Source of the DNA: Parasphingopyxis sp. CP4
Lineage (GTDB): Bacteria > Pseudomonadota > Alphaproteobacteria > Sphingomonadales > Sphingomonadaceae
Direction: 5' to 3'
Length of the DNA stretch: 64,000 nucleotides
NCBI RefSeq assembly: GCF_013378055.1
Contig: NZ_CP051130.1
Location: 1,922,001-1,986,000 of the forward strand
Shown here: one piece after another, positions 1-64,000 of the stretch
Layout: each line of letters opens with the position of its first letter
Numbering within the stretch: position 1 is the first letter of the stretch
Program-made: the position numbers and the translations under genes
Notes under the pieces: generated by a model
What the model saw: the letters and a program-made list of their open reading frames with translations, nothing else
Database searches by the model: none
What the model was told of the DNA's origin: nothing

Positions 1-870
1 GTCGAACCCGAGATAGGCGATATAGCGGCCATCGGGCGAAACGTCCGGCGCAAAATCCGGGCCGTTGCGATCGGTGAGCTGGGTCAGCCCGCCACCATTG
101 ATCGACAGCGCGTAGATTTCGCTTTCCTGGCGATCGATCTGCCAATCTTCCTGCCGGTTCACCGCTGTTACGATTTGCGATCCATCAGGGACCCAGCTGA
201 TCGCATTGCCCGCCCCCTGTGGCCCGCCATGATGGAAGTTGCCGCTGCTGATCTGGCGCGGCGTCCCACCTTCCGCAGGCACGACAAAGATGTGAGAGTA
301 ACCCGGCTGGAGATAACCAGCGCCATCCGTCCGATAGATCAGGCTGGTTTCCTGCGAGAGAGGGTCGGCCCATTCAGCCCCTTCAGGCTGAGCGGGTGCT
401 TCACCGAGCGTATCCGTCTGCCCCGGCACCAGCATCGTATAGGCAATATGCTCGCCATCCGGAGACCAGCTCAGCCCACCTGGCGTATTAGGCAGGGTCG
501 TGATCCGCACCGTTGCGCCGCTATCCATCCAGCGCACGAACAGTTGCGCGCGGCCATCCTCGGCGGTTGAGAGATAAGCGAGCTTCGATCCATCGGGCGA
601 CCAGCGCGGCGCCATATGCGCGCCCGGCCCGGTAATCAGCGGCCGATTCTCACGCGTGGCGGTGTTGACGATCCAGATCGAGGGAACGAACCGATCGACC
701 ATGATATCGCCCGACATGCGAACATAGGCGACTTGGCGACCATCAGGGCTGATCTGCGGATCGGATGCATATTCCAGCGCAAACAGATCGGCACCGCTGA
801 AACGCGAAGACGATTGTGCCGCTGCAGATGTCGCCAGCACCAGGCCCAATAGTATCGCAACACACCGCAT
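1..870 (-). CDS. S9-family peptidase / beta-propeller protein, N-terminal part (cut by window edge)
   Basis: The reading frame is open from an ATG at 868-870 to the window edge, giving 290 codons with no stop. It starts with a secretion signal (about residues 1-18, ending Ala-Ala-Ala-Gln). WD40/TolB-like blades follow, each with an SPDG-type motif (QISPDGRQ, RWSPDGSK, SWSPDGEH, DVSPDGRY). This is the N-terminal propeller layout of prolyl-oligopeptidase-type (S9) exported peptidases, in which a C-terminal alpha/beta hydrolase domain would follow. That domain lies outside the window, so a TolB-like or amidohydrolase-fused propeller remains possible. The sequence GGGGATGATA just upstream can act as ribosome-binding site. 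The gene lies 50 bp after the FemAB-like gene on the same strand. Confidence 0.8.
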   Translation of the reverse strand, partial: MRCVAILLGLVLATSAAAQSSSRFSGADLFALEYASDPQISPDGRQVAYVRMSGDIMVDRFVPSIWIVNTATRENRPLITGPGAHMAPRWSPDGSKLAYLSTAEDGRAQLFVRWMDSGATVRITTLPNTPGGLSWSPDGEHIAYTMLVPGQTDTLGEAPAQPEGAEWADPLSQETSLIYRTDGAGYLQPGYSHIFVVPAEGGTPRQISSGNFHHGGPQGAGNAISWVPDGSQIVTAVNRQEDWQIDRQESEIYALSINGGGLTQLTDRNGPDFAPDVSPDGRYIAYLGFD

Positions 871-920
871 TATCATCCCCCTTGTTCTGGCCCTGGCATA
901 ATCGAAGACCGTGCCCCCGG

Positions 921-2069
921 CTATCCGCCTTTACGAAACGGCGTCATCTCGCCCAGAAATTCGATTTCCCGATCCACCGCCTGGCGTTCGGCCGCGACAA
1001 AGTCTGCCACCGCACGATGGAAACCCGGATCCGGAAAGAAATGGGCCGACCAGGTTTTGACCGGCCGATAACCGCGCGCCAATTTGTGCGAACCCTGGGC
1101 TCCCGCCTCCACGCGCTGCAACCCCCGCGCGATCGCCGCATCAATCGCCTGATAATAGCAGAGCTCAAAATGAAGGAACGGGACGTCGGCAAGACAGCCC
1201 CAATAGCGACCATAGAGCGTGTCCGCGCCGATCAGGTTGAGCGCGCCGGCGATCGGTGCGCCGTCGCGGCGCGCGAGGATCAACAGCGTCTGATCGCCCA
1301 TGCGTTCTCCGAGCAGCGAGAAAAATTCGCGTGTCAGATAGGGATGGCCCCATTTGCGCATGCCGGTGTCCTGGTAGAAATCCCAGAAGATGTCCCAATG
1401 ATCTTCGCTGAGCTCCGCGCCAGTCAGATGTTCGATCTCCAGCCCTTCGACCGCACGGCGCCGTTCCTTGCGGATCGCCTTGCGCTTGCGTGAGGCTAGC
1501 GCTGAGAGAAACGCGTCGAAATCCTCATAGCCATCATTTTCCCAATGAAACTGGGTGCCTTCACGGACCAGCCAGCCAGCATTTTCAAACCAGACGAGTT
1601 CATCTTCCGAGACGAACGTCGCATGGGCCGATGACATGCCATTGTCGCGCGTAATCGCTTCAAGCGCAGCGATCAGCGCCGGTATGCGTCCCGTGTCGCG
1701 CACCAGCAAGCGCCGTCCGGGAACCGGGGTAAACGGCACCGCGACCTGAAGCTTGGGATAATAGCTGCCCCCAGCCCGTTCCCACGCATCGGCCCAGGAA
1801 TGATCAAACACATATTCGCCCTGGCTATGGCTTTTCGCATAGGCGGGCGCGACTGCGTCCAGCATTCCGTCGGGTCCGGTGATCGACACCGGCACCGGCT
1901 GCCAGCCTGTCTGAGGTGACACGCTGCCCGATTCTTCGAGAATCGAGAGGAAGGCGTGACTGAGAAACGGATTGTCCGATCCAGCGCACGCATCCCATTG
2001 GTCCGCATCGAGCGAGCGAACGCCATCGGCTATCCGCGCGACAATCTGTTCGGGGTCACCTTCGCTCAT
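921..2069 (-). CDS. FemAB-like / DUF482 acyltransferase (GNAT fold)
   Basis: This 382-residue soluble protein has no signal peptide. It resembles the FemAB-like (DUF482) proteins often labelled peptidoglycan-biosynthesis or GNAT proteins in alphaproteobacteria. Family-like blocks include NPFLSHAFL near residue 32, a basic run (RKRKAIRKERR) near residue 190, and a C-terminal GSHKLARGYRP stretch. The family is thought to be acyl- or aminoacyl-transferases; the substrate is unknown. The start codon overlaps the stop of the upstream glycerophosphodiesterase gene as ATGA, which implies translational coupling. It is the last gene of the overlapping set that begins with DUF3572. Identity of the family is fairly sure; the reaction is not. 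Confidence 0.85.
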   Translation of the reverse strand: MSEGDPEQIVARIADGVRSLDADQWDACAGSDNPFLSHAFLSILEESGSVSPQTGWQPVPVSITGPDGMLDAVAPAYAKSHSQGEYVFDHSWADAWERAGGSYYPKLQVAVPFTPVPGRRLLVRDTGRIPALIAALEAITRDNGMSSAHATFVSEDELVWFENAGWLVREGTQFHWENDGYEDFDAFLSALASRKRKAIRKERRRAVEGLEIEHLTGAELSEDHWDIFWDFYQDTGMRKWGHPYLTREFFSLLGERMGDQTLLILARRDGAPIAGALNLIGADTLYGRYWGCLADVPFLHFELCYYQAIDAAIARGLQRVEAGAQGSHKLARGYRPVKTWSAHFFPDPGFHRAVADFVAAERQAVDREIEFLGEMTPFRKGG

Positions 2070-2785
2070 AAAGTCTCGTAGACGATCTGGTCGGCGCTTT
2101 CGGCTGCCCGCGCATGTTCGTCCTCAATTCGGACCGTCCAGGTTACGACCGGCATGCCTTTCTCCCGCAGCGACTCCGCAAATGCCGAGGGAAGATCGCG
2201 AATATCATAAGCTAGAAACTGCGGTTCGGCGCGGAATACGGAGAGCGAGCGCTGCATTGGGCCCTTCAATCGCTGGGCGAGCGTCACTTCAAACTTTTCG
2301 GTAATCACCAGACCGCGAACAACCGCTGGCGCGTTGCGCATGAACCAGCGGCCCACTTCGGGATTGAAGGACATGATAGCCGCTTCGCCACGATAGTCGG
2401 CCAGTGCAGCTGCCACCGAGCGGCATAGTTTCTTGACCTTTCGGTCCTTGGCCTTGAGCTCGATCATGATCGGCACACGCCCGTCAACAAGCGCGAGCAT
2501 TTCCGGCAAGCGGGGCATGGTTTCGTCCGAGCCCTTGAGCATGAGCTTTTCAAGCTTGGCGGCCTTGCGATCGATCACCGGGCCGGATTTGTCTGTCATC
2601 CGATCCAGCTCATAGTCGTGAAAGACCATGGCCTCGCCATCCTTGCTGACCTGGACATCGGTCTCGACGCTGTGACCTGCAGCGATCGCCGCCTCAAACG
2701 CCGCGCGGCTATTCTCGACCACGCCCGACCCATGCAACCCACGATGGGCAAAGGGCGCGCGCGTTAGAAAATCGAGATCAGCCAT
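2066..2785 (-). CDS. Glycerophosphodiester phosphodiesterase family protein
   Basis: This 239-residue enzyme probably hydrolyses glycerophosphodiesters to an alcohol and glycerol-3-phosphate. The GDPD signature is complete: H14-R15-G16 after a short N-terminus, E41-x-D43 (ETDVQ), and H56-D57 (FHDYELDR), which together bind the divalent metal and phosphate. There is no signal peptide, so it should act in the cytoplasm on recycled phospholipid head groups. A longer reading frame exists upstream, but the ATG at 2785 starts the conserved domain and overlaps the RidA stop by 8 bp. The gene also overlaps the next gene by 4 bp. Confidence 0.9.
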   Translation of the reverse strand: MADLDFLTRAPFAHRGLHGSGVVENSRAAFEAAIAAGHSVETDVQVSKDGEAMVFHDYELDRMTDKSGPVIDRKAAKLEKLMLKGSDETMPRLPEMLALVDGRVPIMIELKAKDRKVKKLCRSVAAALADYRGEAAIMSFNPEVGRWFMRNAPAVVRGLVITEKFEVTLAQRLKGPMQRSLSVFRAEPQFLAYDIRDLPSAFAESLREKGMPVVTWTVRIEDEHARAAESADQIVYETL

Positions 2786-3248
2786 CGGTGACTGCGACAA
2801 TGGCATCGATCTCCACGGCAACGCCAAGCGGCAATACCGGCACGCCAACCGCACTGCGGGCATGGCGTCCGCTATCGCCGAAAATATCCTGCATCAGCTC
2901 GGACGCGCCATTGGCGACCTGGGCCTGATCGGTAAAGCGACCATCTGAATTGACGAAGACGCCGAGCTTCACAATTTGCGCGACGCGATCAAGATCGGTG
3001 AGAGCGGCCTGCATCTGTGCTACCAGCATCATCGCGCAGGCGCGTGCCGCTTTCTGGCCAAATGCAATGTCACGATCTTCGCCCAATCGACCGAGCATGA
3101 GATCGCCCTGCGCATCAAAGGGCAGCTGGCCGGAGATGTAGAGAAATCCATCCTGTTCGACAGCTGGAACATAGGCAGCCACCGGGGCAGCAGCCTTGGG
3201 AAGCGTCAGGCCCAATTCCTCAAGCCGCGCCGCGATCGTACTGCTCAT
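2778..3248 (-). CDS. RidA/YjgF family deaminase-like protein
   Basis: This 156-residue protein belongs to the RidA/YER057c/UK114 superfamily. These proteins hydrolyse reactive enamine/imine intermediates released by PLP enzymes. Visible family features are the GFLYISGQLPFD segment near residue 34 and the C-terminal RSAVGVPVLPLG...VEIDAIV block, whose arginine normally binds the substrate carboxylate. At over 150 residues it is longer than canonical RidA (about 130), matching the longer subgroup often found next to GDPD and FemAB-like genes. It overlaps the HAD gene by 4 bp and the GDPD gene by 8 bp. Confidence 0.85.
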   Translation of the reverse strand: MSSTIAARLEELGLTLPKAAAPVAAYVPAVEQDGFLYISGQLPFDAQGDLMLGRLGEDRDIAFGQKAARACAMMLVAQMQAALTDLDRVAQIVKLGVFVNSDGRFTDQAQVANGASELMQDIFGDSGRHARSAVGVPVLPLGVAVEIDAIVAVTDG

Positions 3249-3868
3249 GGCGAGTCTCCTTCGGTTATCCGATCAATAATCCAGTGCTGGGCTTCGTGCC
3301 AATCGTCGATCCGGGCATGGGCGTGATCTGCCTGCGGGATATGCGGCGCGAGCGTCGGCTCTGCAATCATGTGCAAGCGCCAGACATGCGGCGCGGTCTG
3401 CGCCACCGATTCGTGATGGACACCGAGATCATCAATGAAAAACGCAAGCGGCGGGCTATGGTCGGCGAGCAGGTTTTCGACCTTGGTCCCCTTGCCGCCC
3501 TGGTTCGTATGGACCGGAAACTCGATGCCGAAATTGGCGAGCTGCTTGGCTCGGGCGGTGCGGAACTCGTCCTGCAAATTGGTCAGGATCACGACCTCGG
3601 CATATTCGGAAATGGAAATCAGCGCCTCGCTGGCTCCGGGCACAATCGTCTGGCGGTGCATCTCGGTATCAAAAAAACCGTTCAAGAGCGGCCATATCTC
3701 TTCGCCCTTCAATGCAGGGCTACCATCCCTTGGACGTACCGCATCGATGAAATTACCGCCCTCGAGTACGAAATCGAGATCATGCACTTCATCCAGCCAC
3801 TCACCAAAATGGCTGACCATATGGAGCAGCACTTCATCACAGTCGCAAATAACCAGCGGCCGGTTCAT
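3245..3868 (-). CDS. HAD-superfamily hydrolase
   Basis: This is a 207-residue haloacid-dehalogenase-fold protein. Motif I is D9-C-D11-E near the N-terminus (nucleophile and acid/base Asp), motif II is the ILTN segment around residue 95, motif III is a GKGTK lysine region, and motif IV is FIDDLG near residue 144. A phosphatase role is likely; the substrate is not evident. The gene is embedded in the minus-strand overlapping set, sharing an ATGA junction with both DUF3572 upstream and RidA downstream, so the five proteins are probably made together. The superfamily name does not imply dehalogenation, and nothing here suggests that activity. Confidence 0.75.
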   Translation of the reverse strand: MNRPLVICDCDEVLLHMVSHFGEWLDEVHDLDFVLEGGNFIDAVRPRDGSPALKGEEIWPLLNGFFDTEMHRQTIVPGASEALISISEYAEVVILTNLQDEFRTARAKQLANFGIEFPVHTNQGGKGTKVENLLADHSPPLAFFIDDLGVHHESVAQTAPHVWRLHMIAEPTLAPHIPQADHAHARIDDWHEAQHWIIDRITEGDSP

Positions 3869-4146
3869 CGTTCCAATTCCCTTCGCGCAATGACGAGCTC
3901 CTCAGGTGCGCATTGAATCGCCTCAGCGCAAGCGACGAGATCGGGTTCAAAGGCTTCGAGGAATTTGATGACGGCTGCAAGCATAGTCGGATCGCCGATC
4001 GCTGCGCGCATATGATCGGCCGTCAATCCGGTGAGCGCGAGCAGGCGCTGGGCGCGATCTTCCTCACTCAACGTCCATATAAGTGCCTGTAGCGCCAATG
4101 CTTCGGCGCCAGCGCGTCCACCGTCATTTGTATCGTGCTTCTGCAT
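3865..4146 (-). CDS. DUF3572 family protein
   Basis: A 93-residue soluble, mostly helical protein resembling the DUF3572 family of alphaproteobacteria, whose function is unknown. The middle contains an ALQALIWTLSEED segment followed by LLALTGLTADHMR, typical of the family. It is the first gene of the overlapping minus-strand set and lies only 38 bp from the divergent divK start. Both promoters must therefore sit in or overlap that interval. The DUF3572-divK divergence is, to my knowledge, common in sphingomonads. Confidence 0.75.
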   Translation of the reverse strand: MQKHDTNDGGRAGAEALALQALIWTLSEEDRAQRLLALTGLTADHMRAAIGDPTMLAAVIKFLEAFEPDLVACAEAIQCAPEELVIARRELER

Positions 4147-4184
4147 CGCCTAGATATTTCCCGAACAACCAACTGGGGTGGCAA

Positions 4185-4547
4185 GTGACGAAAAAGGTGC
4201 TCGTTGTCGAGGATAACGATCTCAACCGGAAATTGTTTTGCGATCTACTAAAGGCGCATGACTATGAGCCGCAGCCCTTGGGTGATGGGCGCGAGGCGGT
4301 AGAGACGGCCCAATCGCAATCCCCTGATCTCATCATCATGGATATCCAGATGCCGCATGTCAGCGGTCTCGATCTGATTGGCGCACTGAAACAAGACGCC
4401 GAACTCAAATCGATTCCGATCATGGCGGTAACGGCCTATGCCGCCAAGGGCGACGAAGAACGGATCCGCGCAGCGGGCGCCGAGAGCTATGTCTCCAAAC
4501 CCATTTCCGTTGTGAAGTTCATTGAAGAAGTGAAAGCGCTCATCTAG
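4185..4547 (+). CDS. divK: Single-domain response regulator DivK
   Basis: This is a 120-residue receiver-only response regulator. The receiver residues are E9-D10 (acidic pocket), D53 in IIMDIQMP (phosphorylation site, same number as in Caulobacter DivK) and a SKP lysine near residue 105. The ends TKKVLVVEDN and SKPISVVKFIEEVK closely match DivK. In Caulobacter, DivK relays between the DivJ/PleC kinases and the DivL-CckA-CtrA cell-cycle pathway. The chosen start is GTG at 4185, preceded by GGGGTGG; the longer frame upstream has no homology and overlaps the divergent gene. The halogenase-like gene follows after 31 bp on the same strand and may be co-transcribed. Confidence 0.9.
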   Translation: MTKKVLVVEDNDLNRKLFCDLLKAHDYEPQPLGDGREAVETAQSQSPDLIIMDIQMPHVSGLDLIGALKQDAELKSIPIMAVTAYAAKGDEERIRAAGAESYVSKPISVVKFIEEVKALI

Positions 4548-4578
4548 CCACATTGGTTCGCAACTTTGGGGATGCGCG

Positions 4579-5652
4579 ATGCAGATCGGCCAGCCGATCA
4601 AACGGCCAAGATTGCAACGATGGGCTCTGACGCTCGGGCTCTGCTTCCTGTTCGTCTGGCGCAAACTCAGGCTGCCCCTCTCGCCCTTTTCCCGTCAGAT
4701 CCGTCTGATTTTGACCAATTGGACGGACCGGATGTTCGGCATCCTGATCCGATCCCGGCTCAAACGCGCCTATCCTGACCAGCCTTGCACGCTGAACCAT
4801 CCGCAAAGCTATGCGCCCAAGGTCGAGGTCGATGATGCGCATAAAATGACCGAAGACGATATTCGGCACTTTTACGAGCGGGGCTATGTGCGACCCTTTG
4901 ATGCTTTCACCGAAGCGGAGATGCAGTCTTTTTACGAGGAGATTGAGGTCGCCCGCCAGGCACAGAGTCCACATTACGACATCGTAACCGACAGGGACCA
5001 TCATCTGAGCCTGCCGACCCTGATGGAGTTTATCCAAAGGCCGGCGATCGTCGAACGCTGCGCCCAGCTGCTCGGGCCTGACCTTCTGATGTGGCGATCG
5101 CAATTTTTCTACAAAGCGCCGCATGGCGAAGCCATCCAATGGCATCAGGCCAGCACCTATCTTGTCGAAGACTATATGTCGCCGGCGCTCATCCCGCCCA
5201 ATCGCGATGAGCTGTTCCAGCTGACCATCTGGGTAGCCGTGGATCCGGCGACCAAGGAGAATGGATGCCTAAGAGTGATACCGGGGACCGCAGACGGGAT
5301 CCGGACGATCACCTTCGGTGCGGGCGAGGAAAGCTTCTACGAAGCGAGTTATGCCAGCGATTTCGATTTCTCGAGCGCTGAACCCGATTGCATCGAGATG
5401 AAACCGGGCCAGGCGCTGATCTTCAGCGAGCGCACGATCCATGGATCCGGTGCGAATACAACGGACCATAGCCGGAGCGCGTTCAACTTTCGCGTGATCC
5501 GGCCGGATACCAAAGTCTATAAAGACAAGACCGTCCATCGGGCCCGGCATATGGGCCAGAAATATAATCTGGGACGATGGGGATGTGTCCTGCTGCGTGG
5601 CGAGGACAGATTCGGCCTCAACCGCATGGTCGAGGGTGCAAAAAGAAACTAG
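4579..5652 (+). CDS. SyrB2-like Fe(II)/2-oxoglutarate enzyme with HxA motif (putative halogenase)
   Basis: This 357-residue protein is of the phytanoyl-CoA dioxygenase fold. The iron motif reads H189-Q-A191 (codons CAT CAG GCC at 5143-5151) where hydroxylases have His-x-Asp/Glu. The second iron His is H288 (TIHGSG) and R299/R305 are the 2-oxoglutarate-binding candidates. Loss of the carboxylate is the hallmark of SyrB2-type non-haem halogenases, where chloride fills the vacant iron site. Remembered SyrB2 sequence matches along the whole domain: GPFDA/RPFDA near the start, LGP..L.WR..FF before WHQA, and NGCL..IPGT after it. Residues 1-85 are an extension with a hydrophobic segment (about 15-27), perhaps a membrane anchor. 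No NRPS, carrier protein or biosynthetic cluster lies nearby, so substrate is unknown. Alternative: an inactive or unusual oxygenase. Confidence 0.85.
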   Translation: MQIGQPIKRPRLQRWALTLGLCFLFVWRKLRLPLSPFSRQIRLILTNWTDRMFGILIRSRLKRAYPDQPCTLNHPQSYAPKVEVDDAHKMTEDDIRHFYERGYVRPFDAFTEAEMQSFYEEIEVARQAQSPHYDIVTDRDHHLSLPTLMEFIQRPAIVERCAQLLGPDLLMWRSQFFYKAPHGEAIQWHQASTYLVEDYMSPALIPPNRDELFQLTIWVAVDPATKENGCLRVIPGTADGIRTITFGAGEESFYEASYASDFDFSSAEPDCIEMKPGQALIFSERTIHGSGANTTDHSRSAFNFRVIRPDTKVYKDKTVHRARHMGQKYNLGRWGCVLLRGEDRFGLNRMVEGAKRN

Positions 5653-5653
5653 C

Positions 5654-5677
5654 CGCGCGCCGGGATACCGGCCCGCG
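5654..5677 (-). terminator. Probable terminator of rpmG
   Basis: An inverted repeat (CGCG-C-GCCGG, loop GATA, CCGGC-C-CGCG) sits between the convergent halogenase-like gene and rpmG. Read on the minus strand it is followed by a T-rich stretch (TTTCTTTTT) at 5641-5650, inside the end of the neighbouring gene. One internal mismatch weakens the stem. Confidence 0.45.
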
Positions 5678-5685
5678 AAACCAGC

Positions 5686-5853
5686 CTATTTGATTTTCGC
5701 TTCTTTAAAATCGACATGCTTGCGGGCGACGGGATCATATTTCCGCATCACCATCTTTTCGGTCAGATTGCGCGGATTCTTCTTCGTTACATAGAAGAAG
5801 CCCGTTCCTTCCGAGCTGACGAGTTTGATTTTCACGGTCGCCGATTTGGCCAT
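5686..5853 (-). CDS. rpmG: 50S ribosomal protein L33
   Basis: This 55-residue protein is ribosomal protein bL33, part of the large subunit near the E site. The sequence shows the typical L33 features: [15 protein letters not shown] start, [12 protein letters not shown] segment and the end [17 protein letters not shown] (shorter pieces quoted). It lacks the paired cysteines of zinc-binding L33 forms, so it is the Cys-minus version usual in alphaproteobacteria. The gene was found by reading the minus strand directly because it is short. It is convergent with the halogenase-like gene. Confidence 0.95.
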
Positions 5854-6050
5854 GACCCGAACCTTTTCGAATAATTGCTTGTATCGCAGACACAGATGGC
5901 TCTCGAGCCATTGTCTGCTTGAAGCGCGGGGCTTTGCCGCCGGAGGGCCTGAAAGTCAAGTAGTGAAGCCGCGAAAAGCCCGGGCATGGCGACCGCGGCA
6001 CAACACGGTAATTGAGCGCACCGTGCCGACCATCACGCAATTCACCGGTT

Positions 6051-6066
6051 TTAACCTTTTGCTAAC
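6051..6066 (+). promoter_or_regulatory. Candidate CtrA-binding site
   Basis: The sequence TTAA-CCTTTTG-CTAAC matches the alphaproteobacterial CtrA consensus TTAA-N7-TTAAC with one mismatch and is followed by CAT. It lies 40 bp upstream of the ATG at 6106, a position suited to promoter control of that gene. This is a pattern match only. Confidence 0.4.
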
Positions 6067-6105
6067 CATAAAGGCGCACAGATGGGTGCAGGATATAGAG
6101 GAGCG

Positions 6106-6438
6106 ATGGATATGCAGCTTCACGAAGATGCCCGCACGCCGATTTGTGCCGATCTGTTTGTGCAGATCGAACAGCTTGAGCAGAATTGCCGATCGATGAC
6201 CCTTCCGGCCTTGCACGAGGCAATCGACGAAATCCGTAACAAGGCAACGGCCCATGGCATGGTCGCTCTCGAAGGTATCGCGCACGCATTTGAGCGCTCA
6301 ATCGCAAAGCACCGCGACGCGACTGCCTTCAGCCTCTATTTTGATCAGCTGAAACTGGCGACTGGCTGCATCGACAATGACGATGCCAAAGCCCGGGATA
6401 CGATGCTCGCTGCCATTTCGGTTCGACTGGCCGGCTAG
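6106..6438 (+). CDS. Small helical protein of unknown function
   Basis: This 110-residue protein has no signal peptide or membrane segment and is rich in helix-forming residues. Its pattern (LFVQIEQLEQ..., a conserved-looking HGMVALEGIAHAFERSI segment near residues 50-66) is vaguely like a four-helix bundle or histidine-phosphotransfer domain, but I do not recognise a family. The start at 6106 is chosen because GAGGAGCG precedes it; an in-frame ATG lies 24 bp upstream without such a site. A candidate CtrA site sits 40 bp upstream. The GDT1-family transporter gene follows after 12 bp, so the two may share a transcript. Confidence 0.65.
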   Translation: MDMQLHEDARTPICADLFVQIEQLEQNCRSMTLPALHEAIDEIRNKATAHGMVALEGIAHAFERSIAKHRDATAFSLYFDQLKLATGCIDNDDAKARDTMLAAISVRLAG

Positions 6439-6450
6439 TCTCAGCCTTCG

Positions 6451-7017
6451 ATGGACCAGTTCCTGATGCCTTTTGCCGCTGCGGCACTCGCCGAATGGGG
6501 CGATAAAACCCAAATCCTGGCCATGCTATTGGCGATGCGCTTCGCCAAGCCGCTTCCGATCCTCCTGGGAATCGCGCTGGCCGCTTCTATCAACATGACC
6601 ATTGCCGCCTTTGCCGGCACATTGCTGACCGGCATGATCACGCCAGAAGCCGCTCGACTATTCCTTGCCGTCGGCTTTTTGTTCGCAGCCGTGGCGTCGA
6701 TTATTCCAATCTCGGATCCCTATTCGGGAGAAAAATGGAAACTGGGTGCCTTTTTCACCAGTGCGGCCTCCTTCCTCGCCATCGAATTTGGCGACAAGAC
6801 GCAGTTCATCGCCGTCGGCTTCGGCGCAGTATCGGGGAGCTGGCCAATCGTCGCCTTTGCATCGACGCTGGGCGTGTTGCTGAGCTGCGCTCCCGCCGTC
6901 ATGATGGGTGCCGCATTCCGGGATACCCTGCCAATCCTGACGATCCGCCGCAGCGCAGGCTTTCTGTTTCTGATCGTTTCATCGATTGTAGCAATTAATG
7001 CTCTCGGATTGATTTAG
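6451..7017 (+). CDS. TMEM165/GDT1 (UPF0016) family cation transporter
   Basis: This 188-residue integral membrane protein has about six hydrophobic segments arranged as two related halves. Each half carries the family signature E-x-G-D-K-T: E15-W-G-D-K-T-Q in the first and EFGDKTQ near residue 112 in the second. GDT1-family proteins move Mn2+ or Ca2+ across membranes, and bacterial members such as MneA export manganese. The acidic residues of both motifs probably form the ion path. A short gap (12 bp) to the upstream helical protein suggests co-transcription; dps lies downstream with its own promoter region. Manganese export next to Dps would fit metal/oxidative stress handling, but this is inference. 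Confidence 0.9.
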   Translation: MDQFLMPFAAAALAEWGDKTQILAMLLAMRFAKPLPILLGIALAASINMTIAAFAGTLLTGMITPEAARLFLAVGFLFAAVASIIPISDPYSGEKWKLGAFFTSAASFLAIEFGDKTQFIAVGFGAVSGSWPIVAFASTLGVLLSCAPAVMMGAAFRDTLPILTIRRSAGFLFLIVSSIVAINALGLI

Positions 7018-7079
7018 TTATCCGATTACAGTCTGTGAGACTTTTCGAGCGAAAAACCGCGATTTCCTGAGCAATTACT

Positions 7080-7089
7080 CCTATATAGG
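7080..7089 (+). promoter_or_regulatory. Candidate dps promoter -10 region (CCTATATAGG)
   Basis: The palindromic decamer CCTATATAGG contains CTATAT, a common alphaproteobacterial -10 sequence, 43 bp before the dps start. No convincing -35 element is visible. The same decamer occurs before bolA at 34474-34483. Confidence 0.35.
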
Positions 7090-7132
7090 TCTCAAGCGAA
7101 AAGACGCAGACAGATCCAACAGGAGGCACCCC

Positions 7133-7624
7133 ATGTCAGAAGCCAATCCCACGCCGTCATCGCATTCAAACGGCAACGCCGTGCAGAATGTGGCCGATGC
7201 ATTGAACCGTATTCTTGCAGACAGCTATGCGCTGTACCTCAAGACCAAGAATTTCCACTGGCACGTTTCGGGCCCGCATTTCCGCGACTATCATTTGATG
7301 CTCGATGAGCATGCCGCGGCGATCCTTCTCACGACCGACATCATTGCCGAGCGGGTGCGCAAGACCGGCGGGACCACGCTTCGCTCGATCGGCGATATCA
7401 GCCGGCACCAGACGATCAGCGACAATGACGAAGAATTTGTCAGTGCCGCCGATATGCTCACCGAATTGCGCGGTGATAATCTGAAGCTTGTCGCAGCCTA
7501 TCGCGAGGCCAAGGAATTGGCGACCGAAGCCAATGACAATGCCACCGAAGGCCTGCTCGACGATTGGACAGACCAGGCTGAGGAACGCGCCTGGTTCCTG
7601 CTCGAAGCCGGTCGCACTGGCTAA
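7133..7624 (+). CDS. dps: Dps-family ferritin-like DNA-binding protein
   Basis: This 163-residue protein belongs to the Dps/miniferritin family, dodecamers that oxidise Fe2+ with hydrogen peroxide, store it and protect DNA. The inter-subunit ferroxidase residues are visible: His in NFHWHVSG (residues 40-47) and the Asp/Glu of LDEHAA (residues 57-62). A flexible Ser/Asn-rich N-terminal tail of about 18 residues precedes the four-helix core. GGAGG lies 7 bp upstream of the ATG. It is followed by a hairpin terminator and stands as a single-gene unit. Confidence 0.92.
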   Translation: MSEANPTPSSHSNGNAVQNVADALNRILADSYALYLKTKNFHWHVSGPHFRDYHLMLDEHAAAILLTTDIIAERVRKTGGTTLRSIGDISRHQTISDNDEEFVSAADMLTELRGDNLKLVAAYREAKELATEANDNATEGLLDDWTDQAEERAWFLLEAGRTG

Positions 7625-7649
7625 GTCAGCTACTCTCACTCGAGACGAC

Positions 7650-7677
7650 AGGGGCTGGCCTTAACGGGCTGGCCCCT
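7650..7677 (+). terminator. Rho-independent-type terminator after dps
   Basis: A hairpin AGGGGC-TGGCC / GGGCTGGCCCCT can form with two G-U pairs and a short loop, followed by a short T run. It lies 25 bp after the dps stop. Confidence 0.55.
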
Positions 7678-7728
7678 TTGCGTTGAGGGGGCCTGCTGGG
7701 ATAGACAGGTACCGAGGGAGAAATCGTC

Positions 7729-8226
7729 ATGCGACTGTTCATCATCTTGGCCTGTCTCGTCATGCCCAGCCAGCTTGCGGCCCAGGATGTGCGATCACTC
7801 GGCGAGGGGACTTCGCAACCGGCAACACTTGATGATGTTGCCTGGCTCGCAGGAGGCTGGGCTGGCACCGGCCTTGGTGGCCAGAGTCACGAAGCATGGC
7901 TACCGCCAATCCATGGACAGATGGCCGGCGTCTTCCACCAGAGCAGCGACAGCGAGCTACTCTTCTATGAGATACTCCAAATCGTCGAACGGAACGGATC
8001 GCTGGTCGTGCGGCTCAAGCATTTCAATCGCGATCTATCCGGCTGGGAAGACAATAGCGCCGAATCCGCGATCGAATTCCCTCTGGTCGCGATCGAAGGC
8101 GAGACCGCTTATTTCTCAGGCCTGACCTACCAACGCGTCGGGGAAACCGGGCTGCACATCCATTTACGCCTCAACAGCAATGGCGAAAGCCGGATCGAGA
8201 CTTTTGAGCTAACCCGTCTCGACTAG
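7729..8226 (+). CDS. Secreted DUF6265-like protein
   Basis: A 165-residue protein with a signal peptide (residues 1-18, cleavage after LAA-Q). The mature part begins with the pattern 'LDDVAWLAGGWAG' and continues with 'MAGVFHQ', 'FYEILQIVE' and 'VVRLKHF', as in the DUF6265 family of exported proteins of unknown function with a lipocalin-like beta-barrel. It ends convergently with the metallophosphoesterase gene, overlapping by 4 bp. GGGAGAA lies before the start. No enzymatic motif is seen. Confidence 0.7.
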   Translation: MRLFIILACLVMPSQLAAQDVRSLGEGTSQPATLDDVAWLAGGWAGTGLGGQSHEAWLPPIHGQMAGVFHQSSDSELLFYEILQIVERNGSLVVRLKHFNRDLSGWEDNSAESAIEFPLVAIEGETAYFSGLTYQRVGETGLHIHLRLNSNGESRIETFELTRLD

Positions 8227-9047
8227 CGTTCCGGGCCCAGCTCGATCACCCAGAAATCCGGGGGCACGCCCAATCGGATCGGCAAAATGCTGGTTCCGAG
8301 CCCAGCTGTGACCACCACAGCCTGGCCCTCATCGTCGATTTGCCCGCAGGCGAACCGTTCTCCGTAGCGCGACGCCGTCGCCAGCCGCCCGATGATCGGC
8401 AGGCTAATCTGGCCGCAATGTGTGTGGCCCGCCGCGACCAACGCAACCGGGTTCGGCAGGTCGGGAACGATATCGGGACTATGGCTGAGCACCACGACCG
8501 GACCGGGAATCTCCGATGCCGTCGCCATCGCGGCATCGACATCTGCATGGCCGGTGAAGTCATCGCCAATACCAACCAGGGCCACCGGACCAGCCGCCAC
8601 CGCTTCATTGTCGAGCAGCACAACACCCGCATCGGGTAGTGCCGCCCGAAACGCCGGGGCATCGCGCCAATGATCATGATTGCCGAGCACCGCGAAGACG
8701 CCATATTCTGCCTCGAGCCCGGCAAGAGGGGTGACTGCCTCGGCGGCAGCATAGCGATGCGTCGAAAGCGCTTTGTCGCTAACGAAATCACCGGCGATCA
8801 ATACAAGATCCGGTTCCAACGCGTTAAGCCTGGTTACAATCCGCTCAAGCCGTTCGGGCGGCATGTCAGGCCCGGCCACATGGATGTCACTTATCAGCAC
8901 AATCCGTATCGGGGCCGCTCCCTCTGGCCAGCCCGCCAAAGTAATCTGTGTGTCCCGCTGAACCGGATCGCTTATCGCGCTCCAATAGGCATAGCCCGTC
9001 ACCGACAGGCCCAGCACGATCAGCACCAAGAAAACGCGTTTCACCAT
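8223..9047 (-). CDS. Membrane-anchored metallophosphoesterase (YaeI-like)
   Basis: This 274-residue protein has one N-terminal transmembrane segment (about residues 4-22) followed by a calcineurin-like phosphoesterase domain. The dinuclear metal motifs are complete and in order: D-x-H in LISDIHVAG, GD in IAGDFVS, GNHD in VLGNHDHW, a mid His in VLSHSP and GHTH in AAGHTHCG. The layout matches YaeI-type phosphodiesterases implicated in lipid phosphoester hydrolysis. It faces the DNA ligase gene across 51 bp. It is not the soluble PdeM endonuclease that accompanies this ligase in other genomes, because of the membrane anchor and motif spacing. Confidence 0.88.
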   Translation of the reverse strand: MVKRVFLVLIVLGLSVTGYAYWSAISDPVQRDTQITLAGWPEGAAPIRIVLISDIHVAGPDMPPERLERIVTRLNALEPDLVLIAGDFVSDKALSTHRYAAAEAVTPLAGLEAEYGVFAVLGNHDHWRDAPAFRAALPDAGVVLLDNEAVAAGPVALVGIGDDFTGHADVDAAMATASEIPGPVVVLSHSPDIVPDLPNPVALVAAGHTHCGQISLPIIGRLATASRYGERFACGQIDDEGQAVVVTAGLGTSILPIRLGVPPDFWVIELGPER

Positions 9048-9098
9048 AACCGTTTCGCCCTAGCGCAGCAGCGCGCGCTTCGCCATGTTGTCACGGCC

Positions 9099-10682
9099 AT
9101 GCAGCGTTTCGCCCATCTTCTTGACCGCCTCGTATATACGCGATCGCGCAATGCCAAGCTGCGGCTGATTGCGAATTATCTGAAAACGACGCCCGACCCA
9201 GATCGCGGCTGGGCACTGGCCGCTCTGACCGGGGCCGTTGATATCCCCGGCGTGAAACGCGCTGCTGTCAGTGCAATCGTCGATGAGCGTGTCGATCCGG
9301 TCCTGTTTCGGATGAGCCGCGATTATGTCGGCGATACGGCCGAGACCGTTTCGCTGATTTGGCCAGGCCGCGAGGCGGATACTAGCACCGCTGAGGATAT
9401 GAATATCTCGGCGGTCGTCGATCGGCTGACCCAGCTTGGAAGGGCCAACGCGCCCGCGGCCCTCGCTGATATGCTCGACAGGCTCGATCCAACCGGCCGC
9501 TATGCGCTGCTGAAACTGGCAATGGGTGGCTTGCGGGTCGGCGTTTCGGCGCGGCTCGCCAAGACCGCCTTCGCCCAGGCGTTCGACCTTGAAGTGGAAG
9601 CGGTCGAAGAGGTGTGGCACGGGCTCAAGCCACCCTATCCCGAACTGTTCCAATGGGGCGAAGGCGGGTCTGCGCCGAATATCGAGAATATTCCGGTGTT
9701 CCGCCCGTTCATGCTCGCCCATCCCCTTGGCGACACGCAGGTGTCGATCGATGACTATGCCGCTGAATGGAAATGGGATGGCATCCGTATCCAGCTGGTT
9801 CATGTGGCTGGCAAAACGCGCCTGTTCAGCCGGACGGGCGACGATATTTCGCACAGCTTTCCCGATGTTGCAGCTGCATTTTGCGAGACCGGCGCATTGG
9901 ACGGCGAGTTGTTGGTACGCGGAGAGGCGCAGGGCGGGCCGGAGGGCGGTGCCGCCAGCTTCAATGCGCTGCAGCAGCGGCTCGGGCGCAAGAAGGTATC
10001 GGCGAAGATGCAGGCGGACTATCCGGCCTTTGTCCGGCTCTATGATATTCTCTTCGATGGCAGCGAGGATCTGCGGGCCCTGCCCTGGCACGCGCGGCGC
10101 GAACGCCTCGAAGCCTTTCATCCACGCCTGCCCACAGATCGCTTTGATCTGTCCGAGCTGATCGATGTCGATAATTTCGAGGCGCTGGCGAAGCTGAGAG
10201 ACGGTGCGCGCGATGCCGCAATCGAAGGGGTCATGCTCAAACGCCGCGACAGCCTCTATCTCGGCGGCCGCAAGACCGGCCATTGGTACAAATGGAAGCG
10301 CGATCCCTTGGTCGTGGATTGTGTGATCATGTACGCGCAGCGTGGATCAGGGAGACGCTCCAGCTTCTATTCCGACTACACTTTCGGATGCTGGACGGAG
10401 GATGGCGAGCTGTATCCGGTCGGCAAAGCCTATTCGGGCTTCTCTGACCAAGAGCTCAAATGGCTGGACCGTTTCGTCCGCACCAACACGCTCAACCGCT
10501 TCGGGCCGGTGCGCGAAATCGAAAAGACGCTGGTCGTCGAGGTTGCCTTTGACTCGGTCCATGAATCGAAACGCCATAAGTCCGGCCTCGCCATGCGCTT
10601 CCCGCGGATCTCTCGCCTGCGCCGCGACAAGCCCGCCGCAGAAGCCGATACGATTGCGGCGTTGCGGGGATTGATCAGCTAG
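9099..10682 (+). CDS. ATP-dependent DNA ligase (cisplatin damage response type)
   Basis: This 527-residue ligase joins nicked DNA with ATP. The N-terminal DNA-binding domain (about 1-200) is followed by the adenylation domain with nucleophile K225 in EWKWDG (motif I), DGELLVRG (motif III), EGVMLKRRD (motif IV) and GHWYKWKRD (motif V). An OB-fold domain completes it. The sequence fits the bacterial family annotated 'cisplatin damage response ATP-dependent DNA ligase'. In other genomes it is linked to a Lhr-like helicase, an exonuclease and PdeM; none is next to it here. The start at 9099 begins the conserved domain; the longer upstream frame overlaps the divergent phosphoesterase gene. Confidence 0.92.
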   Translation: MQRFAHLLDRLVYTRSRNAKLRLIANYLKTTPDPDRGWALAALTGAVDIPGVKRAAVSAIVDERVDPVLFRMSRDYVGDTAETVSLIWPGREADTSTAEDMNISAVVDRLTQLGRANAPAALADMLDRLDPTGRYALLKLAMGGLRVGVSARLAKTAFAQAFDLEVEAVEEVWHGLKPPYPELFQWGEGGSAPNIENIPVFRPFMLAHPLGDTQVSIDDYAAEWKWDGIRIQLVHVAGKTRLFSRTGDDISHSFPDVAAAFCETGALDGELLVRGEAQGGPEGGAASFNALQQRLGRKKVSAKMQADYPAFVRLYDILFDGSEDLRALPWHARRERLEAFHPRLPTDRFDLSELIDVDNFEALAKLRDGARDAAIEGVMLKRRDSLYLGGRKTGHWYKWKRDPLVVDCVIMYAQRGSGRRSSFYSDYTFGCWTEDGELYPVGKAYSGFSDQELKWLDRFVRTNTLNRFGPVREIEKTLVVEVAFDSVHESKRHKSGLAMRFPRISRLRRDKPAAEADTIAALRGLIS

Positions 10683-10690
10683 GTAATAGG

Positions 10691-11527
10691 GTGGCGATGT
10701 CTGCCTTCACTCTCGCCGCATTGCTGATGATCCTGTCGGGCAGCCTGCACGCGACCGTGAATGCAATGATCAAGAGCGGCGGCGATCGCTACCTCCATAC
10801 CGCACTGATGTCGCTGTCGAGCGCGGTGATCGCCGTACCGATCCTGTTTTTCGTGCCTTTGCCAAACGGTGCTTGGGGATGGCTCGGCATCGCGACAGTC
10901 TTTCACCTCATCTATTTCGTGCTGCTTGCCCGGACATTGGATCGCTGCGAACTCTCATCCGCCTATCCGATCTATCGGGGCAGCGCGCCATTGATCACCG
11001 CGCTCGTCACGATCGGACTATTGGGCGAGCCGTCCACACCGCTGGTGTTGATCGGTATTGCGATGATCGGCGGCGGCATATTGCTGATGCTGCAGGGGCG
11101 CCATGCGAGCCGCGAGATCGTGCTGCTGTCGCTCGCCACGGGAGCGATGACAGCCTGCTATACGGTGATCGGGGCCGAAGGGGTGCGCGCCGTCGAGAAC
11201 CCGCTGAGCTTCATTCTCTGGCTGTTCCTGCTGATGGGCATTGGCAATATGATCCTATTGCCGCGCTTCACGACAGCTCGGCTCGGCGATGCGGCAAAGG
11301 CCTATGGCCGCAGCGCTGCTCTCGCCGGGATTCTATCGCTTGGGACATTCGGGCTTGCCCTTTACGCCCTCTCGCTCGGGCCGACGGCTGAGCTTGCCGC
11401 GCTTAGGGAAACCGGAATGATCACCGCAACCGTGATCTCCATCACAGTGTTCGGAGAACGGGTGACTATCAGCCGTATCCTTGCGATGACCGCGATACTG
11501 ATCGGGGCGGTGTTGATTTTACTCTGA
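10691..11527 (+). CDS. DMT-superfamily (EamA) transporter
   Basis: This 278-residue integral membrane protein has about ten hydrophobic segments in two homologous halves, as in EamA/DMT permeases (sugar phosphate, amino acid or small-metabolite exporters). The C-terminal LRETGMITATVISITVFGERVT segment (only parts quoted: LRETG, FGERVT) is a characteristic end-loop pattern of the family. The GTG at 10691 and the ATG at 10697 are both possible starts; the ATG is preceded by AGGGTGG. It lies 8 bp after the ligase stop, so both are probably on one transcript. Substrate unknown. Confidence 0.85.
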   Translation: MAMSAFTLAALLMILSGSLHATVNAMIKSGGDRYLHTALMSLSSAVIAVPILFFVPLPNGAWGWLGIATVFHLIYFVLLARTLDRCELSSAYPIYRGSAPLITALVTIGLLGEPSTPLVLIGIAMIGGGILLMLQGRHASREIVLLSLATGAMTACYTVIGAEGVRAVENPLSFILWLFLLMGIGNMILLPRFTTARLGDAAKAYGRSAALAGILSLGTFGLALYALSLGPTAELAALRETGMITATVISITVFGERVTISRILAMTAILIGAVLILL

Positions 11528-11626
11528 ACCGTTCATCGTCCATACAGAACGGCTCACCGATAGGGGCTGCGGGTCGCATGAAGTTCCAAGGGGCGAAATT
11601 CGCTCGTGACACAGGGAGACATTCCA

Positions 11627-12433
11627 ATGAAGACCCAGATTTCCAAAATCGCTATCGCCGCTGCGCTTGCCGGAGCGCTGCCGGCCGCCGCACTGGCACA
11701 ATCTTCACTTGCGCCAGGGGAGCCCGTTCAAGGCGAGCTCACGCTCGAAAGCGCGCGCGTGTCGAGCAATGTCTATTATCTCGACAATTATGCAGTCAGC
11801 GGCAGAGCCGGTGACCGGATCACGATCGCCATGCAATCCGACGAATTCGATACGCTGCTTGAGATCGGCCAGATGGTGGATGGTGAATTCCAGCAGATCA
11901 GCGTCGATGACGATGGCGGCGATGGCCTGAACTCGCGCCTTGTCTTCACATTCCCGGAGACCGGAGACTATGTGGTTCGTGCCCGGACATTCGGTGCCGA
12001 TGCGACGGGCCCCTATTCGATTGAACTGAGTGAGCTCGGACCGCCACCGCCTCCGCCGCCGCCAATCCGTATTCGTCCCGGCCGCACGGCAAGTGGCGAG
12101 CTGACGACGGACAGCGCAACCTATGAGATGGACGGCTATGGCGGCAATGATCGCCACTATGCATTCTATGAGCTGCGCGGCCGCGAAGGCGATACCCGCG
12201 CGGTGACGCTACGTTCGGACGACTTTGATGCGTTCCTCGAGATCGGAGCGATGTCGCCACTTGGCTTTGCCCTGGTGGATAGCAATGACGATGGCATGGC
12301 CGTCGGCGAGGAAGAATCCCTTGGCCTCGATTCCCGCCTGACAGTCACCTTCCAACGGTCCGGTACATTGATGATCAGGGCCACCACATTGGGCGGTGGA
12401 GCGACCGGCGCTTACACGCTGACAGTCGAGTAA
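11627..12433 (+). CDS. Exported protein with two PPC-like domains
   Basis: A 268-residue secreted protein with a signal peptide (about residues 1-25, ending ALA-Q). Two similar beta-sandwich units follow, separated by an all-proline linker of eight prolines near residue 140. Each unit has the pattern of bacterial pre-peptidase C-terminal (PPC) domains: G-x-L ... Y-x-L ... SDDFD.L.E.G ... DDDG.G..SRL ... G.Y.V..R. These domains normally hang on secreted proteases; here they stand alone. The ATG at 11627 is preceded by AGGGAGA. A terminator follows. It precedes two secreted autotransporter proteases, which is suggestive only. Confidence 0.78.
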   Translation: MKTQISKIAIAAALAGALPAAALAQSSLAPGEPVQGELTLESARVSSNVYYLDNYAVSGRAGDRITIAMQSDEFDTLLEIGQMVDGEFQQISVDDDGGDGLNSRLVFTFPETGDYVVRARTFGADATGPYSIELSELGPPPPPPPPIRIRPGRTASGELTTDSATYEMDGYGGNDRHYAFYELRGREGDTRAVTLRSDDFDAFLEIGAMSPLGFALVDSNDDGMAVGEEESLGLDSRLTVTFQRSGTLMIRATTLGGGATGAYTLTVE

Positions 12434-12452
12434 GATAATCGTCCCGGAATCC

Positions 12453-12490
12453 AAGCCCGGTAGGAGAGAATCCTGCCGGGCTTTTCTTTT
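12453..12490 (+). terminator. Rho-independent terminator
   Basis: Perfect arms AAGCCCGG...CCGGGCTT with an inner TAGGA/TCCTG extension and loop GAGAA, followed by TTTTCTTTT. It closes the PPC-domain gene. The remaining 200 bp to the autotransporter start hold no gene; they contain a GAATC-CATT-GATTC dyad. Confidence 0.72.
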
Positions 12491-12693
12491 GTTTGTAACG
12501 ATTTGAGAGTCGAGTCGCGCGGCAGCGTCTCGTTACGCGCCAATGTTGCAGTGCGAAATTAACCATCAAGAATCCATTGATTCCAAGGACCTGCCATCTT
12601 GGGCCAAAAAAGTCTTGATGAATCCTTAACCGCTGTTCACAAATGAAAAATCAGGGTTTTTTGTTCCGAACTTACACAGGGGGGGGTTCGACA

Positions 12694-15600
12694 ATGTCGA
12701 ATATTTCAAGCCGTATACTTTCACTCGCTACGACCACCGCAGTTGGTGCGCTGGCACTCACGCTGGCAGCGCCAGCCAATGCGATTGTTCCCAACGACAA
12801 TCAGACGCCCGACGATATCGTCGACAATGATGGTGGCGTGAACGGCGTTGGCATGTTTTTCCGCAATGACGGTTTTGTGTGCTCCGGCACATTGATCAAT
12901 CCGCGGACGGTTCTTTTCGCTGCACACTGTGTCAACGATCGCCCCGAAAGCGATTATGACACGGGTGGCGTGATATCATCGGCCTTCTCGTTCGACGTGA
13001 ATGCGCTTCCGGGCTTCCAGGACTGGATCGGCAACGCCTTTGCGTCCAATCCCGAACTGTTCGTCTACAATATCAGCCGGGTCAATTATGATCCGCGCTC
13101 GCTTGCAGATCCCAACGCCTTTGGTTTCCTGGAAGGCGATATCGCGCTCGCAACGCTCGACACGCCGGCATCGGATATCCCGACTTGGGCCTTGCTCTTC
13201 TCGCGCCTCCCCGATCCCGACACGATCGACCCGGTGGATGGCACTGGTTATCACGTCAACATCACTGGCTATGGCCGTTCGGGCAGCGGCACGACCGGCG
13301 CAAGCCAGGGCATCGACTGGCGCCGCCGCGCAGCAGAAAATATGCTGGGCGCGCTGACATCGTTCGATGATCGCAACAACTTCCTGTTCGGCCAGCCATT
13401 TGGCGATCTTCCTAACAACCTTTATCGGCTCGATTTCGATGATCCGAACGCCGCAAATCCGTTCGACTTCAACCTGTACAAGGATGAGCCCCGCGCAAGC
13501 GAAGCAACCACCGCGGGTGGTGACTCGGGCGGACCGCTGATCCTTGATGCGGCTAGCAACGACCTGTCGGACGAAGATCTGGTGATCGGCGTTCTGTCTG
13601 GCGGCAGCCGCTTCTTCGGACCGCAGGTATTTAGCAGCTACGGCACGGAGAGCTTCTATCAGGCGATCTACAATTATTGGGACTATATCGTCGCAACGAG
13701 CCCGTACCGGTATGTTTCCGCTGCAGCGGGAGATCGTAACTGGGATGATCCCAGCCACTGGGTAACCGATCTCGACCCGGCTTTCCGCATCATCAATGGC
13801 GACGGCGAGGTGGTGAATGGACTGCCTGATTTCCTCGGTGCTGGCACCGAAAGTGACGGCCCGGGCTTTGGTGAAGTCTGTTTCGATCCGGTTGGCGCCA
13901 ATCCAGGTGACGGCTGTGGCGATCTTTCAGATGGCACACTGACCCCGCCGGTGCGTGAGAATGCGCCTACAGTGACGGGGGGTGTAACCTCGAGAATCGG
14001 TGTTGCATCGCTTGACGGCTCTGAGCCAGCAGCGGCAGCCGCCGTGGGTCCGGTAAACTCTCCGGCACTTGCGTCTCCGGCTGGGGTTGAAAACGCACCA
14101 AGCGTGTTCTTCCCGACGCCAGTGGGTGCGCCAACGCTCGACAATGGTCTGCCAGGGGCGACGGGTTTCGTTCCGGATAATATCGATCCGGATCCGTCAA
14201 TTGGCCAAGATGGTCGCTATTTCGACGTCACGCTGCGTGAGGCGGGCAGAACCCGCGTTCGCACTGCGCCGACCGTTGATCGGTTGACCCTGCTGGGCGA
14301 TGCGTATCTCCAAATTCGCGAAATCGGCAACTTGACCGTGATCGCCGATTATAACCAAATCGGTGGCCGGCTGCGCGTTGACGGTACCTTGAACACCGGC
14401 GAAGCGCTGGTGATCGACGGTATCATTCGCGGCCGTGGTACGTTCAACCCGACCTTCCTTACGATGGTAGGCGGCAGCCTCCAGCCAGGCGGTTCGGATT
14501 ATCGCACCCTGACAATCCAGGGCGATGTGATCCTGTCTTCGGCCACGAACACAGTGTTCGATCTGGCATTGAACCGGAATGACGCGCTCGCCATTACCGG
14601 CGACAGCGACAATGCTGGCAGCATCGTCCTCGGCGGCAACGCCCGGTTCGTTAATCGCCGAGGGACCTCGGCGCGCGATGGTCAATCCTTTGAGATCATC
14701 ACGACCGACGGTAAGGTTATCGGCGAGTTCGATAACGTCATGACCGCCAATCTTGGTGTATTGGAAGCCAGCCTGGTGTACGGCGACGACAATGTCGTGG
14801 TGAACCTGGATGCCGGTAGCCTTGCCGAGAATCTTGAGGGCGGCAATCCGATGGCCTCGGCCTTTGCAACGGCGCTCGATAGCTTGCGCGGTGGCAGCTA
14901 CACGGATCTCTACAACCTCTATGGCAATATCGACGTGATGAGCGCAGCCAGCCTTACGGCAACGCTGAACAATCTCGCGCCGACGATCGTCAACGAGGCT
15001 CAGGCCGTGAGTGTTGGCCAATATGACATGATGGTCGATGTGGTATCGGATCGTCTGTCGATGCTCGGTACGGGTTCACAGCCAACCGGCACGTTCAGCG
15101 TGGTCGGTGCGCCTGAGATGCTCGGTGTTGCAGCAAGCAACTCCAGTGTATCGCGGGCCGCGGCAACCCAGATGAGCTTTGCCGGACGGGTGGTCTCCAA
15201 TGGCCGCACGCTGGGTACGCTGCCTGACAATATCAGCGGCTTCATCTCGGGTGGTTATGAGAACCGCAGCAGTGCAACGCGCTTTGGCAGCCGTTCGGAC
15301 AATCAGGCCAACTGGCACATTGCCATGGGCCTGGAAGTCGAGGTTGCTGACAATCTGACCGTGGGTGGTGCATCGGCCTTTATCAATGGCCGTACGACGC
15401 TCCAGGGTTCCGAAGCCCGACTGCAGACCAACCAGGCCATGGCCTATGCGTCATACCGCCTCGGTGGCGGCGCATATGTCGCCGGTCTGGGTTCCGCATC
15501 GGTGACCGACATCGAGACGGCACGCTATGCAACGGGCAGCCTTGAAACGGCACGCTTCGGTAACGAAACGCGCGCGCTCAACTATATGGCTGGTGTGGAA

Positions 15601-16059
15601 ACAGGCATGAACATCGGCATCGCCGATGGCTTCGAACTCACGCCGCGGGCCGCTGTTCGCTACAGCCATTCTGAGTTCCAGGGCTATAGTGAAGTGGGAT
15701 CGGAGATCGCACTGTCGATCGATGATATCCGCGAGCAGCGCTTCGAAGGCCGGGTTGGCTTCGCCTTTAGCGGTGAAACCACCGTTGGCGATGGCTGGTC
15801 CCTGCGTCCGCAAATCTCGGCGGACTATGTTCGGGCCATTGGCCAGAGCGAGCGGGACATGACGGTGCGCTTTGCCCAGGCTGGCGGGGTTCCGATCCTG
15901 CTCCCGGGTCTGGCAGCCGACAATCAGTGGACCGAAATGCGCGGCGGGCTTAGCCTGGAGCGCGGCAATGTATCGATCACGACGGCGTTCGAGACCGATA
16001 TCGGCCGTTCCGAACTGCGTGATGATCGCGCAGTCGCGGAGTTCACCTTCCGCTTCTAG
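12694..16059 (+). CDS. Autotransporter serine protease (trypsin-like passenger), copy 1
   Basis: This 1121-residue protein has a signal peptide (residues 1-30, ANA|IVPND), a trypsin-like S1 domain and a C-terminal outer-membrane barrel. The catalytic triad is H78 (LFAAHC), D149 (GDIALATL) and S278 (GGDSGGP). Two to three beta-helix-like stretches (about 480-730) lead into an autotransporter barrel of about 300 residues ending in a terminal Phe, the usual outer-membrane sorting signal. A 60-residue Ala/Pro-rich insertion near residues 410-475 is missing from the neighbouring copy. The ATG at 12694 follows a run of G residues; the upstream in-frame ATG lacks a signal-peptide fit. The protein probably displays or releases a protease at the cell surface. 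The paralogue follows after its terminator. Confidence 0.9.
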   Translation: MSNISSRILSLATTTAVGALALTLAAPANAIVPNDNQTPDDIVDNDGGVNGVGMFFRNDGFVCSGTLINPRTVLFAAHCVNDRPESDYDTGGVISSAFSFDVNALPGFQDWIGNAFASNPELFVYNISRVNYDPRSLADPNAFGFLEGDIALATLDTPASDIPTWALLFSRLPDPDTIDPVDGTGYHVNITGYGRSGSGTTGASQGIDWRRRAAENMLGALTSFDDRNNFLFGQPFGDLPNNLYRLDFDDPNAANPFDFNLYKDEPRASEATTAGGDSGGPLILDAASNDLSDEDLVIGVLSGGSRFFGPQVFSSYGTESFYQAIYNYWDYIVATSPYRYVSAAAGDRNWDDPSHWVTDLDPAFRIINGDGEVVNGLPDFLGAGTESDGPGFGEVCFDPVGANPGDGCGDLSDGTLTPPVRENAPTVTGGVTSRIGVASLDGSEPAAAAAVGPVNSPALASPAGVENAPSVFFPTPVGAPTLDNGLPGATGFVPDNIDPDPSIGQDGRYFDVTLREAGRTRVRTAPTVDRLTLLGDAYLQIREIGNLTVIADYNQIGGRLRVDGTLNTGEALVIDGIIRGRGTFNPTFLTMVGGSLQPGGSDYRTLTIQGDVILSSATNTVFDLALNRNDALAITGDSDNAGSIVLGGNARFVNRRGTSARDGQSFEIITTDGKVIGEFDNVMTANLGVLEASLVYGDDNVVVNLDAGSLAENLEGGNPMASAFATALDSLRGGSYTDLYNLYGNIDVMSAASLTATLNNLAPTIVNEAQAVSVGQYDMMVDVVSDRLSMLGTGSQPTGTFSVVGAPEMLGVAASNSSVSRAAATQMSFAGRVVSNGRTLGTLPDNISGFISGGYENRSSATRFGSRSDNQANWHIAMGLEVEVADNLTVGGASAFINGRTTLQGSEARLQTNQAMAYASYRLGGGAYVAGLGSASVTDIETARYATGSLETARFGNETRALNYMAGVETGMNIGIADGFELTPRAAVRYSHSEFQGYSEVGSEIALSIDDIREQRFEGRVGFAFSGETTVGDGWSLRPQISADYVRAIGQSERDMTVRFAQAGGVPILLPGLAADNQWTEMRGGLSLERGNVSITTAFETDIGRSELRDDRAVAEFTFRF

Positions 16060-16076
16060 GCAACGCTGCCACACAA

Positions 16077-16116
16077 AAGGGGGCCCCCAGCCAATCCGGC
16101 CGGGGGCCCTTTTTTT
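16077..16116 (+). terminator. Rho-independent terminator of autotransporter copy 1
   Basis: A 12-bp GC stem (GGGCCCCC-A-GCC / GGCCGGGGGCCC, one mismatch), loop AATCC, followed by seven T. The loop and right arm are the same as in the terminator after copy 2, so the duplication included the terminator. Confidence 0.88.
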
Positions 16117-16174
16117 GTGCGCGCTCCAGCAACGCGATGGGCCGGCACGAGGCACCCCAATCGTCAATTGCAGT

Positions 16175-16224
16175 GAAAATATCAGGCTCGCTTCATACAC
16201 GGTCTGCCGAGAATCGATATTTTC
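16175..16224. promoter_or_regulatory. GAAAATATC inverted repeat upstream of autotransporter copy 2
   Basis: A perfect 9-bp inverted repeat, GAAAATATC at 16175-16183 and GATATTTTC at 16216-16224, spaced by 32 bp, about 140 bp before the second protease gene. It could be a regulator site. The rest of the 305-bp gap (16060-16364) holds the terminator and no gene. Confidence 0.3.
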
Positions 16225-16364
16225 TCAGGCCAATCCGGTGGTAGGTCCGGCTTCGCCGCATTTCTTGGCACCCGATCATGCTGTTAAAGAAAGATAAATC
16301 TTGATTGTTGGGGCATTTTGAACCTCACCAGATCTATAGTTCGGCTGAACAAGGGGAAACCGTA

Positions 16365-19300
16365 ATGCGCAAGCCATTTTCACGATCCTGTTGGGCCGGA
16401 TGTTCTGCTGTGAGTGCGATTGCTGTCTCGCTCTTGGCGACGGCGCCCGCAAATGCCGTTGTTCCGAACGATAATTTCACACCCGCTGACATTGTCGACA
16501 ATGCAGGCGGAGTGAATGGCGTCGGCATGTTCTTTCGCGACGACGGCAGTGTATGCACCGGGAGCCTTATCAATCCGCGGACCTTCCTGTTCGCCGCACA
16601 TTGCGTGAACGACCGGCCGGAAAGCGATTTCGCAACCACCGTACCGGCCGCCGCCTCATTCGACGTGAATGCATTGCCGGGATTCCAGAGCTGGCTTGGC
16701 AACAGCTTTGCCAGCAACCCAGACTTGTTTGTCTATAATTTGAGCCAGATCGTCTATCATCCCGATTCCTTGTTGCGGCCAGAGGCGCAAGGCTTTCTTG
16801 AGGCGGATATCGCGATCGCAACTCTCGATACCCCGGCGAACAACATCCCGACCTGGGCGTTGCTCTTCTCGCCCCTCCCCACACCAACGATCGATCCGAC
16901 GACCGGTACCGGCTATCATGTGAACATTACCGGCTATGGCCGCACCGGTAGCGGTTCTGTCGGGGATGACACCGACATCGATTGGCGTCGTCGCGCGGCA
17001 GAAAACATGCTGGGCGCATTGGCATCGGCAGATGATCGCAACGCCATTTTCAATTCGGGCAGTGTTCTGACCCAAAATCTTTATCGGATCGATTTCGACG
17101 ATCCCGACCAGAGCAATGAGTTTGATTTCAACTTGTGGCGCGACGAGGCACTGACGCGCGAAGCAACCACCGCCGGCGGCGATTCCGGCGGGCCGCTGAT
17201 CCTCGATGCGGCGAACAATAGCCTGTCGACTGAAGATCTTGTGATCGGCGTGCTTTCCGGCGGCAGCAAATTTGATAACAGCCAGGAGTTCAGCAGCTAC
17301 GGCACGGAAGCCTATTACCAGCCGCTCTACCTGTTCTGGGACTATGTCGTAGCGAACAATCCCTATCGCTATGCATCGGCGCAGCCCGGCGATGGCCGCT
17401 GGGCCGACCGCAACCATTGGATCACTGATCTCGATCCAGCCTATCGGATCATCGATTCGAACGGCAATGTGGTGAATGGCATTCCGGATGATCTGGGTGA
17501 TGGAATTGCCGGCGACGGGCCGGATTTCGGCGAGGTTTGCTCGATCGAGGGCGATCCGGGAGACGGCTGTATCGACCTTGCAACAGGAAATCCGGTACCG
17601 GCCTCAAGTCCGCTTGTGCTTCCCGCCGCGACAATTGAGAATGGCCTGCCTGGTGCCACCGTGTTCGTACCGAACAATATCGATCCGGACCCAGCAAACG
17701 GCACGCCGGGCCGCTATTTTGACGTGACGCTTCGGGAGGCGGGCCGCACGCGGGTATCGCGCAGCTATACGATAGACCGTCTCAGCCTGGTCGGCCCGGC
17801 CCAGCTCAATATCAATGGCCGGGGCGATATCACGGTGCTCGGCGACTTTACGCAGGCGGGCGGGATCTTGCGCGTCGATGGAAGCTTGACGACCGGAGAA
17901 GCCCTGATCGTCGACGGCCTGTTGCGCGGTCGCGGGACGTTCGATCCGACATTCCTGACCCTGGTGGGCGGCAGCATCCAGCCCGGTAATTCCTCGGTAG
18001 GCACGCTCACGGTCATGGGTGGCCTCATACTTTCATCGGACACGCTGAGTGTCTTCGATCTCAGGCATGTCGGCTCCGATCGCATCGAAGTCTATGGCGA
18101 CGCCGATGCCAGCGGTGTCATATCGCTGGGGGGCACGGCCCGCTTCCTGCATCGGTCCGGTTCAGCCCCGCGCGATGGGACCACGCAGGAAATCATTACA
18201 GCAGAAGACGGTATCCAGGGCACATATGATGAGGTTGTACTGGGCGGACTCGGCGTCCTCGTCCCGGAACTGACCTATGGCGCCAACAATGTCATAATCT
18301 CCCTCACCGCTGGATCGCTGGCCGAGAACCTGTCTGAAGACAATGCCCAGGCCAGCGCCTTTGCGCGCGGCCTCGATAGCCTGCGCAGCGATAATTACGA
18401 TGCGCTCTACGGTCTGTACGGCGCTATCGACGTGATGGATGCGGCGCGGCTTACGGCGACGCTGAACAATCTCGCGCCGACGATTGTCAACGAGGCCCAG
18501 GCCGTGAGTGTTGGCCAATATGACATGATGGTCGATGTGGTCTCGGATCGTCTGTCGATGCTCGGTACAGGATCGCTGCAAAGCGGCACGTTCAGCGTGG
18601 TCGGTGCGCCGGAGATGCTCGGTGTTGCAGCGAGCAACGCAAATGTATCGCGGGCAACCGCAACCCAGATGAGCTTTGCCGGACGGCTGGTCTCCAATGG
18701 CCGCACGCTGGGCACGCTGCCGGAGAATGTCAGCGGGTTCATCTCGGGTGGCTATGAGGCCCGCAGCAGCGCAACGCGCTTTGGCAGCCGATCCGACAAT
18801 CAGGCCAACTGGCACATCGCAATGGGCCTGGAGGTCGAGCTGGCTGACAATCTGACCGTGGGCGGTGCATCGGCCTTTATCAACGGCCGCACGACACTCC
18901 AGGGGTCCCAGGCCCAGCTCATGACCAACCAGGCCATGGTCTATGCCAGCTACCAGCTGGGCGGCGGCGCTTATGTCGCCGGTCTGGGTTCCGCATCGGT
19001 GACCGACATCGAGACGGCCCGCTATGCATCGGGCAGCCTGGAAACGGCGCGCTTTGGCAATGAAACCCGCGCGCTCAACTATGTGGGCGGTATGGAAGCA
19101 GGCATTACCATCGGGATTGCTGATGGGTTCGAGGTCACACCCCGGACGGCGATGCGCTACAGCCATTCCGAATTTGGCGGCTATGACGAAGTGGGATCGG
19201 AGATCGCCCTGTCGATTGAAGATATACGCGAGCAGCGCTTGGAAGGCCGGGTTGGGTTCGCGTTCAGTGGTGACACGACAATCGGTGGTGGTTGGTCGCT

Positions 19301-19556
19301 GCGGCCGCAGATCTCGGCGGACTATGTCCGGGCGATCGGCCAGAGCGAGCGGGACATGACGGTCCGCTTTGCCCAGGCCGGCGGCGTACCGATCCTGCTC
19401 CCGGGTCTCGCCGCTGACAATCAGTGGACCGAGATGCGCGGCGGGCTGAGCCTGGAGCGCGGCAATCTATCGATCACGACCGCGTTCGAGACCGATATCG
19501 GCCGCTCCGAACTGCGCGACGATCGCGCCGTCGCGGAACTCAGCCTCCGCTTCTAG
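16365..19556 (+). CDS. Autotransporter serine protease (trypsin-like passenger), copy 2
   Basis: This 1063-residue paralogue of the preceding gene has the same plan: signal peptide (about residues 1-31), S1 protease domain with H79 (LFAAHC), D148 (ADIAIATL) and S274 (GGDSGGP), beta-rich linker and a C-terminal autotransporter barrel ending in Phe. From about residue 700 to the end the two proteins are nearly identical, including long exact runs, whereas the protease domains differ more. Copy 2 lacks the Ala/Pro-rich insertion. AAGGGGAAA precedes the ATG at 16365; the frame extends upstream to TTG codons that lack a signal peptide. Both copies keep all catalytic residues, so both should be active. 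Substrates unknown. Confidence 0.9.
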   Translation: MRKPFSRSCWAGCSAVSAIAVSLLATAPANAVVPNDNFTPADIVDNAGGVNGVGMFFRDDGSVCTGSLINPRTFLFAAHCVNDRPESDFATTVPAAASFDVNALPGFQSWLGNSFASNPDLFVYNLSQIVYHPDSLLRPEAQGFLEADIAIATLDTPANNIPTWALLFSPLPTPTIDPTTGTGYHVNITGYGRTGSGSVGDDTDIDWRRRAAENMLGALASADDRNAIFNSGSVLTQNLYRIDFDDPDQSNEFDFNLWRDEALTREATTAGGDSGGPLILDAANNSLSTEDLVIGVLSGGSKFDNSQEFSSYGTEAYYQPLYLFWDYVVANNPYRYASAQPGDGRWADRNHWITDLDPAYRIIDSNGNVVNGIPDDLGDGIAGDGPDFGEVCSIEGDPGDGCIDLATGNPVPASSPLVLPAATIENGLPGATVFVPNNIDPDPANGTPGRYFDVTLREAGRTRVSRSYTIDRLSLVGPAQLNINGRGDITVLGDFTQAGGILRVDGSLTTGEALIVDGLLRGRGTFDPTFLTLVGGSIQPGNSSVGTLTVMGGLILSSDTLSVFDLRHVGSDRIEVYGDADASGVISLGGTARFLHRSGSAPRDGTTQEIITAEDGIQGTYDEVVLGGLGVLVPELTYGANNVIISLTAGSLAENLSEDNAQASAFARGLDSLRSDNYDALYGLYGAIDVMDAARLTATLNNLAPTIVNEAQAVSVGQYDMMVDVVSDRLSMLGTGSLQSGTFSVVGAPEMLGVAASNANVSRATATQMSFAGRLVSNGRTLGTLPENVSGFISGGYEARSSATRFGSRSDNQANWHIAMGLEVELADNLTVGGASAFINGRTTLQGSQAQLMTNQAMVYASYQLGGGAYVAGLGSASVTDIETARYASGSLETARFGNETRALNYVGGMEAGITIGIADGFEVTPRTAMRYSHSEFGGYDEVGSEIALSIEDIREQRLEGRVGFAFSGDTTIGGGWSLRPQISADYVRAIGQSERDMTVRFAQAGGVPILLPGLAADNQWTEMRGGLSLERGNLSITTAFETDIGRSELRDDRAVAELSLRF

Positions 19557-19571
19557 GCACCACCGCCACAC

Positions 19572-19612
19572 AAAAAAGGCCCCCGGCCAATCCGGCCGGG
19601 GGCCCCTTTTTT
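19572..19612. terminator. Bidirectional terminator between autotransporter copy 2 and the cold-shock gene
   Basis: A perfect GGCCCCCGGCC / GGCCGGGGGCC stem with loop AATCC, flanked by six A on the left and six T on the right. It can serve both convergent genes. Confidence 0.9.
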
Positions 19613-19650
19613 GCTTGCGCTGTCCGGCCAGTACGACCGACCAATATCGC

Positions 19651-20349
19651 TTAGTCGTGCTTAGGCACGAGATTGACCGCCGCATGCTTGCCGCGCCGAT
19701 CCACTTCCAGTTCAAAATCCAACCGATCGCCTTCGTTGAGCGTCGGCATGCCAGCACGTTCGACCGCGCTGATATGGACAAATGCATCAGGCTGGCCGTC
19801 ATCACGCTGGATGAAGCCGAAGCCTTTCATGCTGTTAAAGAATTTGACCGTACCGCTTGCCTTCTCACCGGTTAGCTCGCGCTGCGGGCCGCGCTCATCG
19901 CGCTCGGGAACCGGCATCGGCTCCCCGTCAATCACCAGATCGCTGGCCGATACCTTACCGTTCCGGTCAACGAGATTGAAGCTGAGCGGTTGGCCTTCAG
20001 CAAGGCCGGTCAGGCCGGCCTGTTCAACGGCACTGATATGCACAAACACATCTTCGCCACCATCGTCACGGACGATGAAGCCAAAGCCTTTTTGGCCGTT
20101 GAAGAATTTTACAACGCCTTTGCCTTCGCCAACAACCTGGGCTGGCATGCGTTCGCCGCGGAAACCGCCGCCGCCACCGCCACCGCGGTTCTCATAGCCG
20201 CCACCGCCGCCTCCGCCGCGATTGTCAAAACCGCCGGATTCTCTGCCGCCGCCAAATTTATTTGGTTCGCTGTAGCCTTGGTAGTTCTCGTCGCCGAAAC
20301 TGTCGCGCTTATCCCTTCGGCGTCCACGCCGGTCCCTATCGAAACTCAT
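19651..20349 (-). CDS. Double cold-shock-domain RNA-binding protein with Gly/Arg-rich N-terminus
   Basis: This 232-residue protein carries two cold-shock domains. Both contain the RNP motifs: KFFNGQKGFGFI with VFVHIS in the first (about 80-150), and KFFNSMKGFGFI with AFVHIS in the second (about 165-230). They bind single-stranded RNA/DNA as chaperones. Residues 1-70 are Arg/Asp- and Gly-rich with RGGGGGGG-type runs, like RGG boxes that promote RNA binding and condensation. The start at 20349 has AGGA upstream; a longer frame begins 75 bp earlier without one. Two-CSD proteins are typical in alphaproteobacteria (CspA-like). It ends at a bidirectional terminator. Confidence 0.92.
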   Translation of the reverse strand: MSFDRDRRGRRRDKRDSFGDENYQGYSEPNKFGGGRESGGFDNRGGGGGGGYENRGGGGGGGFRGERMPAQVVGEGKGVVKFFNGQKGFGFIVRDDGGEDVFVHISAVEQAGLTGLAEGQPLSFNLVDRNGKVSASDLVIDGEPMPVPERDERGPQRELTGEKASGTVKFFNSMKGFGFIQRDDGQPDAFVHISAVERAGMPTLNEGDRLDFELEVDRRGKHAAVNLVPKHD

Positions 20350-20484
20350 TTGTCCTAAAGTCTTCCTGTTCGCCCAAATCTCAAATCGAAGCTGTTTGCG
20401 CCGGGCGGTGCGCGCCAACTTCATGGCACGAATCTGCCGTACCGTGATTCGGTATAACCGAAAAACGCCGCTTTCGCGAGCAAT

Positions 20485-20997
20485 TTACGCGAGTAACGTG
20501 CTCGGGTTCGGCATCGGTTCGCGGTTCGAGGCGCGGACCAGAGACATGATCGCGCGAACGAGCACCCAAACATAGGCGAGAATAAGCAATGGGATGCCAA
20601 TCAAGGCGCCAATAATTGTAAAGATTAGAATGACACTCAACACGGTCATCCCGAGCCACAACAGGAACGTCATGATGTGATATTCATAATGGGACGCTTC
20701 CCAATCTGCTCCGGGTTCCGACTTCCAGATCAGCGCCAAAATGAAGGCGACAAGCCCGGTCAGGCCGACAATCAAGCTCGTCAGGTAGAGGATCGATAGA
20801 ATCATTGGCTTGTTGGAATCGGACGTGGCTGTGGCGTGCGCCGATCTGCGTGGCTCGCCGCGCGGCGGCAGTCCTTCGCCGCGCTCCTCAGACTGTGCCG
20901 CTCGCGGTCGAACGGTCTCCCGGTCTTCTGGACGCGGCGCTGAGCTATTGGGCGGATCAAATTCCAGCTTGCTGCCGCGTTCGCGATCGTCACTCAT
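20485..20997 (-). CDS. DUF4870-like membrane protein
   Basis: A 170-residue protein with a polar, Arg/Glu/Ser-rich N-terminal half (residues 1-62) and three hydrophobic segments in the C-terminal half (about 65-87, 108-130, 133-152). The membrane part resembles the DUF4870 / Tic20-like small membrane family of unknown function. The chosen ATG at 20997 begins the charged tail; a longer frame starts upstream. It is divergent from the RNase D-like gene, with 126 bp between starts. Confidence 0.6.
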   Translation of the reverse strand: MSDDRERGSKLEFDPPNSSAPRPEDRETVRPRAAQSEERGEGLPPRGEPRRSAHATATSDSNKPMILSILYLTSLIVGLTGLVAFILALIWKSEPGADWEASHYEYHIMTFLLWLGMTVLSVILIFTIIGALIGIPLLILAYVWVLVRAIMSLVRASNREPMPNPSTLLA

Positions 20998-21123
20998 CGT
21001 CCCATGCCCCTGTAAATGACTGATTGGCAGGGAATTGCACGCTGTGACCCGCAATGGCAATGCCAACCCTCACAGTTTCGCCGCCCATTGAGCGACCGGC
21101 CTATTGCGCCTATGTGCGCAGAC

Positions 21124-21741
21124 ATGACTGTTTATTTTCATGAAGAAGACTTGCCAGCCGATGCGCTTGGCCCGGGTCCCATCGCCGTCGATACCGAAAC
21201 CATGGGATTGCAAACGCCGCGTGACCGGCTGTGCGTGGTCCAGCTCTCCGATGGCGGCGAAGATGAGCATCTTGTGCGGTTTTCGCCGGGCAGCGACTAT
21301 GCCGCTCCCAATCTGAAAGCCGTGCTGGGCGATCCTGAGCGCCTGAAACTCTATCATTTCGCCCGTTTCGACCTGGCCGCCATCGAACATTATCTGCATG
21401 TTACAGCCGCGCCGGTATATTGCACGAAGATCGTGTCGCGGCTGGTGCGCACCTATACTGATCGGCACGGGCTCAAGGAATTATGCCGCGAAGTGTTGAG
21501 CGCAGACATCTCCAAACATCAGCAATCCTCGGATTGGGGTGCGCCGGAACTGAGTGATGCGCAAAAAGACTATGCCGCATCCGATGTACGGTTCCTGCAT
21601 CGGCTGAAGGAAAAGCTCGACATTCGGCTTGAACGAGAAGGTCGCACCGAACTGGCCCAGGCCTGTTTCGACTTTCTGCCACATCGCGCCCGTCTCGATC
21701 TGGCAGGCTGGCCGGAAATCGATATTTTCGCGCATGTCTGA
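21124..21741 (+). CDS. RNase D-like 3'-5' exonuclease (DEDDy)
   Basis: This 205-residue protein is a stand-alone DEDDy exonuclease domain. The metal-binding acidic residues are visible: D-x-E in AVDTETMG (motif I), the FARFDLAA Asp (motif II), and Y-x-x-x-D in KDYAASDV (motif III). RNase D trims the 3' ends of tRNA precursors; E. coli RNase D has two extra HRDC domains that are absent here, as in many alphaproteobacterial forms. The ATG at 21124 begins the domain; an upstream in-frame ATG gives a tail with no homology. It overlaps lptC by 8 bp, giving the common alphaproteobacterial order rnd-like, lptC, lptA, lptB, rpoN. Confidence 0.88.
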   Translation: MTVYFHEEDLPADALGPGPIAVDTETMGLQTPRDRLCVVQLSDGGEDEHLVRFSPGSDYAAPNLKAVLGDPERLKLYHFARFDLAAIEHYLHVTAAPVYCTKIVSRLVRTYTDRHGLKELCREVLSADISKHQQSSDWGAPELSDAQKDYAASDVRFLHRLKEKLDIRLEREGRTELAQACFDFLPHRARLDLAGWPEIDIFAHV

Positions 21742-22372
21742 GGCAGCCCGCAGACAGCTTGATCGGCGCCAGCACTGGGCAGCGCCCGGTGGCCGGCACG
21801 ACAAGCTCGTCAAATATCTGCAGATTATCCTGCCCGCCTCGGTCGGTGTGCTCTTGGCATTCCTTGCCATGGCCCCGCTCCAGACGAGCAATGAACTAAG
21901 CTTCCTGCTCTCGCGCGACAATGTCGAGATTGCGACCGAGCGACTGCGCGTTGAATCGGCCCGCTATAGTGGCTCAGATGGCGCAGGACGGCCGTTTGAG
22001 CTCAATGCCGCCTATGCCCTTCAGCGCAGCTCATCGACGCCCATCGTCGAACTGGAAGACTTGTCCGCGCAGCTGGAGCTTGATGATGGCCTCGCCTTCA
22101 TCGTTGCCAATCGCGGATTATATGACCTTGAAGACGAAGTCGTCACGATAGACGGACCGCTCGAGTTCCGCGCCGCGGATGGCTATCGACTGCGCACGAG
22201 CAATGTACTGGTCGAGCTGGAAGATCGCGAAATGCGCAGTGCCGGCGAAGTCGATGGGCAGATTCCGCTCGGGGCGTTTAGCGCCGAAAATATGCGCGTC
22301 GATCTTCCTTCCCGGACAGTGTTTCTTGAAGGTGATGCGCGCTTGCGTATCGTGCAAGGCGAAGGCAGATAA
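21734..22372 (+). CDS. lptC: LPS export ABC transporter periplasmic protein LptC
   Basis: This 212-residue protein has one N-terminal transmembrane helix (about 29-47) and a periplasmic beta-jellyroll, the plan of LptC. In the Lpt machine it links the LptB2FG transporter to LptA for moving lipopolysaccharide (or in sphingomonads perhaps a related glycolipid) to the outer membrane. Repetitive beta-strand segments (PIVELEDLSAQLEL, ...DEVVTIDGPLEF...) fit the fold. The ATG at 21734 overlaps the RNase D-like stop by 8 bp. lptA follows after 5 bp. Confidence 0.88.
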   Translation: MSEAARRQLDRRQHWAAPGGRHDKLVKYLQIILPASVGVLLAFLAMAPLQTSNELSFLLSRDNVEIATERLRVESARYSGSDGAGRPFELNAAYALQRSSSTPIVELEDLSAQLELDDGLAFIVANRGLYDLEDEVVTIDGPLEFRAADGYRLRTSNVLVELEDREMRSAGEVDGQIPLGAFSAENMRVDLPSRTVFLEGDARLRIVQGEGR

Positions 22373-22377
22373 AGGCC

Positions 22378-22923
22378 ATGAACCATTCTCTCCTGCCCTT
22401 GGCCACTGGATTCGCACTGACGATCCTTGCTGCCGTGCCGGCATCAAGCCAATCCGCGCTTGAAGGCCTGAACACCAATGCCCCGGTGGATGTCGCAGCT
22501 GACCGGATCGAAGTGCAGGACCGCGCAGACCGGGCGATCTTCTCCGGCAATGTGCAAGTACGCCAGGGCAATCTGGCGCTTGATGCCGAGCGGATCACAG
22601 TCGCCTATTCGGGCAGCGTAACCGATGGTGTCGAAGTGCAACGTCTCGATGCAAGCGGCGGGGTGTTTGTCCGCAGCCCCAGCGAAACCGCGCGTGGCCA
22701 GTTTGGCGTATATGACCTCAATCGGCGACTGATCACATTGGTAGGTGGTGTTGAGCTCAACCAGGGTGGCAATATCATCCGCGGCGGCCGGTTGGTCATC
22801 GATCTCAATACCGGGCGAGCGGTCATTGACGGGCGCTCCCAGGGCGGCGACGGGATTGTGACGCAAGGAACGCCCTCTGGCCGGGTCACCGGACGCTTTA
22901 CCGTGCCCCAACGCAATAATTAG
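22378..22923 (+). CDS. lptA: LPS transport periplasmic protein LptA (OstA-like)
   Basis: This 181-residue periplasmic protein has a signal peptide (about residues 1-25, ending SSQS) and an OstA/LptA jellyroll domain. Family features are 'PVDVAADRIEVQD', 'AIFSGNVQVRQGNLAL' and 'VGGVELNQGGNIIRGGRLVIDL' (short parts only are meant). It forms the bridge carrying lipopolysaccharide across the periplasm. It starts 5 bp after lptC and precedes lptB. Confidence 0.88.
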   Translation: MNHSLLPLATGFALTILAAVPASSQSALEGLNTNAPVDVAADRIEVQDRADRAIFSGNVQVRQGNLALDAERITVAYSGSVTDGVEVQRLDASGGVFVRSPSETARGQFGVYDLNRRLITLVGGVELNQGGNIIRGGRLVIDLNTGRAVIDGRSQGGDGIVTQGTPSGRVTGRFTVPQRNN

Positions 22924-23009
22924 GGCCTAATTTCCGCTTCCATAATGCACACCATTGAAACGGCGTTGCGCCTTCCCAACATGCATGATTGATGCCAAAT
23001 AGCGAAGCG

Positions 23010-23789
23010 ATGAATAGAGCCGACCCGATCGACCCTTTAGAGGACCCAGCTGCGCTGGAGGCCGAGACTGAAGGCCTGTCCGTCATCTCGATCGCCAAAT
23101 CCTATGACAAGAAGCAGGTCCTGTCGGATGTATCGCTCCATATCGGACGCGGCCATGTGCTCGGGCTGCTCGGGCCCAATGGTGCAGGCAAGACGACATG
23201 CTTCTATTCGATCATGGGTCTGGTGCGACCGGATTCGGGTCGCATCATGCTGGATGGTGCGGATATTACCGGCTTGCCAATGTATCGCCGGGCCATTCTC
23301 GGCCTTGGCTATCTCCCGCAGGAAACCTCGATCTTTCGCGGATTGAGCGTCGAAAAGAATATCGCGGCCGTGCTCGAGATGAGCGAGCCGGACCCCGATG
23401 CGCGGGCCGAACGGCTTGAGCAACTGCTCGACGAGTTTTCGATCGGCCATTTGCGCGATTCCGCGGCCATGGCGCTGTCCGGCGGCGAACGACGGCGCTG
23501 CGAAATCGCCCGGGCACTGGCCGCCAATCCGTCGATCATGCTGCTCGATGAACCTTTTGCGGGAATCGATCCGATCTCAATCAACGATATTCGCGAGCTG
23601 GTCCACGATCTCAAAAACCGCAATATCGGCGTGCTTATCACCGACCATAATGTCCGCGAAACGCTGGGCATCGTCGACCAGGCCTGCATTATCTACGACG
23701 GCAAGGTGCTGTTTTCGGGATCGCCGGACGATCTGGTCGCCAATGACGAGGTGCGACGGCTTTACCTCGGCGAAGGGTTCACAGTTTAG
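23010..23789 (+). CDS. lptB: LPS export ABC transporter ATP-binding protein LptB
   Basis: This 259-residue ATPase powers lipopolysaccharide extraction as LptB2FG. Visible motifs: Walker A GPNGAGKTT, Q-loop LPQETSIFRGLSVE, ABC signature LSGGERRR, Walker B IMLLDEPFAGIDP, and the switch His in LITDHNVRET. The match to LptB (YhbG) is unambiguous. Starts at 22992 and 23010 are both possible; neither has a strong ribosome-binding site. The stop codon TAG at 23787-23789 lies inside the left inverted repeat of the MITE-like element, so the end of the gene may have been formed by that insertion. Confidence 0.95.
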   Translation: MNRADPIDPLEDPAALEAETEGLSVISIAKSYDKKQVLSDVSLHIGRGHVLGLLGPNGAGKTTCFYSIMGLVRPDSGRIMLDGADITGLPMYRRAILGLGYLPQETSIFRGLSVEKNIAAVLEMSEPDPDARAERLEQLLDEFSIGHLRDSAAMALSGGERRRCEIARALAANPSIMLLDEPFAGIDPISINDIRELVHDLKNRNIGVLITDHNVRETLGIVDQACIIYDGKVLFSGSPDDLVANDEVRRLYLGEGFTV

Positions 23790-24056
23790 GGTCCGGGTTC
23801 ATGATGGGCAGGCCCGAGGTTTGAAGCGATTTGGTTCAGAGTTAGGAGGGAGAGCGCGGGAATATGTCAATATTGCAAGCTCTGCCGACGCGGCCATGGG
23901 CCAAATCGGTCAAATCCCGCAGGGACGCCGAAAAGGGCACCCATCTCGAACCAATCCGCGCTTTCCCGTGGAACCACCACGCGAGGCGCGCGGCTCGGCC
24001 CGATCTGTTCGCCATTTCGACGCCGCGGACCTGCCCATCATGAACCCGGACCCTAA
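23786..24056. mobile_element. MITE-like element with 31-bp terminal inverted repeats
   Basis: The 31-nt sequence at 23786-23816 (starting TTAGGGTCCGGGTTCATG) recurs inverted at 24026-24056 with 30 of 31 bases identical. The 209 bp between carry no convincing gene. Size, terminal repeats and lack of coding fit a miniature inverted-repeat element. The repeats begin with TTA on both sides, so a TA-type target duplication would be hidden in them. The left end supplies the lptB stop; the right end lies 9 bp before rpoN. Confidence 0.6.
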
Positions 24057-24065
24057 GTTGCCGAT

Positions 24066-25556
24066 ATGGCACTAGGACCGCGCCTCGACCTCCGGCAGAG
24101 CCAGTCTCTGGTTATGACGCCGCAGCTGCAGCAAGCGATCAAGCTGCTCGCGCTTTCCAATCTCGAAATCGAAGGCTTTATCGCCGAGGAGCTGGAGAAG
24201 AACCCGCTGCTCGAAACCGGCGAGGAGGAAAGCCAGGAAGCCGCGCCAACCGAAGGCGATGGATTTGAGGATGCGCCGGACCCTATGACCGCCGACGGCC
24301 TGCTTGAAAATGGCGGCAGTGACAATGAAGCGCAGCTCGACATCGAACCAAGCGCTCTTTCCGATGATACGGGTTCTGACGCGGGCATGGACGGCGCGCT
24401 CGGCATGTCCGGGATCGATAGCCGGACGGGCGGCGATGGCGAGGCCGATCTGGACCTGCTGGCGGCTGCGGATGTCTCGCTCCACGATCATCTTCTGTCG
24501 CAAGCCGGCGGGACGCTATCGGGCCAGGATCTCTTGATCGCCGGCCAGCTGATCGAACGGATCGACGAAACCGGTTATCTCCGCGCAGACCTGTTGCGCC
24601 TGTCGCACCAGCTGGGCGTACCGATGGCCGATCTCGAGCGTGTACTCGAAGAAATCCAGAGGTTTGACCCGACGGGCGTCGGCGCGCGGGATCTGTCCGA
24701 ATGTTTGGCGCTCCAGGCGCGCGAAGCGGATCGCTATGATCCATGCATGGCGAAGCTCATCAACAATCTTGATCTGGTGGCGCGCGGAGAACTGGGGCGG
24801 TTAAAGCGCATGTGCCGGGTCGATGATGAAGATATCGCCGACATGATCAGCGAGCTGCGCGACTATGATCCGAAACCCGGCCTCCAATTTGGCGGCGAGC
24901 CGATCCAGGCCGTCGTTCCCGATATCTTTGTCGCCGAGCGCAAAAAGGGCTGGGCCGTCGAACTTAACAACGCCACCCTGCCGCGGCTGATCGTCAATCG
25001 CAGCTATTATCACGAAATGTCCGAAGCGGGCGGCGACGATGAGGAAAGCAAGGCCTGGCTCAACGAATGCCTGACCAATGCGAACTGGCTCACCAAGGCA
25101 CTGGATCAGCGGGCGCGCACGATCATCAAGGTTGCCAGCGAATTGGTGAAGCACCAGGCAGAGTTCTTCCGCAAAGGCGTGACCCATCTCAAACCACTGA
25201 CGCTGCGCGAGATCGCCGAAGCGATCGATATGCATGAATCCACCGTCAGCCGGGCAACGTCGAACAAATATCTCTCCTGCGATCGCGGATTGTTCGAGCT
25301 GAAATTCTTCTTCACCAGCGGCATCAGCACCGGCGAGGACGGCGAAGCGGCATCCAGCGAAGCGGTGAAAAGCCACATCCGCACATTGATCGAGAATGAG
25401 GACAAGATCCTGTCAGACGACAAGCTGGTCGCCCTGCTCAAGGAGAAGGATTTCGATATTGCTCGGCGCACCGTCGCGAAATATCGCGAGGCCATGGGTA
25501 TTGGTTCGTCGGTCGAACGGCGCAGGCAGCGCAAGCTGCAGAATAACGCCGCTTAA
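24066..25556 (+). CDS. rpoN: RNA polymerase sigma-54 factor RpoN
   Basis: This 496-residue protein is sigma-54. Region I is Gln/Leu-rich (QSLVMTPQLQQAIKLL near residue 12). An acidic region II follows (about 55-130), then the core-binding domain and a helix-turn-helix (LTLREIAEAIDMHESTVSRA near 380). The RpoN box ARRTVAKYRE is at residues 466-475 and recognises the -24 promoter element. Transcription needs enhancer-binding ATPases. No ribosome-binding site is evident because the MITE-like element ends 9 bp before the ATG. The element may have separated rpoN from lptB transcription. Confidence 0.95.
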   Translation: MALGPRLDLRQSQSLVMTPQLQQAIKLLALSNLEIEGFIAEELEKNPLLETGEEESQEAAPTEGDGFEDAPDPMTADGLLENGGSDNEAQLDIEPSALSDDTGSDAGMDGALGMSGIDSRTGGDGEADLDLLAAADVSLHDHLLSQAGGTLSGQDLLIAGQLIERIDETGYLRADLLRLSHQLGVPMADLERVLEEIQRFDPTGVGARDLSECLALQAREADRYDPCMAKLINNLDLVARGELGRLKRMCRVDDEDIADMISELRDYDPKPGLQFGGEPIQAVVPDIFVAERKKGWAVELNNATLPRLIVNRSYYHEMSEAGGDDEESKAWLNECLTNANWLTKALDQRARTIIKVASELVKHQAEFFRKGVTHLKPLTLREIAEAIDMHESTVSRATSNKYLSCDRGLFELKFFFTSGISTGEDGEAASSEAVKSHIRTLIENEDKILSDDKLVALLKEKDFDIARRTVAKYREAMGIGSSVERRRQRKLQNNAA

Positions 25557-25735
25557 CGCAGGCGTTTTGTATCGTCGCCCTTGCCCTTGATCAGGCGATA
25601 TCCGGCATAACCAATCAGGCCGATCGCACCGGCATAGAAAAGCAGGCCAGCGATTGAGACGACGAAATTGACCGCGATATAGACAAGCGCGAGTGCCGCG
25701 ACGAGCAGCAGCAGATTTTTAATCAGATCACCCAT
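25553..25735 (-). CDS. Small two-helix membrane protein
   Basis: A 60-residue protein with two hydrophobic stretches (about 6-26 and 30-48) and a basic C-terminal tail (KGKGDDTKRLR). AAGGAG lies 7 bp upstream of the ATG, so translation is likely. It overlaps the convergent rpoN stop by 4 bp. I do not recognise a family and assign no function. The 105 bp to the next gene hold no feature beyond an AT-rich promoter-like segment. Confidence 0.68.
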   Translation of the reverse strand: MGDLIKNLLLLVAALALVYIAVNFVVSIAGLLFYAGAIGLIGYAGYRLIKGKGDDTKRLR

Positions 25736-25840
25736 AATAAGCTCCTTGCTGTATTATTTATGCAATACACTAAGGAGAGTCAAGAAAGCGCAGCTGTGAC
25801 GCTGGGTTTGTCCAGGCTGTGATTGCCACTAAGGCAATGA

Positions 25841-27184
25841 TTATGCGGTTGAATCGCCATTGAGCGGACTGGCCAGAAGTTTGTCGATTTTCCGGCCATC
25901 CATATCCATCACTTCAAACTCCCAGCCATCCTGTTCAAATACCTCTCCCACGGTGGGAAGATGTTTGAGAACGGACAGCGAAAAGCCGGCAACGGTCGCA
26001 TATTCACGATTATCAGGAAGATCGACGCCGAGCTTGTCGGCCATATTGTCCGCCGACAAGGACCCGGAGAATAGCCAACTCCCGTCGGCCCGTTCGACAA
26101 AAGCGGGATCGGTTCCGACTTCCTGGTCCGAAACAAATTCACCGGTGATCGCAATCAATAGATCGAGCGGCGTCATGATACCCTCGAAATGGCCATATTC
26201 GTCATGGACCAGCGCCATTGGAACATCGGATTCGCGCAGCGCTTCCAGTGCGTCCATCGCGTCGACCTGATCGGGAATAATCGGAGCCTCGCGCATCAAC
26301 TGGTGCAGATCCAGCGAGCGGCCTTCGAACAGGGCCGAGACGATATCGCGCGCCTGGACGACACCGATAATCTCATCAACAGAACCTTCGGCCACCGGTA
26401 GCCGGGTATGTGGCGTTGCAAGCAGTGCTTCGCGAATCTCGTTCGGGCTTGACGACGCTTCGATCCAGTCCACCTCCGTGCGTGGGGTCATCACTTCACG
26501 GACAGGCCGATCGGCCAGGCGTACGACGCCAGAGATGATTGCCCGTTCGCTTTCCTCGATAACCCCTGATTTGGTTGCCTCGGCAACAAGCATATGAAGT
26601 TCTTCAGCCGTAACCCGCGATTGTGGATTGCGGTTCAAGCGGAGCAGTTTGAAGATCAGCGCGCTGGTGCGATCCATCAACCAGACGAGCGGCGCGGTAA
26701 AGGTCGCCAGCCACCGCATCGGCAAGGCGACCACAACAGCCACACGTTCCGGATTTCTGAGGGCGAGCTGCTTGGGCACCAGCTCGCCGATCACCAGCGA
26801 GGCATAGGTTGTCAGGATAATCACGAGCGCAAAACCAAGCGTTTGCGCCAGCGACGGTTCCACGCCTAACACCGCCAGGCGTTCGCCCACCGGCCCGCCC
26901 AGGCTCGCGCCGGAATAGGCACCAGCAAGGATCCCGATCAGTGTAATGCCGATCTGTACGGTCGACAGAAATCGGCCCGGTTCGGCGGCAAGATCGAGCG
27001 CCGTCTGCGCACCAGACTTTCCATCCTTGGCCAGCGCCTGCAATCGCGCACGGCGCGAGGAGACGATGGCCAGTTCGGACATCGCAAAAACGCCGTTCAG
27101 CAACACCAGCGCAAGAATGATGCACAGATCGAACCAGGGAAAGGGAGTTAGGTCAGGTGGCATGATAATACCGGTCCGACCCAT
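25841..27184 (-). CDS. CNNM/CorC-HlyC family membrane protein (hemolysin-like)
   Basis: This 447-residue protein has the three-part layout of bacterial CNNM proteins: an N-terminal DUF21 membrane domain (four hydrophobic segments in residues 15-170), a tandem CBS pair (about 225-345, with RPVREVMTPRTEVDWI at its start) and a C-terminal CorC_HlyC domain (about 360-440). Bacterial members bind Mg2+ and ATP and act in Mg2+ transport; the old name hemolysin is misleading. The start may be 27184 or the ATG seven codons later. It stands alone and is divergent from the OmpA lipoprotein gene. Confidence 0.92.
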   Translation of the reverse strand: MGRTGIIMPPDLTPFPWFDLCIILALVLLNGVFAMSELAIVSSRRARLQALAKDGKSGAQTALDLAAEPGRFLSTVQIGITLIGILAGAYSGASLGGPVGERLAVLGVEPSLAQTLGFALVIILTTYASLVIGELVPKQLALRNPERVAVVVALPMRWLATFTAPLVWLMDRTSALIFKLLRLNRNPQSRVTAEELHMLVAEATKSGVIEESERAIISGVVRLADRPVREVMTPRTEVDWIEASSSPNEIREALLATPHTRLPVAEGSVDEIIGVVQARDIVSALFEGRSLDLHQLMREAPIIPDQVDAMDALEALRESDVPMALVHDEYGHFEGIMTPLDLLIAITGEFVSDQEVGTDPAFVERADGSWLFSGSLSADNMADKLGVDLPDNREYATVAGFSLSVLKHLPTVGEVFEQDGWEFEVMDMDGRKIDKLLASPLNGDSTA

Positions 27185-27303
27185 TTGCCCGCTTTTATCT
27201 TCCCGGACAAGCCAATGATCAGCTTCTGTTCACGATAACCGGGGAACAAGCTATCGATCACGATAGTTAATCATGAGATGGATCACGCATTGAGGAGGTA
27301 ATG

Positions 27304-27999
27304 ATGCAGATTTCCAAGGGGCTTCTAGCAGGCACAGCAGCACTTGCAGTTCTCGGCGGCACCGCCGCCTGTACAACAAACCCACAGACAGGCGAGCAGC
27401 GCATCTCGCGCGCGGCGATTGGCGGTGTCGCCGGCGCCGTGGGCGGATATCTGATCGGCGATCTCGTCGGCGGCCGACGCGACCGAACGGAACGCATTGT
27501 CGGCGCAGGCCTTGGCGCTGTCGCCGGCGTTGCAATCGGCACCTATATGGACCGCCAGCAACGCGAGCTGGAAGAAGCAACCGCAGGCACCGGCACCAAT
27601 GTTATTCGCGATGGGGATAATCTTTATCTGCAGATGCCGGGATCGGTGGCCGAGTTTGATGTGAACTCAAGTGCGATTCGCCCGCAGTTTCGAGCGACCC
27701 TGGACGAGATATCCCAAACCCTCGCCAGTTATCCCGAAACCTATATCGACATTTATGGTCACACCGATTCGGATGGCTCGGATGCCTATAATCTCGACCT
27801 GTCGAATCGGCGGGCGGAATCAGTGGCCGGCTATCTCGCTGGTCGCGGCGTCAATCGTGTCCGCATCGCCACCGAAGGATTTGGCGAAAGCCAGCCGATC
27901 GCCACCAATGACACAGCCGCCGGCAAGCAGCAGAATCGACGCGTCGAAATTCGAATCGTGCCGATCACGCAACAGGATGTGAACGCGGTTGGCGACTGA
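27304..27999 (+). CDS. OmpA-family lipoprotein with glycine-zipper segment
   Basis: This 231-residue protein has a lipoprotein signal (lipid Cys probably C23). A glycine-zipper-like hydrophobic region follows (GGVAGAVGGYLIGDLVGG, about 36-75), then an OmpA peptidoglycan-binding domain (about 105-220). The domain carries the YIDIYGHTDSDG and NLDLSNRRAESV motifs; the Asp and Arg of NLDLSNRRA bind diaminopimelate. It anchors the outer membrane to peptidoglycan, like Pal or YiaD. Two ATGs overlap at 27301 and 27304; the second is better spaced from GAGGAGG. It converges with tadA, 8 bp apart. Confidence 0.9.
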   Translation: MQISKGLLAGTAALAVLGGTAACTTNPQTGEQRISRAAIGGVAGAVGGYLIGDLVGGRRDRTERIVGAGLGAVAGVAIGTYMDRQQRELEEATAGTGTNVIRDGDNLYLQMPGSVAEFDVNSSAIRPQFRATLDEISQTLASYPETYIDIYGHTDSDGSDAYNLDLSNRRAESVAGYLAGRGVNRVRIATEGFGESQPIATNDTAAGKQQNRRVEIRIVPITQQDVNAVGD

Positions 28000-28007
28000 G
28001 ATTGAGT

Positions 28008-28463
28008 CTAGCCGCGGCGCGCTTGGAAAAACTCTCTAAGCAAAGCCGCGGCTTGATCCTGCCCGATTCCCGAATAGATTTCAGGGCGGTGGTGGCAGGT
28101 TTCCTGGCCAAAGAAACGCGGGCCATGTTCAACCGCCCCACCCTTCTCGTCCGGCGCGCCATAATAGACCCGGTCCAGCCGGGCATGGGCAATCGCGCCT
28201 GCACACATGGCGCAGGGTTCCAACGTCACCCATAGATCGCAGCCATCAAGCCGGCCGGTGCCGAGTGATTCGACAGCGAGCCGGATGGCCCGCAGTTCCG
28301 CATGGTCCGTTGGATCGCCACTCGCCCGCATCGTGTTGGCTGCTTCGGCCACTACGGTATCGCCTTGCATGACGACTGCCCCGACTGGCACTTCGCCAGC
28401 GTCAGCGGCGGTTTTGGCGAGCTGCAGCGCGCGGCGCATCGGATTGGGAAGAGGGAATGCCAT
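28008..28463 (-). CDS. tadA: tRNA-specific adenosine deaminase TadA
   Basis: This 151-residue enzyme converts A34 to inosine in tRNA-Arg(ACG). The zinc and catalytic motifs are intact: H-A-E in TDHAELRAI and P-C-x-x-C in LEPCAMCAG. AGEVPVGAVV near the N-terminus and the GGAVEH segment also fit TadA. The start at 28463 (or the ATG two codons earlier) matches the usual N-terminus; a longer frame runs upstream. The rpmB gene is divergent, and the rpmB promoter lies within the upstream frame, which supports the shorter start. Confidence 0.93.
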   Translation of the reverse strand: MAFPLPNPMRRALQLAKTAADAGEVPVGAVVMQGDTVVAEAANTMRASGDPTDHAELRAIRLAVESLGTGRLDGCDLWVTLEPCAMCAGAIAHARLDRVYYGAPDEKGGAVEHGPRFFGQETCHHRPEIYSGIGQDQAAALLREFFQARRG

Positions 28464-28512
28464 GACCATAGAGCCGTAGTGGTTGCACGGGCCTTGGAAA
28501 AGGGGGCAAAGC

Positions 28513-28540
28513 TTGACGCGCAGGCCGTTCAAAGCTATTT
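28513..28540 (+). promoter_or_regulatory. Probable rpmB promoter
   Basis: TTGACG at 28513-28518, a 16-bp spacer and CTATTT at 28535-28540 form a good housekeeping-type promoter, ending 42 bp before the rpmB start. Confidence 0.5.
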
Positions 28541-28582
28541 GGCCCGCTTTCCCGGGAAACCCGAGATTTCAGGATTAAGATT

Positions 28583-28867
28583 ATGTCGCGTATTTGCGAA
28601 CTGACCGGCAAAGGTCGGCTGGTGGGAATGAATGTGTCCCACGCTAACAACCGGACCAAGAAGACGTTTCTGCCAAATCTGCAGAATGTCACCTTGTTGT
28701 CTGATTCACTCGATCGGAGCTTCAAGCTTCGCGTATCGACCAGCGGTCTGCGCTCGGTCGAACATGTCGGCGGACTGGACAATTGGCTGCTGAAAACGGC
28801 TGATGACAAGCTCAGCCCGAAGGCCCGCAAGATCAAGAAGGAAATTGCCGAAAAACAGGCCGCGTAG
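28583..28867 (+). CDS. rpmB: 50S ribosomal protein L28
   Basis: This 94-residue protein is bL28. The start [11 protein letters not shown], the [15 protein letters not shown] segment and [15 protein letters not shown] are typical of alphaproteobacterial L28. It is a monocistronic unit with a clear promoter and a strong terminator. The rpmG gene for L33 lies elsewhere in the window (5686-5853), unlike the rpmBG pair of enterobacteria. Confidence 0.97.
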
Positions 28868-28909
28868 AGCGCCTCATCGTCAAGAGACGATTTCAAAAAT
28901 TGCAATCGT

Positions 28910-28945
28910 GCGGCGCGGTCCAATTGGACCAGCGCCGCTTTTTTT
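28910..28945 (+). terminator. Rho-independent terminator of rpmB
   Basis: Stem GCGGCGC-GGTCC / GGACC-A-GCGCCGC with loop AATT, followed by seven T. It lies 43 bp after the rpmB stop. The rest of the 327-bp gap to 29195 contains a tRNA-like gene. Confidence 0.92.
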
Positions 28946-29079
28946 GCGCCAAGCCACAGAGATTCTACGGAAAATCCTCGGAAAATGGCGGTCTCCAGCC
29001 TGTCCCTATTCGAGACAGCCCGCAAGGCTGAGAATAATAGTATTGCTATATGAATGGGATAGAAGAAAGCTATCGGTTC

Positions 29080-29151
29080 GGGCGGGTAGCTCAATTAGAG
29101 CGTGCCGCGGATTACGGTTTGATGTAGGTGTGACCCCTACCCCGCCCACCA
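29080..29151 (+). tRNA. tRNA-like gene with aberrant anticodon, D and T loops
   Basis: A 72-nt cloverleaf is visible: acceptor GGGCGGG/CCCGCCC (7 bp, perfect), D stem GCTC/GAGC, T stem GTAGG/CCTAC and an encoded ACCA end. But the D loop is only AATTA and lacks G18G19. The T loop is TGTGACC rather than TTCGANN. The anticodon arm has a T-T and a G-T pair at its top, and the loop CGGATTA has G where U33 is universal. By position the anticodon would read GAT (Ile). A CTATAT -10-like box at 29046-29051 lies upstream. It is either a decayed tRNA or a specialised tRNA-like RNA; the compensated loss of D- and T-loop contacts with perfect outer stems favours the latter. Confidence 0.6.
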
Positions 29152-29194
29152 GTTTCTCCAACATATGGCGGCCCTATGGCCGCCGTTTCACGTT

Positions 29195-30193
29195 TTAGCC
29201 ACCGGTCCATTCAAACTGCATCAGCAAGGTCCGCTGGAGTGGATTAAAGTTATCGTCGGATGCGATCCACACAATCGTCCGGCCATCCACCTCTTCGATC
29301 GCAATCGCCTCCATATTGTCGACGGTCAACGGTGGTACCAGCCGCGCTATTTCGTCACCGGTCAGGATCGTACCGGAATCGAGCTGCGAAATATCAACGA
29401 GCGAGATGATCACCGAAACCCCGCGCACGACACTGAAATCACGATTGAGAACCAGCAGCTGACCATCCGGCAAAAGTGCGGCATCGGTTATGCGATGCTC
29501 GGCCGGTGGGTGATAGCCAAGCCGAATCGGTGCACCAACATCGGCGTCGCTGGGATCGCTCGCAAAGAGCAACACTTCGCGCGATGATCCCGGGCCATTG
29601 CCGGCTTCCGAAAATACAAGAAAGCGACCATCGTCGAAGCGGACGACAGCTTCGGCCCCGCCATTGTTGGGCCAATCGTCCATGGCATCGGGCGCATGAT
29701 TGGCATCCGATCCGGTAAAGTCTCGATCATAGCGCCACAGTCCATTGGCCCGTTCAAAGGCTACCCAGAAGCGACCGGTTTCCGGATCGAACGCCATTGC
29801 CTCTGCATCGCGATCGCGCTTCTGCACCGCACCGCCATTAGGTGGTATCGGACCTGCAGGCACCTCTCCAATATCCGCGCGGCTGATCTGGCCGCGCTCG
29901 TCCAATGCAAAGCGGAATATGCCGCCCGCATCGCCAATCGCGACAAAGCCATCATCGACGCGCGCAATAGCCGAGATGCCGCCAAAGTCAGGATCGCCAC
30001 TGTTCAGCGTCCAGCCCGCCAGAAAGCGCAACGGACCCATGTCTCGACGGTCAGGATTCGTCGGATCAAGGACCGTCGGAACGGCCTGGATCGCCAGCGT
30101 GTTGCCCGGCTCTGCGCGTTGACCTGCCCCCATCAGGACCACGGATCCCGCGACGAAAAACACGACAAGAGCAGCGGCAACACGGCGAAGCAT
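29195..30193 (-). CDS. Exported esterase-like (phytase-family) beta-propeller protein
   Basis: This 332-residue protein has an N-terminal signal or anchor (about residues 4-24). The mature part matches the 'esterase-like activity of phytase' family (PF13449): FGGISAIARVDDGFVAIGD, a DAEAMAFDPETGRFWVAFE block, GGAEAVVRFDDGRFLVFSE and DNMEAIAIEEVDGRTIVWIASDDN (only partly quoted). These acidic, repeat-like segments form a propeller that binds Ca2+ in related phytases. The family lacks a firm activity in most bacteria. It is a single gene converging with the tRNA-like gene. Confidence 0.85.
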   Translation of the reverse strand: MLRRVAAALVVFFVAGSVVLMGAGQRAEPGNTLAIQAVPTVLDPTNPDRRDMGPLRFLAGWTLNSGDPDFGGISAIARVDDGFVAIGDAGGIFRFALDERGQISRADIGEVPAGPIPPNGGAVQKRDRDAEAMAFDPETGRFWVAFERANGLWRYDRDFTGSDANHAPDAMDDWPNNGGAEAVVRFDDGRFLVFSEAGNGPGSSREVLLFASDPSDADVGAPIRLGYHPPAEHRITDAALLPDGQLLVLNRDFSVVRGVSVIISLVDISQLDSGTILTGDEIARLVPPLTVDNMEAIAIEEVDGRTIVWIASDDNFNPLQRTLLMQFEWTGG

Positions 30194-30387
30194 GGCGAGC
30201 GTCTAGCACTCGCTTGAAGGCTCGCACAGTAGAAAGGCGCTCCAATCTGAACCTCGGACAACCGGGCCGTTCAGGATAGGTTCCGATAGGCTGTTCCATA
30301 GAGCAACAGCGTCAACGGGAGCAGCATGGGCGCGGCTCCAGTCACGCAGGAACGAATTGCGCGATCGCGCATTGGGAGAATTCGAAA

Positions 30388-30840
30388 ATGTCGCTGAAAA
30401 GTTTCACTTTGACCGCATCTGCTGCCCTGGCTGGCGCGATGCTGATCCCAACCGCTGCACAGGCCGGCGATGGTTATGATCGCGATGGCTATTATGAAAG
30501 CCGCTATGATGATCGCTATGACCGTCGAGATCGGCGGCGCGACTATCGGCGCGACTATCGGCGGGGCGATTATTATGAGGGCCGAGGCTATCGGCGCGGT
30601 GACTATTACAGCAACGGCTATGATCGCCGGCGGTATCGCGATCGTCGCTACTATCGTGGCCGCTGCCGTGACAATGGCACCGGCGGCACGGTAATCGGCG
30701 GAATTGCAGGCGCTTTGCTCGGCCGAGAAATCGCCCGTGACCGAGGCCGCTATGGCCGCCGAGGCGACGGTACGGCCGGCGCTATTATCGGCGGTGTTGC
30801 GGGAGCTCTCGCAGGCCGCGCGATCGACCGCGACTGCTAA
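30388..30840 (+). CDS. Exported Tyr/Arg/Asp-rich protein with glycine-zipper segments
   Basis: This 150-residue protein has a signal peptide (residues 1-26, AQA|GDGYD). A low-complexity region of Tyr, Arg and Asp (about 28-92) consists of repeats such as RRDYRR, YYEGR and YRRGDYY. The C-terminal half has two glycine-zipper segments, GTVIGGIAGALLGREIA and GAIIGGVAGALAGRAID, as in the glycine-zipper 2TM family, and a final Cys that may pair with the Cys near residue 94. Function unknown; outer-membrane association is plausible. The hairpin at 30891 follows. Confidence 0.8.
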   Translation: MSLKSFTLTASAALAGAMLIPTAAQAGDGYDRDGYYESRYDDRYDRRDRRRDYRRDYRRGDYYEGRGYRRGDYYSNGYDRRRYRDRRYYRGRCRDNGTGGTVIGGIAGALLGREIARDRGRYGRRGDGTAGAIIGGVAGALAGRAIDRDC

Positions 30841-30890
30841 CCCACTTTTCCATTTGCTGAACTAGTCCTCGGGTGGCGTATCGAGGATGA

Positions 30891-30922
30891 GGGGGCCGGT
30901 GCGCGTATCTGCGCCGGCCCCC
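30891..30922. terminator. Hairpin between convergent genes (possible terminator)
   Basis: GGGGGCCGG and CCGGCCCCC form a strong 9-bp stem around a GC-rich loop between the glycine-zipper gene and cobT. There is no T run on either side, so intrinsic termination is uncertain. Confidence 0.4.
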
Positions 30923-30973
30923 GAACTTGTGTTGGATTCCAACAGTTCGCGGGCCGGGACTTTCAGAGCAACC

Positions 30974-32803
30974 TTATTTGGGCGGTTCGTCAAACAGGCT
31001 GGCCAATTGCTCGACCATAGTTCCACCCAACTGCTCCGCATCCATGATCGTCACGGCGCGCTCATAATAGCGCGTCACATCATGTCCGATGCCGATCGCC
31101 ACCAGCTCAACGGGTGACCGGTTTTCGATCCAGGCGATGACTTGTCGCAGATGTTTTTCGAGATAGCTTCCGCTGTTCACCGACAATGTGGAATCGTCGA
31201 CCGGTGCGCCGTCTGAAATCACCATCAAAATACGCCGCTCCTCAGCCCGAGCGATCAAGCGATTATGCGCCCAGAGCAGCGCCTCACCGTCAATATTCTC
31301 TTTCAGCAAACCTTCGCGCATCATCAGGCCAAGGCTCTTGCGGGCCCGGCGCCAGGGTTCATCCGCCTGTTTATAGACGATATGGCGCAAATCATTCAGC
31401 CGCCCAGGGTTGGCGGGACGCCCTTCCGACAACCATTGTTCACGCGCCTGGCCGCCTTTCCATGCACGTGTCGTAAAGCCAAGGATCTCGGTCTTCACAC
31501 CGACGCGTTCCAGCGTCCGCGCCATGATGTCGGCTGAAATCGCGGCGATCGAGATCGGACGACCGCGCATTGATCCGGAATTGTCGATCAATAGGGTCAC
31601 GACGGTATCACGAAACTCGGTATCGGTTTCGACCTTGTAAGACAGCGAATGCGCGGGATTTACTATGACCCGCGATAGTCGGGCAGCGTCGAGCAGCCCC
31701 TCTTCCTGATCAAAGTTCCAGGATCGCGATTGTTGCGCCATCAAGCGCCGCTGAAGCCGATTGGCAAGCTTGGTCACCGCGCCCTGCAGATGCACGAGCT
31801 GTTGATCGAGATAGGAGCGTAATCGGCCAAGCTCCTCTTCATCGCAAAGCTCAGTCGCGGCAGTTATCTCATCATAGTGGGTCGTGAAGGCCGAATAATT
31901 GAACTGGGGCGTCAGATCGCTGAACGGACGGTTTGGGCGAACGGGAAGCATGCCTTCCTCGCCTTCATCCATAGGATCGCCGTCCATGTCACCAAATTCA
32001 TCGTCGAGCGATTCACCATCGCCCTCATCGCCCTCTTCATCGCTGGTCTCTGCCCGAGCATCCGCTTGAGACTCGGCACCGGCATCGCCCTCATCGGACT
32101 CATCGGTATCGCCATCCTCGTCATCCTCGCCCTCATCTTCGTCACCACCTTCATCGGCATCATCGGGTTGCAGGTCGCCATCAATCAATTCCAGATCTTC
32201 GAGCAGGCGCGTTGTCAGTTCGGCAAAGCCCTGCTGATCATCGAGCAACAACTCGAGCGCATCGAGATCGGCACCACCCTTTTCCTCAATCCAGTCGCGC
32301 AGCAGATCAAGGCCGGGCTGAGCGCGCGCAGGCGGCGCTTCGCCAGTCAGGCGTTCGCGCACCATCAACGCGATTGCAGAGGCAATGGGAACCTCGTCTC
32401 GGTTGCGCGCTTTTGAGATGGGATCGGATTTCAACCGATGATCCAACGCTTCGGCGAGATTTTCGCGAACACCGGCATATCGCCGCGATCCAAGCGCTTC
32501 GACTCGGGCCTTTTCGACGGCGTCGAATGCCGCTCGAGCCAGTGCATCGGTAGGTCGGCGGGACGCATGAACGTCTTCATTGTGGTGGCGCAGCATGAGC
32601 GCCGCTGCGTCCGCAAATCCGCGCGCTTCAGCCACTTGGTCTGCCGGCAATGTGCGCGATGGCATGGGCACCTTGATATGGCGGCCATTGGAAATCGGAA
32701 TATCGGCCGTAAAGGCCAGCTCGACCTCCGGATCTTCCGCCATCGCTCGAGCCGTGCCGGCTAGAACCGCCTTCAAGTCATCAAGAGGATTGGGATCGGC
32801 CAT
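30974..32803 (-). CDS. cobT: Cobaltochelatase subunit CobT
   Basis: This 609-residue protein is the VWA-type subunit of the aerobic cobaltochelatase CobNST, which inserts Co2+ into hydrogenobyrinate a,c-diamide. A helical N-terminal part (1-210) is followed by a very acidic Asp/Glu linker (about 212-290) and a C-terminal von Willebrand factor A domain with a MIDAS site D407-x-S409-x-S411 ([10 protein letters not shown]). The related subunit of Mg chelatase is ChlD/BchD. It lies 10 bp after cobS on the same strand. No cobN or other cobalamin genes are in the window. Confidence 0.95.
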
Positions 32804-32813
32804 CTAAAACGAT

Positions 32814-33821
32814 CTATTCCGTGCTCCCGACAACGCTCTCGGGCAGGTCCGTCCCAAATACACGCTGATAATATTCCGCAACCAAGGGGCGTTCGGCCTC
32901 ATCGCATTTGTTGAGGAATGACAGGCGGAAGGCAAAGCCGATATCGCCAAAGATCGACGTGTTCTGCGCCCAGGTGATCACCGTACGCGGACTCATGACC
33001 GTCGAGATATCACCGGCCATAAAGCCCTGGCGCGTCAGATCGGCTACCTTGACCATGTCATCGACCGTCTTGTGACCGGCCTCATCATCGAACTGCTCAT
33101 TCTTTGCGAGGACAATCTTCGCCTCGGTCACTGCCGGCAGATAGTTGAGCGTGACGACGATGTTCCAGCGGTCCATCTGGCCCTGGTTGATCTGCTGGGT
33201 GCCATGATAGAGCCCTGTCGTATCGCCAAGCCCGACCGTATTCGACGTCGCAAACAGGCGAAAATATGGGTTCGGGCGAATGACTCGGTTCTGATCGAGC
33301 AATGTCAGCTTGCCGTCGGCCTCCAGAACGCGCTGAATCACGAACATCACATCCGGTCGGCCTGCATCATATTCATCGAACACGAGCGCCGTCGGGGTCT
33401 GCAGCGCCCAAGGCAGCAAGCCTTCGCGGAACTCGGTGACCTGCTGACCATCGCGCAGCACAATCGCATCCCGGCCGACAAGATCGATACGGCTGATATG
33501 GCTATCGAGGTTGATCCGGATGCAGGGCCAATTGAGGCGCGAAGCGACCTGTTCGATATGGGTCGATTTGCCCGTGCCGTGATACCCCTGGATCATGACG
33601 CGGCGGTTATGGGCAAAGCCAGCCGCAATCGCCAAAGTCGTATCCGGATCGAAGACATAGCTTTCGTCGCGATCCGGCACGCGCTCATCCGCTTCGCTGA
33701 ACGCGGGAACTTCCATATCGGAATCGATGCCGAAAAGTTCGCGAACTTTCATCATCTTGTCGGGTTCGGCCATGATCGGTTCGGCCCGGCTATCGGGCTG
33801 CGTATTGGCGATGCTATTCAT
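32814..33821 (-). CDS. cobS: Cobaltochelatase AAA+ subunit CobS
   Basis: This 335-residue AAA+ ATPase is CobS, the motor subunit of CobNST. Walker A is GYHGTGKST (residues 79-87) and Walker B is LVFDEYD (about 147-153). The N-terminal extension with [13 protein letters not shown] fits CobS, as does the [13 protein letters not shown] segment (sensor region). CobS and CobT form a chaperone-like complex that drives metal insertion by CobN. It follows the J-domain gene on the same strand with 35 bp between. Confidence 0.95.
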
Positions 33822-33856
33822 TGTGCTTCCTAGTGCTTCGAAATTCTCAGCGCCGA

Positions 33857-34450
33857 TCAGGCAAAGGCCGGCGCGTCCTTGAGCTGCGTATAGGCGTCGA
33901 TGACCCGCTGCAACATCTTCTCATGGCTACGATCGCCGCCATTCTTGTCCGGATGATATTTCCGAACCAGCGCAGCATAGCGACGCCGTAGCGTCTTTCG
34001 GTCGGCATCGGGCTTCAAGCCTAGAATCTGTAAATTTTCGCGATCACGGTCAGTGAGCGGTTTACCGTCCTTGCGTGGTGCGCGAACGGTGGTTCTGAAT
34101 CGGGCGCCAATTGCGTCCAGCGGATCGACAAAGTCGTTCCAGCGCGGTGTCGGGCTGGCTCCATTGCCAGCATATGCACGTGTCTCACGATCCCAGCCAG
34201 ACCAGGGCCTCTGTTGGCTATATATCTCGTCCTCGCTCATCCCTTCGAAATAATCATATCCCGCGTTGAAGCTGCGGACATGATCAAGGCACAGCCAGTG
34301 ATATTCACCAGGACCATCAAATCCGCCGCGACGGTGGCCAGTCTTGGGCGCACGAAATTCTCCCATCGACGAGCAATCAGGATAATCGCATAGCCGTTCT
34401 CTATCATCGATCCGGCCATGATATTTGTCGTGGCGTGCGTGCGAGGCCAA
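33857..34450 (-). CDS. J-domain protein (DnaJ-like cochaperone)
   Basis: This 197-residue protein has a C-terminal J domain (about 138-192) with the essential HPD tripeptide in [10 protein letters not shown], which stimulates Hsp70 ATPase. The N-terminal part contains CDYPDCS and a CLDH cysteine pair that may form a small zinc site. It lacks the G/F-rich and substrate-binding parts of classical DnaJ. The order J-domain gene, cobS, cobT with divergent bolA is recurrent in alphaproteobacteria. The start lies 37 bp from the divergent bolA start. Confidence 0.87.
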
Positions 34451-34487
34451 GGGTGCTCCTTTCGTTCAGCTCACCTATATAGGAGCG

Positions 34488-34787
34488 ATGACCGAAGAAT
34501 CGAAAGGGCCTGTTGCGGCCGAAATTGAGAAGCGTCTTACCGACGCACTAAATCCATCCGAGCTGCGGGTGATCAACGATAGCGCCCAACATCGTGGGCA
34601 TGCTGGAGACGATGGCAGCGGAGAATCGCATTTCACTGTCGAGATTGTTGCAGAGCAGTTTGAAACGATGAGCCGGATTGACCGGCAGCGCGCCGTCAAC
34701 GCTGCGCTGGGAGACCTGATGACCGAGCGCGTCCATGCGATGCAGATTCGGGCGAAAGCCCCGAGCGAGGTGGCGAACCTGGCATAA
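34488..34787 (+). CDS. bolA: BolA family protein
   Basis: This 99-residue protein is of the BolA family, which partners with monothiol glutaredoxins in Fe-S cluster handling. The family shows an N-terminal KRLTDALNPSELRVINDS stretch, a SHFTVEIVAEQFETMSRIDRQRAV core (only partly quoted) and an ALGDLMTERVHAMQIRAK C-terminus; the conserved His is in ERVHAMQI. The ATG at 34488 has AGGAGCG upstream; a longer frame overlaps the divergent J-domain gene. A CCTATATAGG decamer at 34474-34483 includes a likely -10 but would place the transcript start near the start codon. Confidence 0.88.
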   Translation: MTEESKGPVAAEIEKRLTDALNPSELRVINDSAQHRGHAGDDGSGESHFTVEIVAEQFETMSRIDRQRAVNAALGDLMTERVHAMQIRAKAPSEVANLA

Positions 34788-34845
34788 GATCGCGATGAAG
34801 CTTCCGATAGTTTGATCCAGCGCTGAGCCGCGCAAGGCGTGGTAT

Positions 34846-35583
34846 TCAGCCGTTTAGCGGGCCGCCGCGCCAGCCGGGCATTGGCCGCTCGCCGATCGCA
34901 ACTTCTACCGCTGCCCGGGCCAGCAATCGTGTCGAATCGATGACCGGCAATGCCGAATTGCCATCGTTCAACACGATTGGCAGTTCAGTGCAGACAAGGG
35001 CAACGGCATCGCAGCCCTGTTCGGCGAGCAATTCAATCTCAGCTTGCAGGAACTCGGTTTTCGCCGGGTCGAATTCGCCCATGCAATATTCGTCCATAAT
35101 CGTGTCATGGATGACTTTGCGTGCGGCTTCATCGGGAATCGCCCGGTCAATCGACCGGCGCGCCATCGCCCCTTCATATACCGACCCTTCCATCGTCCAG
35201 TTCGTGCCGAGTATGCCGACTTTCCCATAGCCGCGATCGCGCGCCGCATCGCCGACAACCTCGGCGATGTGCAAGCACGGTATGGCAAAATCCGGACCGG
35301 CCGATTCCAGTGCCAGATGTGATGTATTGTCGGGCAGGACGAAGAAATCTGCACCCGCCGCTGCAACTGACGCGGCATCCTCGGCAAATATCGCCCTGAG
35401 CGCCGGCAGGTCTAGCAGATCCCAAAGGTCGAGCGAATGATACATTGCCTGGCCGGACATTGTGATCGTCGGGTGATTATGGGATCCAAGTTTCGCAATG
35501 CCTTCGAAAACCGCCGTTCGGTAGCAAAGCAAAGCGCCCTCCGCGCTGTGCATCACAATACCGATATGTTTGTTCGCCGCCAC
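34846..35583 (-). CDS. Aspartate/glutamate racemase-family protein lacking one catalytic Cys
   Basis: This 245-residue protein belongs to the Asp/Glu racemase superfamily. The second active-site Cys is present (C198 in LVCTELP). The first catalytic position, usually CNT, reads D85-N-T (LPDNTSH), so a normal two-cysteine racemase is not expected. Single-Cys members include arylmalonate decarboxylases and some stereospecific epimerases. A KVGILGTNWTMEGSVY block near 121 is typical of the family. It is a single gene facing bolA. Its activity could be racemase-like, decarboxylase-like or isomerase-like. Confidence 0.85.
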   Translation of the reverse strand: MAANKHIGIVMHSAEGALLCYRTAVFEGIAKLGSHNHPTITMSGQAMYHSLDLWDLLDLPALRAIFAEDAASVAAAGADFFVLPDNTSHLALESAGPDFAIPCLHIAEVVGDAARDRGYGKVGILGTNWTMEGSVYEGAMARRSIDRAIPDEAARKVIHDTIMDEYCMGEFDPAKTEFLQAEIELLAEQGCDAVALVCTELPIVLNDGNSALPVIDSTRLLARAAVEVAIGERPMPGWRGGPLNG

Positions 35584-35651
35584 TTGCGCCTCCCCAGCAT
35601 GCGTCCTCGTCTTGGGTGATATCAGCTTGGCCCATGCCCTACGAACCAGAT

Positions 35652-36698
35652 TTACTTGGCCCCGTACCAGTCGACATTGGCGACATGCGGATGGGCGTCG
35701 GCGAGATGGCGTTCCTCGCCGCCGGGATACAGGGTTAGACGCAATTCGCAGGCTTTGCTCTCTTCAACAAACTCGAAGGACAGCCAGCCAAAAGGGCGCG
35801 TTTCGCTCGCCGCTGCGCCGGCCTGTGCGACGGCGTCCCGAATGCGCTGCTTTTGCTCTTCGGGAAAATACTGGAACGCAATCGTGTGAAACAGGATCCG
35901 CATCACACCATCCTTCTGCGGTTTCGCAAGCAGCGCTTCGGTCCAGCTCGCCGCATCGCCCTGCTCTATCGGTGGCGGATCCGCCTGAGCCAGGCGGATC
36001 GCCGTCTCGGCAATGGCCAATCGTTTTAGCTGGTCCGGCCAGACATAAGCCGTCAGACGCTCGGCAGCCCCGGTTGACGACAGATCGATTGGATTGAGAT
36101 CCACACCATGCCGCTCGATGATATTCACCTGTGCACCCGGCGGCGGCGTGCCCTTCCATTCCGGTGTCAGCAACAGGGGCGAGTCAGCATCGCCAGTGGC
36201 CAGACCGCCCAGATCATAGCGATAATGATTGAGGTTCAGCACCAGCCCGGCACTCGATCCCAGTTCGAGCAGCTCGATCGGCAAGGGATAGCGGGCGGCG
36301 GCGACATGCAGCCCGGCCATAACGATCGCAGCGCGCGCGACTTCATTGGTCTGCGGCGCATTGTCCAGCCATGGAAGAAGATAGTCGTCATGCGCGACCA
36401 GCGCATCCGCCACCGCCCGATCAATATTGGTCTGGTCCCGATAGGCAGCCGCAAGTGCGGCATCAGCGCCAGATCGTGCCAGCGCATGAAGGCCCCCGGC
36501 CAATCGCAGCGTCACATTGTCGCCGCTTGATGTCGGATCGCCAGACCAGTTCAGCAACAGCTGGCCACATTGCGTTTCGCAATTGAGTTTTTCGGCAACG
36601 GTCTCCAGCACAGTCGCTGTAATTTCGGATCCCAAACCGCGGCAAAAACTGGCTTGTTGGCGGAATGCCGCCCGAACTTCGCATTCTTTTTCGTCCAT
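35652..36698 (-). CDS. DUF2332 family protein
   Basis: This 348-residue soluble protein resembles DUF2332, a family of unknown function. Recognisable segments are FCRGLGSEIT near the N-terminus, LELGSSAGLVLNLNHYRYDLGG near residue 160 (like a degenerate nucleotide-binding loop) and the end SFEFVEESKACELRLTLYPGG (short parts quoted). The GSSAGL motif suggests a Rossmann-like methyltransferase fold. It lies divergent from hisG with 47 bp between starts. I assign no function. Confidence 0.85.
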   Translation of the reverse strand: MDEKECEVRAAFRQQASFCRGLGSEITATVLETVAEKLNCETQCGQLLLNWSGDPTSSGDNVTLRLAGGLHALARSGADAALAAAYRDQTNIDRAVADALVAHDDYLLPWLDNAPQTNEVARAAIVMAGLHVAAARYPLPIELLELGSSAGLVLNLNHYRYDLGGLATGDADSPLLLTPEWKGTPPPGAQVNIIERHGVDLNPIDLSSTGAAERLTAYVWPDQLKRLAIAETAIRLAQADPPPIEQGDAASWTEALLAKPQKDGVMRILFHTIAFQYFPEEQKQRIRDAVAQAGAAASETRPFGWLSFEFVEESKACELRLTLYPGGEERHLADAHPHVANVDWYGAK

Positions 36699-36745
36699 AG
36701 ACCTAGCTTGCCGGTCGCATCGCCCCCAAGTAAAGCGCGTTTCTC

Positions 36746-37408
36746 ATGACCGCAGATGTTGTCTTTGCAATCCCCAAGGGACGGATACTCGACGAGGCCT
36801 TACCGATCCTCGCCGAAGCCGGAATTATACCCAGCGAGGATTTCCATGACAAAAATTCGCGCGCGCTACGCTTTTCGACCAACAACCCGAATATCGACAT
36901 CATCCGCGTGCGTGCCTTCGATGTCGCCACATTCGTGGCCCATGGCGCGGCGCAGCTCGGCATTGTGGGGTCGGATGTACTTGAAGAATTCCGTTATTCG
37001 GAAATCTATGCGCCGGTGGATCTCGATATTGGCCATTGTCGGCTGTCGGTCGCGGCACCAGCTGATTTTGCTGCGACAGACGATCCGAGCGAGTGGAGCC
37101 ACGTCCGCATCGCTACCAAATATCCGAATTTCACCCGCCGCCATTTCGAGTCCAAAGGCGTGCAGGCCGAATGCGTCAAGCTGAACGGTGCGATGGAGAT
37201 TGCTCCGGCGCTGGGCTTGACCCGGCGTATTGTCGATCTTGTATCGACCGGCGGCACACTCAAGGCGAACAACCTCGTCGAGGTCGACAAGCTCTGCGAC
37301 GTGACATCGCGCCTGATAGTCAATCGCGCGGCGTTCAAGACTCGGCCTGAAATTCTGGCGATCGTAGAGCGATTCCGGGAGATAATGGGCGGCAGGGCCA
37401 GTGATTAG
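36746..37408 (+). CDS. hisG: ATP phosphoribosyltransferase, short form (HisG)
   Basis: This 220-residue enzyme makes phosphoribosyl-ATP from ATP and PRPP, the first step of histidine synthesis. PKGRILDE near the N-terminus and the PRPP-binding [14 protein letters not shown] motif near residue 169 identify it. At 220 residues it is the short form that needs the HisZ regulatory subunit; hisZ is not in the window. It overlaps hisD by 8 bp, so the two are translationally coupled. Confidence 0.95.
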
Positions 37409-38699
37409 GCTCAGCACCGCCGATAGCGATTTCGAAACGCGGTTCACTGCCCTTGTGGAAGCCGGACGCGGAACGGAAGCGGATGTTTCCCGCGATGTGG
37501 CGGCCATTATTGCCGATGTTCACGAACGCGGCGACGCGGCTGTCGCAGACTTTACGGTCAAATTTGACGGCTTTGATCCGGCTTCGCTCGACCTCGAGAT
37601 TGCCAAGGAACAGGGCTGCATGGCGCTGGATGGCCTGGACCCGAGCCTGCGCGATTCCCTTACCCTGGCGGCGTCGCGAATTCGCGCCTTTCACGAGAAG
37701 CAAAAGCCCGAGGACAGCGAAACCATCGACGCTGATGGCATTCGCATGGGCTCGCGCTGGTCTGCGGTCGAAACCGCCGGGCTCTATGTACCGGGCGGAC
37801 GGGCCGCTTACCCCTCCTCCTTGCTGATGAACGCCATTCCGGCACTGGTTGCCGGTGTTGAAAATATCGTGATGGTCACCCCGACCCCGGGCGGCGAGAT
37901 CAACCCCTTGATCCTCGCGGCTGCAGAGATTGCTGGCATCCACCGGATTTTCCGCATCGGCGGCGCTCAGGCGGTCGCGGCGCTGGCCTATGGCACCGAT
38001 ACGATCCCGCGCGCCGACGTGGTAGTTGGGCCCGGAAATGCCTGGGTCGCTGAGGCCAAGCGGCAGCTCTATGGCACGGTCGGCATCGATATGGTCGCCG
38101 GCCCCTCCGAAATTGTGATTATTGCCGATCACGACAATGATCCAGAGTGGATCGCCGCGGACCTTCTGTCCCAGGCTGAGCATGATCCGACGAGCCAGTC
38201 GATCTTGTTCACCGATAATGCCTCTCTCGCCGATGCGGTCGCGGAAACGGTGGATCAGCAACTCGCCGAACTGGCCACAGCCGAGACAGCACGCGCAAGC
38301 TGGGACGCGAATGGCGCAATTATCCAGGTGGACAAGCTCGATGATGCCGTTGCCTTGTCCGATCGACTGGCACCGGAACATTTGGAACTCGCAGTATCCA
38401 ATCCCGACGCACTATTTGCCAAGGTCCGACATGCCGGCTCTGTGTTTCTCGGCCGACTGACTCCCGAAGCGATTGGCGATTATGTTGGTGGACCCAACCA
38501 TGTTCTGCCAACCGGTCGCCGAGCCCGTTTTTCGTCGGGTCTGTCAGTGCTCGATTTCATGAAGCGGACCAGTTTTCTCGAATGCGGAGCCGAGGGACTT
38601 GCCGCGATCGGCCCAGCTGCCGTGGCGCTGGCCGATGCCGAAGGATTGCCCGCTCACGCCCAATCGGTCACCAAGCGACTGTCTTCGGGCAGAAAATAG
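37401..38699 (+). CDS. hisD: Histidinol dehydrogenase (HisD)
   Basis: This 432-residue enzyme oxidises L-histidinol to histidine in two NAD+-dependent steps. Family blocks include [22 protein letters not shown] near residue 130 (NAD/substrate loops; partly quoted), [30 protein letters not shown] and [15 protein letters not shown], with zinc ligands around ...AEHD and the final [11 protein letters not shown] region. The start is GTG at 37401, inside hisG. It is followed by two DUF1993 genes, nusB and thiL on the same strand, so hisG-hisD may lead a longer transcript. Confidence 0.97.
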
Positions 38700-38708
38700 G
38701 AGAATATT

Positions 38709-39236
38709 ATGGCCTTTTCCCTGTACGACGCCACCATCCCGGTTTTCCAACAGCTGCTCGGCGCTGCGGATAGTCTGATCACCAAGGCAGAAGCCCATTG
38801 CGCGGATGGAAAAGCTAGCGAGGCAGACATTGTTGGCGCTCGGCTGATCGATGATATGGAACCGCTCAGTTTCCAGGTCAAAGCCATTGCGATGCACTCA
38901 AAAGGTGCATTGGACGGCGTCGCGGCGGGTAGCTTCTCACCCACGCCGGGCGACTATCCGGACAGCTTCGCCACGATGCATGGGCGGATCGAAGATGCAC
39001 TTGCTACGGTGGGAAACTGGGATCGGGCGGCCATCGAGGCGCTTGTCGACCAGCCCATGCAGTTCAAACTCGGCGAAATGGTGATGCCATTTACCGCAGA
39101 CACATTCCTGATGAGCTTTGCGATGCCGAACTTCCAATTTCATGCAACAACAGCCTACGACATATTGCGGGCTCAGGGTCTTGGGATCGGCAAGCGCGAT
39201 TATCTCGGCCAGCTGCAGATGAGGATGGACGGGTAA
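38709..39236 (+). CDS. DUF1993 family protein, copy 1
   Basis: This 175-residue soluble protein belongs to DUF1993. Its pattern (LYDATIPVFQQLLGAADSL, PLSFQVKAIAMHSKGALDG, NFQFHATTAYDILRAQGL) is that of a DinB-like four-helix bundle with a metal-binding-like His in MHSKGA and FHATTAYD. Function unknown. GGAG precedes the ATG. It lies 9 bp after hisD. A paralogue follows 70 bp later. Confidence 0.85.
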   Translation: MAFSLYDATIPVFQQLLGAADSLITKAEAHCADGKASEADIVGARLIDDMEPLSFQVKAIAMHSKGALDGVAAGSFSPTPGDYPDSFATMHGRIEDALATVGNWDRAAIEALVDQPMQFKLGEMVMPFTADTFLMSFAMPNFQFHATTAYDILRAQGLGIGKRDYLGQLQMRMDG

Positions 39237-39306
39237 GCCAGGACGTCCGATTACCATCGGTCGCCAAAAGACCGCTTCATCGCTAAGCCCTCCAAAGGAG
39301 ACGATC

Positions 39307-39831
39307 ATGTCCATTTCCCTTTACGACACCATCATCCCGACCCAGCTGCAGATAATCGGGTCGGTAGCCGCGCTGCTCGACAAGGCCGAGGCTTTTTGCG
39401 CCGAGACTGGACGGAGCGAAGCGGACATCATCAATGCGCGGCTGCGCGATGACATGCTGCCCTTTGGCTATCAGGTGAAATGTGTGGCCGAACATTCTAT
39501 CGGGGCAATTGAAGGTGTACGCAGCGGCACTTATTCACCTGACACCGGACCGTTCCCCGAGGATTTTGCCGGTTTGCGGGCCAAGCTGGTCGCCGCAACC
39601 GAAGCGCTCAACGAGATCGATCCGGCTGAAATCGATGGCTTTATCGGGCAAGATGCGCTGTTTTCCTTTGGCGAGATGCGGATACCATTCACCGCGGAAA
39701 AATTCCTCCTCTCTTTTGCCCAGCCCAATTTCTTTTTCCACGCCACGACAGCCTACGATATCTTGCGCGCCGAAGGCGTCAGGATTGGCAAGATGGACTA
39801 TCTGGGCAAGCTGCAGATGAAGATGGGTTGA
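39307..39831 (+). CDS. DUF1993 family protein, copy 2
   Basis: This 174-residue paralogue of the preceding gene keeps the same blocks: LYDTIIPTQLQIIGSVAALL, GYQVKCVAEHSIGAIEG and NFFFHATTAYDILRAEGV, including both His sites. AAAGGAG lies 5 bp before the ATG, so it has its own strong ribosome-binding site. Identity between the copies is moderate, so the duplication is old or functional divergence has occurred. The stop overlaps the nusB start (TGATG). Confidence 0.85.
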   Translation: MSISLYDTIIPTQLQIIGSVAALLDKAEAFCAETGRSEADIINARLRDDMLPFGYQVKCVAEHSIGAIEGVRSGTYSPDTGPFPEDFAGLRAKLVAATEALNEIDPAEIDGFIGQDALFSFGEMRIPFTAEKFLLSFAQPNFFFHATTAYDILRAEGVRIGKMDYLGKLQMKMG

Positions 39832-40277
39832 TGAATCAACGATCCCAATCCCGATCAGCGGCCCGGCTCGGTGCCGTACAGGCGCTCTACCAGCAAGAGA
39901 TGGAGGGCACTCCGCTCGCCCGTTTGTTGAAGGAATTTCATGACCATAGGCTAGGCGCGGTGATCGAGGAGATGGAGTTCGCCGAGGCTGAGATCGATTT
40001 TTTCGACGATATCGTGTCTGGAGTGAACAAGCGGCTCGCCGAAATCGATGAGCTGATCGGCAGCAAGCTCGCTGATGGCTGGTCACTCGATCGGCTCGAT
40101 CGCCCGCAAAAACAGATATTGCGCGCCGGGACATACGAAATCCTGGCACGGGCCGATGTGCCGATCGCCGCGATTATCGGTGAATATGTCGATGTCGCCG
40201 ATGCCTTTTACGAGAAACGTGAAAAGGGCTTTGTAAATGGGCTGCTGGACGCGATCGCCAAGACTGTCCGCGGTTGA
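39831..40277 (+). CDS. nusB: Transcription antitermination factor NusB
   Basis: This 148-residue helical protein is NusB, which with NusE (S10) binds boxA RNA for rRNA antitermination. Typical segments are RSAARLGAVQALYQQEMEG at the N-terminus, LIGSKLADGWSLDRLDRPQKQILR in the middle (partly quoted), and IIGEYVDVADAFYEKREKGFVNGLLDAI at the end. The ATG overlaps the stop of the upstream DUF1993 gene. thiL follows after 56 bp. Confidence 0.93.
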   Translation: MNQRSQSRSAARLGAVQALYQQEMEGTPLARLLKEFHDHRLGAVIEEMEFAEAEIDFFDDIVSGVNKRLAEIDELIGSKLADGWSLDRLDRPQKQILRAGTYEILARADVPIAAIIGEYVDVADAFYEKREKGFVNGLLDAIAKTVRG

Positions 40278-40333
40278 GCAGCGTCAAGCTTTTGTAGAGA
40301 TATTCGCCGGCAATTCCTGCTAGCTTTCCACTC

Positions 40334-41275
40334 ATGAGCGGCGAATCGGACTTTATCGATCGGCTTCGAGCCCTGGCAACACATCCGGCAGCCCGCGGGC
40401 TAACCGATGATGCGGCCACCTTCAGCCATGGCGGGCGGACTTTGGTATTCACCCATGATGTGATCGTCGAGAATGTGCATTTCCTGCCCAGCGATCCGCC
40501 GGAAACTATCGGCTGGAAACTGGTGGCAGCTAATCTGTCGGACCTTGCCGCCAAAGGGGCCAAACCAACCGGTGCTTTGATGGCGTATAGCCTGTCCGGC
40601 GACAGCGATTGGGACGCACGCTTTGCAGAGGGGCTGGGCGAGGCGCTCATTAAATTCGGTTGCCCGCTATTTGGCGGTGATACGGTTCGCGCACCCGAAG
40701 GAGCAGCGCGCCAATTTGGCATGACCGCAATCGGCGAGGCGGAGATCGTGCCGGGTCGTGATGGCGCATCGCCCGGCGATGATCTGTGGATTAGCGGTAC
40801 CTTGGGCAATGCGGGGCTGGGGTTGCTGATTGCCAAGGGTGACATTGACGGCCCCGATACCCTGCTCGAGGCCTATCGTCGTCCTGACCCGCAACTGGAG
40901 CTTGGCCAAAAACTCGCACCACTCGTATCGGCGATGATGGACGTGTCAGACGGGTTGCTGATTGACGCGCGGCGTATGGCCGAGGCCAGTGAGGTTGCGA
41001 TTGCCATCGAAAGCATTGATGTTCCGCTATCGGAAGATTTTGTTGTCGTCCGGGGTGACACCCGCGAGGCTTCTGTCGAAGCGGCCACGACCGGCGATGA
41101 TTATCAACTGCTATTCGCATCACCGCCGCGCTCGCGCCGTCAGATCGAAACGGTGGCAGAAGACCTTGATGCACAGATTCAATGCGTTGGCATTGTCGAA
41201 GCGGGCGCTGGGCTTGTCCTGCAGGAGGGCGGACGGCCGCTACCCCTGCCTGATAGCCTGGGTTGGGAGCACTAG
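40334..41275 (+). CDS. thiL: Thiamine-monophosphate kinase (ThiL)
   Basis: This 313-residue enzyme phosphorylates thiamine monophosphate to the coenzyme thiamine diphosphate. The ThiL/PurM fold is shown by DDAATFSHG (metal/ATP-binding Asp pair), THDVIVENVHF, ANLSDLAAKGAKP, LFGGDTVRAPEG, MMDVSDGLLIDARRM and ATTGDDYQLLF. It follows nusB, an order common in proteobacteria. Usual length for the family. Confidence 0.94.
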   Translation: MSGESDFIDRLRALATHPAARGLTDDAATFSHGGRTLVFTHDVIVENVHFLPSDPPETIGWKLVAANLSDLAAKGAKPTGALMAYSLSGDSDWDARFAEGLGEALIKFGCPLFGGDTVRAPEGAARQFGMTAIGEAEIVPGRDGASPGDDLWISGTLGNAGLGLLIAKGDIDGPDTLLEAYRRPDPQLELGQKLAPLVSAMMDVSDGLLIDARRMAEASEVAIAIESIDVPLSEDFVVVRGDTREASVEAATTGDDYQLLFASPPRSRRQIETVAEDLDAQIQCVGIVEAGAGLVLQEGGRPLPLPDSLGWEH

Positions 41276-41326
41276 CCGGAGGCTGCCCCAGCCTTAGTTC
41301 CAATCTGTTGAGAGCAATGTTGCGGC

Positions 41327-41355
41327 TTGCACAAAGTGGGTCGCTGCCTCTATAG
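41327..41355 (+). promoter_or_regulatory. Probable hppA promoter
   Basis: TTGCAC at 41327-41332, a 17-bp spacer and CTATAG at 41350-41355 form a near-consensus sigma-70-type promoter 80 bp before the hppA start. Confidence 0.6.
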
Positions 41356-41435
41356 CGCGCTGGACTCCGCACGCGTCCGGTTCCGGGCGCATTTTTCTAT
41401 GCGGAAACGCAACTTCTAAGGGGGCTGTAAGCCAA

Positions 41436-43553
41436 ATGACTTTTGAACCGATGACGATTGTTATCGCTGCTATTGTGTGCGGATTTCTTGCCGTACTCTA
41501 TGGTATCGTAACCAGCCGCCAGGTGCTTGCTGCAAGCGCTGGCAATGAGAAAATGCAGGAAATCGCCGGTGCCATCCAGGAAGGCGCAAACGCCTATCTG
41601 GGTCGCCAATATCGCACCATCGCCATTGTTGGCGTTTTGGTCGCGGTTCTGGTTGGTGTGTTCCTTGGCACGCTATCTGCAGCGGGCTTTGTGCTCGGTG
41701 CCGTCTTGTCAGGCGTGGCCGGATATATCGGGATGAACATCTCGGTTCGCGCCAATGTCCGCACGGCCCAGGCTGCCAGCGAAAGCTTGCAGAGTGGCCT
41801 CACCGTTGCGTTCCGCGCCGGCGCCGTTACCGGCCTGTTGGTTGCGGGCCTTGCCCTGCTGGCCATCTCGGTATTCTTCTATGTACTGACTGGCCCGATG
41901 GCTCAGGAAGCCAATAGCCGCGAAGTTGTCGACGCGCTTGTCGCGCTGGCCTTCGGCGCATCGCTGATCTCGATCTTCGCCCGTCTGGGTGGCGGCATCT
42001 TCACCAAGGGTGCCGATGTTGGGGCCGACCTGGTCGGTAAAGTCGAAGCCGGTATCCCGGAAGATGATCCCCGCAACCCGGCAACCATCGCCGATAATGT
42101 TGGCGACAATGTTGGTGACTGTGCGGGCATGGCTGCTGACCTTTTCGAGACCTATGTCGTGACCGTCGGTGCCACCATGGTGTTGATCGCGCTGCTGCTT
42201 GGCACCTCTGCCAACCTGCTGCCGCTCATGGCATTGCCGCTCGCAATTGGCGGGGTGTGCATCATCACCTCGATCCTCGGCACTTATTTCGTGCGGTTGG
42301 GATCGAGCAACTCGATCATGGGTGCGCTCTACAAGGGCTTCATCGTGACCGCCGTTACTTCGGCTGTGGCGCTCTATTTCGTCACCCAGTCGACGGTTGG
42401 CGACATGAACGCGGTACTCGGTACGGTTGGTGAAACCAGCTTTACCGGCATGAGCCTGTTCTACTGCATGCTGCTGGGTCTTGCGATCACCGGTATCATC
42501 ATCTGGATCACCGAATATTACACCGGCACCAACTATCGTCCGGTGAAATCGATCGCCAAGGCTTCGGAAACGGGCCATGGCACGAACGTGATCCAGGGCC
42601 TGGCTGTCAGCCTGGAAGCCACCGCGCTCCCGACCATCGTGATCTGCATCGGCATCATCGTTGCCTACCAGTTCGCCGGTGTGATCGGTATCGCCTTTGC
42701 CGCCACCTCTATGCTGGCTCTTGCCGGCATGGTCGTTGCGCTCGACGCGTACGGCCCGGTTACGGATAATGCCGGTGGCATTGCCGAAATGGCCGAGCTT
42801 GACGAAGAAGTGCGTAACCGCACGGACGCGCTCGACGCGGTTGGCAACACGACTAAGGCCGTCACCAAGGGCTATGCCATTGGCTCTGCCGGCCTGGCCG
42901 CGCTGGTGCTGTTCGGTGCCTATACGACCGACCTCGGGATATTCTTCCCCGACGTCACCGTCGATTTCTCGCTCTCCAATCCCTATGTGATTGTCGGCCT
43001 GCTGCTCGGTGCGCTTCTGCCGTACCTGTTCGGCGCGATGGGCATGATGGCGGTTGGCCGTGCCGGTGGCGCGGTGGTCGAGGAAGTCCGCGCACAGTTC
43101 CGCGACAATCCGGGCATCATGGAAGGCACAAGCCGTCCTGACTATGCCCGTACGGTTGATCTGGTGACCAAGGCCGCGATCAAGGAAATGATCGTACCGA
43201 GCCTGTTGCCGGTCTTTGCACCGATCGTTGTCTATTTCGTGATCACCGCTGTTGGCGGCCAGGAGAACGGCTTTGCCGCTCTTGGCGCGCTGCTCCTTGG
43301 TGTGATCGTTTCCGGCATGTTCGTTGCCCTCTCAATGACGAGTGGCGGCGGTGCCTGGGACAATGCGAAAAAGCACATTGAAGACGGTCATCATGGCGGC
43401 AAGGGCTCTGAAGCCCATAAGGCTGCTGTCACTGGCGATACGGTTGGCGATCCCTACAAGGATACCGCTGGCCCGGCCGTGAACCCGATGATCAAGATCA
43501 CCAACATCGTGGCCCTGTTGCTGCTCGCTGCCCTGGCTGGCGGCGTGCACTAA
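41436..43553 (+). CDS. hppA: Membrane-bound proton-translocating pyrophosphatase
   Basis: This 705-residue protein with about 16 transmembrane segments couples pyrophosphate hydrolysis to H+ pumping across the inner membrane. The substrate-binding [22 protein letters not shown] block (partly quoted), [19 protein letters not shown] and the second acidic motif near [10 protein letters not shown] are complete. Lys in [10 protein letters not shown] (where K+-dependent enzymes have Ala) marks the K+-independent, H+-pumping type. A terminator follows the stop. A His/Gly/Lys-rich cytoplasmic loop (GHHGGKG) precedes the last helix. Confidence 0.97.
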
Positions 43554-43577
43554 GCACGGCATCACGACCAACGAAAT

Positions 43578-43609
43578 AGCCCGTCCGGAGCGATCCGGGC
43601 GGGCTTTTT
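43578..43609 (+). terminator. Rho-independent terminator of hppA
   Basis: AGCCCG-TCCGGA, loop GCGA, TCCGG-GCGGGCT followed by TTTTTCTTT, 25 bp after the hppA stop. Confidence 0.82.
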
Positions 43610-43631
43610 CTTTGCCGTCTTATTGCCGACC

Positions 43632-44093
43632 TCAGCTCTCGTCGAAATCCCGCTTGGCCAGCATCCAGCTGCCAGTGACCTTCGCATGTAATTTCCCGGT
43701 CTCGGCATGGACAAAGGTTGTTTCGATTACGCCAAGGCGCCGGGAACGGTTGAGCATCAGGCTATCAACCAGCATCGTTTCACCCGCTTTGATCGGGCGG
43801 AAAAAGCGGGTCGAGAACTCCGCGGTTGAATAGCTTTCCACTCCCTCCGCCGTAGACCAGAAGGCAAAGCTCTGCCCGGTATCGGCGATGACATTGACGA
43901 CGCCGCCCTGGACCAATCCGTCATATTGGCAATGATGCATCTCGGGCGTCCATTCCATCGAGAACTTCCCCGGCTCGACGCTGGTAAACACCATGCCCTG
44001 AAGCCGCATTCCTTCGATATAGGGCGGCGGGCCGCCACCCTCGACCGTGCCGTCGATGATCGTCTGGATAATGGCAATTGGATCCTGTTCCAT
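43632..44093 (-). CDS. PaaI-type hotdog thioesterase
   Basis: This 153-residue protein has the hotdog fold of PaaI-like acyl-CoA thioesterases: the MHHCQYDGLVQGGVVNVIADTG segment (only partly quoted) carries the conserved Asn/Gly-Gly helix, followed by YSTAEFSTRFFRPIKAGE and the end VTGSWMLAKRDF. It should hydrolyse a CoA thioester; the acyl group is unknown. The ATG at 44093 begins the domain; the long frame upstream has no homology and overlaps the candidate small RNA on the other strand. Confidence 0.85.
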   Translation of the reverse strand: MEQDPIAIIQTIIDGTVEGGGPPPYIEGMRLQGMVFTSVEPGKFSMEWTPEMHHCQYDGLVQGGVVNVIADTGQSFAFWSTAEGVESYSTAEFSTRFFRPIKAGETMLVDSLMLNRSRRLGVIETTFVHAETGKLHAKVTGSWMLAKRDFDES

Positions 44094-44133
44094 TTGCGCA
44101 ACATAGCAGAAACTTCCGACCCGGCGAGTGCCC

Positions 44134-44236
44134 ATGCAAGCGGCAGAGCGACTTGCATTTGCGACAGATTTGTTGCACCAAATCGCTTCCTGAACCTTGG
44201 CCCTGCTGGATTCGTCTGGCGGGGCTTTTTCTTTTT
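44134..44236 (+). ncRNA. Candidate small RNA with three hairpins and terminator
   Basis: In a 435-bp gene-free interval (44094-44528) three hairpins follow each other on the plus strand: ATGCAAG/CTTGCAT (44134-44158), GCG..ATTTG/CAAAT-CGC (44161-44186) and a terminator with an 11-bp stem with G-T pairs and TTCG loop (44200-44225) followed by TTTTTCTTTTT. No plus-strand gene precedes this terminator; the neighbour to the left is on the minus strand. That leaves a short non-coding transcript as the best explanation. The 5' end is not defined. The rest of the interval to 44528 is AT-rich with several TTAACC half-sites and no gene. Confidence 0.4.
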
Positions 44237-44528
44237 GCAGCCGTCTCCCACACCATCCGCACCAACGGTTCAAGCGGCGGTAAGCCGGGCATGCTGCCCT
44301 AAAAGCACCAGATATCAGTTATTTGCTGCCGGTCGAGCATTAGGTTTAGCTCGATGCCTACTCCCTGGCCTGTGTTGAAAACTTGCTCATTATCCAGACT
44401 TGCAACCGATCTGGCTGGCCATCCTGGAGGCGCGAAAATTAACCCTTCTCAATAACCGCACTTCTCAAAAATGAATTAACCGCGCGCGCTTAAAGACTGT
44501 TCATCAACCTGTACTTGGGGAAGAACAT

Positions 44529-45767
44529 ATGTATCAGCGCGAGCGTATTACGACACCGGCATATCCGCCGCTCAGTCCATCGCGCGAATTGCCAGCCGGA
44601 TATGTTCGCGCACCGCGCAGGCAGGTTGAAGATTTCCTGTCTTGCGATTTCGTTTTGCCAGCGAATATTTCCCCCGCACTCTGTGCCCAATGGTCAGTTC
44701 TGGCAGACCAGGCCGCTGATCCAAACTGTTTCGCTGAGCGATGGTTCTTGGAACCCTCCCTTGCCTTGCTCGCCGAGCAGGATGAAGTGAAGCTCGCACT
44801 GGTCACTTCGATGGATGGCCTGTTGGTCGGACTGATCCCCTTGGCCTATGATCCAACCTATGGCCGCCTCCCGGTCGGCAATGTCATGAACTGGCGCCAT
44901 CATCACAGTTTTCTCGGGTCACCAATAGTCCGGCGGGGGATGGAGACGGACTTTTGGATCGCGCTGATCACAGCGCTTGATATGGGGCCCTGGTCCGCAA
45001 ATCTGATGCACATATCGGATCTGCCTGCCAACAGCCGCAGCTTATATGGCCTGCAAAATGCCGCCGCAAAACTCGGCCGCCCTTGCGACACGGTGCTGCG
45101 CAAGCAGCGGGCGATGTTGAAGAGCAACGCAAACCCGTCCGACTATTGGGAAGCCAATGTCCGTAAAAAGAAGCGCAAGGAACTCAACCGGCTCGCCAAG
45201 CGGCTGAGCGAACAGGGCCAGTTGAGTTTCCGAACGCTCGAAGCCGATGAATCTGCTACGCCGTGGATCGAAGCGTTTCTCGAACTGGAACGCCGAGGAT
45301 GGAAAGGCCGGCAAGGCACCGCGCTTGCCTGTAATCCGAACGAGGCGGAATTCCTGATGACCGTGGCCCAGGGGGCGCACGCCGCCCGCAAGCTCGATTT
45401 TCACCGCATGGATCTCGACGGCAAACCGATTGCCATGCTGATTAATTTCCTGACCGGAAAAGGCGGGTTTTCCTATAAGATCGCATTCGACGAGGATTAT
45501 GCCCGCTATTCTCCTGGCATTCTGATCGAACAGTATAATCTGCGCATCCTTGATCGATCGGACATCGACTGGGTCGATAGCTGCGCTACCGAAAACCATG
45601 CGATGATCGAGAGTATCTGGGCAGAGCGGCGTGAGATTGTCCGTGTGACGGTACCGATCGGTAGCCAGCGCAACCGCTGGGTGTTTCGCGCCAGCCGCAT
45701 GGCCGAGGATGCATCCTCAACGCTACGCAGCTGGGTCGCGCGGTTCGGAGGTAGGGCCAATGACTAA
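44529..45767 (+). CDS. GNAT-type acyltransferase (BioF2-like/CelD-like)
   Basis: This 412-residue soluble protein has no signal peptide and resembles the BioF2-like/CelD acyltransferases of the GNAT clan. Visible blocks are RKKKRKELNRLAKRLSEQG near residue 215, FLELERRGWKGRQGTAL near residue 254, and IAFDEDYARYSPGILIEQYNLRIL near residue 319 (partly quoted), which corresponds to the acceptor-binding end. Related proteins work in polysaccharide or lipid acylation. The substrate is unknown. It overlaps the next gene by 8 bp. About 35 bp upstream of the start lies a TTAACC-rich region. Confidence 0.8.
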   Translation: MYQRERITTPAYPPLSPSRELPAGYVRAPRRQVEDFLSCDFVLPANISPALCAQWSVLADQAADPNCFAERWFLEPSLALLAEQDEVKLALVTSMDGLLVGLIPLAYDPTYGRLPVGNVMNWRHHHSFLGSPIVRRGMETDFWIALITALDMGPWSANLMHISDLPANSRSLYGLQNAAAKLGRPCDTVLRKQRAMLKSNANPSDYWEANVRKKKRKELNRLAKRLSEQGQLSFRTLEADESATPWIEAFLELERRGWKGRQGTALACNPNEAEFLMTVAQGAHAARKLDFHRMDLDGKPIAMLINFLTGKGGFSYKIAFDEDYARYSPGILIEQYNLRILDRSDIDWVDSCATENHAMIESIWAERREIVRVTVPIGSQRNRWVFRASRMAEDASSTLRSWVARFGGRAND

Positions 45768-46623
45768 GCCGATCGTCTTTGCGGCCCAATCCCTGGCCAG
45801 CTTGCGCTCCGTATATCCCGAAGGCCCGGCCCTGCTCGATCATCAGCTGCGTGAGCATCCGTTGCTGACCCCGGAAGCGCTCAAATCACTGGCGCTCTCA
45901 ATCCGACCCGTGGATGTCGAATATAATCGCGCCGATCTGCCCGTGGGCATCGACCCGACAGATGTGCCGGACAATGGTCTTGGTATCGCCGAGACGCTCG
46001 ACAATATCGAGAGCAATGGCAGTTGGATGGTGCTGAAATTCATCGAGCAAATCCCTGCCTATCGCGATTTGCTTGCCGAAACACTGGCCGAGATCGAACC
46101 GATCGTGTGCGATATCACCGGCGATATGCTAAAACTGGAAGGCTTTATCTTCCTGTCCTCGCCGGACGCGGTGACGCCGTTTCATATGGATCCCGAGCAT
46201 AATATCCTGCTGCAGCTCAAGGGCAGCAAGACGATGACAGTTTTTCCGGCCGATGACGAAGAACTGGCATCGGGTGAGGATCATGAAGCCTTTCATGCGG
46301 GCGGCCATCGCAACCTGCAATGGCGGGACGATTTTGCCGCGCGCGGCCGGGCTTTCGAGCTAAGCGCCGGCAAAGCAATCTATGTCCCTGTAAAAGCACC
46401 GCATTGGGTAAAAAATGGCCCTGAACCGTCCCTGTCCCTGTCGATTACCTGGCGGTCCGAATGGACCTATCGCGAGCGCTATGCCCGGGAAATGAACGCG
46501 GCGCTGCGGCGTATGGGTTTGAACCCTGCATCGCCGAAGCGTTTCCCGCACCAGAACCATGCCAAATCTCTGGCCTGGCGAACGATTGAAAAGGCGCGTC
46601 GGACCTTGGGTCGAACGGGCTAG
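45760..46623 (+). CDS. JmjC/cupin-like Fe(II)/2-oxoglutarate dioxygenase
   Basis: This 287-residue protein resembles bacterial cupin-8/JmjC-type dioxygenases. The metal motif is H-x-D in TPFHMDPEHN near residue 160, with LLQLKGSKTMTVFP immediately after as in JmjC proteins, and the distal His in VKAPHWVKNG near residue 230. The family hydroxylates protein or small-molecule residues using 2-oxoglutarate and O2. It overlaps the upstream GNAT gene by 8 bp, so the two proteins are probably partners in one pathway. The substrate is unknown. Here the His-x-Asp motif is intact, unlike the SyrB2-like protein at 4579-5652. Confidence 0.82.
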   Translation: MTKPIVFAAQSLASLRSVYPEGPALLDHQLREHPLLTPEALKSLALSIRPVDVEYNRADLPVGIDPTDVPDNGLGIAETLDNIESNGSWMVLKFIEQIPAYRDLLAETLAEIEPIVCDITGDMLKLEGFIFLSSPDAVTPFHMDPEHNILLQLKGSKTMTVFPADDEELASGEDHEAFHAGGHRNLQWRDDFAARGRAFELSAGKAIYVPVKAPHWVKNGPEPSLSLSITWRSEWTYRERYAREMNAALRRMGLNPASPKRFPHQNHAKSLAWRTIEKARRTLGRTG

Positions 46624-46729
46624 CAGGTAGGCGAGAATCTCACCCAATCGTCGGAATTTAGCCAATCCCTTCCCTTTGCTGCGGCTTACCGCTATGGCAG
46701 CGCCAAATTTCGGCACTATATGGACAGTT

Positions 46730-46948
46730 ATGGCAAAAGAAGAACTCCTCGAGATGCGCGGACAGGTTGTGGAACTGCTTCCCAACGCAATGTTCCGCGT
46801 CAAACTCGAAAATGATCATGAAATACTCGGCCACACCGCCGGCAAGATGCGCAAGAACCGCATCCGGGTGCTCGTCGGCGACGAAGTGCTGGTTGAGCTC
46901 ACGCCCTATGACCTGACCAAGGGCCGCATCACCTATCGCTTTAAATAG
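46730..46948 (+). CDS. infA: Translation initiation factor IF-1
   Basis: This 72-residue protein is IF-1, an OB-fold factor bound to the A site of the 30S subunit during initiation. [41 protein letters not shown] and the end [13 protein letters not shown] are typical (shorter parts quoted). The ATG at 46730 gives the normal length; the frame opens upstream. It begins the conserved group infA-maf-rng. Confidence 0.97.
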
Positions 46949-46963
46949 GCAGGCCGCGCTCCG

Positions 46964-47536
46964 ATGCGCCTGATCCTTGCCTCTGCCAGTCCGCGCCGCA
47001 AAGAGCTGCTCGCACGGATCGGTATCGAGGCGGATGCGATCGACCCGGCTGATATCGATGAAACCCCGCGTGCGGGCGAACTTCCCCGTGTCTACGCGAG
47101 CCGCATTGCCGCAGAGAAGGCCGCCGCCGTGGCGCCGCGTCACACCGGGTCGCTGGTGTTAGCCGCCGATACGGTTGTCGCTGCTGGTCGCCGGATTTTA
47201 CCCAAGACGGAACAGGAAGCCGAAGCGCGCGAGTGCCTCTCGCTGCTCAGCGGTCGACGCCATCGCGTCCATTCAGCGGTTACGTTGGTTGATAGAGAGG
47301 GCATCGCGCGGCACAAAACATCCTCGACCATCGTCACCTTCAAACAGCTCAAACCCGCCGAGATCGATGCCTATGTCGCCGGTGGTGAATGGCACGGCAA
47401 AGCTGGCGGCTATGCGATCCAAGGATATGCGGAAGCCTGGGTCCGCTTTCTCTCGGGCAGCCATTCAGGCGTCATCGGACTGCCGCTTTTCGAGACGCGC
47501 ATACTTCTCGAAACCGCCGGATATCCCCTTGACTGA
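46964..47536 (+). CDS. maf: Maf-like nucleoside triphosphate pyrophosphatase
   Basis: This 190-residue protein is Maf (YhdE/YceF type), which hydrolyses dTTP, UTP or modified nucleotides to monophosphates and is linked to septum formation. The LASASPRRKELL motif near the N-terminus and the VLAADTVV motif near residue 65 are catalytic, followed by AGGYAIQGYAE. It overlaps the ribonuclease gene by 8 bp, as in other sphingomonads. Confidence 0.95.
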   Translation: MRLILASASPRRKELLARIGIEADAIDPADIDETPRAGELPRVYASRIAAEKAAAVAPRHTGSLVLAADTVVAAGRRILPKTEQEAEARECLSLLSGRRHRVHSAVTLVDREGIARHKTSSTIVTFKQLKPAEIDAYVAGGEWHGKAGGYAIQGYAEAWVRFLSGSHSGVIGLPLFETRILLETAGYPLD

Positions 47537-48533
47537 GTGGCTCTATGAAGCGGGCATTGGTGAGGCCCGGGCGGCGCTCGTCGATAATGGCGAGATCATC
47601 GAAGCACATATTGAGCCGGAGGAAGACGGCGTACGCGCGGGGATGGTGTGCGAAGCGCAATTGAGCGATATTTTGCCCGGCAACCGGGTTGGCCGCGTCA
47701 TGCTCGAAGATGGCACAAACGGGCTCCTCGAACCGATCCCAACAGGAACCACCGAAGGCGCGACCATATTGGTCGAGATCAGTCGTAGCGCCATTCCCGA
47801 GCCTGGAAAAATAAAAGGCCCCCGTACCCGCCCGGCAGCGAAGGGTCGGACCGCCAGACCAGCGCCGACTCTCCATGATCGGATTGCGAAGACCAACTGT
47901 CCGATCAAAACGCTCCTCAATCCGGGCGAAGATCCACTGGAAGACGCGGGCTGGTCCGAACTCATCGAGCAGGCAGCAACCGGCGCCGTGCCTTTCTCCG
48001 GCGGCGCGCTGCGTATCGCTCTCACCCCGGCGATGACCGTGATTGATGTCGATGGTGCACTGCCACCTGCAGAACTCGCGATCGCTGGCGCGCGAGCCAG
48101 CGCTGAAGCTATCCGGCGGCTCGACATTGGCGGCGCGACGGTGATCGACTTGCCGAGTTTATCGGCCAAGACCGACCGTCAGGCCGCAGCAGACGCATTC
48201 GATGCTGCCCTCCATCACCCTTTTGAGCGAACTTCGGTGAACGGATTTGGCCTGTTGCAGATCGTGCGCAAACGCACGCGCCCCTCGCTGCTCGAATATG
48301 CGCAATATGATGCTGTCTCGACGGCTGCCCGGGCGCTTTTGCGCCGTGCGGAGCGCGTGACCGGTGTCGGCCCCCTTACGCTGACCGTTCATCCCGATAT
48401 TGCCGCCCGGCTCGCGTCCCAGCCAGACTGGATCGCGACGCTCGAACGACGCATCGGCACAGGTATAGAGATAAAAGCCGATGTCACCATCGCCCTGTGG
48501 GCTGGCCATGCCAGCAATCCTCATCCGGGGTGA
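47529..48533 (+). CDS. Ribonuclease E/G family protein (short form)
   Basis: This 334-residue protein matches the RNase E/G catalytic core but is much shorter than E. coli RNase E. It starts with TTG at 47529 (overlapping maf by 8 bp), giving MTEWLYEAGIGEARAAL. The DNase I-like acidic motif ALTPAMTVIDVDGALPP near residue 170 (Asp pair for Mg2+), ATVIDLPSL, and FGLLQIVRKRTRPSLLEY near the end are family features. S1 domain remnants lie in residues 20-90. Such short RNase E/G proteins follow maf in many alphaproteobacteria. The 5'-sensor and zinc-link parts are not clear. Confidence 0.85.
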   Translation: MTEWLYEAGIGEARAALVDNGEIIEAHIEPEEDGVRAGMVCEAQLSDILPGNRVGRVMLEDGTNGLLEPIPTGTTEGATILVEISRSAIPEPGKIKGPRTRPAAKGRTARPAPTLHDRIAKTNCPIKTLLNPGEDPLEDAGWSELIEQAATGAVPFSGGALRIALTPAMTVIDVDGALPPAELAIAGARASAEAIRRLDIGGATVIDLPSLSAKTDRQAAADAFDAALHHPFERTSVNGFGLLQIVRKRTRPSLLEYAQYDAVSTAARALLRRAERVTGVGPLTLTVHPDIAARLASQPDWIATLERRIGTGIEIKADVTIALWAGHASNPHPG

Positions 48534-48584
48534 TATTTGCCTTGCGCCCAGATTGTGCCAACGTGCGCCAAGGGAGAAAGATAG

Positions 48585-49682
48585 ATGCTGACCAAGGGCG
48601 ATGATTATCCGCTGCACCAGACGCCGGAACCGATGGCTGTTTCGGGGGCGGACCGCAACTTCTACGACCGCTATTTCTTCAACGGCTATAGCGCGGACGG
48701 CAGCATCTTCTTTGCTGCCGCCATGGGCATCTATCCGCAACTCGACATTATCGATGCGAGCTTCTGCCTGCTGATCGACGGGGTGCAGCATAATATCCGC
48801 GCGTCGCGCCGCATGGGATCTGAACGGCTCGACATGACAGTCGGACCGATCCGCGTGGAAATCGTCGAAGCGCTTGCGCAGCTGCGCCTCACCATTGCCG
48901 ACAATGACAGCCCTATCACCGCCGATATCCTGTTCACCGCGCGCCATGCGCCGATCGAGGAACCGCGTTTCACCCGCCGCAACGGGCCTCGGATGTTTAT
49001 GGACTATACGCGGATGACGCAGAATGGCGGCTGGTCCGGCACGATCACGCATGACGGGACCGATCACGCGCTTTCCAGCGACACGCATTTCGGTACGCGC
49101 GATCGCAGCTGGGGTATTCGACCGATCGGTGCGCCAGAATCACAGCCGCCACCCAGCGGTACCTTGCCGCAATTCTACTGGCTCTGGGCCCCGCTCAACT
49201 TCTCTGACCGGGTGAGCTTCTTTCACACAAATGACGATGGCGATGGCGAAGGCTGGAACCGCCGCGGGGTGATCGACACAATTGGAGGCGATGCCATCGA
49301 ATATGACCGGATAGACTATACGGTCAGCTACACATCCGGCACCCGCCGCGTGGCCCGTCTTGATGCAATGCTTGCTCCGGATGGCAGCGCGTCGCTCACG
49401 ATCGAGCCCGTTGGCCCAGATTTCCATATGTCCGGGCTTGGCTATATGCATCCGGTCTGGGGTCACGGGCTGGATCATGGCGGTCTCGAAACGGCGTATG
49501 ACACGATTGAGGCTGCCGCTGCCGCGCCGCACGAACAGCTGCATTGGCATATCCAGGCCTTCTCCCGCGCAACGCTGACCATCAATGGCACCGCGCATCA
49601 GGGCCATGGCGTGCTCGAACAGGCGATAGTCGGCCCGCATGCACCCAGCGGATTTTCCGAATTGCTGGACATGGCAGACTGA
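48585..49682 (+). CDS. Conserved protein of unknown function, calycin-like
   Basis: This 365-residue soluble protein with no signal peptide is rich in beta strands: FYDRYFFNGYS, FFAAAMGIYPQLDIIDASF, then ...DRSWGIRP..., NFSDRVSFFHTNDDGDGEGWNR and an HWHIQAFSRATLT end (parts quoted). The HFGTRDRSWGIRP segment recalls AttH/CrtC-type lipocalin-like proteins (hydroxyneurosporene hydratase relatives). Genes of this kind often sit with phosphotransferases in sphingomonads. It precedes such a gene by 1 bp. No enzyme activity can be assigned. Confidence 0.72.
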   Translation: MLTKGDDYPLHQTPEPMAVSGADRNFYDRYFFNGYSADGSIFFAAAMGIYPQLDIIDASFCLLIDGVQHNIRASRRMGSERLDMTVGPIRVEIVEALAQLRLTIADNDSPITADILFTARHAPIEEPRFTRRNGPRMFMDYTRMTQNGGWSGTITHDGTDHALSSDTHFGTRDRSWGIRPIGAPESQPPPSGTLPQFYWLWAPLNFSDRVSFFHTNDDGDGEGWNRRGVIDTIGGDAIEYDRIDYTVSYTSGTRRVARLDAMLAPDGSASLTIEPVGPDFHMSGLGYMHPVWGHGLDHGGLETAYDTIEAAAAAPHEQLHWHIQAFSRATLTINGTAHQGHGVLEQAIVGPHAPSGFSELLDMAD

Positions 49683-49683
49683 T

Positions 49684-50733
49684 ATGAGCGCCATCCCGAC
49701 CCATCCTGACCAGTTCGATACGGCCTGGCTCGAAAGCGCACTAAAGGCACCCTCCGGTTCGCTGTCCGGCTTCTCTCATGAGACAATCGGCACCGGCCAG
49801 ATGTGTGACAGCTTCCGCATCTCGCTCGAATGGGATGGTCATGACGGGCCGGAGCATATCGTTGCCAAATGCCCGAGCACCAATCCGGACAGTCGCCAGA
49901 TCGCCAAGACGCTGCGCAATTATCTGTTCGAGATCAGCTGGTACCAGGATCTGGCTGACGAGATCTCGGTTTCCTGCCCGCCCTGCTATCATGCCGAGAT
50001 TGCCGAGAATGAGGTCGATTTCGCCTTGCTGCTCGGCGATATGAGCCCGGCTCGCCAGGGCGATCAACTCAAGGGCGCAACGCTCGACATGATCCAGGCC
50101 GCAATCCGGGAGGCCGCCAAACTCCATGCGCCGCTATGGGATTCCCCGCGGCTGTCCGACTATCCCTGGTTCAACTACGGATCGGCCAACAAGGAGCTGG
50201 TGCGCACCCTGCTTCCTGGCCTGTATCAAGGGTTCAAGGATCGCTACCGCGAACGCCTCGCGCCCGAGATATTCAAGATGGGCGACGAGTTTATCGATCG
50301 TATCAATCCCTATCTCGACCAGCCGCTGACAACGCCCACCGTGGTCCATGGCGACTTCCGGATCGATAACCTGCTGTTCAATGCGGAGAGTGGCGCGGTG
50401 ACCGTGGTTGACTGGCAGACCGTCGGCCTGGGTTCCGGACCGGGCGATATCGCCTATCTGATCGGCACCAGCATTGCCGATCCCAAGATCCGCGCAGCCG
50501 AAGAAGGCCGTTTGTTCGGCGCCTATCTCGACCAGCTTGCCGAACAAGGAGCTGAGATAGACCTCGACGCCAACCGACTTGCCTATCGCCGGAGCGCTTT
50601 TTCCGGATTTATCATGGCGATCTTTGCATCGATGAATGTCGAGCGCACCGAACGCGGCGATGAAATGTTCGCGGTAATGGCCGAACGCCCGGCCCAGCAG
50701 ATATTGGACCTCGACAGCCTCGGATCCTTTTAG
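49684..50733 (+). CDS. Phosphotransferase family protein (APH/ecdysteroid-kinase-like)
   Basis: This 349-residue protein has the aminoglycoside-phosphotransferase-type kinase fold. The Brenner-like catalytic loop is VVHGDFRIDNLLF near residue 219 (Asp base and Asn), and the metal-binding Asp is in TVVDWQTVG near residue 240. The N-lobe lysine is in VAKCPS near residue 60. Members phosphorylate small hydroxyl compounds such as sterols, choline or drugs. Here it is translationally linked to the calycin-like gene (1 bp gap). This two-gene set lies between rng and yacG. The substrate is unknown; the ecdysteroid-kinase-like subgroup is common in sphingomonads. Confidence 0.87.
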   Translation: MSAIPTHPDQFDTAWLESALKAPSGSLSGFSHETIGTGQMCDSFRISLEWDGHDGPEHIVAKCPSTNPDSRQIAKTLRNYLFEISWYQDLADEISVSCPPCYHAEIAENEVDFALLLGDMSPARQGDQLKGATLDMIQAAIREAAKLHAPLWDSPRLSDYPWFNYGSANKELVRTLLPGLYQGFKDRYRERLAPEIFKMGDEFIDRINPYLDQPLTTPTVVHGDFRIDNLLFNAESGAVTVVDWQTVGLGSGPGDIAYLIGTSIADPKIRAAEEGRLFGAYLDQLAEQGAEIDLDANRLAYRRSAFSGFIMAIFASMNVERTERGDEMFAVMAERPAQQILDLDSLGSF

Positions 50734-50820
50734 CCCGTCGAAACCTGCCGACCGGAGCGACCCCAACTCTTTCGTCGACGCGCTTGCCAAGCGCCTCTAT
50801 CCCCCCATATCTTTGCCACC

Positions 50821-51018
50821 ATGACAAAAGCGTCTCGCTCCAAAAACTGCCCCTTATGCGGGAAACCACCCAGTACGGACCACCGGCCATTTTGTAGCGC
50901 TGGCTGCCGCGATCGCGATCTCTTGCAATGGTTGGGCGATGGCTATCGGGTCGCCGGCCCGCCCGCCGATCCGGAGGCGATTGCGATGCAACAAAACGGG
51001 CTGGACAGCGATAGTTGA
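50821..51018 (+). CDS. yacG: DNA gyrase inhibitor YacG
   Basis: This 65-residue zinc protein is YacG (DUF329). The four zinc ligands are in CPLCGK and FCSAGCRD (C-x2-C ... C-x3-C), followed by DLLQWLGDGYRVAG. YacG binds GyrB and inhibits gyrase. It usually follows rng in alphaproteobacteria, but here two extra genes intervene. tRNA-Phe follows 41 bp later. Confidence 0.92.
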   Translation: MTKASRSKNCPLCGKPPSTDHRPFCSAGCRDRDLLQWLGDGYRVAGPPADPEAIAMQQNGLDSDS

Positions 51019-51059
51019 CCCGGCCTATAGGCGCTGTTCCCGCACGATCTTGCGGTTAT

Positions 51060-51135
51060 GCCCGGGTAGCTCAGTTGGTAGAGCATGCGACTGAAAATCG
51101 CAGTGTCGGCAGTTCGATTCTGTCCCCGGGCACCA
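51060..51135 (+). tRNA. tRNA-Phe (anticodon GAA)
   Basis: A complete 76-nt cloverleaf including encoded CCA: acceptor GCCCGGG/CCCGGGC, D arm GCTC-AGTTGGTA-GAGC, anticodon stem TGCGA/TCGCA with loop CTGAAAA (anticodon GAA at 51093-51095), and T arm GGCAG-TTCGATT-CTGTC. The conserved order yacG-tRNA-Phe supports the call. Downstream DNA differs in composition. Confidence 0.98.
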
Positions 51136-51297
51136 CCATTCCAGCCTAAGTACAGACATACATGGCTGCGCCCCAGTTTCATTGGCATTCGGCGGTTGCG
51201 CACTCGTTCGCGGCTTTGCCGATGCTGACACCTACCTTAGCCCTACTTCAGCCCTCCATGGGATGAAATGCCAGCACTGCATTGTGCTATCAGGGCA

Positions 51298-51329
51298 AAC
51301 GTCCGTTTCTGGCCGAAAGCGGACATTTG
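51298..51329. repeat. GTCCGY...GCGGAC extragenic dyad, copy 1
   Basis: AAACGTCCGTTT - CTGGCCG - AAAGCGGACATTT forms an imperfect palindrome. It is one of three related dyads (also 52117-52146 and 54312-54341) in this low-GC stretch. It lies 47 bp after the membrane-protein stop. Confidence 0.55.
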
Positions 51330-51376
51330 GTTAGGGCGCGAAACAGGATATGCCTGACCTCGAGATACGAGCTGGC

Positions 51377-52057
51377 CTACCTCGGTTGCGAAGCAACGGG
51401 GTAACGCGGCAAAAACACAGCGATTAGCATCGGAGCGACGATGAGCGGACCGATCAAGATGAAGGGGATGGGTATCTCAAGCTGAGAATACACTTCAGCT
51501 AATGGCGCCCGGACCGCGATTGCAAAGGCCCAGATCATTCGGGCTAGATGGCGACGTATTCGCAACGCCGCTCTGCGGTCCGCATTACGAAAGAAATGAA
51601 CGTCACCGGCCAACAATATTATCGGTATGGCAAGGATTGCCAGCGGGCCGATCAATGGGATGTTTCCGGCGGCGACCTGAGGGATGGCGAAGCTAAGAAA
51701 CAGCAAAACTACGCCGATCTCAAAAATGAAAAATCCAGTTTCGAACGTGCGAATTCTTCGCGTTGCGGGCTTCAAGGCCAAGAGAGCCGTTCCAACCGCA
51801 TAAACTGATGTCAGAGCCGCCACCAGCAGCGGTGGAGCCATACGAACTGACAACAGGACCAACGATGAGATTGCGACGACCAAAATGCTGACCGCGAAGG
51901 TTCTGCCAGCGAAAATATGAACTCGGCTCCCTTTTTTGGTCGACAGGGCAATCAGGGCAGCCAGCAACCCGACTATACCGACGGAAATATGCAGGTAATA
52001 GCTGATGGGATCGAACGGGGCTGAGCTGGCCAAATCAACTGGATCTACGGGTATCAT
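51377..52057 (-). CDS. Multi-pass membrane protein (DUF2306-like)
   Basis: This 226-residue protein has about seven hydrophobic segments. The pattern YYLHISVGIVGLLAALIAL near residue 20, KGSRVHIFAGRTF (His and Arg after the first helix) and a late RRHLARMIWAFAIAVRAPL segment fit the DUF2306-type predicted membrane family, whose His residues may bind a cofactor. Function unknown. Codon and base use appear more AT-rich than neighbouring core genes, suggesting transfer. It lies between tRNA-Phe and the amidohydrolase gene. Confidence 0.75.
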   Translation of the reverse strand: MIPVDPVDLASSAPFDPISYYLHISVGIVGLLAALIALSTKKGSRVHIFAGRTFAVSILVVAISSLVLLSVRMAPPLLVAALTSVYAVGTALLALKPATRRIRTFETGFFIFEIGVVLLFLSFAIPQVAAGNIPLIGPLAILAIPIILLAGDVHFFRNADRRAALRIRRHLARMIWAFAIAVRAPLAEVYSQLEIPIPFILIGPLIVAPMLIAVFLPRYPVASQPR

Positions 52058-52116
52058 CGATAAACCTCAGCTGACGTTTGGACACGCGACTATCATGCGC
52101 GCCGGTTGCAGTTGTC

Positions 52117-52146
52117 AATGTCCGCAATGGGTGGAAAGCGGACGTT
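52117..52146. repeat. GTCCGC...GCGGAC extragenic dyad, copy 2
   Basis: AATGTCCGC - AATGGGTGGAAA - GCGGACGTT, the clearest of the three copies. It sits between the membrane-protein and amidohydrolase genes. Its centre (AATGGGTGGAAA) resembles copy 3 (AATGGGCGCAAA). Confidence 0.6.
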
Positions 52147-52166
52147 ATTGGGCAGTGCTGTGTTAC

Positions 52167-53711
52167 CTAGTCTGCCAGCTGGACGCGCATCAAGGGGCTC
52201 GCGATGGCAGCCCAGACCATCTGTAGATTGAACCGGATACTGCCGGTTTGGCGCTCAGCAAATTGCAACAGTTCGTCGAGCGCGTCCCGGTCTAAATATC
52301 GGCCATCTAGGACGACCGCTTCAATCGAACGGCTATTTTCAATATCAGCATAGGGATTGGCATTGAGTAGTATTAAATCGGCGGCTTTTCCGACATCGAT
52401 CGAACCATTGACGAGATTTGCATCGGCAAAGCGAGCGGCTTCAATCGTCGCCATGCGTAGCGCCGCTTCGGCGGGAATACCCGCCTCCACAAAAGCTGCG
52501 AGCTCGTCATGTACGGCAAAACCGGGATAGATATAACTATCCCCGGAATCGGTGCCGATCAGGAGGTTTACGCCTGCCTCATAAGCTGCAACCAAGTTCT
52601 CCTGAGCCAAAGCGTGGAGCTCCTGATCTACGGTAAGGCGATCAGAGGCCTCGCCATCGCGAAGCGCACGACTGACATCGCCCTGCCACATGCCTGCTTC
52701 GAGCACATAGGGTATGTACCTCAATCGCTCATCGTCTTCGAGCGAGCCATCGCCTGCGCGCGCCGGAACGCTGAGCACCTGCATCGTTGGTGTCCAATAC
52801 ACCTCGGATTCCGCCATCCGGTTCATCAATGCATCGCAGGCAGCCGGATCATGCTCATCTATCAGACGTCGCTTCAGATCAGGGTCATACACAGCGAGTG
52901 GATCCGGCAACGCTCGAAAGTCTGCCGCTCCCCGAAAGCATTCGAAGAGAAATAGTCGCGGGTGCTCGATGCTGCGCTGTCCTGCATCAATTGCCTGATC
53001 GAGCGACACGCGAATTGGCCGATGCCCCGCAATGTAAAGGCCATTGGCATCAGCCGCTCGCGACAGCTGCTGATAAGCGTCAACAGACAAGTCTGAATAT
53101 GTCTTGAGAAAATCGGCTCCGTCACTGCGATAATAGGCGACAATCTCGGTGATCCCGGCAACATCATTGGCACGAAAGAAATCTGGAAAACCGCTGGGCA
53201 CTTCATCTCCGCCATCCATCTGATAGCTGCTCTGCAGCGGATAGCGCGGAGAAATACCGGTGCCATTCACCAACCTGTCATTCCAACGCAGCCTGTCTTG
53301 TGTGCATGCCCAGAAACTGTCCGGTTCCCCCATACAGCCTGACATGTCTCGCACGCTGGTCACGCCGTTGGCGATGAACAGCGGGTGATGAAACTGTGGC
53401 GACAGCTGGATGGAATGGGAATGCATATCCCATAAGCCTGGCATCAAATAGCGGCCGCGTCCGTTAATCGCAGTGTATCCGCTCGCTTCGACCGTGCCAG
53501 CCGGTGCGATCTGCGCAATCGTTCCGTCGCGTACAAAGACGTCTTGACCCTCGATGATCCGTCCCTCTTCGACGTCTACGATATTCACGTTTGCAATGAC
53601 GATATCGGTGCGGACTGCGTCGTTTGGAGGTGATGCCAAAGGGATGGCGATCGCAAGAACAACAATGGCAATAGCAACAACGAGTATTCCGAGAATTGAT
53701 TTCCAGATCAT
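52167..53711 (-). CDS. Exported/anchored metal-dependent amidohydrolase
   Basis: This 514-residue protein has an N-terminal transmembrane anchor or signal (about 3-25) and an amidohydrolase TIM-barrel. The metal site is visible: H-x-H in LWDMHSHS near residue 100, a Lys in FLKTYSDL, mid His in IAGHRPI and IEHPRLF, and the Asp in IGTDSGDS. The C-terminal GSIDVGKAADLILLNANP is the usual return to the small beta-domain. Family members cleave amides, dipeptides or lactones, often periplasmic imidazolonepropionase/prolidase-like. It lies in the low-GC segment. The ATG at 53711 starts the anchor; the longer frame overlaps the neighbour. Confidence 0.88.
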   Translation of the reverse strand: MIWKSILGILVVAIAIVVLAIAIPLASPPNDAVRTDIVIANVNIVDVEEGRIIEGQDVFVRDGTIAQIAPAGTVEASGYTAINGRGRYLMPGLWDMHSHSIQLSPQFHHPLFIANGVTSVRDMSGCMGEPDSFWACTQDRLRWNDRLVNGTGISPRYPLQSSYQMDGGDEVPSGFPDFFRANDVAGITEIVAYYRSDGADFLKTYSDLSVDAYQQLSRAADANGLYIAGHRPIRVSLDQAIDAGQRSIEHPRLFLFECFRGAADFRALPDPLAVYDPDLKRRLIDEHDPAACDALMNRMAESEVYWTPTMQVLSVPARAGDGSLEDDERLRYIPYVLEAGMWQGDVSRALRDGEASDRLTVDQELHALAQENLVAAYEAGVNLLIGTDSGDSYIYPGFAVHDELAAFVEAGIPAEAALRMATIEAARFADANLVNGSIDVGKAADLILLNANPYADIENSRSIEAVVLDGRYLDRDALDELLQFAERQTGSIRFNLQMVWAAIASPLMRVQLAD

Positions 53712-53743
53712 CTTTTTCCTTGCCGACCTTGCCGCAGCTGCGC

Positions 53744-54208
53744 CTAAAACAGGCGTTGCATCGACAACGCGCAAAATAGGCAGATCGACAAATACCCGAT
53801 GTGGATGGCCGCGCGAAGCCAGGTCGGCAATCCGGCAATATCCAGTCCTGCTACTTCACCAATCAATATGCCGATAGAAAAAAAGAAGAACCACAAAGTG
53901 AACAGGAACTGGGTCGACCCCCTGACTAGAAGTGTTACGAGGTCGTGCAGGCTGCCGCATACTAGGAATGTGATAATCAGCGCCAGCCAGCGCGGCATTA
54001 CGTCACTCGCAGGTCGATAGACATATCTGCCGAGATAGTAGCCAAAGATCGGGTTCCAATACCGCCAAAAACCAGCGAATGATCCCGCACCGAAGGAACG
54101 CTGCAGCATGTTTTGAAGTGCGCCGTTGGCGCCTAACGGCACGCCATTCCTGCGCTTCACATACTGCCGAAGCGAGATTGTACGCCTACTCTTCGAAACA
54201 GACCTCAT
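53744..54208 (-). CDS. Short MBOAT-like membrane protein
   Basis: This 154-residue protein has two to three hydrophobic segments. The order SFAGFWRYWNPIFGYYLGRYVYRP then TFLVCGSLHDLVT resembles the core of MBOAT acyltransferases, where Trp-rich FWRRW..., a VYIPL stretch and an invariant His (here in SLHDL) lie in sequence; only parts are quoted. MBOAT enzymes are usually over 400 residues, so this is either a truncated piece or a small relative. Its frame can be extended upstream to 54433 without matching anything. It lies 32 bp before the amidohydrolase gene on the same strand. Confidence 0.6.
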   Translation of the reverse strand: MRSVSKSRRTISLRQYVKRRNGVPLGANGALQNMLQRSFGAGSFAGFWRYWNPIFGYYLGRYVYRPASDVMPRWLALIITFLVCGSLHDLVTLLVRGSTQFLFTLWFFFFSIGILIGEVAGLDIAGLPTWLRAAIHIGYLSICLFCALSMQRLF

Positions 54209-54311
54209 CGATGTCCTAATTGGAAGTTGGAGCAATGGTAAGTGTGGCAAGTAACTGGCATCATACAACACTTTTTCGCACAACGCTCGCGCTGCGTTAC
54301 CCTTGCAATCC

Positions 54312-54341
54312 AATGTCCGCAATGGGCGCAAAGCAGACAGT
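54312..54341. repeat. GTCCGC-type extragenic dyad, copy 3 (degenerate)
   Basis: AATGTCCGC - AATGGGCGCAAA - GCAGACAGT, related to copy 2 but with changes in the right arm. It lies upstream of the MBOAT-like gene. The 293-bp interval 54209-54501 holds this repeat and no gene. Confidence 0.5.
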
Positions 54342-54501
54342 GCGGGTATCTTCAAAATTCTCGGGCGAAAGCTGTGGAGATTGGTACGCTCCAGACTGCG
54401 TCCCGCGCCATTTCCCAAACACAAGCCTTGCAATCCGCGACTGGCGTTGAGGCGATGGTTGCAATACTCCCGTCAAACCGAATGAAGGGAGGTTGATACA
54501 C

Positions 54502-54891
54502 ATGCGCCGCTCTGCTCTTTCTCTCCGTGCTGCAGCGTGCATCGAACAGCGCGATGACGGCTGTGAGTGGAGCATCTTCATTATCAATGATGAGCCCTTC
54601 GCCCTAGATCGCGTCGATCTGCTCGGTTTTGGTCATAGTTTTGGGGGCAGCGGCGACTTCAAGGCCATCGAGACTGAAATCGGCCGCGTTGCGCCTGGCG
54701 ATTGGACGCGTCTCTGGCGTGACGATGATTTCGAAATGCGGATGTACGCCCGAATTTCGGTCTCCGCGCAGCAACAGCAGCAAGAGCTGCTGGCAGATTT
54801 TCCGAAGCTCTATCGCAAGAAGCGAAATCTTCCAGACTTTGAACCGATCGGCCTGCCGGGCCTGGCGGTTCCCTTTGAACGCGTGGGCTAG
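54502..54891 (+). CDS. Hypothetical protein
   Basis: A 129-residue soluble protein with no recognised family. It has a Gln-rich stretch (QQQQQELL near residue 93) and a Lys/Arg-rich end, but no signal or membrane segment. GGGAGG lies 8 bp before the ATG, supporting translation. It is followed by a terminator that serves the opposite strand. Located at the right edge of the low-GC segment; no function can be given. Confidence 0.6.
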   Translation: MRRSALSLRAAACIEQRDDGCEWSIFIINDEPFALDRVDLLGFGHSFGGSGDFKAIETEIGRVAPGDWTRLWRDDDFEMRMYARISVSAQQQQQELLADFPKLYRKKRNLPDFEPIGLPGLAVPFERVG

Positions 54892-54920
54892 ACCCGCAGA
54901 TCGAATCTTGCCGGCTTCCC

Positions 54921-54958
54921 AAAAACAGCGCCCCCGCCAGGGGGACTGGCGAGGGCGC
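54921..54958 (-). terminator. Terminator of the 34-residue membrane peptide gene
   Basis: GCGCCC-C-CGCCAG ... CTGGCG-A-GGGCGC forms a stem with one mismatch at 54928-54958. Read on the minus strand it is followed by TGTTTTT at 54921-54927. It lies 77 bp downstream of the small gene at 55036-55140. Confidence 0.7.
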
Positions 54959-55035
54959 AGGGCATCCGGGGAGGATGAGAGGCTGGGTAGTGATGCGCGA
55001 CCCGGGAGAGGGGGCTCGCGGAAGCGCGCTATCGG

Positions 55036-55140
55036 TTAGGCAGCGAGGATCGTCAGCGGTGAGCTCACCAGGGCCAGCGAGAAGCTGGAAACCGTAGCGA
55101 GAACAGAAGCGATGAAAGCTGCTGGGTAAATCTTGGTCAT
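55036..55140 (-). CDS. 34-residue hydrophobic peptide
   Basis: A short frame encodes a 34-residue peptide with an N-terminal MTKIYPAAF and a hydrophobic Ala/Ser/Leu core, ending LTILAA. GGAGA lies 7 bp before the ATG, and a terminator follows on the same strand. It looks like a single-span membrane peptide or a secretion signal without a mature part. No family recognised. Because it has its own expression signals, it is more likely real than a chance frame. Confidence 0.58.
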   Translation of the reverse strand: MTKIYPAAFIASVLATVSSFSLALVSSPLTILAA

Positions 55141-55249
55141 GGCGTATCTCCAATTAGTCTTTTTCGATGCAGGCGGTGGACCAATCCATCGTCTTGACCC
55201 TTAGATACGCGCTCTCCCCCCTACCCGCTAACACTAGTCTTGCGCTTAT

Positions 55250-55269
55250 GCTATGCACGAATGCATAGC
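55250..55269. promoter_or_regulatory. Perfect palindromic dyad upstream of the haloperoxidase gene
   Basis: GCTATGCA-CGAA-TGCATAGC is a perfect 8-bp inverted repeat with a 4-bp spacer. It lies in a 343-bp gene-free interval (55141-55483) that also contains a strongly AT-rich stretch at 55268-55300, between the small peptide gene and the haloperoxidase gene. It could be a regulator site for either divergent unit. No other feature was recognised in the interval. Confidence 0.4.
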
Positions 55270-55483
55270 CTATATTATATATATTTATCAGTATTTTGTT
55301 GACTATCCCGCGCTGATTATGTGATTTTCAGTGACGCTCGATCCGTCGGTGCCTTGCAGTATTCATCCCGGTCGGCCGCATTGAGCCAATATTAATGCTC
55401 TCTGGTTAGTTTGCCTCAACATTCTCGACGGGGGCCTCACTGCGCTTGCGCGGTGAATCATCGAGAAACGAAGGGGGATGAAG

Positions 55484-56857
55484 ATGTGGAATCGAAGACG
55501 CGTCCTTGGCGCAGCAGCTGCTGCGTCCGCGATGTTGGCATCCGGGTGTACCGCGCCATTTGGCAGCCGATCTTCTTATCTCACGCCGATCCTTCGCCCT
55601 GCCCATCGCAATTCAGTGTTCCATTGGACCGATATCGCGCTCCAACAGATCCGCGATCAACGCGTACCACCGCCACGGGCTGCCTATAATCTGGCCGCGC
55701 CCATGGCCGCCGGCTTCCTGGCAGCGAATGGCATTATCGGCCGCTATGCAGAGCCTTTCGGTATCGGCCAGGGCCCGCGCGGGGCCGATCCGGAAGTCGC
55801 TTACGGTGTCGCCTTCGCAACCGCCGCGTCCGAAAATTTCCAACAGCCATTCCTGTTCGAGCGCAATGCTTTCAAAGATCGGTTCCCCGACGGCGACGCG
55901 AAATCGCTTGGCATTGAATGGGGCCGCCGCGTGGGCATGCAGATTGTCCGCATGCGTACCAATGACGGAGCAGAGCCCAACCGGATCAATTACTATCTCG
56001 GCCGTTATCCGCGGCGTCGCGACGCACTGAAATGGACGCCGACCGGGCCATTTTACAGCGCATCACCGGGCCCCGCATTTGCGACCTATGATCGCGGACT
56101 GTTTCCGGGCCTCGGGCAGATCACCCCGTGGACGATGCGCAGCGGCACTCAGTTCCGGCCCGCCGATTTCCTTGACCCGGCAAGCCCGGAATTTGCCGAA
56201 GAGTTTCACACGATCCGCATGCTCGGCGCATCGAACAGCCCTGTTCGCACCCCCGACCAGTCCGAGATCGCATTATTCTGGGAAGATGGTCCATGGGGCA
56301 TCACGCCACCCGGTCATTTCATCCTGACGGCCGTGCAGGTTCTCCAGGATCGGGGCCTTGATTTTCTGGACCTGGCGCGCGCCTTTGCCCTGCTCGGCAT
56401 GACGCAATGCGACGCGGCGATAAATGCCTGGGATGCAAAATATCATCACGATATCTTGCGCCCCGAAACTGCAATCCGGCACCGGGCCGAACGCTTTGGC
56501 AATGCCGATCCGCGGGTTGAACGGCAACGGGGCTGGCGCAGCTACATCCCGACACCTGAGTTCCCGGCCTACACATCCGGTCATTCGACATTTGGTGCGG
56601 CGGGCACAGAGCTTACTGCGCTGCTGTTGGGCACCGATCAAGTATCCTTCTCGCATGAATCGCCAGACCAGGTGTTGTGGCCGCAGCTGCGCGGTGTTCG
56701 CCGCAGCTGGACCAGCCTCAGCCAGGCAGCCGAAGAAAACGGGCTCAGTCGCCTCTATGGCGGCGTCCATTGGGAACGCGATCATGTCGCGGCCATGGCC
56801 GCAGGCCGCGCGATCGCGCGCCAAGCCTTCCACACAGTCTTTCCGGCGAGGGTCTGA
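55484..56857 (+). CDS. Vanadium-dependent haloperoxidase / PAP2-fold lipoprotein
   Basis: This 457-residue protein has a twin-arginine-like start (WNRRRVLG) and lipobox (LASGC, C22), so it may be exported folded and lipidated. The PAP2/vanadium haloperoxidase active site is complete: K319-x6-R326-P, S365-G-H367 and S422-R423-x5-H429-x3-D433, where the last His binds vanadate. The length and spacing fit bacterial vanadium-dependent haloperoxidases, which oxidise halide with H2O2; a phosphatase using the same fold cannot be excluded. The ATG at 55484 is preferred over 55478 because the AAGGGGG site is too close to the latter. A porin-like gene follows 3 bp later. Confidence 0.88.
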   Translation: MWNRRRVLGAAAAASAMLASGCTAPFGSRSSYLTPILRPAHRNSVFHWTDIALQQIRDQRVPPPRAAYNLAAPMAAGFLAANGIIGRYAEPFGIGQGPRGADPEVAYGVAFATAASENFQQPFLFERNAFKDRFPDGDAKSLGIEWGRRVGMQIVRMRTNDGAEPNRINYYLGRYPRRRDALKWTPTGPFYSASPGPAFATYDRGLFPGLGQITPWTMRSGTQFRPADFLDPASPEFAEEFHTIRMLGASNSPVRTPDQSEIALFWEDGPWGITPPGHFILTAVQVLQDRGLDFLDLARAFALLGMTQCDAAINAWDAKYHHDILRPETAIRHRAERFGNADPRVERQRGWRSYIPTPEFPAYTSGHSTFGAAGTELTALLLGTDQVSFSHESPDQVLWPQLRGVRRSWTSLSQAAEENGLSRLYGGVHWERDHVAAMAAGRAIARQAFHTVFPARV

Positions 56858-56860
56858 CCG

Positions 56861-57874
56861 ATGGAAAATTCTTCAAACCTAACTCCGCTTCGCTTCCTGG
56901 TGCCGTTGTCTGTGATCATCGGCACCCAGTTCGCAGTACCTGATACAGCACGCGCCCAAGGCTTTTCGCTGAACAGCGACGCGCTGGCATCCCTCGAAGA
57001 GCCGCTGGCGACCGATATTGCTGGAGTGACGGTAGAGGTGACCGGCGTCACCGATGCGCGCCTCACCTATGATTTTGAAGGCATGGACGATTTCCATCCC
57101 GGCTTTATAGGCAATTTCGAGGTCAGCGCCGCAACCCAGCTCGGCAATCGCTGGAATGTTGGCGTCGCCTATTTCGGCCAATATCAGCATGATGACGGCT
57201 CCGACACATATAGCGACAATGTCGCAGGCTTTATCGGCGGGTCCTGGGGCACATTGGTTGGCGGCGAAGTCAGCGGGGTCGTCCGCGAGGAAACCCGGCG
57301 TCGGCGCGGAGCCGGCAATGCCGTGCTGGCCTTTGATGAAGGCCTTGGCCAGCTTTCAAACTGGGGTGGCGGATATTTCGGTCAGTTCGGGCCCGCGCGG
57401 GTCAGCGCCGTCGTCGTCGAAGATGGCGATTTCGATCTTGGCTTTTCCTGGTCGCGTCCGATCGGGAACAAGGATTTGCGCTTCAGTGCCCATTATCGCC
57501 ATGGTGAATTCCTGAACGCCGACAGCAATGCGATCACGGGAACGGCCGAGATCGTCTATGGCAGCAGCCTGTATGATCTTGCTGCGGGCTATGAGCGACT
57601 GGAGAGCCCGGCATTCAACGCAGATCGATGGTTTGTATCGGCTGGCTGGCAAACCAAGACGGGATCGCTCACCTTCTCACTCGGCGCCCATTATGGCGAA
57701 ACAGAAGGCCAAGAAGAGAAGTCCGGTGCCTTTGGCGTGCGTTATGACGTAGCGCGGGGCCTGTCGCTCAATCTCGGGATCAATCATAGCGATGCGCAAG
57801 TCACGCTGAACGGTGTAGAGCTTCTCAACCAGGAGGAAACCGAAGCAGTCGGGTCCCTCCGATTCGATTTCTAA
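56861..57874 (+). CDS. Porin-like outer-membrane beta-barrel protein
   Basis: This 337-residue protein has a signal peptide (about 1-32, ending ARAQ) and a mature part made of alternating strands with Gly/Tyr/Phe ends, e.g. WNVGVAYFGQYQ and GSLTFSLGAHYGETEG. It ends in Phe (LRFDF), the outer-membrane assembly signal. This resembles alphaproteobacterial general porins. The start is 3 bp after the haloperoxidase stop, so it belongs to the same operon and may bring substrate or halide into the periplasm for the lipoprotein enzyme. Substrate unknown. Confidence 0.72.
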   Translation: MENSSNLTPLRFLVPLSVIIGTQFAVPDTARAQGFSLNSDALASLEEPLATDIAGVTVEVTGVTDARLTYDFEGMDDFHPGFIGNFEVSAATQLGNRWNVGVAYFGQYQHDDGSDTYSDNVAGFIGGSWGTLVGGEVSGVVREETRRRRGAGNAVLAFDEGLGQLSNWGGGYFGQFGPARVSAVVVEDGDFDLGFSWSRPIGNKDLRFSAHYRHGEFLNADSNAITGTAEIVYGSSLYDLAAGYERLESPAFNADRWFVSAGWQTKTGSLTFSLGAHYGETEGQEEKSGAFGVRYDVARGLSLNLGINHSDAQVTLNGVELLNQEETEAVGSLRFDF

Positions 57875-57916
57875 TCTGCCAAGGGGTCCGGCTGAAGGGC
57901 GTCGTGCGGTCCGATC

Positions 57917-58258
57917 CTATGTGCTGGCGCGGCTCGCATAACGGGCCACAAAGCCAGACAGGATGACCGGGATAAGGGAAATCAAGGCAAAACCGATATT
58001 CCCCGTCATCAAGATTACCACCGAAGACACGAAGAAACCGAGCGCCATTACAACCGCGCCAAGCGCGCGTGAACGCGGATAGATTGCCAAGAGCGCGCCG
58101 ATGACCTGAACTGTACCCAGCGGGTACAGCCATTTCGCATCAAGCCCTGCTTCAGCGAAGAATGTAACTTCTTGCTGCATCATCGCCAGTTTGGCGCCGC
58201 CGGCTGCTAAGCTCATCAGCGCCAGCAGTGCCAAAATCACCCAGTACACATATTTCAT
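57917..58258 (-). CDS. DoxX-family membrane protein
   Basis: This 113-residue protein has four hydrophobic segments (about 4-21, 43-61, 65-82, 88-106), matching DoxX-like small membrane proteins. The first helix is followed by AAGGAKL and the YPLGTVQVIGALLA segment is typical. DoxX proteins occur with oxidoreductases and thiosulfate metabolism; function is not fixed. The ATG at 58258 has AAGGACG upstream; a longer frame overlaps the divergent MFS promoter region. Confidence 0.8.
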   Translation of the reverse strand: MKYVYWVILALLALMSLAAGGAKLAMMQQEVTFFAEAGLDAKWLYPLGTVQVIGALLAIYPRSRALGAVVMALGFFVSSVVILMTGNIGFALISLIPVILSGFVARYASRAST

Positions 58259-58421
58259 GATCGTCCTTTCGAGCGACATATCATCGGAGTTCATCGGTCC
58301 CGTTCCGGGCTTTACGCGAACCCGATAAGCGCACAAGGTAACCTCCGAAAAAGACAGTGCATGTGTTTGAGGGACAAACAGTCTCCGGCGGATTGCCAGC
58401 GCAGGTGTCGGGAGGATGAAT

Positions 58422-59942
58422 ATGGCGGAATTGACGGCGGATACGCCGCCAACCACCGGGGCTGCGTCCGAAGGTTTCGGTACGGCGGGCTATCGCAACT
58501 ATGTGCTCATGGCCCTGTTAATGGTCTACATATTCAATTTCATTGACCGCACGATCGTCAATATCCTGACCGAGCCGATCAAGCTCAGCTTTGGGCTTGA
58601 AGATTGGCAGATGGGCATGTTGGGCGGTCCGGCATTTGCGGTGCTCTACACTTTTCTTGGCATTCCGATTGCGCGCAGCGCAGAGCGGTACAACCGGGTC
58701 ATCATCATTGCGACCGCCGTGGCCATATGGAGCCTGTTTACGGCGTTATGTGGCTTCGCAATGTCCTTCCTCATGCTGTTCCTGTTCCGTGTCGGTGTCA
58801 GCATTGGCGAAGCGGGCTGCACGCCGCCGGCGCAGTCTCTGATCGCCGATTATTTCAAGCCTTCCCGCCGGGCCACGGCGGTTTCCATCTATGCGCTGGG
58901 CGTTCCACTGGGCGGCATGTTCGCATCGATTTTCGGCGGCCAGCTGGCCGGTCTCGACGGCGCAGATTTTGGCGCCTGGATCAATAGCATCGGCCTTGGG
59001 TTCCTGTTCGGTAGCCTGGATTGGTCGCAGGTCGAAGGGTGGCGAATCGCCTTTGTCGTGGTCGGCGTACCCGGCTTGTTGCTGTCGCTCATTGTCTGGC
59101 GAACGATCAAGGAACCACCGCGCGGCTATACCGATCCGGCTGCCTTGCAGGGCCTGGAAAAAGCCGGCTTTGGCGAAGCGATGCGCGTGCTCTGGAGAAA
59201 GCCCGCTTACCGCCATGTCGTGTTCGGTGCGATGCTCGCATCCTTTGTTGGCTATGGCGTGGGCCAGTTCACCACGTCATTCCTGATCCGCACCCATGGC
59301 CTGTCGATCCAAATGGCCTCGCTTTTGTTCGGGATCATCCTTGGCGTGATGGCCGCGATCGGTGTGTTCAGTTCTGGCTGGCTCGCGGACAGAATGTCAC
59401 AACGCTATCCCAAGGCGCTTTCTTGGCTACCCGCGCTCGGCATGGCGGCGTCTGTGCCGCTCTATGCCTTCGGCTTTCTTGTCGGCGATTTATGGCTGGC
59501 AATGCCCGCGCTGATGATCGCGGCAATGATCCATTATTATTATCTGGGGCCGATGTATGCGGTTTCAGGCGGTGTCGTGGACAGCCGGATGCGCGCAACT
59601 TCGGTGGCCATCACGCTGTTTGTCGTGAACTTGCTCGGCTATGGCCTTGGCCCGCCGCTGATCGGGATCCTCTCGACCTTCCTGAAGACCGTGTTCCTCG
59701 ATGGCTATGGACTTGGGCTGACGCTGGAAGCATGCCGACCGTTGCTTGCACTGGGCGCCGACGCACGCGCCGTCCTCGCCAGTGGCGAAGCAGACAGCCT
59801 TGCGGCCTGCGCAAGCGCGGACGCCCGCGGGCTACAATGGTCGATTGTGATCTTCATCTGCGGCTATGGCTGGGCGGCACTCCATTACCTCCTCGCCGGC
59901 CGCACGCTGCAGGACGATATGGTCGCCAACACCCATAGCTAG
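58422..59942 (+). CDS. MFS transporter (spinster-like)
   Basis: This 506-residue permease has twelve hydrophobic segments. After the first helix the motif FIDRTIVNILTEPIK fits the spinster/Spns group of MFS transporters. GVSIGEAGCTPPAQSLIADYFKP (partly quoted) in helices 4-5 and the RMSQRYPKALSWLPA loop also match. The GGAGG site is 7 bp before this ATG; an ATG six bases upstream is too close. Such transporters are frequent in sphingomonads next to degradation genes. It ends convergently with GST. Confidence 0.92.
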   Translation: MAELTADTPPTTGAASEGFGTAGYRNYVLMALLMVYIFNFIDRTIVNILTEPIKLSFGLEDWQMGMLGGPAFAVLYTFLGIPIARSAERYNRVIIIATAVAIWSLFTALCGFAMSFLMLFLFRVGVSIGEAGCTPPAQSLIADYFKPSRRATAVSIYALGVPLGGMFASIFGGQLAGLDGADFGAWINSIGLGFLFGSLDWSQVEGWRIAFVVVGVPGLLLSLIVWRTIKEPPRGYTDPAALQGLEKAGFGEAMRVLWRKPAYRHVVFGAMLASFVGYGVGQFTTSFLIRTHGLSIQMASLLFGIILGVMAAIGVFSSGWLADRMSQRYPKALSWLPALGMAASVPLYAFGFLVGDLWLAMPALMIAAMIHYYYLGPMYAVSGGVVDSRMRATSVAITLFVVNLLGYGLGPPLIGILSTFLKTVFLDGYGLGLTLEACRPLLALGADARAVLASGEADSLAACASADARGLQWSIVIFICGYGWAALHYLLAGRTLQDDMVANTHS

Positions 59943-59972
59943 GAGGATTTCGGCCCAGCCTATCGATCCCGA

Positions 59973-60641
59973 TCAGGCGAACATCGGTGAGACAGCGCCG
60001 ACCGCTTCCTTCTCGCGTTCAAGGATGCGCACAAAGGACGGCCGCGCATGGACCCGCTGGACAAAGGCGGCGAGCGCAGGCCAGCGATCGGCATTGACGA
60101 TTTCGCCGGCATGGCAGAAATTGACGAAGATGCTGCCCGCCGTCAGATCGGCCAGGCTCAGCGCATCGCCGACAAGGAATTCCTTGCCCTCGCTCAACTG
60201 GCTTTCGAGATAATCAAAATGCGCCGGCATCTGCGCGAGCGCTTCGGCGACAACTGCATCGTCGGTTTCCATATTGAGGAATGCCGGATTGATGAAGCGC
60301 TGGATGAAGAGCGGCGCTTCAACTTTGGAAAAGAGACCGGTGCCGAGATAGTCGCATAGCCATAGCATCCATCCGCGCTCCCAGCCGTCTGACGGGAACA
60401 GCACGGGGCTATCGATCTTGCTCTCGAGATAGCTGCAGGCAGCAAGTGAATCCGGCAGATACCGACCATCGACCTCCAGCACGGGCACTTTACCAAGCGG
60501 GCTGATCTTCAGAAACTCAGGATCCGGTTCGCCCAATGGAACGACATTCACAATGTCATATTCGACGCCCTTTTCCTCGCAGAAAGCCAGCAACCGCCGC
60601 ACCCATGGCGACAGCAAAGTTCCGTGAATGGCGATTGTCAT
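59973..60641 (-). CDS. Glutathione S-transferase family protein
   Basis: This 222-residue protein has an N-terminal thioredoxin-like domain with a Ser in LLSPWVRR (glutathione site), SPLGKVPVLEVDG and the DSLAACSYLE turn, and a C-terminal helical domain with LSLADLTAGSIF. It conjugates or isomerises compounds using glutathione. It is divergent from the HxlR regulator across a 95-bp region holding an operator-like repeat, so it is a likely target of that regulator. Substrate unknown. Confidence 0.92.
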   Translation of the reverse strand: MTIAIHGTLLSPWVRRLLAFCEEKGVEYDIVNVVPLGEPDPEFLKISPLGKVPVLEVDGRYLPDSLAACSYLESKIDSPVLFPSDGWERGWMLWLCDYLGTGLFSKVEAPLFIQRFINPAFLNMETDDAVVAEALAQMPAHFDYLESQLSEGKEFLVGDALSLADLTAGSIFVNFCHAGEIVNADRWPALAAFVQRVHARPSFVRILEREKEAVGAVSPMFA

Positions 60642-60677
60642 AGTCTCATCTCCCAGTTCAACAGCGAATCAAATATG

Positions 60678-60726
60678 TGGTTGCATTATTGAACCAACTA
60701 GATTAGATGGTTTTATATTGCAACCA
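60678..60726. promoter_or_regulatory. Operator-like inverted repeats in the GST-hxlR intergenic region
   Basis: TGGTTGCA at 60678-60685 and TGCAACCA at 60719-60726 form an outer inverted repeat; AACCA at 60692-60696 and TGGTT at 60708-60712 form an inner one. They overlap the divergent promoter region and are a natural binding site for the adjacent HxlR protein. Confidence 0.45.
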
Positions 60727-60736
60727 GGTTGGTGAG

Positions 60737-61213
60737 ATGAAGACAAAATCCTTTTCAGAAATGGACTGTTCGATAGCCCGGACATTGGAACATGTCGGAT
60801 CATGGTGGTCGCTGCTGATCATCCGCGATGTTATGATGGGCATACGCCGATTCAAACAGATTGAGGCGTCGCTCGGGATCGCGAAAAACACACTGGCAAG
60901 CCGATTGAGCGCATTGGTGGACGGCGGGATATTGACCCGTGCGCCCTCCTCCGACGGCTCGAAATTCGAGGAATATGTGCTGACCGAGAAGGGCCGAGAG
61001 CTGGCTCCGGTGATGATCGCCCTGTCGCAATGGGGCGATAAATGGGCCGCCCATCCCGAAGGACCGCCCTATGCCTTTGTCGACGAAGTGACCGGCGGAG
61101 AATTGCTGCAAGTCTGGCCGCGCCGCGCTGATGGCGAGCGAGTCGAGCTGAACGAGCTCGGTTTGCACCCCCTGAAAGATGAATCCGAAGCCCATTCGAA
61201 GGAGCAAAGATGA
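60737..61213 (+). CDS. HxlR-family transcriptional regulator
   Basis: This 158-residue protein is a winged-helix regulator of the HxlR family. Typical segments are MDCSIARTLEHVGSWWSLLIIRDVMMG (partly quoted), RRFKQIEASLGIAKNTLASRLSALVDGGIL (recognition helix) and LTEKGRELAPVMIALSQWGDKW. CysX/quinone-sensing members have an N-terminal Cys; here DCSIAR (Cys near residue 9) fits that position. It controls genes of the divergent GST and/or the downstream operon. Start at 60737 has GGTGAG upstream. It overlaps the next gene as ATGA. Confidence 0.92.
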   Translation: MKTKSFSEMDCSIARTLEHVGSWWSLLIIRDVMMGIRRFKQIEASLGIAKNTLASRLSALVDGGILTRAPSSDGSKFEEYVLTEKGRELAPVMIALSQWGDKWAAHPEGPPYAFVDEVTGGELLQVWPRRADGERVELNELGLHPLKDESEAHSKEQR

Positions 61214-61527
61214 TGATAAACTGCACCTGTATCGTCCAAGCCGATCAGATTTCGGCCGAGACCCAAGCTGCGCTGCGCAGCAGCCTCGACGATTTCACCA
61301 CGCGCAACTTTGACGCGCCCGCCACGATCAACTGGGTCGAGATACACAAGGGAAGCGGATTTACCGCGACCAAACCATCTACTTCGTCGATTGTGTCCGT
61401 CGCCGGGCCATCATCGCTTGAGCAATCGGCGCGCGTATCACTGCTCGATGAGCTTTGTGGTCTGTGGTCTCGGGAAACGGGCTGCACACTCAATGAAATT
61501 GTCGGCGTCGTCAACGACCCCGCCTGA
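61210..61527 (+). CDS. Small protein of the HxlR operon (tautomerase-like?)
   Basis: This 105-residue soluble protein starts with ATG at 61210, overlapping the hxlR stop, with GGAG 5 bp upstream. It has no signal peptide. The pattern of alternating strands and helices and its position before a tautomerase suggest an oxalocrotonate/MIF-type fold, but the catalytic Pro1 is absent (the N-terminus reads MMINCTC). I cannot assign a family with confidence. It is probably co-expressed with the following tautomerase and SDR. Confidence 0.62.
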   Translation: MMINCTCIVQADQISAETQAALRSSLDDFTTRNFDAPATINWVEIHKGSGFTATKPSTSSIVSVAGPSSLEQSARVSLLDELCGLWSRETGCTLNEIVGVVNDPA

Positions 61528-61542
61528 AGATCGGAGACAATC

Positions 61543-61953
61543 ATGCCCCTTTATATGTGCAACGCCGCCAAAGGCGCGATTTCTGACGAGGCGAAGGAGA
61601 CGATCGCCGCTGACATCACTCGCACCCATTGCGAGGTTACCGACGCCCCACCGATATTCGTCCATGCCTTTTTCCGCGAAGACGCGCCCGACATGCCGCT
61701 TAACGACAAGCGCGTCTTCCTGATGGGCAGCATCCGAGCCGGGCGCAATGACGAGCAGAAAGCTCAGATTATCAGCGAGATCACCGAATCGATCCGGGAC
61801 AATGCCAGTATCCCGGTGGACGATATTCAGGTCATGATCCGCGACACGCCAGCCAGCTGGGTCATGGAAGGTGGAGACATCATGCCCGAGCCTGGAGAAG
61901 AAGCTGAATGGTTTGCAGCCCATGAAGCGAAAGCCGCCGCGGACCATGGCTGA
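61543..61953 (+). CDS. cis-CaaD-group tautomerase-superfamily protein
   Basis: This 136-residue protein has the tautomerase catalytic Pro1 after the initiator Met (MPLYMC). Compared with remembered cis-3-chloroacrylic acid dehalogenase, it keeps His28, the Arg pair R64/R67 (R70/R73 there) and Glu E108 (E114), and shares the end MPEPGEEAEWF. The Tyr103 equivalent is Met97, so water activation may differ. Cg10062-like relatives with changes have weak or broad dehalogenase/hydratase activity. It lies 15 bp after the small protein and overlaps the SDR by 8 bp. The function could be dehalogenation, decarboxylation or tautomerisation. Confidence 0.87.
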   Translation: MPLYMCNAAKGAISDEAKETIAADITRTHCEVTDAPPIFVHAFFREDAPDMPLNDKRVFLMGSIRAGRNDEQKAQIISEITESIRDNASIPVDDIQVMIRDTPASWVMEGGDIMPEPGEEAEWFAAHEAKAAADHG

Positions 61954-62671
61954 TAGCGCGATCATCCTCGGCGCCGGCGCCTCGAAAGGCGTTGGCGGCG
62001 CGCTTGCCCGCTGCTTTGCGGACAACGGCCTGCATGCGATCATGGCCGGACGCACAGAAGAAAAAGTGCAAGCCTTGGCCGATGAGGTCGGAGCGGCCGG
62101 AGGTTCGGCTGAAGCCGTGCGGGTCGATGTCACCTCTGAAGCCGATCAGGACCGCCTGTTCGCCCTCGCACAGGAGCGCGGGAAGATTGCCGCTGTCATC
62201 TACAATGCTGGCAACAATGCGGTGATACCGTTTGAAGAGCTGGATGCCGAAACGATGGAAGGTTTCTGGAAAGTCGGTTTCCTCGGCGGCTTCCTGACCG
62301 CCAAACGGGCGATACCGCTTCTCAAGGAACAGGGGGAAGGCAGCCTGTTCTTCACTGGTGCATCAGCGTCGCGGCGCGGCAATCCGAATTTCGTGCACTT
62401 TGCATCTTCCAAAGCGAGCCTGCGGATGCTCGCCCAGTCCCTCGCGCGCGAATATGGTCCACAAGGCGTGCATGTCGCGCACTTCATCATCGACGGCGCC
62501 ATCGATGGCGAAATGGTGCGCAGCCGCTTTGGCGAATATCTTGAGAGTCTGGGCGATGATGGCAGCCTGTCACCCGATGCGATCGCCCAGGCCTATTGGT
62601 ATGTGCACAGCCAGCCGCGCTCCGCCTGGACGCACGAATTGGATCTGCGGCCGTTTAAGGAGAAATGGTGA
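61946..62671 (+). CDS. Short-chain dehydrogenase/reductase with Tyr-to-Phe change
   Basis: This 241-residue protein has the SDR cofactor motif G9-x-G11-x3-G15-x-G17 (GAGASKGVG) and NAG in IYNAGN. The catalytic Ser is at 140 (FTGAS). The Tyr of YxxxK is Phe: F152-A-S-S-K156, so normal proton transfer is not available. I recall a sphingomonad SDR subgroup with this change. The ATG at 61946 overlaps the tautomerase stop; it is the last gene of the operon with hxlR. A role with the cis-CaaD-like enzyme is likely but unproven. Confidence 0.9.
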   Translation: MADSAIILGAGASKGVGGALARCFADNGLHAIMAGRTEEKVQALADEVGAAGGSAEAVRVDVTSEADQDRLFALAQERGKIAAVIYNAGNNAVIPFEELDAETMEGFWKVGFLGGFLTAKRAIPLLKEQGEGSLFFTGASASRRGNPNFVHFASSKASLRMLAQSLAREYGPQGVHVAHFIIDGAIDGEMVRSRFGEYLESLGDDGSLSPDAIAQAYWYVHSQPRSAWTHELDLRPFKEKW

Positions 62672-62704
62672 GGAGCGGACCGCAGCCAAAGGCCGCCCAT
62701 TCAC

Positions 62705-63751
62705 TCAAAACCAGAATCGTAATCCGACCAGGGCCACAAAACGATCCGCATCGCCGCCTGCTGCCCGCGTGAAATCAGCGGTGTCGCCGAACTGTTTTTG
62801 CCATTCCAGCCCGACATAGGGCGCAAATTGCGGACTGATTTCATAACGGAGACGCAGCCCGGCCTCGAGATCGGTGACGCCCGAACCGATACCTATCTCC
62901 GCAATATCCTGGGCCGACAGATTGAGCTCAATGCGCGGCTGCGCGATCAATCGCTGTGTCAGACGCTGATCATATTCCGCTTCGACGCGCGCCGTGACAT
63001 CGCCTTCATCTGACACAAACATGGCGGCATCGATTTCAAAAAAGTACGGCGCCAGCCCCTGCACGCCGATCACCGCATGCGCGCGATCCGGCTCGGGACG
63101 AAGATCATAGCGTATGCCCGCCTGAAGATCGAAGAACGGGCCGATCGCATGGCTCCAAAGCGCCTGGATTTCCGCTTCCTCCAGATCCCCGCCAATCTCG
63201 CCTTCGCCCTCTGTCTTGATCCAAAGCTTGTCGATATCGCCGCCGATCCAGAAATTGCTTTCCCAGACATAACCGTCCTCGCCATTGGCGATCTGCGCTT
63301 CCAGTCGATCCATGCCAAAAAAGTGATGCGTCGCCCCGCCCGTTATCGGCAGCAATGCGGCGCGCGCCTCAGCCATCTCGCCCGGTGGGAAAATCATGTC
63401 TGCCGCATGATCCGGTCCGCTAAAGGCTTCGGGTGGCGGCCCGGATTGCGGAAGGCTGTCACCATCTTGCATCATCTGGTGACCGGCGTGCGGATCGGCC
63501 GGCGCCGGCATAGCGTGTCCGGCATGAGGGTCGGGCGGTGTATCGGTCTGCATGGGCATTGCGTGGCCCCCATGGGGGTCTGTTGCCTCGGGCATCGCAT
63601 GACCTGCATGGGGATCCGCAGCTTCTTCCGTCCCAGCCGCCTGATCTTGATGCGCGCCATGATCCATTTGCCCGTGATCGCCATGACCCTGATGCTGGGC
63701 CAAAGCCGGCGCGCCAGTGGCGAGCAGCAGCGCCGCGATAAGCCGGCTCAT
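62705..63751 (-). CDS. copB: Copper resistance protein CopB
   Basis: This 348-residue outer-membrane protein has a signal peptide (about 1-18) and a His/Met/Asp-rich linker with four DPHAGHAM-type repeats (residues 45-95), which bind copper. The C-terminal domain (about 110-348) is the CopB barrel, ending ...GLRFWF with terminal Phe. It starts inside the copA stop as ATGA, so copA and copB are coupled. The domain includes GGATHHFFGMDRLEAQ. Function: periplasmic/outer-membrane copper sequestration with CopA. Confidence 0.92.
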   Translation of the reverse strand: MSRLIAALLLATGAPALAQHQGHGDHGQMDHGAHQDQAAGTEEAADPHAGHAMPEATDPHGGHAMPMQTDTPPDPHAGHAMPAPADPHAGHQMMQDGDSLPQSGPPPEAFSGPDHAADMIFPPGEMAEARAALLPITGGATHHFFGMDRLEAQIANGEDGYVWESNFWIGGDIDKLWIKTEGEGEIGGDLEEAEIQALWSHAIGPFFDLQAGIRYDLRPEPDRAHAVIGVQGLAPYFFEIDAAMFVSDEGDVTARVEAEYDQRLTQRLIAQPRIELNLSAQDIAEIGIGSGVTDLEAGLRLRYEISPQFAPYVGLEWQKQFGDTADFTRAAGGDADRFVALVGLRFWF

Positions 63752-64000
63752 ACCGGATCTCCCATCGGGCGCACCGTAACGACGTTAAACATACCGGCAT
63801 GCATGTGCATCATCAGATGGCAGTGAAAGGCCCAGTCACCTGGCGCATCGGCAGTGAGATCGAAGTGCACAAAGCCACCCGGCAGCACATTCACCGTGTG
63901 CTTGCGGGGGTGACGGCCGTGATGGCCGTTGATCAGTTCGAAGAAAAAGCCATGCAGATGGATCGGGTGGGTCATCATCGTATTGTTGACCAGTTTCACC
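63748..64000 (-). CDS. copA: Multicopper oxidase CopA, C-terminal part (cut by window edge)
   Basis: The C-terminal 83 residues of a CopA-type multicopper oxidase are present; the gene continues beyond the window. The copper-ligand motifs HPIHLHG and HCHLMMHMHAGM are complete, binding the type 1 and type 2/3 coppers. CopA oxidises cuprous ions in the periplasm. The stop codon overlaps the copB start. Confidence 0.95.
   Translation of the reverse strand, partial: VKLVNNTMMTHPIHLHGFFFELINGHHGRHPRKHTVNVLPGGFVHFDLTADAPGDWAFHCHLMMHMHAGMFNVVTVRPMGDPV

Follow-up and report, generated by a model that had tools for sequence, protein, structure and literature searches.

The window analysed here, a 64,000-nucleotide stretch of the genome of Parasphingopyxis sp. 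CP4, contains an intact 357-amino-acid ORF with an ATG start (4579–5652, forward strand), predicted to encode an Fe(II)/2-oxoglutarate (2OG) enzyme of the SyrB2 lineage with an HxA iron site. On balance, and with moderate confidence, the sequence features point to a halogenase of this lineage that would act without an NRPS carrier and is probably membrane-associated and lipid-directed. The protein belongs to a real and conserved family of N-terminally extended relatives, whose members are probably active as enzymes.

Direct reading of the translation places the motif WHQAS at W188, with the predicted iron-ligand histidine in H189-Q-A191 (5143–5151; this and the features below are on the forward strand unless stated) and Ala where oxygenases have Asp or Glu. 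The predicted distal iron-ligand histidine is H288 (5440–5442), R299 (5473–5475) is invariant throughout the superfamily alignment, and R305 (5491–5493) aligns with SyrB2 R254, which we take to be the 2OG-binding arginine. The first-pass annotation had placed all of these residues, and all were found by direct reading. The 2-His-1-carboxylate triad (HxD) is incomplete, with Ala at position 191 in every family member. HMMER alignment of residues 90–356 with CytC3 (5.6e-29) and SyrB2 (3.9e-26) sets WHQA on WHQA. HMMER and family alignments also match the invariant T216 (5224–5226) with SyrB2 T143, while the position of SyrB2 F121 is Tyr or Phe in the family. E284 (5428–5430), part of an invariant E-R pair in the family, aligns with SyrB2 S231, presumably a residue lining the chloride pocket. 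The protein scores 101.2 bits against the PhyH profile PF05721 (gathering score 22; 1.3e-28) and 146.5 bits against the NCBIfam profile TIGR01762, 'chlorinating enzyme' (E 9.7e-43). The latter score is below the curated cut-off of 226.3, and a halogenase name is therefore not expected from routine annotation. Two of the relatives (L051 and L057) score 162 against TIGR01762.

Descent was assessed in a maximum-likelihood tree of 78 rows, in which CytC3 was included; for SyrB2 the comparison was by profile and fold only. A 98/90 branch of this tree separates all 19 HxD enzymes from the N-extended family, the HxV enzymes, CytC3 and the other carrier-type HxA enzymes, and a single HxG enzyme. The N-extended family adjoins the carrier/HxV clade (100/100) from outside, and is monophyletic in 60% of the bootstrap replicates, with the cyanobacterial and myxobacterial members (L058 and L060) apart in the remainder. 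The stretch A191–Q214 that follows the HxA motif (5149–5220) is 24 residues long in the family, close to the 25 of carrier-type halogenases, against 12 in those HxD relatives for which it was measured. The stretch 232–272 has about 40 residues in both the family and the HxD enzymes and 61 in the carrier-type enzymes. Judged by these lengths, the family has the halogenase post-HxA loop, with about 12 extra residues, and lacks the carrier-type insert of approximately 20 residues.

The predicted fold gives the same placement. In a fold search with the AlphaFold2 model (pLDDT 89, pTM 0.89), the SyrB2 structure that contains Fe, Cl and 2OG ranked first among solved structures (Z 31.0, 262 residues at 2.1 Å), followed by CytC3 (Z 26.3), ThoJ (23.7) and PhyH (21.8). 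A profile search of solved structures returned SyrB2 at 5e-55 and CytC3 at 1e-52, the next match being at 3e-23; BesD and WelO5 were not among the matches at E up to 0.01. The protein is assigned to the SyrB2 lineage because of the 98/90 branch, the best profile and fold matches and the shared loop length, and by these comparisons it shares ancestry with SyrB2 and CytC3, not with the HxD PhyH oxygenases. The resemblance to SyrB2 first proposed from the letters alone was thus upheld by tree, profile and fold, and a position inside the HxD PhyH proteins, raised at the same time as the alternative, was not recovered in the tree, where the 98/90 branch separates them.

Other substitutions at the vacated carboxylate position were also seen. 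A planctomycete HxG enzyme (YHQG; L135:1-2328), which lacks the extension, forms a long branch between the HxD and HxA enzymes. SyrB2-like enzymes of the WHQV group, with Val at this position (L042, L043, L061–L074, L077, L086, L097, L111, L115 and L117), are found in actinomycetes, cyanobacteria, Bacteroidota, Proteobacteria and Myxococcota; that of L117 has HQV inside the carrier-type HxA clade.

An earlier scan of genomes with the query protein alone revealed no relatives. The family then came from a degenerate alignment scan of 84,980 species genomes, which identified at least 10 relatives also carrying the N-terminal extension: in an acidobacterium (L051), seven Planctomycetota (L052–L057 and L059), one of them more distant than the others, a cyanobacterium (L058) and a myxobacterium (L060). 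Three more (L132–L134) came from 294 sampled planctomycete genomes, in which L057 (Botrimarina hoheduenensis) was met again, giving at least 13 relatives in total, with 35–49% aligned identity to the query. Both the HxA motif and the extension are kept in all 13 relatives listed (14/14 with the query included), representing at least five phyla. The dN/dS ratio between two close copies, 97% identical and the sole pair that was measurable, is 0.02, by which measure the family is under purifying selection. Since HxA is kept in 13/13 relatives and dN/dS is this low, the motif is conserved beyond chance. Conservation of HxA in orthologues, put forward as a check by the first-pass annotation, was therefore confirmed, and no orthologue with HxD was found. 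Two Vibrio plasmid PhyH proteins (L047:2732-3754 and L050:5103-6125) align to query residues 20–349 at 23% identity (tblastn); they have WFQD, with Phe in place of the first iron-ligand His, and lie beside a DUF1353 gene.

Residues 1–85 (4579–4833) form an N-terminal module absent from SyrB2 and CytC3, which align to the query only from about residue 84–90 in both the HMMER and fold searches. The extension is real, as the relatives align from query residue 5–6, matching the annotated start. It is strongly basic, with +15/−4 charges, and is modelled by AlphaFold2 as three confident helices (residues 11–29, 39–47 and 50–58). Five of its residues, W48, M52, D67, C70 and P75, are invariant in the alignment of the 13 relatives, and so, further along the protein, are the iron and 2OG residues. 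The first helix (4609–4665; pLDDT about 90–97) is hydrophobic, with a KD19 peak of 1.27 in the query and 1.6–1.85 in most relatives, and is a candidate membrane anchor, likely of the monotopic type. This helix is only weakly hydrophobic in L057, L059 and L060 (KD19 0.4–0.8), where the anchor would be weak, and membrane seating is consequently not certain. An N-terminal extension of 85 residues with a hydrophobic segment had been described from the query sequence alone, and the relatives now show it to be a conserved feature.

For this enzyme we infer halide binding, halogenation, membrane seating and a lipid substrate. H189 and H288 would hold Fe(II), 2OG would bind with R305, and chloride (or bromide) would fill the site vacated at A191. 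Reaction with O2 would give a halo-ferryl species, hydrogen would be abstracted from an unactivated C–H bond, and the halide would rebound. The basic and hydrophobic residues 1–85 would replace carrier docking by holding the enzyme at the membrane, within reach of a lipid or lipid precursor. Substitution of Gly or Ala for the carboxylate can make 2OG hydroxylases halide or azide transferases (PMC12346261), and anion transfer is therefore possible at an empty iron site. For efficient halogenation by one engineered hydroxylase, changing the carboxylate alone was insufficient (PMC13244439).

The invariant Glu at the S231 position argues against a halogenase, as it would be unexpected beside a bound anion, and it could instead point to an oxygenase. 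Such an enzyme would have another carboxylate, for which E284 is the candidate, or water at the vacated iron site, and would hydroxylate or desaturate a lipid. The pair E284-R285 is invariant in the family, and the known halogenases of the SyrB2 clade have Ser at this position (FWST). The same Glu, however, occurs in planctomycete HxD relatives (FNER; L136–L147), where it is no replacement ligand because the Asp ligand is still present. The family also groups with the HxA and HxV enzymes and has their post-HxA loop. An oxygenase is therefore considered unlikely, and halogenation is retained as the preferred activity.

Whether a carrier is involved was approached by counting PCP/ACP or adenylation domains in the flanks of each locus, some of the family flanks being short (4 kb for L060). 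Of the 54 carrier-type HxA loci, 52 have carrier or adenylation genes nearby, as do 14 of the 22 HxV loci; among the 13 N-extended loci this holds for one (52/54 versus 1/13, Fisher p 2e-10), namely L051, which has an ACP. The 64 kb window contains neither a carrier nor an adenylation domain, and the whole host genome has no NRPS condensation domain. The lack of carrier partners remarked on at the outset thus holds for both the query and nearly all of its family. The host encodes only two PP-binding proteins, both small. One of these, a small acyl carrier protein, is encoded beside a gene that by eye is serine-palmitoyltransferase-like (L171:5946-7438). In the absence of a condensation domain, and with only these two PP-binding proteins, any carrier used in this host, if one is used at all, would belong to fatty-acid or sphingolipid synthesis.

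This allows for a halogenase that is carrier-dependent after all, acting on acyl chains held by the fatty-acid-synthase ACP or a sphingolipid-type ACP and needing no NRPS nearby. The proximity of one PP-binding protein to the serine-palmitoyltransferase-like gene is consistent with this, as is the L051 locus, where the family member sits with an ACP, ketosynthases, SDRs and an AMP-ligase; there is also a precedent in HctB, which chlorinates ACP-bound hexanoate (PMC8407142). The family nevertheless lacks the carrier-type insert of approximately 20 residues, with the N-terminal module present instead, and no carrier gene lies close to 12 of its 13 loci. Dependence on an ACP is thus rather improbable, and a carrier-free halogenase remains the reading that we prefer.

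The gene was inserted singly into an intergenic site. It lies between divK (4185–4547, forward strand), a core gene present in 9/9 congeners, and rpmG, which encodes ribosomal protein L33 (5686–5853, reverse strand; PF00471). In eight of the nine congeners, divK and rpmG are direct neighbours with nothing between them and a gap of about 20–155 bases; for the ninth, rpmG is not seen in the compared stretch. In Parasphingopyxis sp. CP4, 1,138 bases separate the divK and rpmG stop codons, with the query gene alone inside. The empty site in these eight congeners identifies the insertion as such, and the gene entered the host lineage singly. The first-pass annotation had described a core-genome setting between divK and rpmG: the flanking genes are as stated, but the gene itself was found in none of the nine congeners. 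A sample of 398 genomes of the family yielded only partial matches to the query, at 29–36% identity. Taken with the absence from congeners and the empty site, this rules out a core gene of the genus or family.

The best other match in a sample of 385 genomes of the class was 38% identical over residues 88–349 and lacked the extension. This match is an alphaproteobacterial SyrB2-like enzyme with WHQAES (L148, genome G832), which branches at the base of the carrier/HxV clade. The composition of the query gene is not foreign (57.1% G+C, compared with 58.7% in the window) and is accordingly no help on the question of foreign origin. A phage or virus origin was ruled out: neither phage records nor viral contigs gave a match. 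Elsewhere in the window, two neighbouring long ORFs of 1138 and 1083 aa (12643–16059 and 16305–19556) have similar N-termini (VPNDN...ADIVDN or DDIVDN), and apparently represent a duplicated secreted protein.

A plain PhyH protein in which Asp has incidentally changed to Ala, or a pseudoenzyme in decay, would fit the isolated, singly inserted gene and the PF05721 score well over the gathering score, but is very improbable given the open frame with all iron and 2OG residues intact and the dN/dS of 0.02 in the one measurable close pair, and the incidental change in particular is ruled out by HxA in 13 relatives across phyla and by a tree and loop lengths that lead away from the HxD enzymes.

The neighbours of the family vary from locus to locus. 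In the cyanobacterial locus (L058:7977-17125; also L151:680-3835), the family member is followed by an alpha/beta hydrolase, a fatty-acid desaturase, a Trp_halogenase-like flavoprotein, a sulfotransferase, an SDR, a second desaturase-family protein and a FabH-like synthase. Chlorosulfolipids are known from chrysophyte algae (PMC13413282), and L058 may possibly encode a pathway for a sulfated or chlorinated lipid of chlorosulfolipid-like type. The acidobacterial locus (L155:3016-14381, identical with the L051 locus), where genes of FAS type occur, contains a glycosyltransferase, two SDRs, an ACP, ketosynthases, an AMP-ligase and a carbamoyltransferase, and in L059 the family member precedes a PapA5-like protein (weak match). 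Five planctomycete copies are each directly upstream of one orthologous SDR (49–84% mutual identity). This SDR is not downstream at L059 and L152–L154, and has no close match in genomes G000, G468, G638, G581, G437 and G443, which include that of the query; a fixed SDR partner was therefore ruled out. The common thread of these neighbours hints at lipid-type chemistry, with no partner fixed.

Taken further, the family could tentatively be regarded as a distinct group of aliphatic halogenases of the SyrB2 lineage that are membrane-associated and need no carrier, and whose genes have passed from phylum to phylum singly or in small lipid-type clusters. Such enzymes would chlorinate membrane lipids or their precursors, with a possibly chlorosulfolipid-like product at L058. 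The open-access papers searched on chlorosulfolipid, lipid and planctomycete non-haem halogenases contained no description of the N-extended family. To our knowledge, the SyrB2-lineage halogenases characterised so far need a carrier-tethered substrate, a requirement that restricts them as catalysts. If confirmed, a branch of this lineage that works without a carrier would be a new tool to chlorinate unactivated carbons, and would imply chlorinated lipids in bacteria not known for them, such as the host of the window and Pirellulales planctomycetes. With its conserved pocket Glu, the family would also provide a natural contrast for the standing question of which features, apart from the lost carboxylate, turn a 2OG enzyme into a halogenase.

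Amongst known systems, SyrB2 of Pseudomonas syringae (PDB 2FCT/2FCU) is the closest in structure, sharing with the query the fold, HxA, the distal His, the R254 and T143 equivalents and the long loop after HxA. It differs in that identity is 29% and that the query has the 85-residue N-terminal module, Glu for S231 and no later insert of approximately 20 residues. SyrB2 requires its threonine to be loaded on the carrier SyrB1 (PMC13244439). CytC3 (PDB 3GJA/3GJB), with TIGR01762, belongs to the same subfamily by profile (9.7e-43) and to the same side of the tree, but the query falls under the TIGR01762 cut-off and outside the carrier/HxV clade (100/100). The free-substrate Fe/2OG halogenases WelO5, BesD, AdeV and DAH resemble the query in the idea of carrier-free function and, as far as reported, appear to represent other lineages; the published identity of BesD is 7% with SyrB2 and 11% with WelO5 (PMC8407142, PMC13244439). 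The PhyH-type HxD oxygenases, such as human PhyH (2A1X) and ThoJ (6ZYK), share PF05721, the double-stranded beta-helix fold and the 2OG arginine, but have an Asp ligand, a 12-residue loop in the HxD relatives measured and lower fold similarity (Z 23.7 for ThoJ and 21.8 for PhyH). By descent and iron site, the query belongs with the SyrB2-lineage enzymes, from whose characterised members its TIGR01762 score and lack of carrier context set it apart.

Follow-up and report, generated by a model that had tools for sequence, protein, structure and literature searches.

A small family of putatively non-decoding tRNA-Ile(GAU) genes related to tRNA-Ile2(CAU) in two genera of Sphingomonadales

A 72-nt tRNA-like gene of Parasphingopyxis sp. 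CP4 raises the question of whether a cloverleaf that has lost several hallmarks of a decoding tRNA is a decayed relic or a working RNA with another task. The gene lies in a window of 64,000 nt, which is the whole stretch of DNA that was analysed. We favour, with roughly even confidence, the view that the element is a working member of a small family derived from a tRNA: a tRNA-Ile(GAU) that does not decode but is probably charged with isoleucine and employed elsewhere than in translation. The narrower proposal that a specialised Ile-tRNA family split from tRNA-Ile2 (through a CAU-to-GAU change and the dismantling of U-turn and elbow) and supplies isoleucine to a non-ribosomal reaction in Sphingomonadales is put forward tentatively. 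To our knowledge, very few bacteria have tRNAs dedicated to work outside translation and no earlier tRNA-Ile of this kind has been described, and the Sphingomonadales family would, if the proposal is true, be the first. A search of open-access papers on Sphingomonadales with the terms tRNA-like and anticodon returned nothing.

The first-pass annotation had described a cloverleaf with an encoded ACCA end, lacking U33, the D-loop GG and the T-loop TTC and carrying T-T and G-T pairs in the anticodon stem, and had placed the anticodon by position as GAT. Sequence and folding bear out each of these points, as the following features indicate:

29080-29151, forward strand: putative non-decoding tRNA-Ile-like gene, 72 nt with encoded ACCA (from sequence, fold and alignment)
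29093-29097, forward strand: D-loop AATTA, 5 nt, without G18G19
29108-29114, forward strand: anticodon loop CGGATTA, with G33, GAT at 34-36 (29110-29112) and T37
29129-29135, forward strand: T-loop TGTGACC, without T55 C56; A58 is kept in all seven family members

The acceptor stem GGGCGGG/CCCGCCC (7 bp) is followed by TA, the D-stem GCTC/GAGC, an anticodon arm TGCCG-CGGATTA-CGGTT with a T27.T43 mismatch and a G28.T42 wobble, a 4-nt variable loop and the T-stem GTAGG/CCTAC, after which CCCGCCC and ACCA close the 3' side. The minimum free energy fold (-29.1 kcal/mol, z -1.88) is the cloverleaf, except that the mismatched pair at the top of the anticodon stem does not form, and the family as a whole keeps the 7/4/5/5 cloverleaf with 3' CCA of canonical elongator tRNAs. 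A tRNA scan, as had been proposed at first pass, made no call at 29080-29151 with either ARAGORN or Rfam (gathering and permissive), and in the rest of the window found a tRNA-Phe only.

A DNA search of relatives revealed close homologues at the syntenic place in two other Parasphingopyxis species (G005 and G006), and five congeners (G001, G002, G004, G008 and G009) have neither the element nor any tRNA there. Thus, in these relatives the place carries either the odd element or no tRNA at all, never a normal tRNA, which runs against the possibility raised at first pass that the gene is an isolated decayed copy of one. Outside the genus, a member was found in Sphingosinicella sp. YJ22 among the listed matches of a pattern scan (the strain is present twice in the sample, as G436 and G443, at the same contig position), and covariance-model searches added three members from the same genus (G390, G448 and G449). 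These four species carry their homologues at loci other than the Parasphingopyxis place, and the family comprises at least seven sequences in two genera of Sphingomonadales. Since the distribution is sparse (at least 3 of 10 Parasphingopyxis and at least 4 of 26 in the second genus), any role of the element would be an accessory one.

No further members were found in two overlapping samples, about 400 genomes of the taxonomic family and 396 of the order, nor in phage, plasmid and viral collections. In the last covariance search, non-family matches scored at most about 73 bits versus 86-96 bits for family members; the non-family matches, only some of which were read, are 75-77 nt long and fit normal tRNA-Ile2 and Ile-GAT. 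Pattern-scan matches in Weissella, Phycisphaerales, Dependentiae and others proved to be normal tRNA-Ile(GAT) with U33 and GG present, and a three-mismatch match in G042 was rejected as lying outside any cloverleaf context. Three viral contigs (L168, L170 and L178) carry tRNA-like genes that start with TGCTGGGTTAGCTCAAAAGTAGAGC, have the loop CTGATAA and lack G18G19 and TTC (GAGCGTTA in the T-arm); these are unrelated to the Ile-like family. ARAGORN labels the YJ22 and G390 copies ordinary tRNA-Ile(gat) despite their having no U33 and no GG, and tRNA tools miss the members in G000 (the host), G448 and G449. The ARAGORN calls of family members as tRNA-Ile(gat) stand at L120:1254-1325 and L183:1501-1575. 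Annotation as ordinary tRNA-Ile may hide more members, and such genes may be widely overlooked.

The locus is framed by two syntenic markers and by candidate signals on either side of the element:

28583-28867, forward strand: a gene that we read from its sequence as rpmB (ribosomal protein L28), the upstream syntenic marker
29001-29017, forward strand: palindrome TGTCCC-N5-GAGACA (also given as TGTCCC-N5-GGGACA), some 70 bases before the element
29043-29074, forward strand: conserved promoter-like stretch from TTGCTA (29043-29048) to GCTATC (29069-29074), with spacing that is not consensus
29167-29184, forward strand: hairpin GGCGGCC-CTAT-GGCCGCC followed by a T-rich stretch, by reading a probable terminator
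29195-30193, reverse strand: phytase-like gene (PF13449), the downstream convergent syntenic marker

In all three Parasphingopyxis species (G000, G005 and G006) the element lies downstream of rpmB and upstream of the convergent phytase-like gene, and in G006 an ORF that we read as RidA-like stands between rpmB and the element. This presumed RidA-like ORF is found between rpmB and the phytase-like gene in both G006 and G002 (loci L226 and L231), and seemingly only a remnant of it is left in G008, a picture of rapid turnover of this intergenic place. The neighbours in the window are a TadA-like deaminase, rpmB and the phytase-like gene; elsewhere they are, as we read them, topoisomerase IB-like (G390), PriA-like (YJ22) and phospholipase D-like (G448), and no neighbour protein is shared among the 20-kb neighbourhoods of the G390, YJ22 and Parasphingopyxis elements. 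Further off in the window, two adjacent large ORFs (12643-16059 and 16305-19556; 1138 and 1083 aa) both encode trypsin-like autotransporters (PF00089, PF03797).

The CTATAT -10-like box reported at first pass is indeed present (29046-29051), but it is conserved only in part, G006 having CCAAAT there; the GCTATC that adjoins the element (TCTATG in G005) is better conserved. A consensus promoter scan gave only a weak site, different from the TTGCTA/GCTATC stretch, and no support for a promoter. The TGTCCC palindrome precedes the element in all three Parasphingopyxis species and is a putative regulator site, placed as an activator site would be. The downstream hairpin was not called in a terminator consensus scan, and G005 and G006 have different hairpins at the same place. 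In each of the three species the element has a palindrome before it and a hairpin after it, an arrangement that suggests a regulated unit.

With regard to descent, model R1 scored tRNA-Ile2(CAU) best among normal tRNAs (56-61 bits, with others at most 46 in the host), and a FastTree of tRNAs groups the elements in one clade (support 0.957) with Ile2 beside it (0.906). By score and tree position, the family is shown to have arisen from tRNA-Ile2(CAU). With this apparent ancestor it shares the GGGC acceptor start, the D-stem, the CCGC..ACGG anticodon arm and the TGCAGG T-arm, whereas the ancestor has a CTCATAA loop with U33, a D-loop GG, a T-loop TTC and a 5-nt variable loop. A separate normal tRNA-Ile2 gene was found in G000, G005, G006, G390 and G448; in the host it is one of three CAT tRNAs present besides the element, along with the elongator and the initiator. 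The YJ22 element groups with Parasphingopyxis (0.978) and not with its own genus, a placement in a tree on 72 bases that is weak evidence; together with the different loci in G390, YJ22, G448 and G449, it suggests transfer or relocation rather than simple vertical descent.

The positions invariant in all seven members comprise G1G2G3C4 with G69C70C71C72 and A73CCA in the acceptor; U8, A9, G10C11U12 with A23G24C25, A14, A15 and A21 in the D region; C29C30G31 with C39G40G41, C32, G34A35U36 and A38 in the anticodon arm; and U48 and A58. The anticodon loop is C-R33-GAU-Y37-A throughout, with A or G in place of the U33 of the U-turn, and in most members a cross-loop pair A33-U37 could form, leaving a GAU triloop. 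No member has the D-loop GG. The joint loss of both sides of the elbow, claimed at first pass, holds for six of the seven, YJ22 alone having kept U55 C56, though without a GG partner. Given the invariant U8, A14, A15 and U48 and the missing GG, the core contacts U8-A14 and A15-U48 can form and the elbow contacts 18-55/19-56 cannot. The bacterial isoleucine identity set consists of A73, C4-G69, U12-A23, C29-G41, G34 A35 U36, A37, A38 and the D-loop residues G16, U20 and U21 (PMC9976931). Each of these is present in all seven members except A37 (Y37 in 7/7) and the D-loop residues, the D-loop being shortened or changed, and those kept were already in the Ile2 ancestor, apart from the new G34. 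As bacterial-type IleRS relies strongly on t6A37 as a determinant (PMC9976931) and A37 and the D-loop determinants are lost, efficient charging by IleRS is uncertain, and charging may be poor.

Taken in isolation, the window element could pass for a decaying tRNA pseudogene: it has the T27.T43 mismatch, has lost U33 and GG and is called by no tRNA finder. Across the seven aligned sequences, however, 98.0% of base-pair cells are standard and seven pairs have changed on both sides, the compensatory pattern that the first-pass annotation had named as proof of function. The covariation score was reached by 0 of 500 shuffles, counts that are not probabilities given the few related sequences, and slid controls pair at 34-47%; six homologues with covariation make the element more than a product of chance. 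Element identity among the three Parasphingopyxis species is 85-90% versus 46-68% at the four-fold degenerate sites in four flanking genes that are conserved (binomial P = 4e-9, 9e-8 and 8e-6 versus the highest four-fold rate of each pair), and by this comparison the element is under purifying selection. Since the derived states (a purine at 33, G34, a pyrimidine at 37, a variable loop shortened by one base and a D-loop lacking GG) are common to all members in both genera, independent decay appears very unlikely. The absence of selective constraint that marks a pseudogene is thus contradicted by covariation and by conservation far above neutral sites, and we regard decay as highly improbable.

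Scarcely more credible is a divergent tRNA-Ile(GAU) that still decodes AUC, a reading to which the GAT at 34-36 and the ARAGORN label of the YJ22 and G390 copies lend some colour, as does the lack of a visible canonical Ile-GAT in the host genome, where the rRNA operon has 5 kb masked. That masked stretch probably hides canonical Ile-GAT and Ala-TGC; other relatives (G156 and G386) have a visible canonical Ile-GAT, no member has U33 or A37, and most relatives are without the element, which therefore cannot be needed for AUC. The main rival is an uncharged tRNA mimic, possible though in our view doubtful. It would act as a decoy or a regulator, either by base-pairing via its conserved loop CAGAUUA or by binding a protein that handles tRNA (IleRS, a modification enzyme, an anticodon nuclease or a toxin). 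With A37 and the D-loop determinants gone, binding would be favoured over efficient charging; of the inner parts, the anticodon arm CCGC-R-GAT-Y-ACGG is conserved best; the sparse and relocating distribution resembles that of accessory or conflict genes, and Bacillus cereus tRNA-Other, poorly charged and off polysomes, offers a precedent (PMC3399842). Against a mimic, neither the encoded ACCA nor the acceptor end GGGC/GCCC varies, which is what use of the 3' end would predict, and the identity elements outside the loop are kept.

The preferred reading, an isoleucylated non-decoding tRNA, would have begun with a copy of tRNA-Ile2 in which C34 became G34, such that lysidine (TilS) was no longer needed and isoleucine identity was kept. 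Loss of U33, A37 and the elbow would keep the element off the ribosome and prevent decoding; once transcribed, it would receive isoleucine from IleRS, and either the Ile-tRNA or the uncharged form would serve outside translation, as a sensor of isoleucine or as the donor that an aminoacyl-tRNA-dependent enzyme draws on. The logic would be that of staphylococcal tRNA-Gly (PMC4052509) or, for a regulator, that of B. cereus tRNA-Other (PMC3399842). The seven natural variants, with cloverleaf and core kept and elbow and U-turn lost, offer a direct way to tell the tRNA parts needed on the ribosome from those that synthetases or other enzymes use.

The likeness to staphylococcal cell-wall tRNA-Gly, whose partner is FemXAB, was already drawn in the first-pass annotation, and it stands in logic (G18G19 lost, stems kept) but not as homology, the element deriving from tRNA-Ile2(CAU). 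A partner gene is known for the staphylococcal tRNA, whereas none was found in the 20-kb neighbourhoods of the G390, YJ22 and Parasphingopyxis elements. The non-proteinogenic staphylococcal tRNA-Gly has a full cloverleaf with G18G19 replaced and a predicted poor use in translation (PMC4052509), and loss of the G18G19 contact is common to it and the element family. It is marked by the weak EF-Tu T-stem pairs A49-U65 and A51-U63, whereas the element family keeps G49-C65 in six of seven members and had A51-U63 already in its ancestor; the element is closest to tRNA-Ile2, with anticodon GAT, and both ancestor and phylum are different. B. cereus tRNA-Other (pseudo-tRNA) is similarly tRNA-like, outside translation and sparse in relatives, but it has a Trp anticodon, is poorly charged with lysine and is located in a larger RNA beside a pathogenicity island (PMC3399842), with no apparent sequence link to the element. 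Allo-tRNAs and other non-canonical bacterial tRNAs are likewise unusual tRNA genes from a genome scan, with 8/4 or 9/3 acceptor domains and Ser identity in the allo-tRNAs, in contrast to the 7/5 domain and Ile-type elements seen here (PMC7609411). Because ancestor, anticodon and taxa differ, the element, judged from its sequence, is neither a staphylococcal tRNA-Gly nor a B. cereus tRNA-Other.
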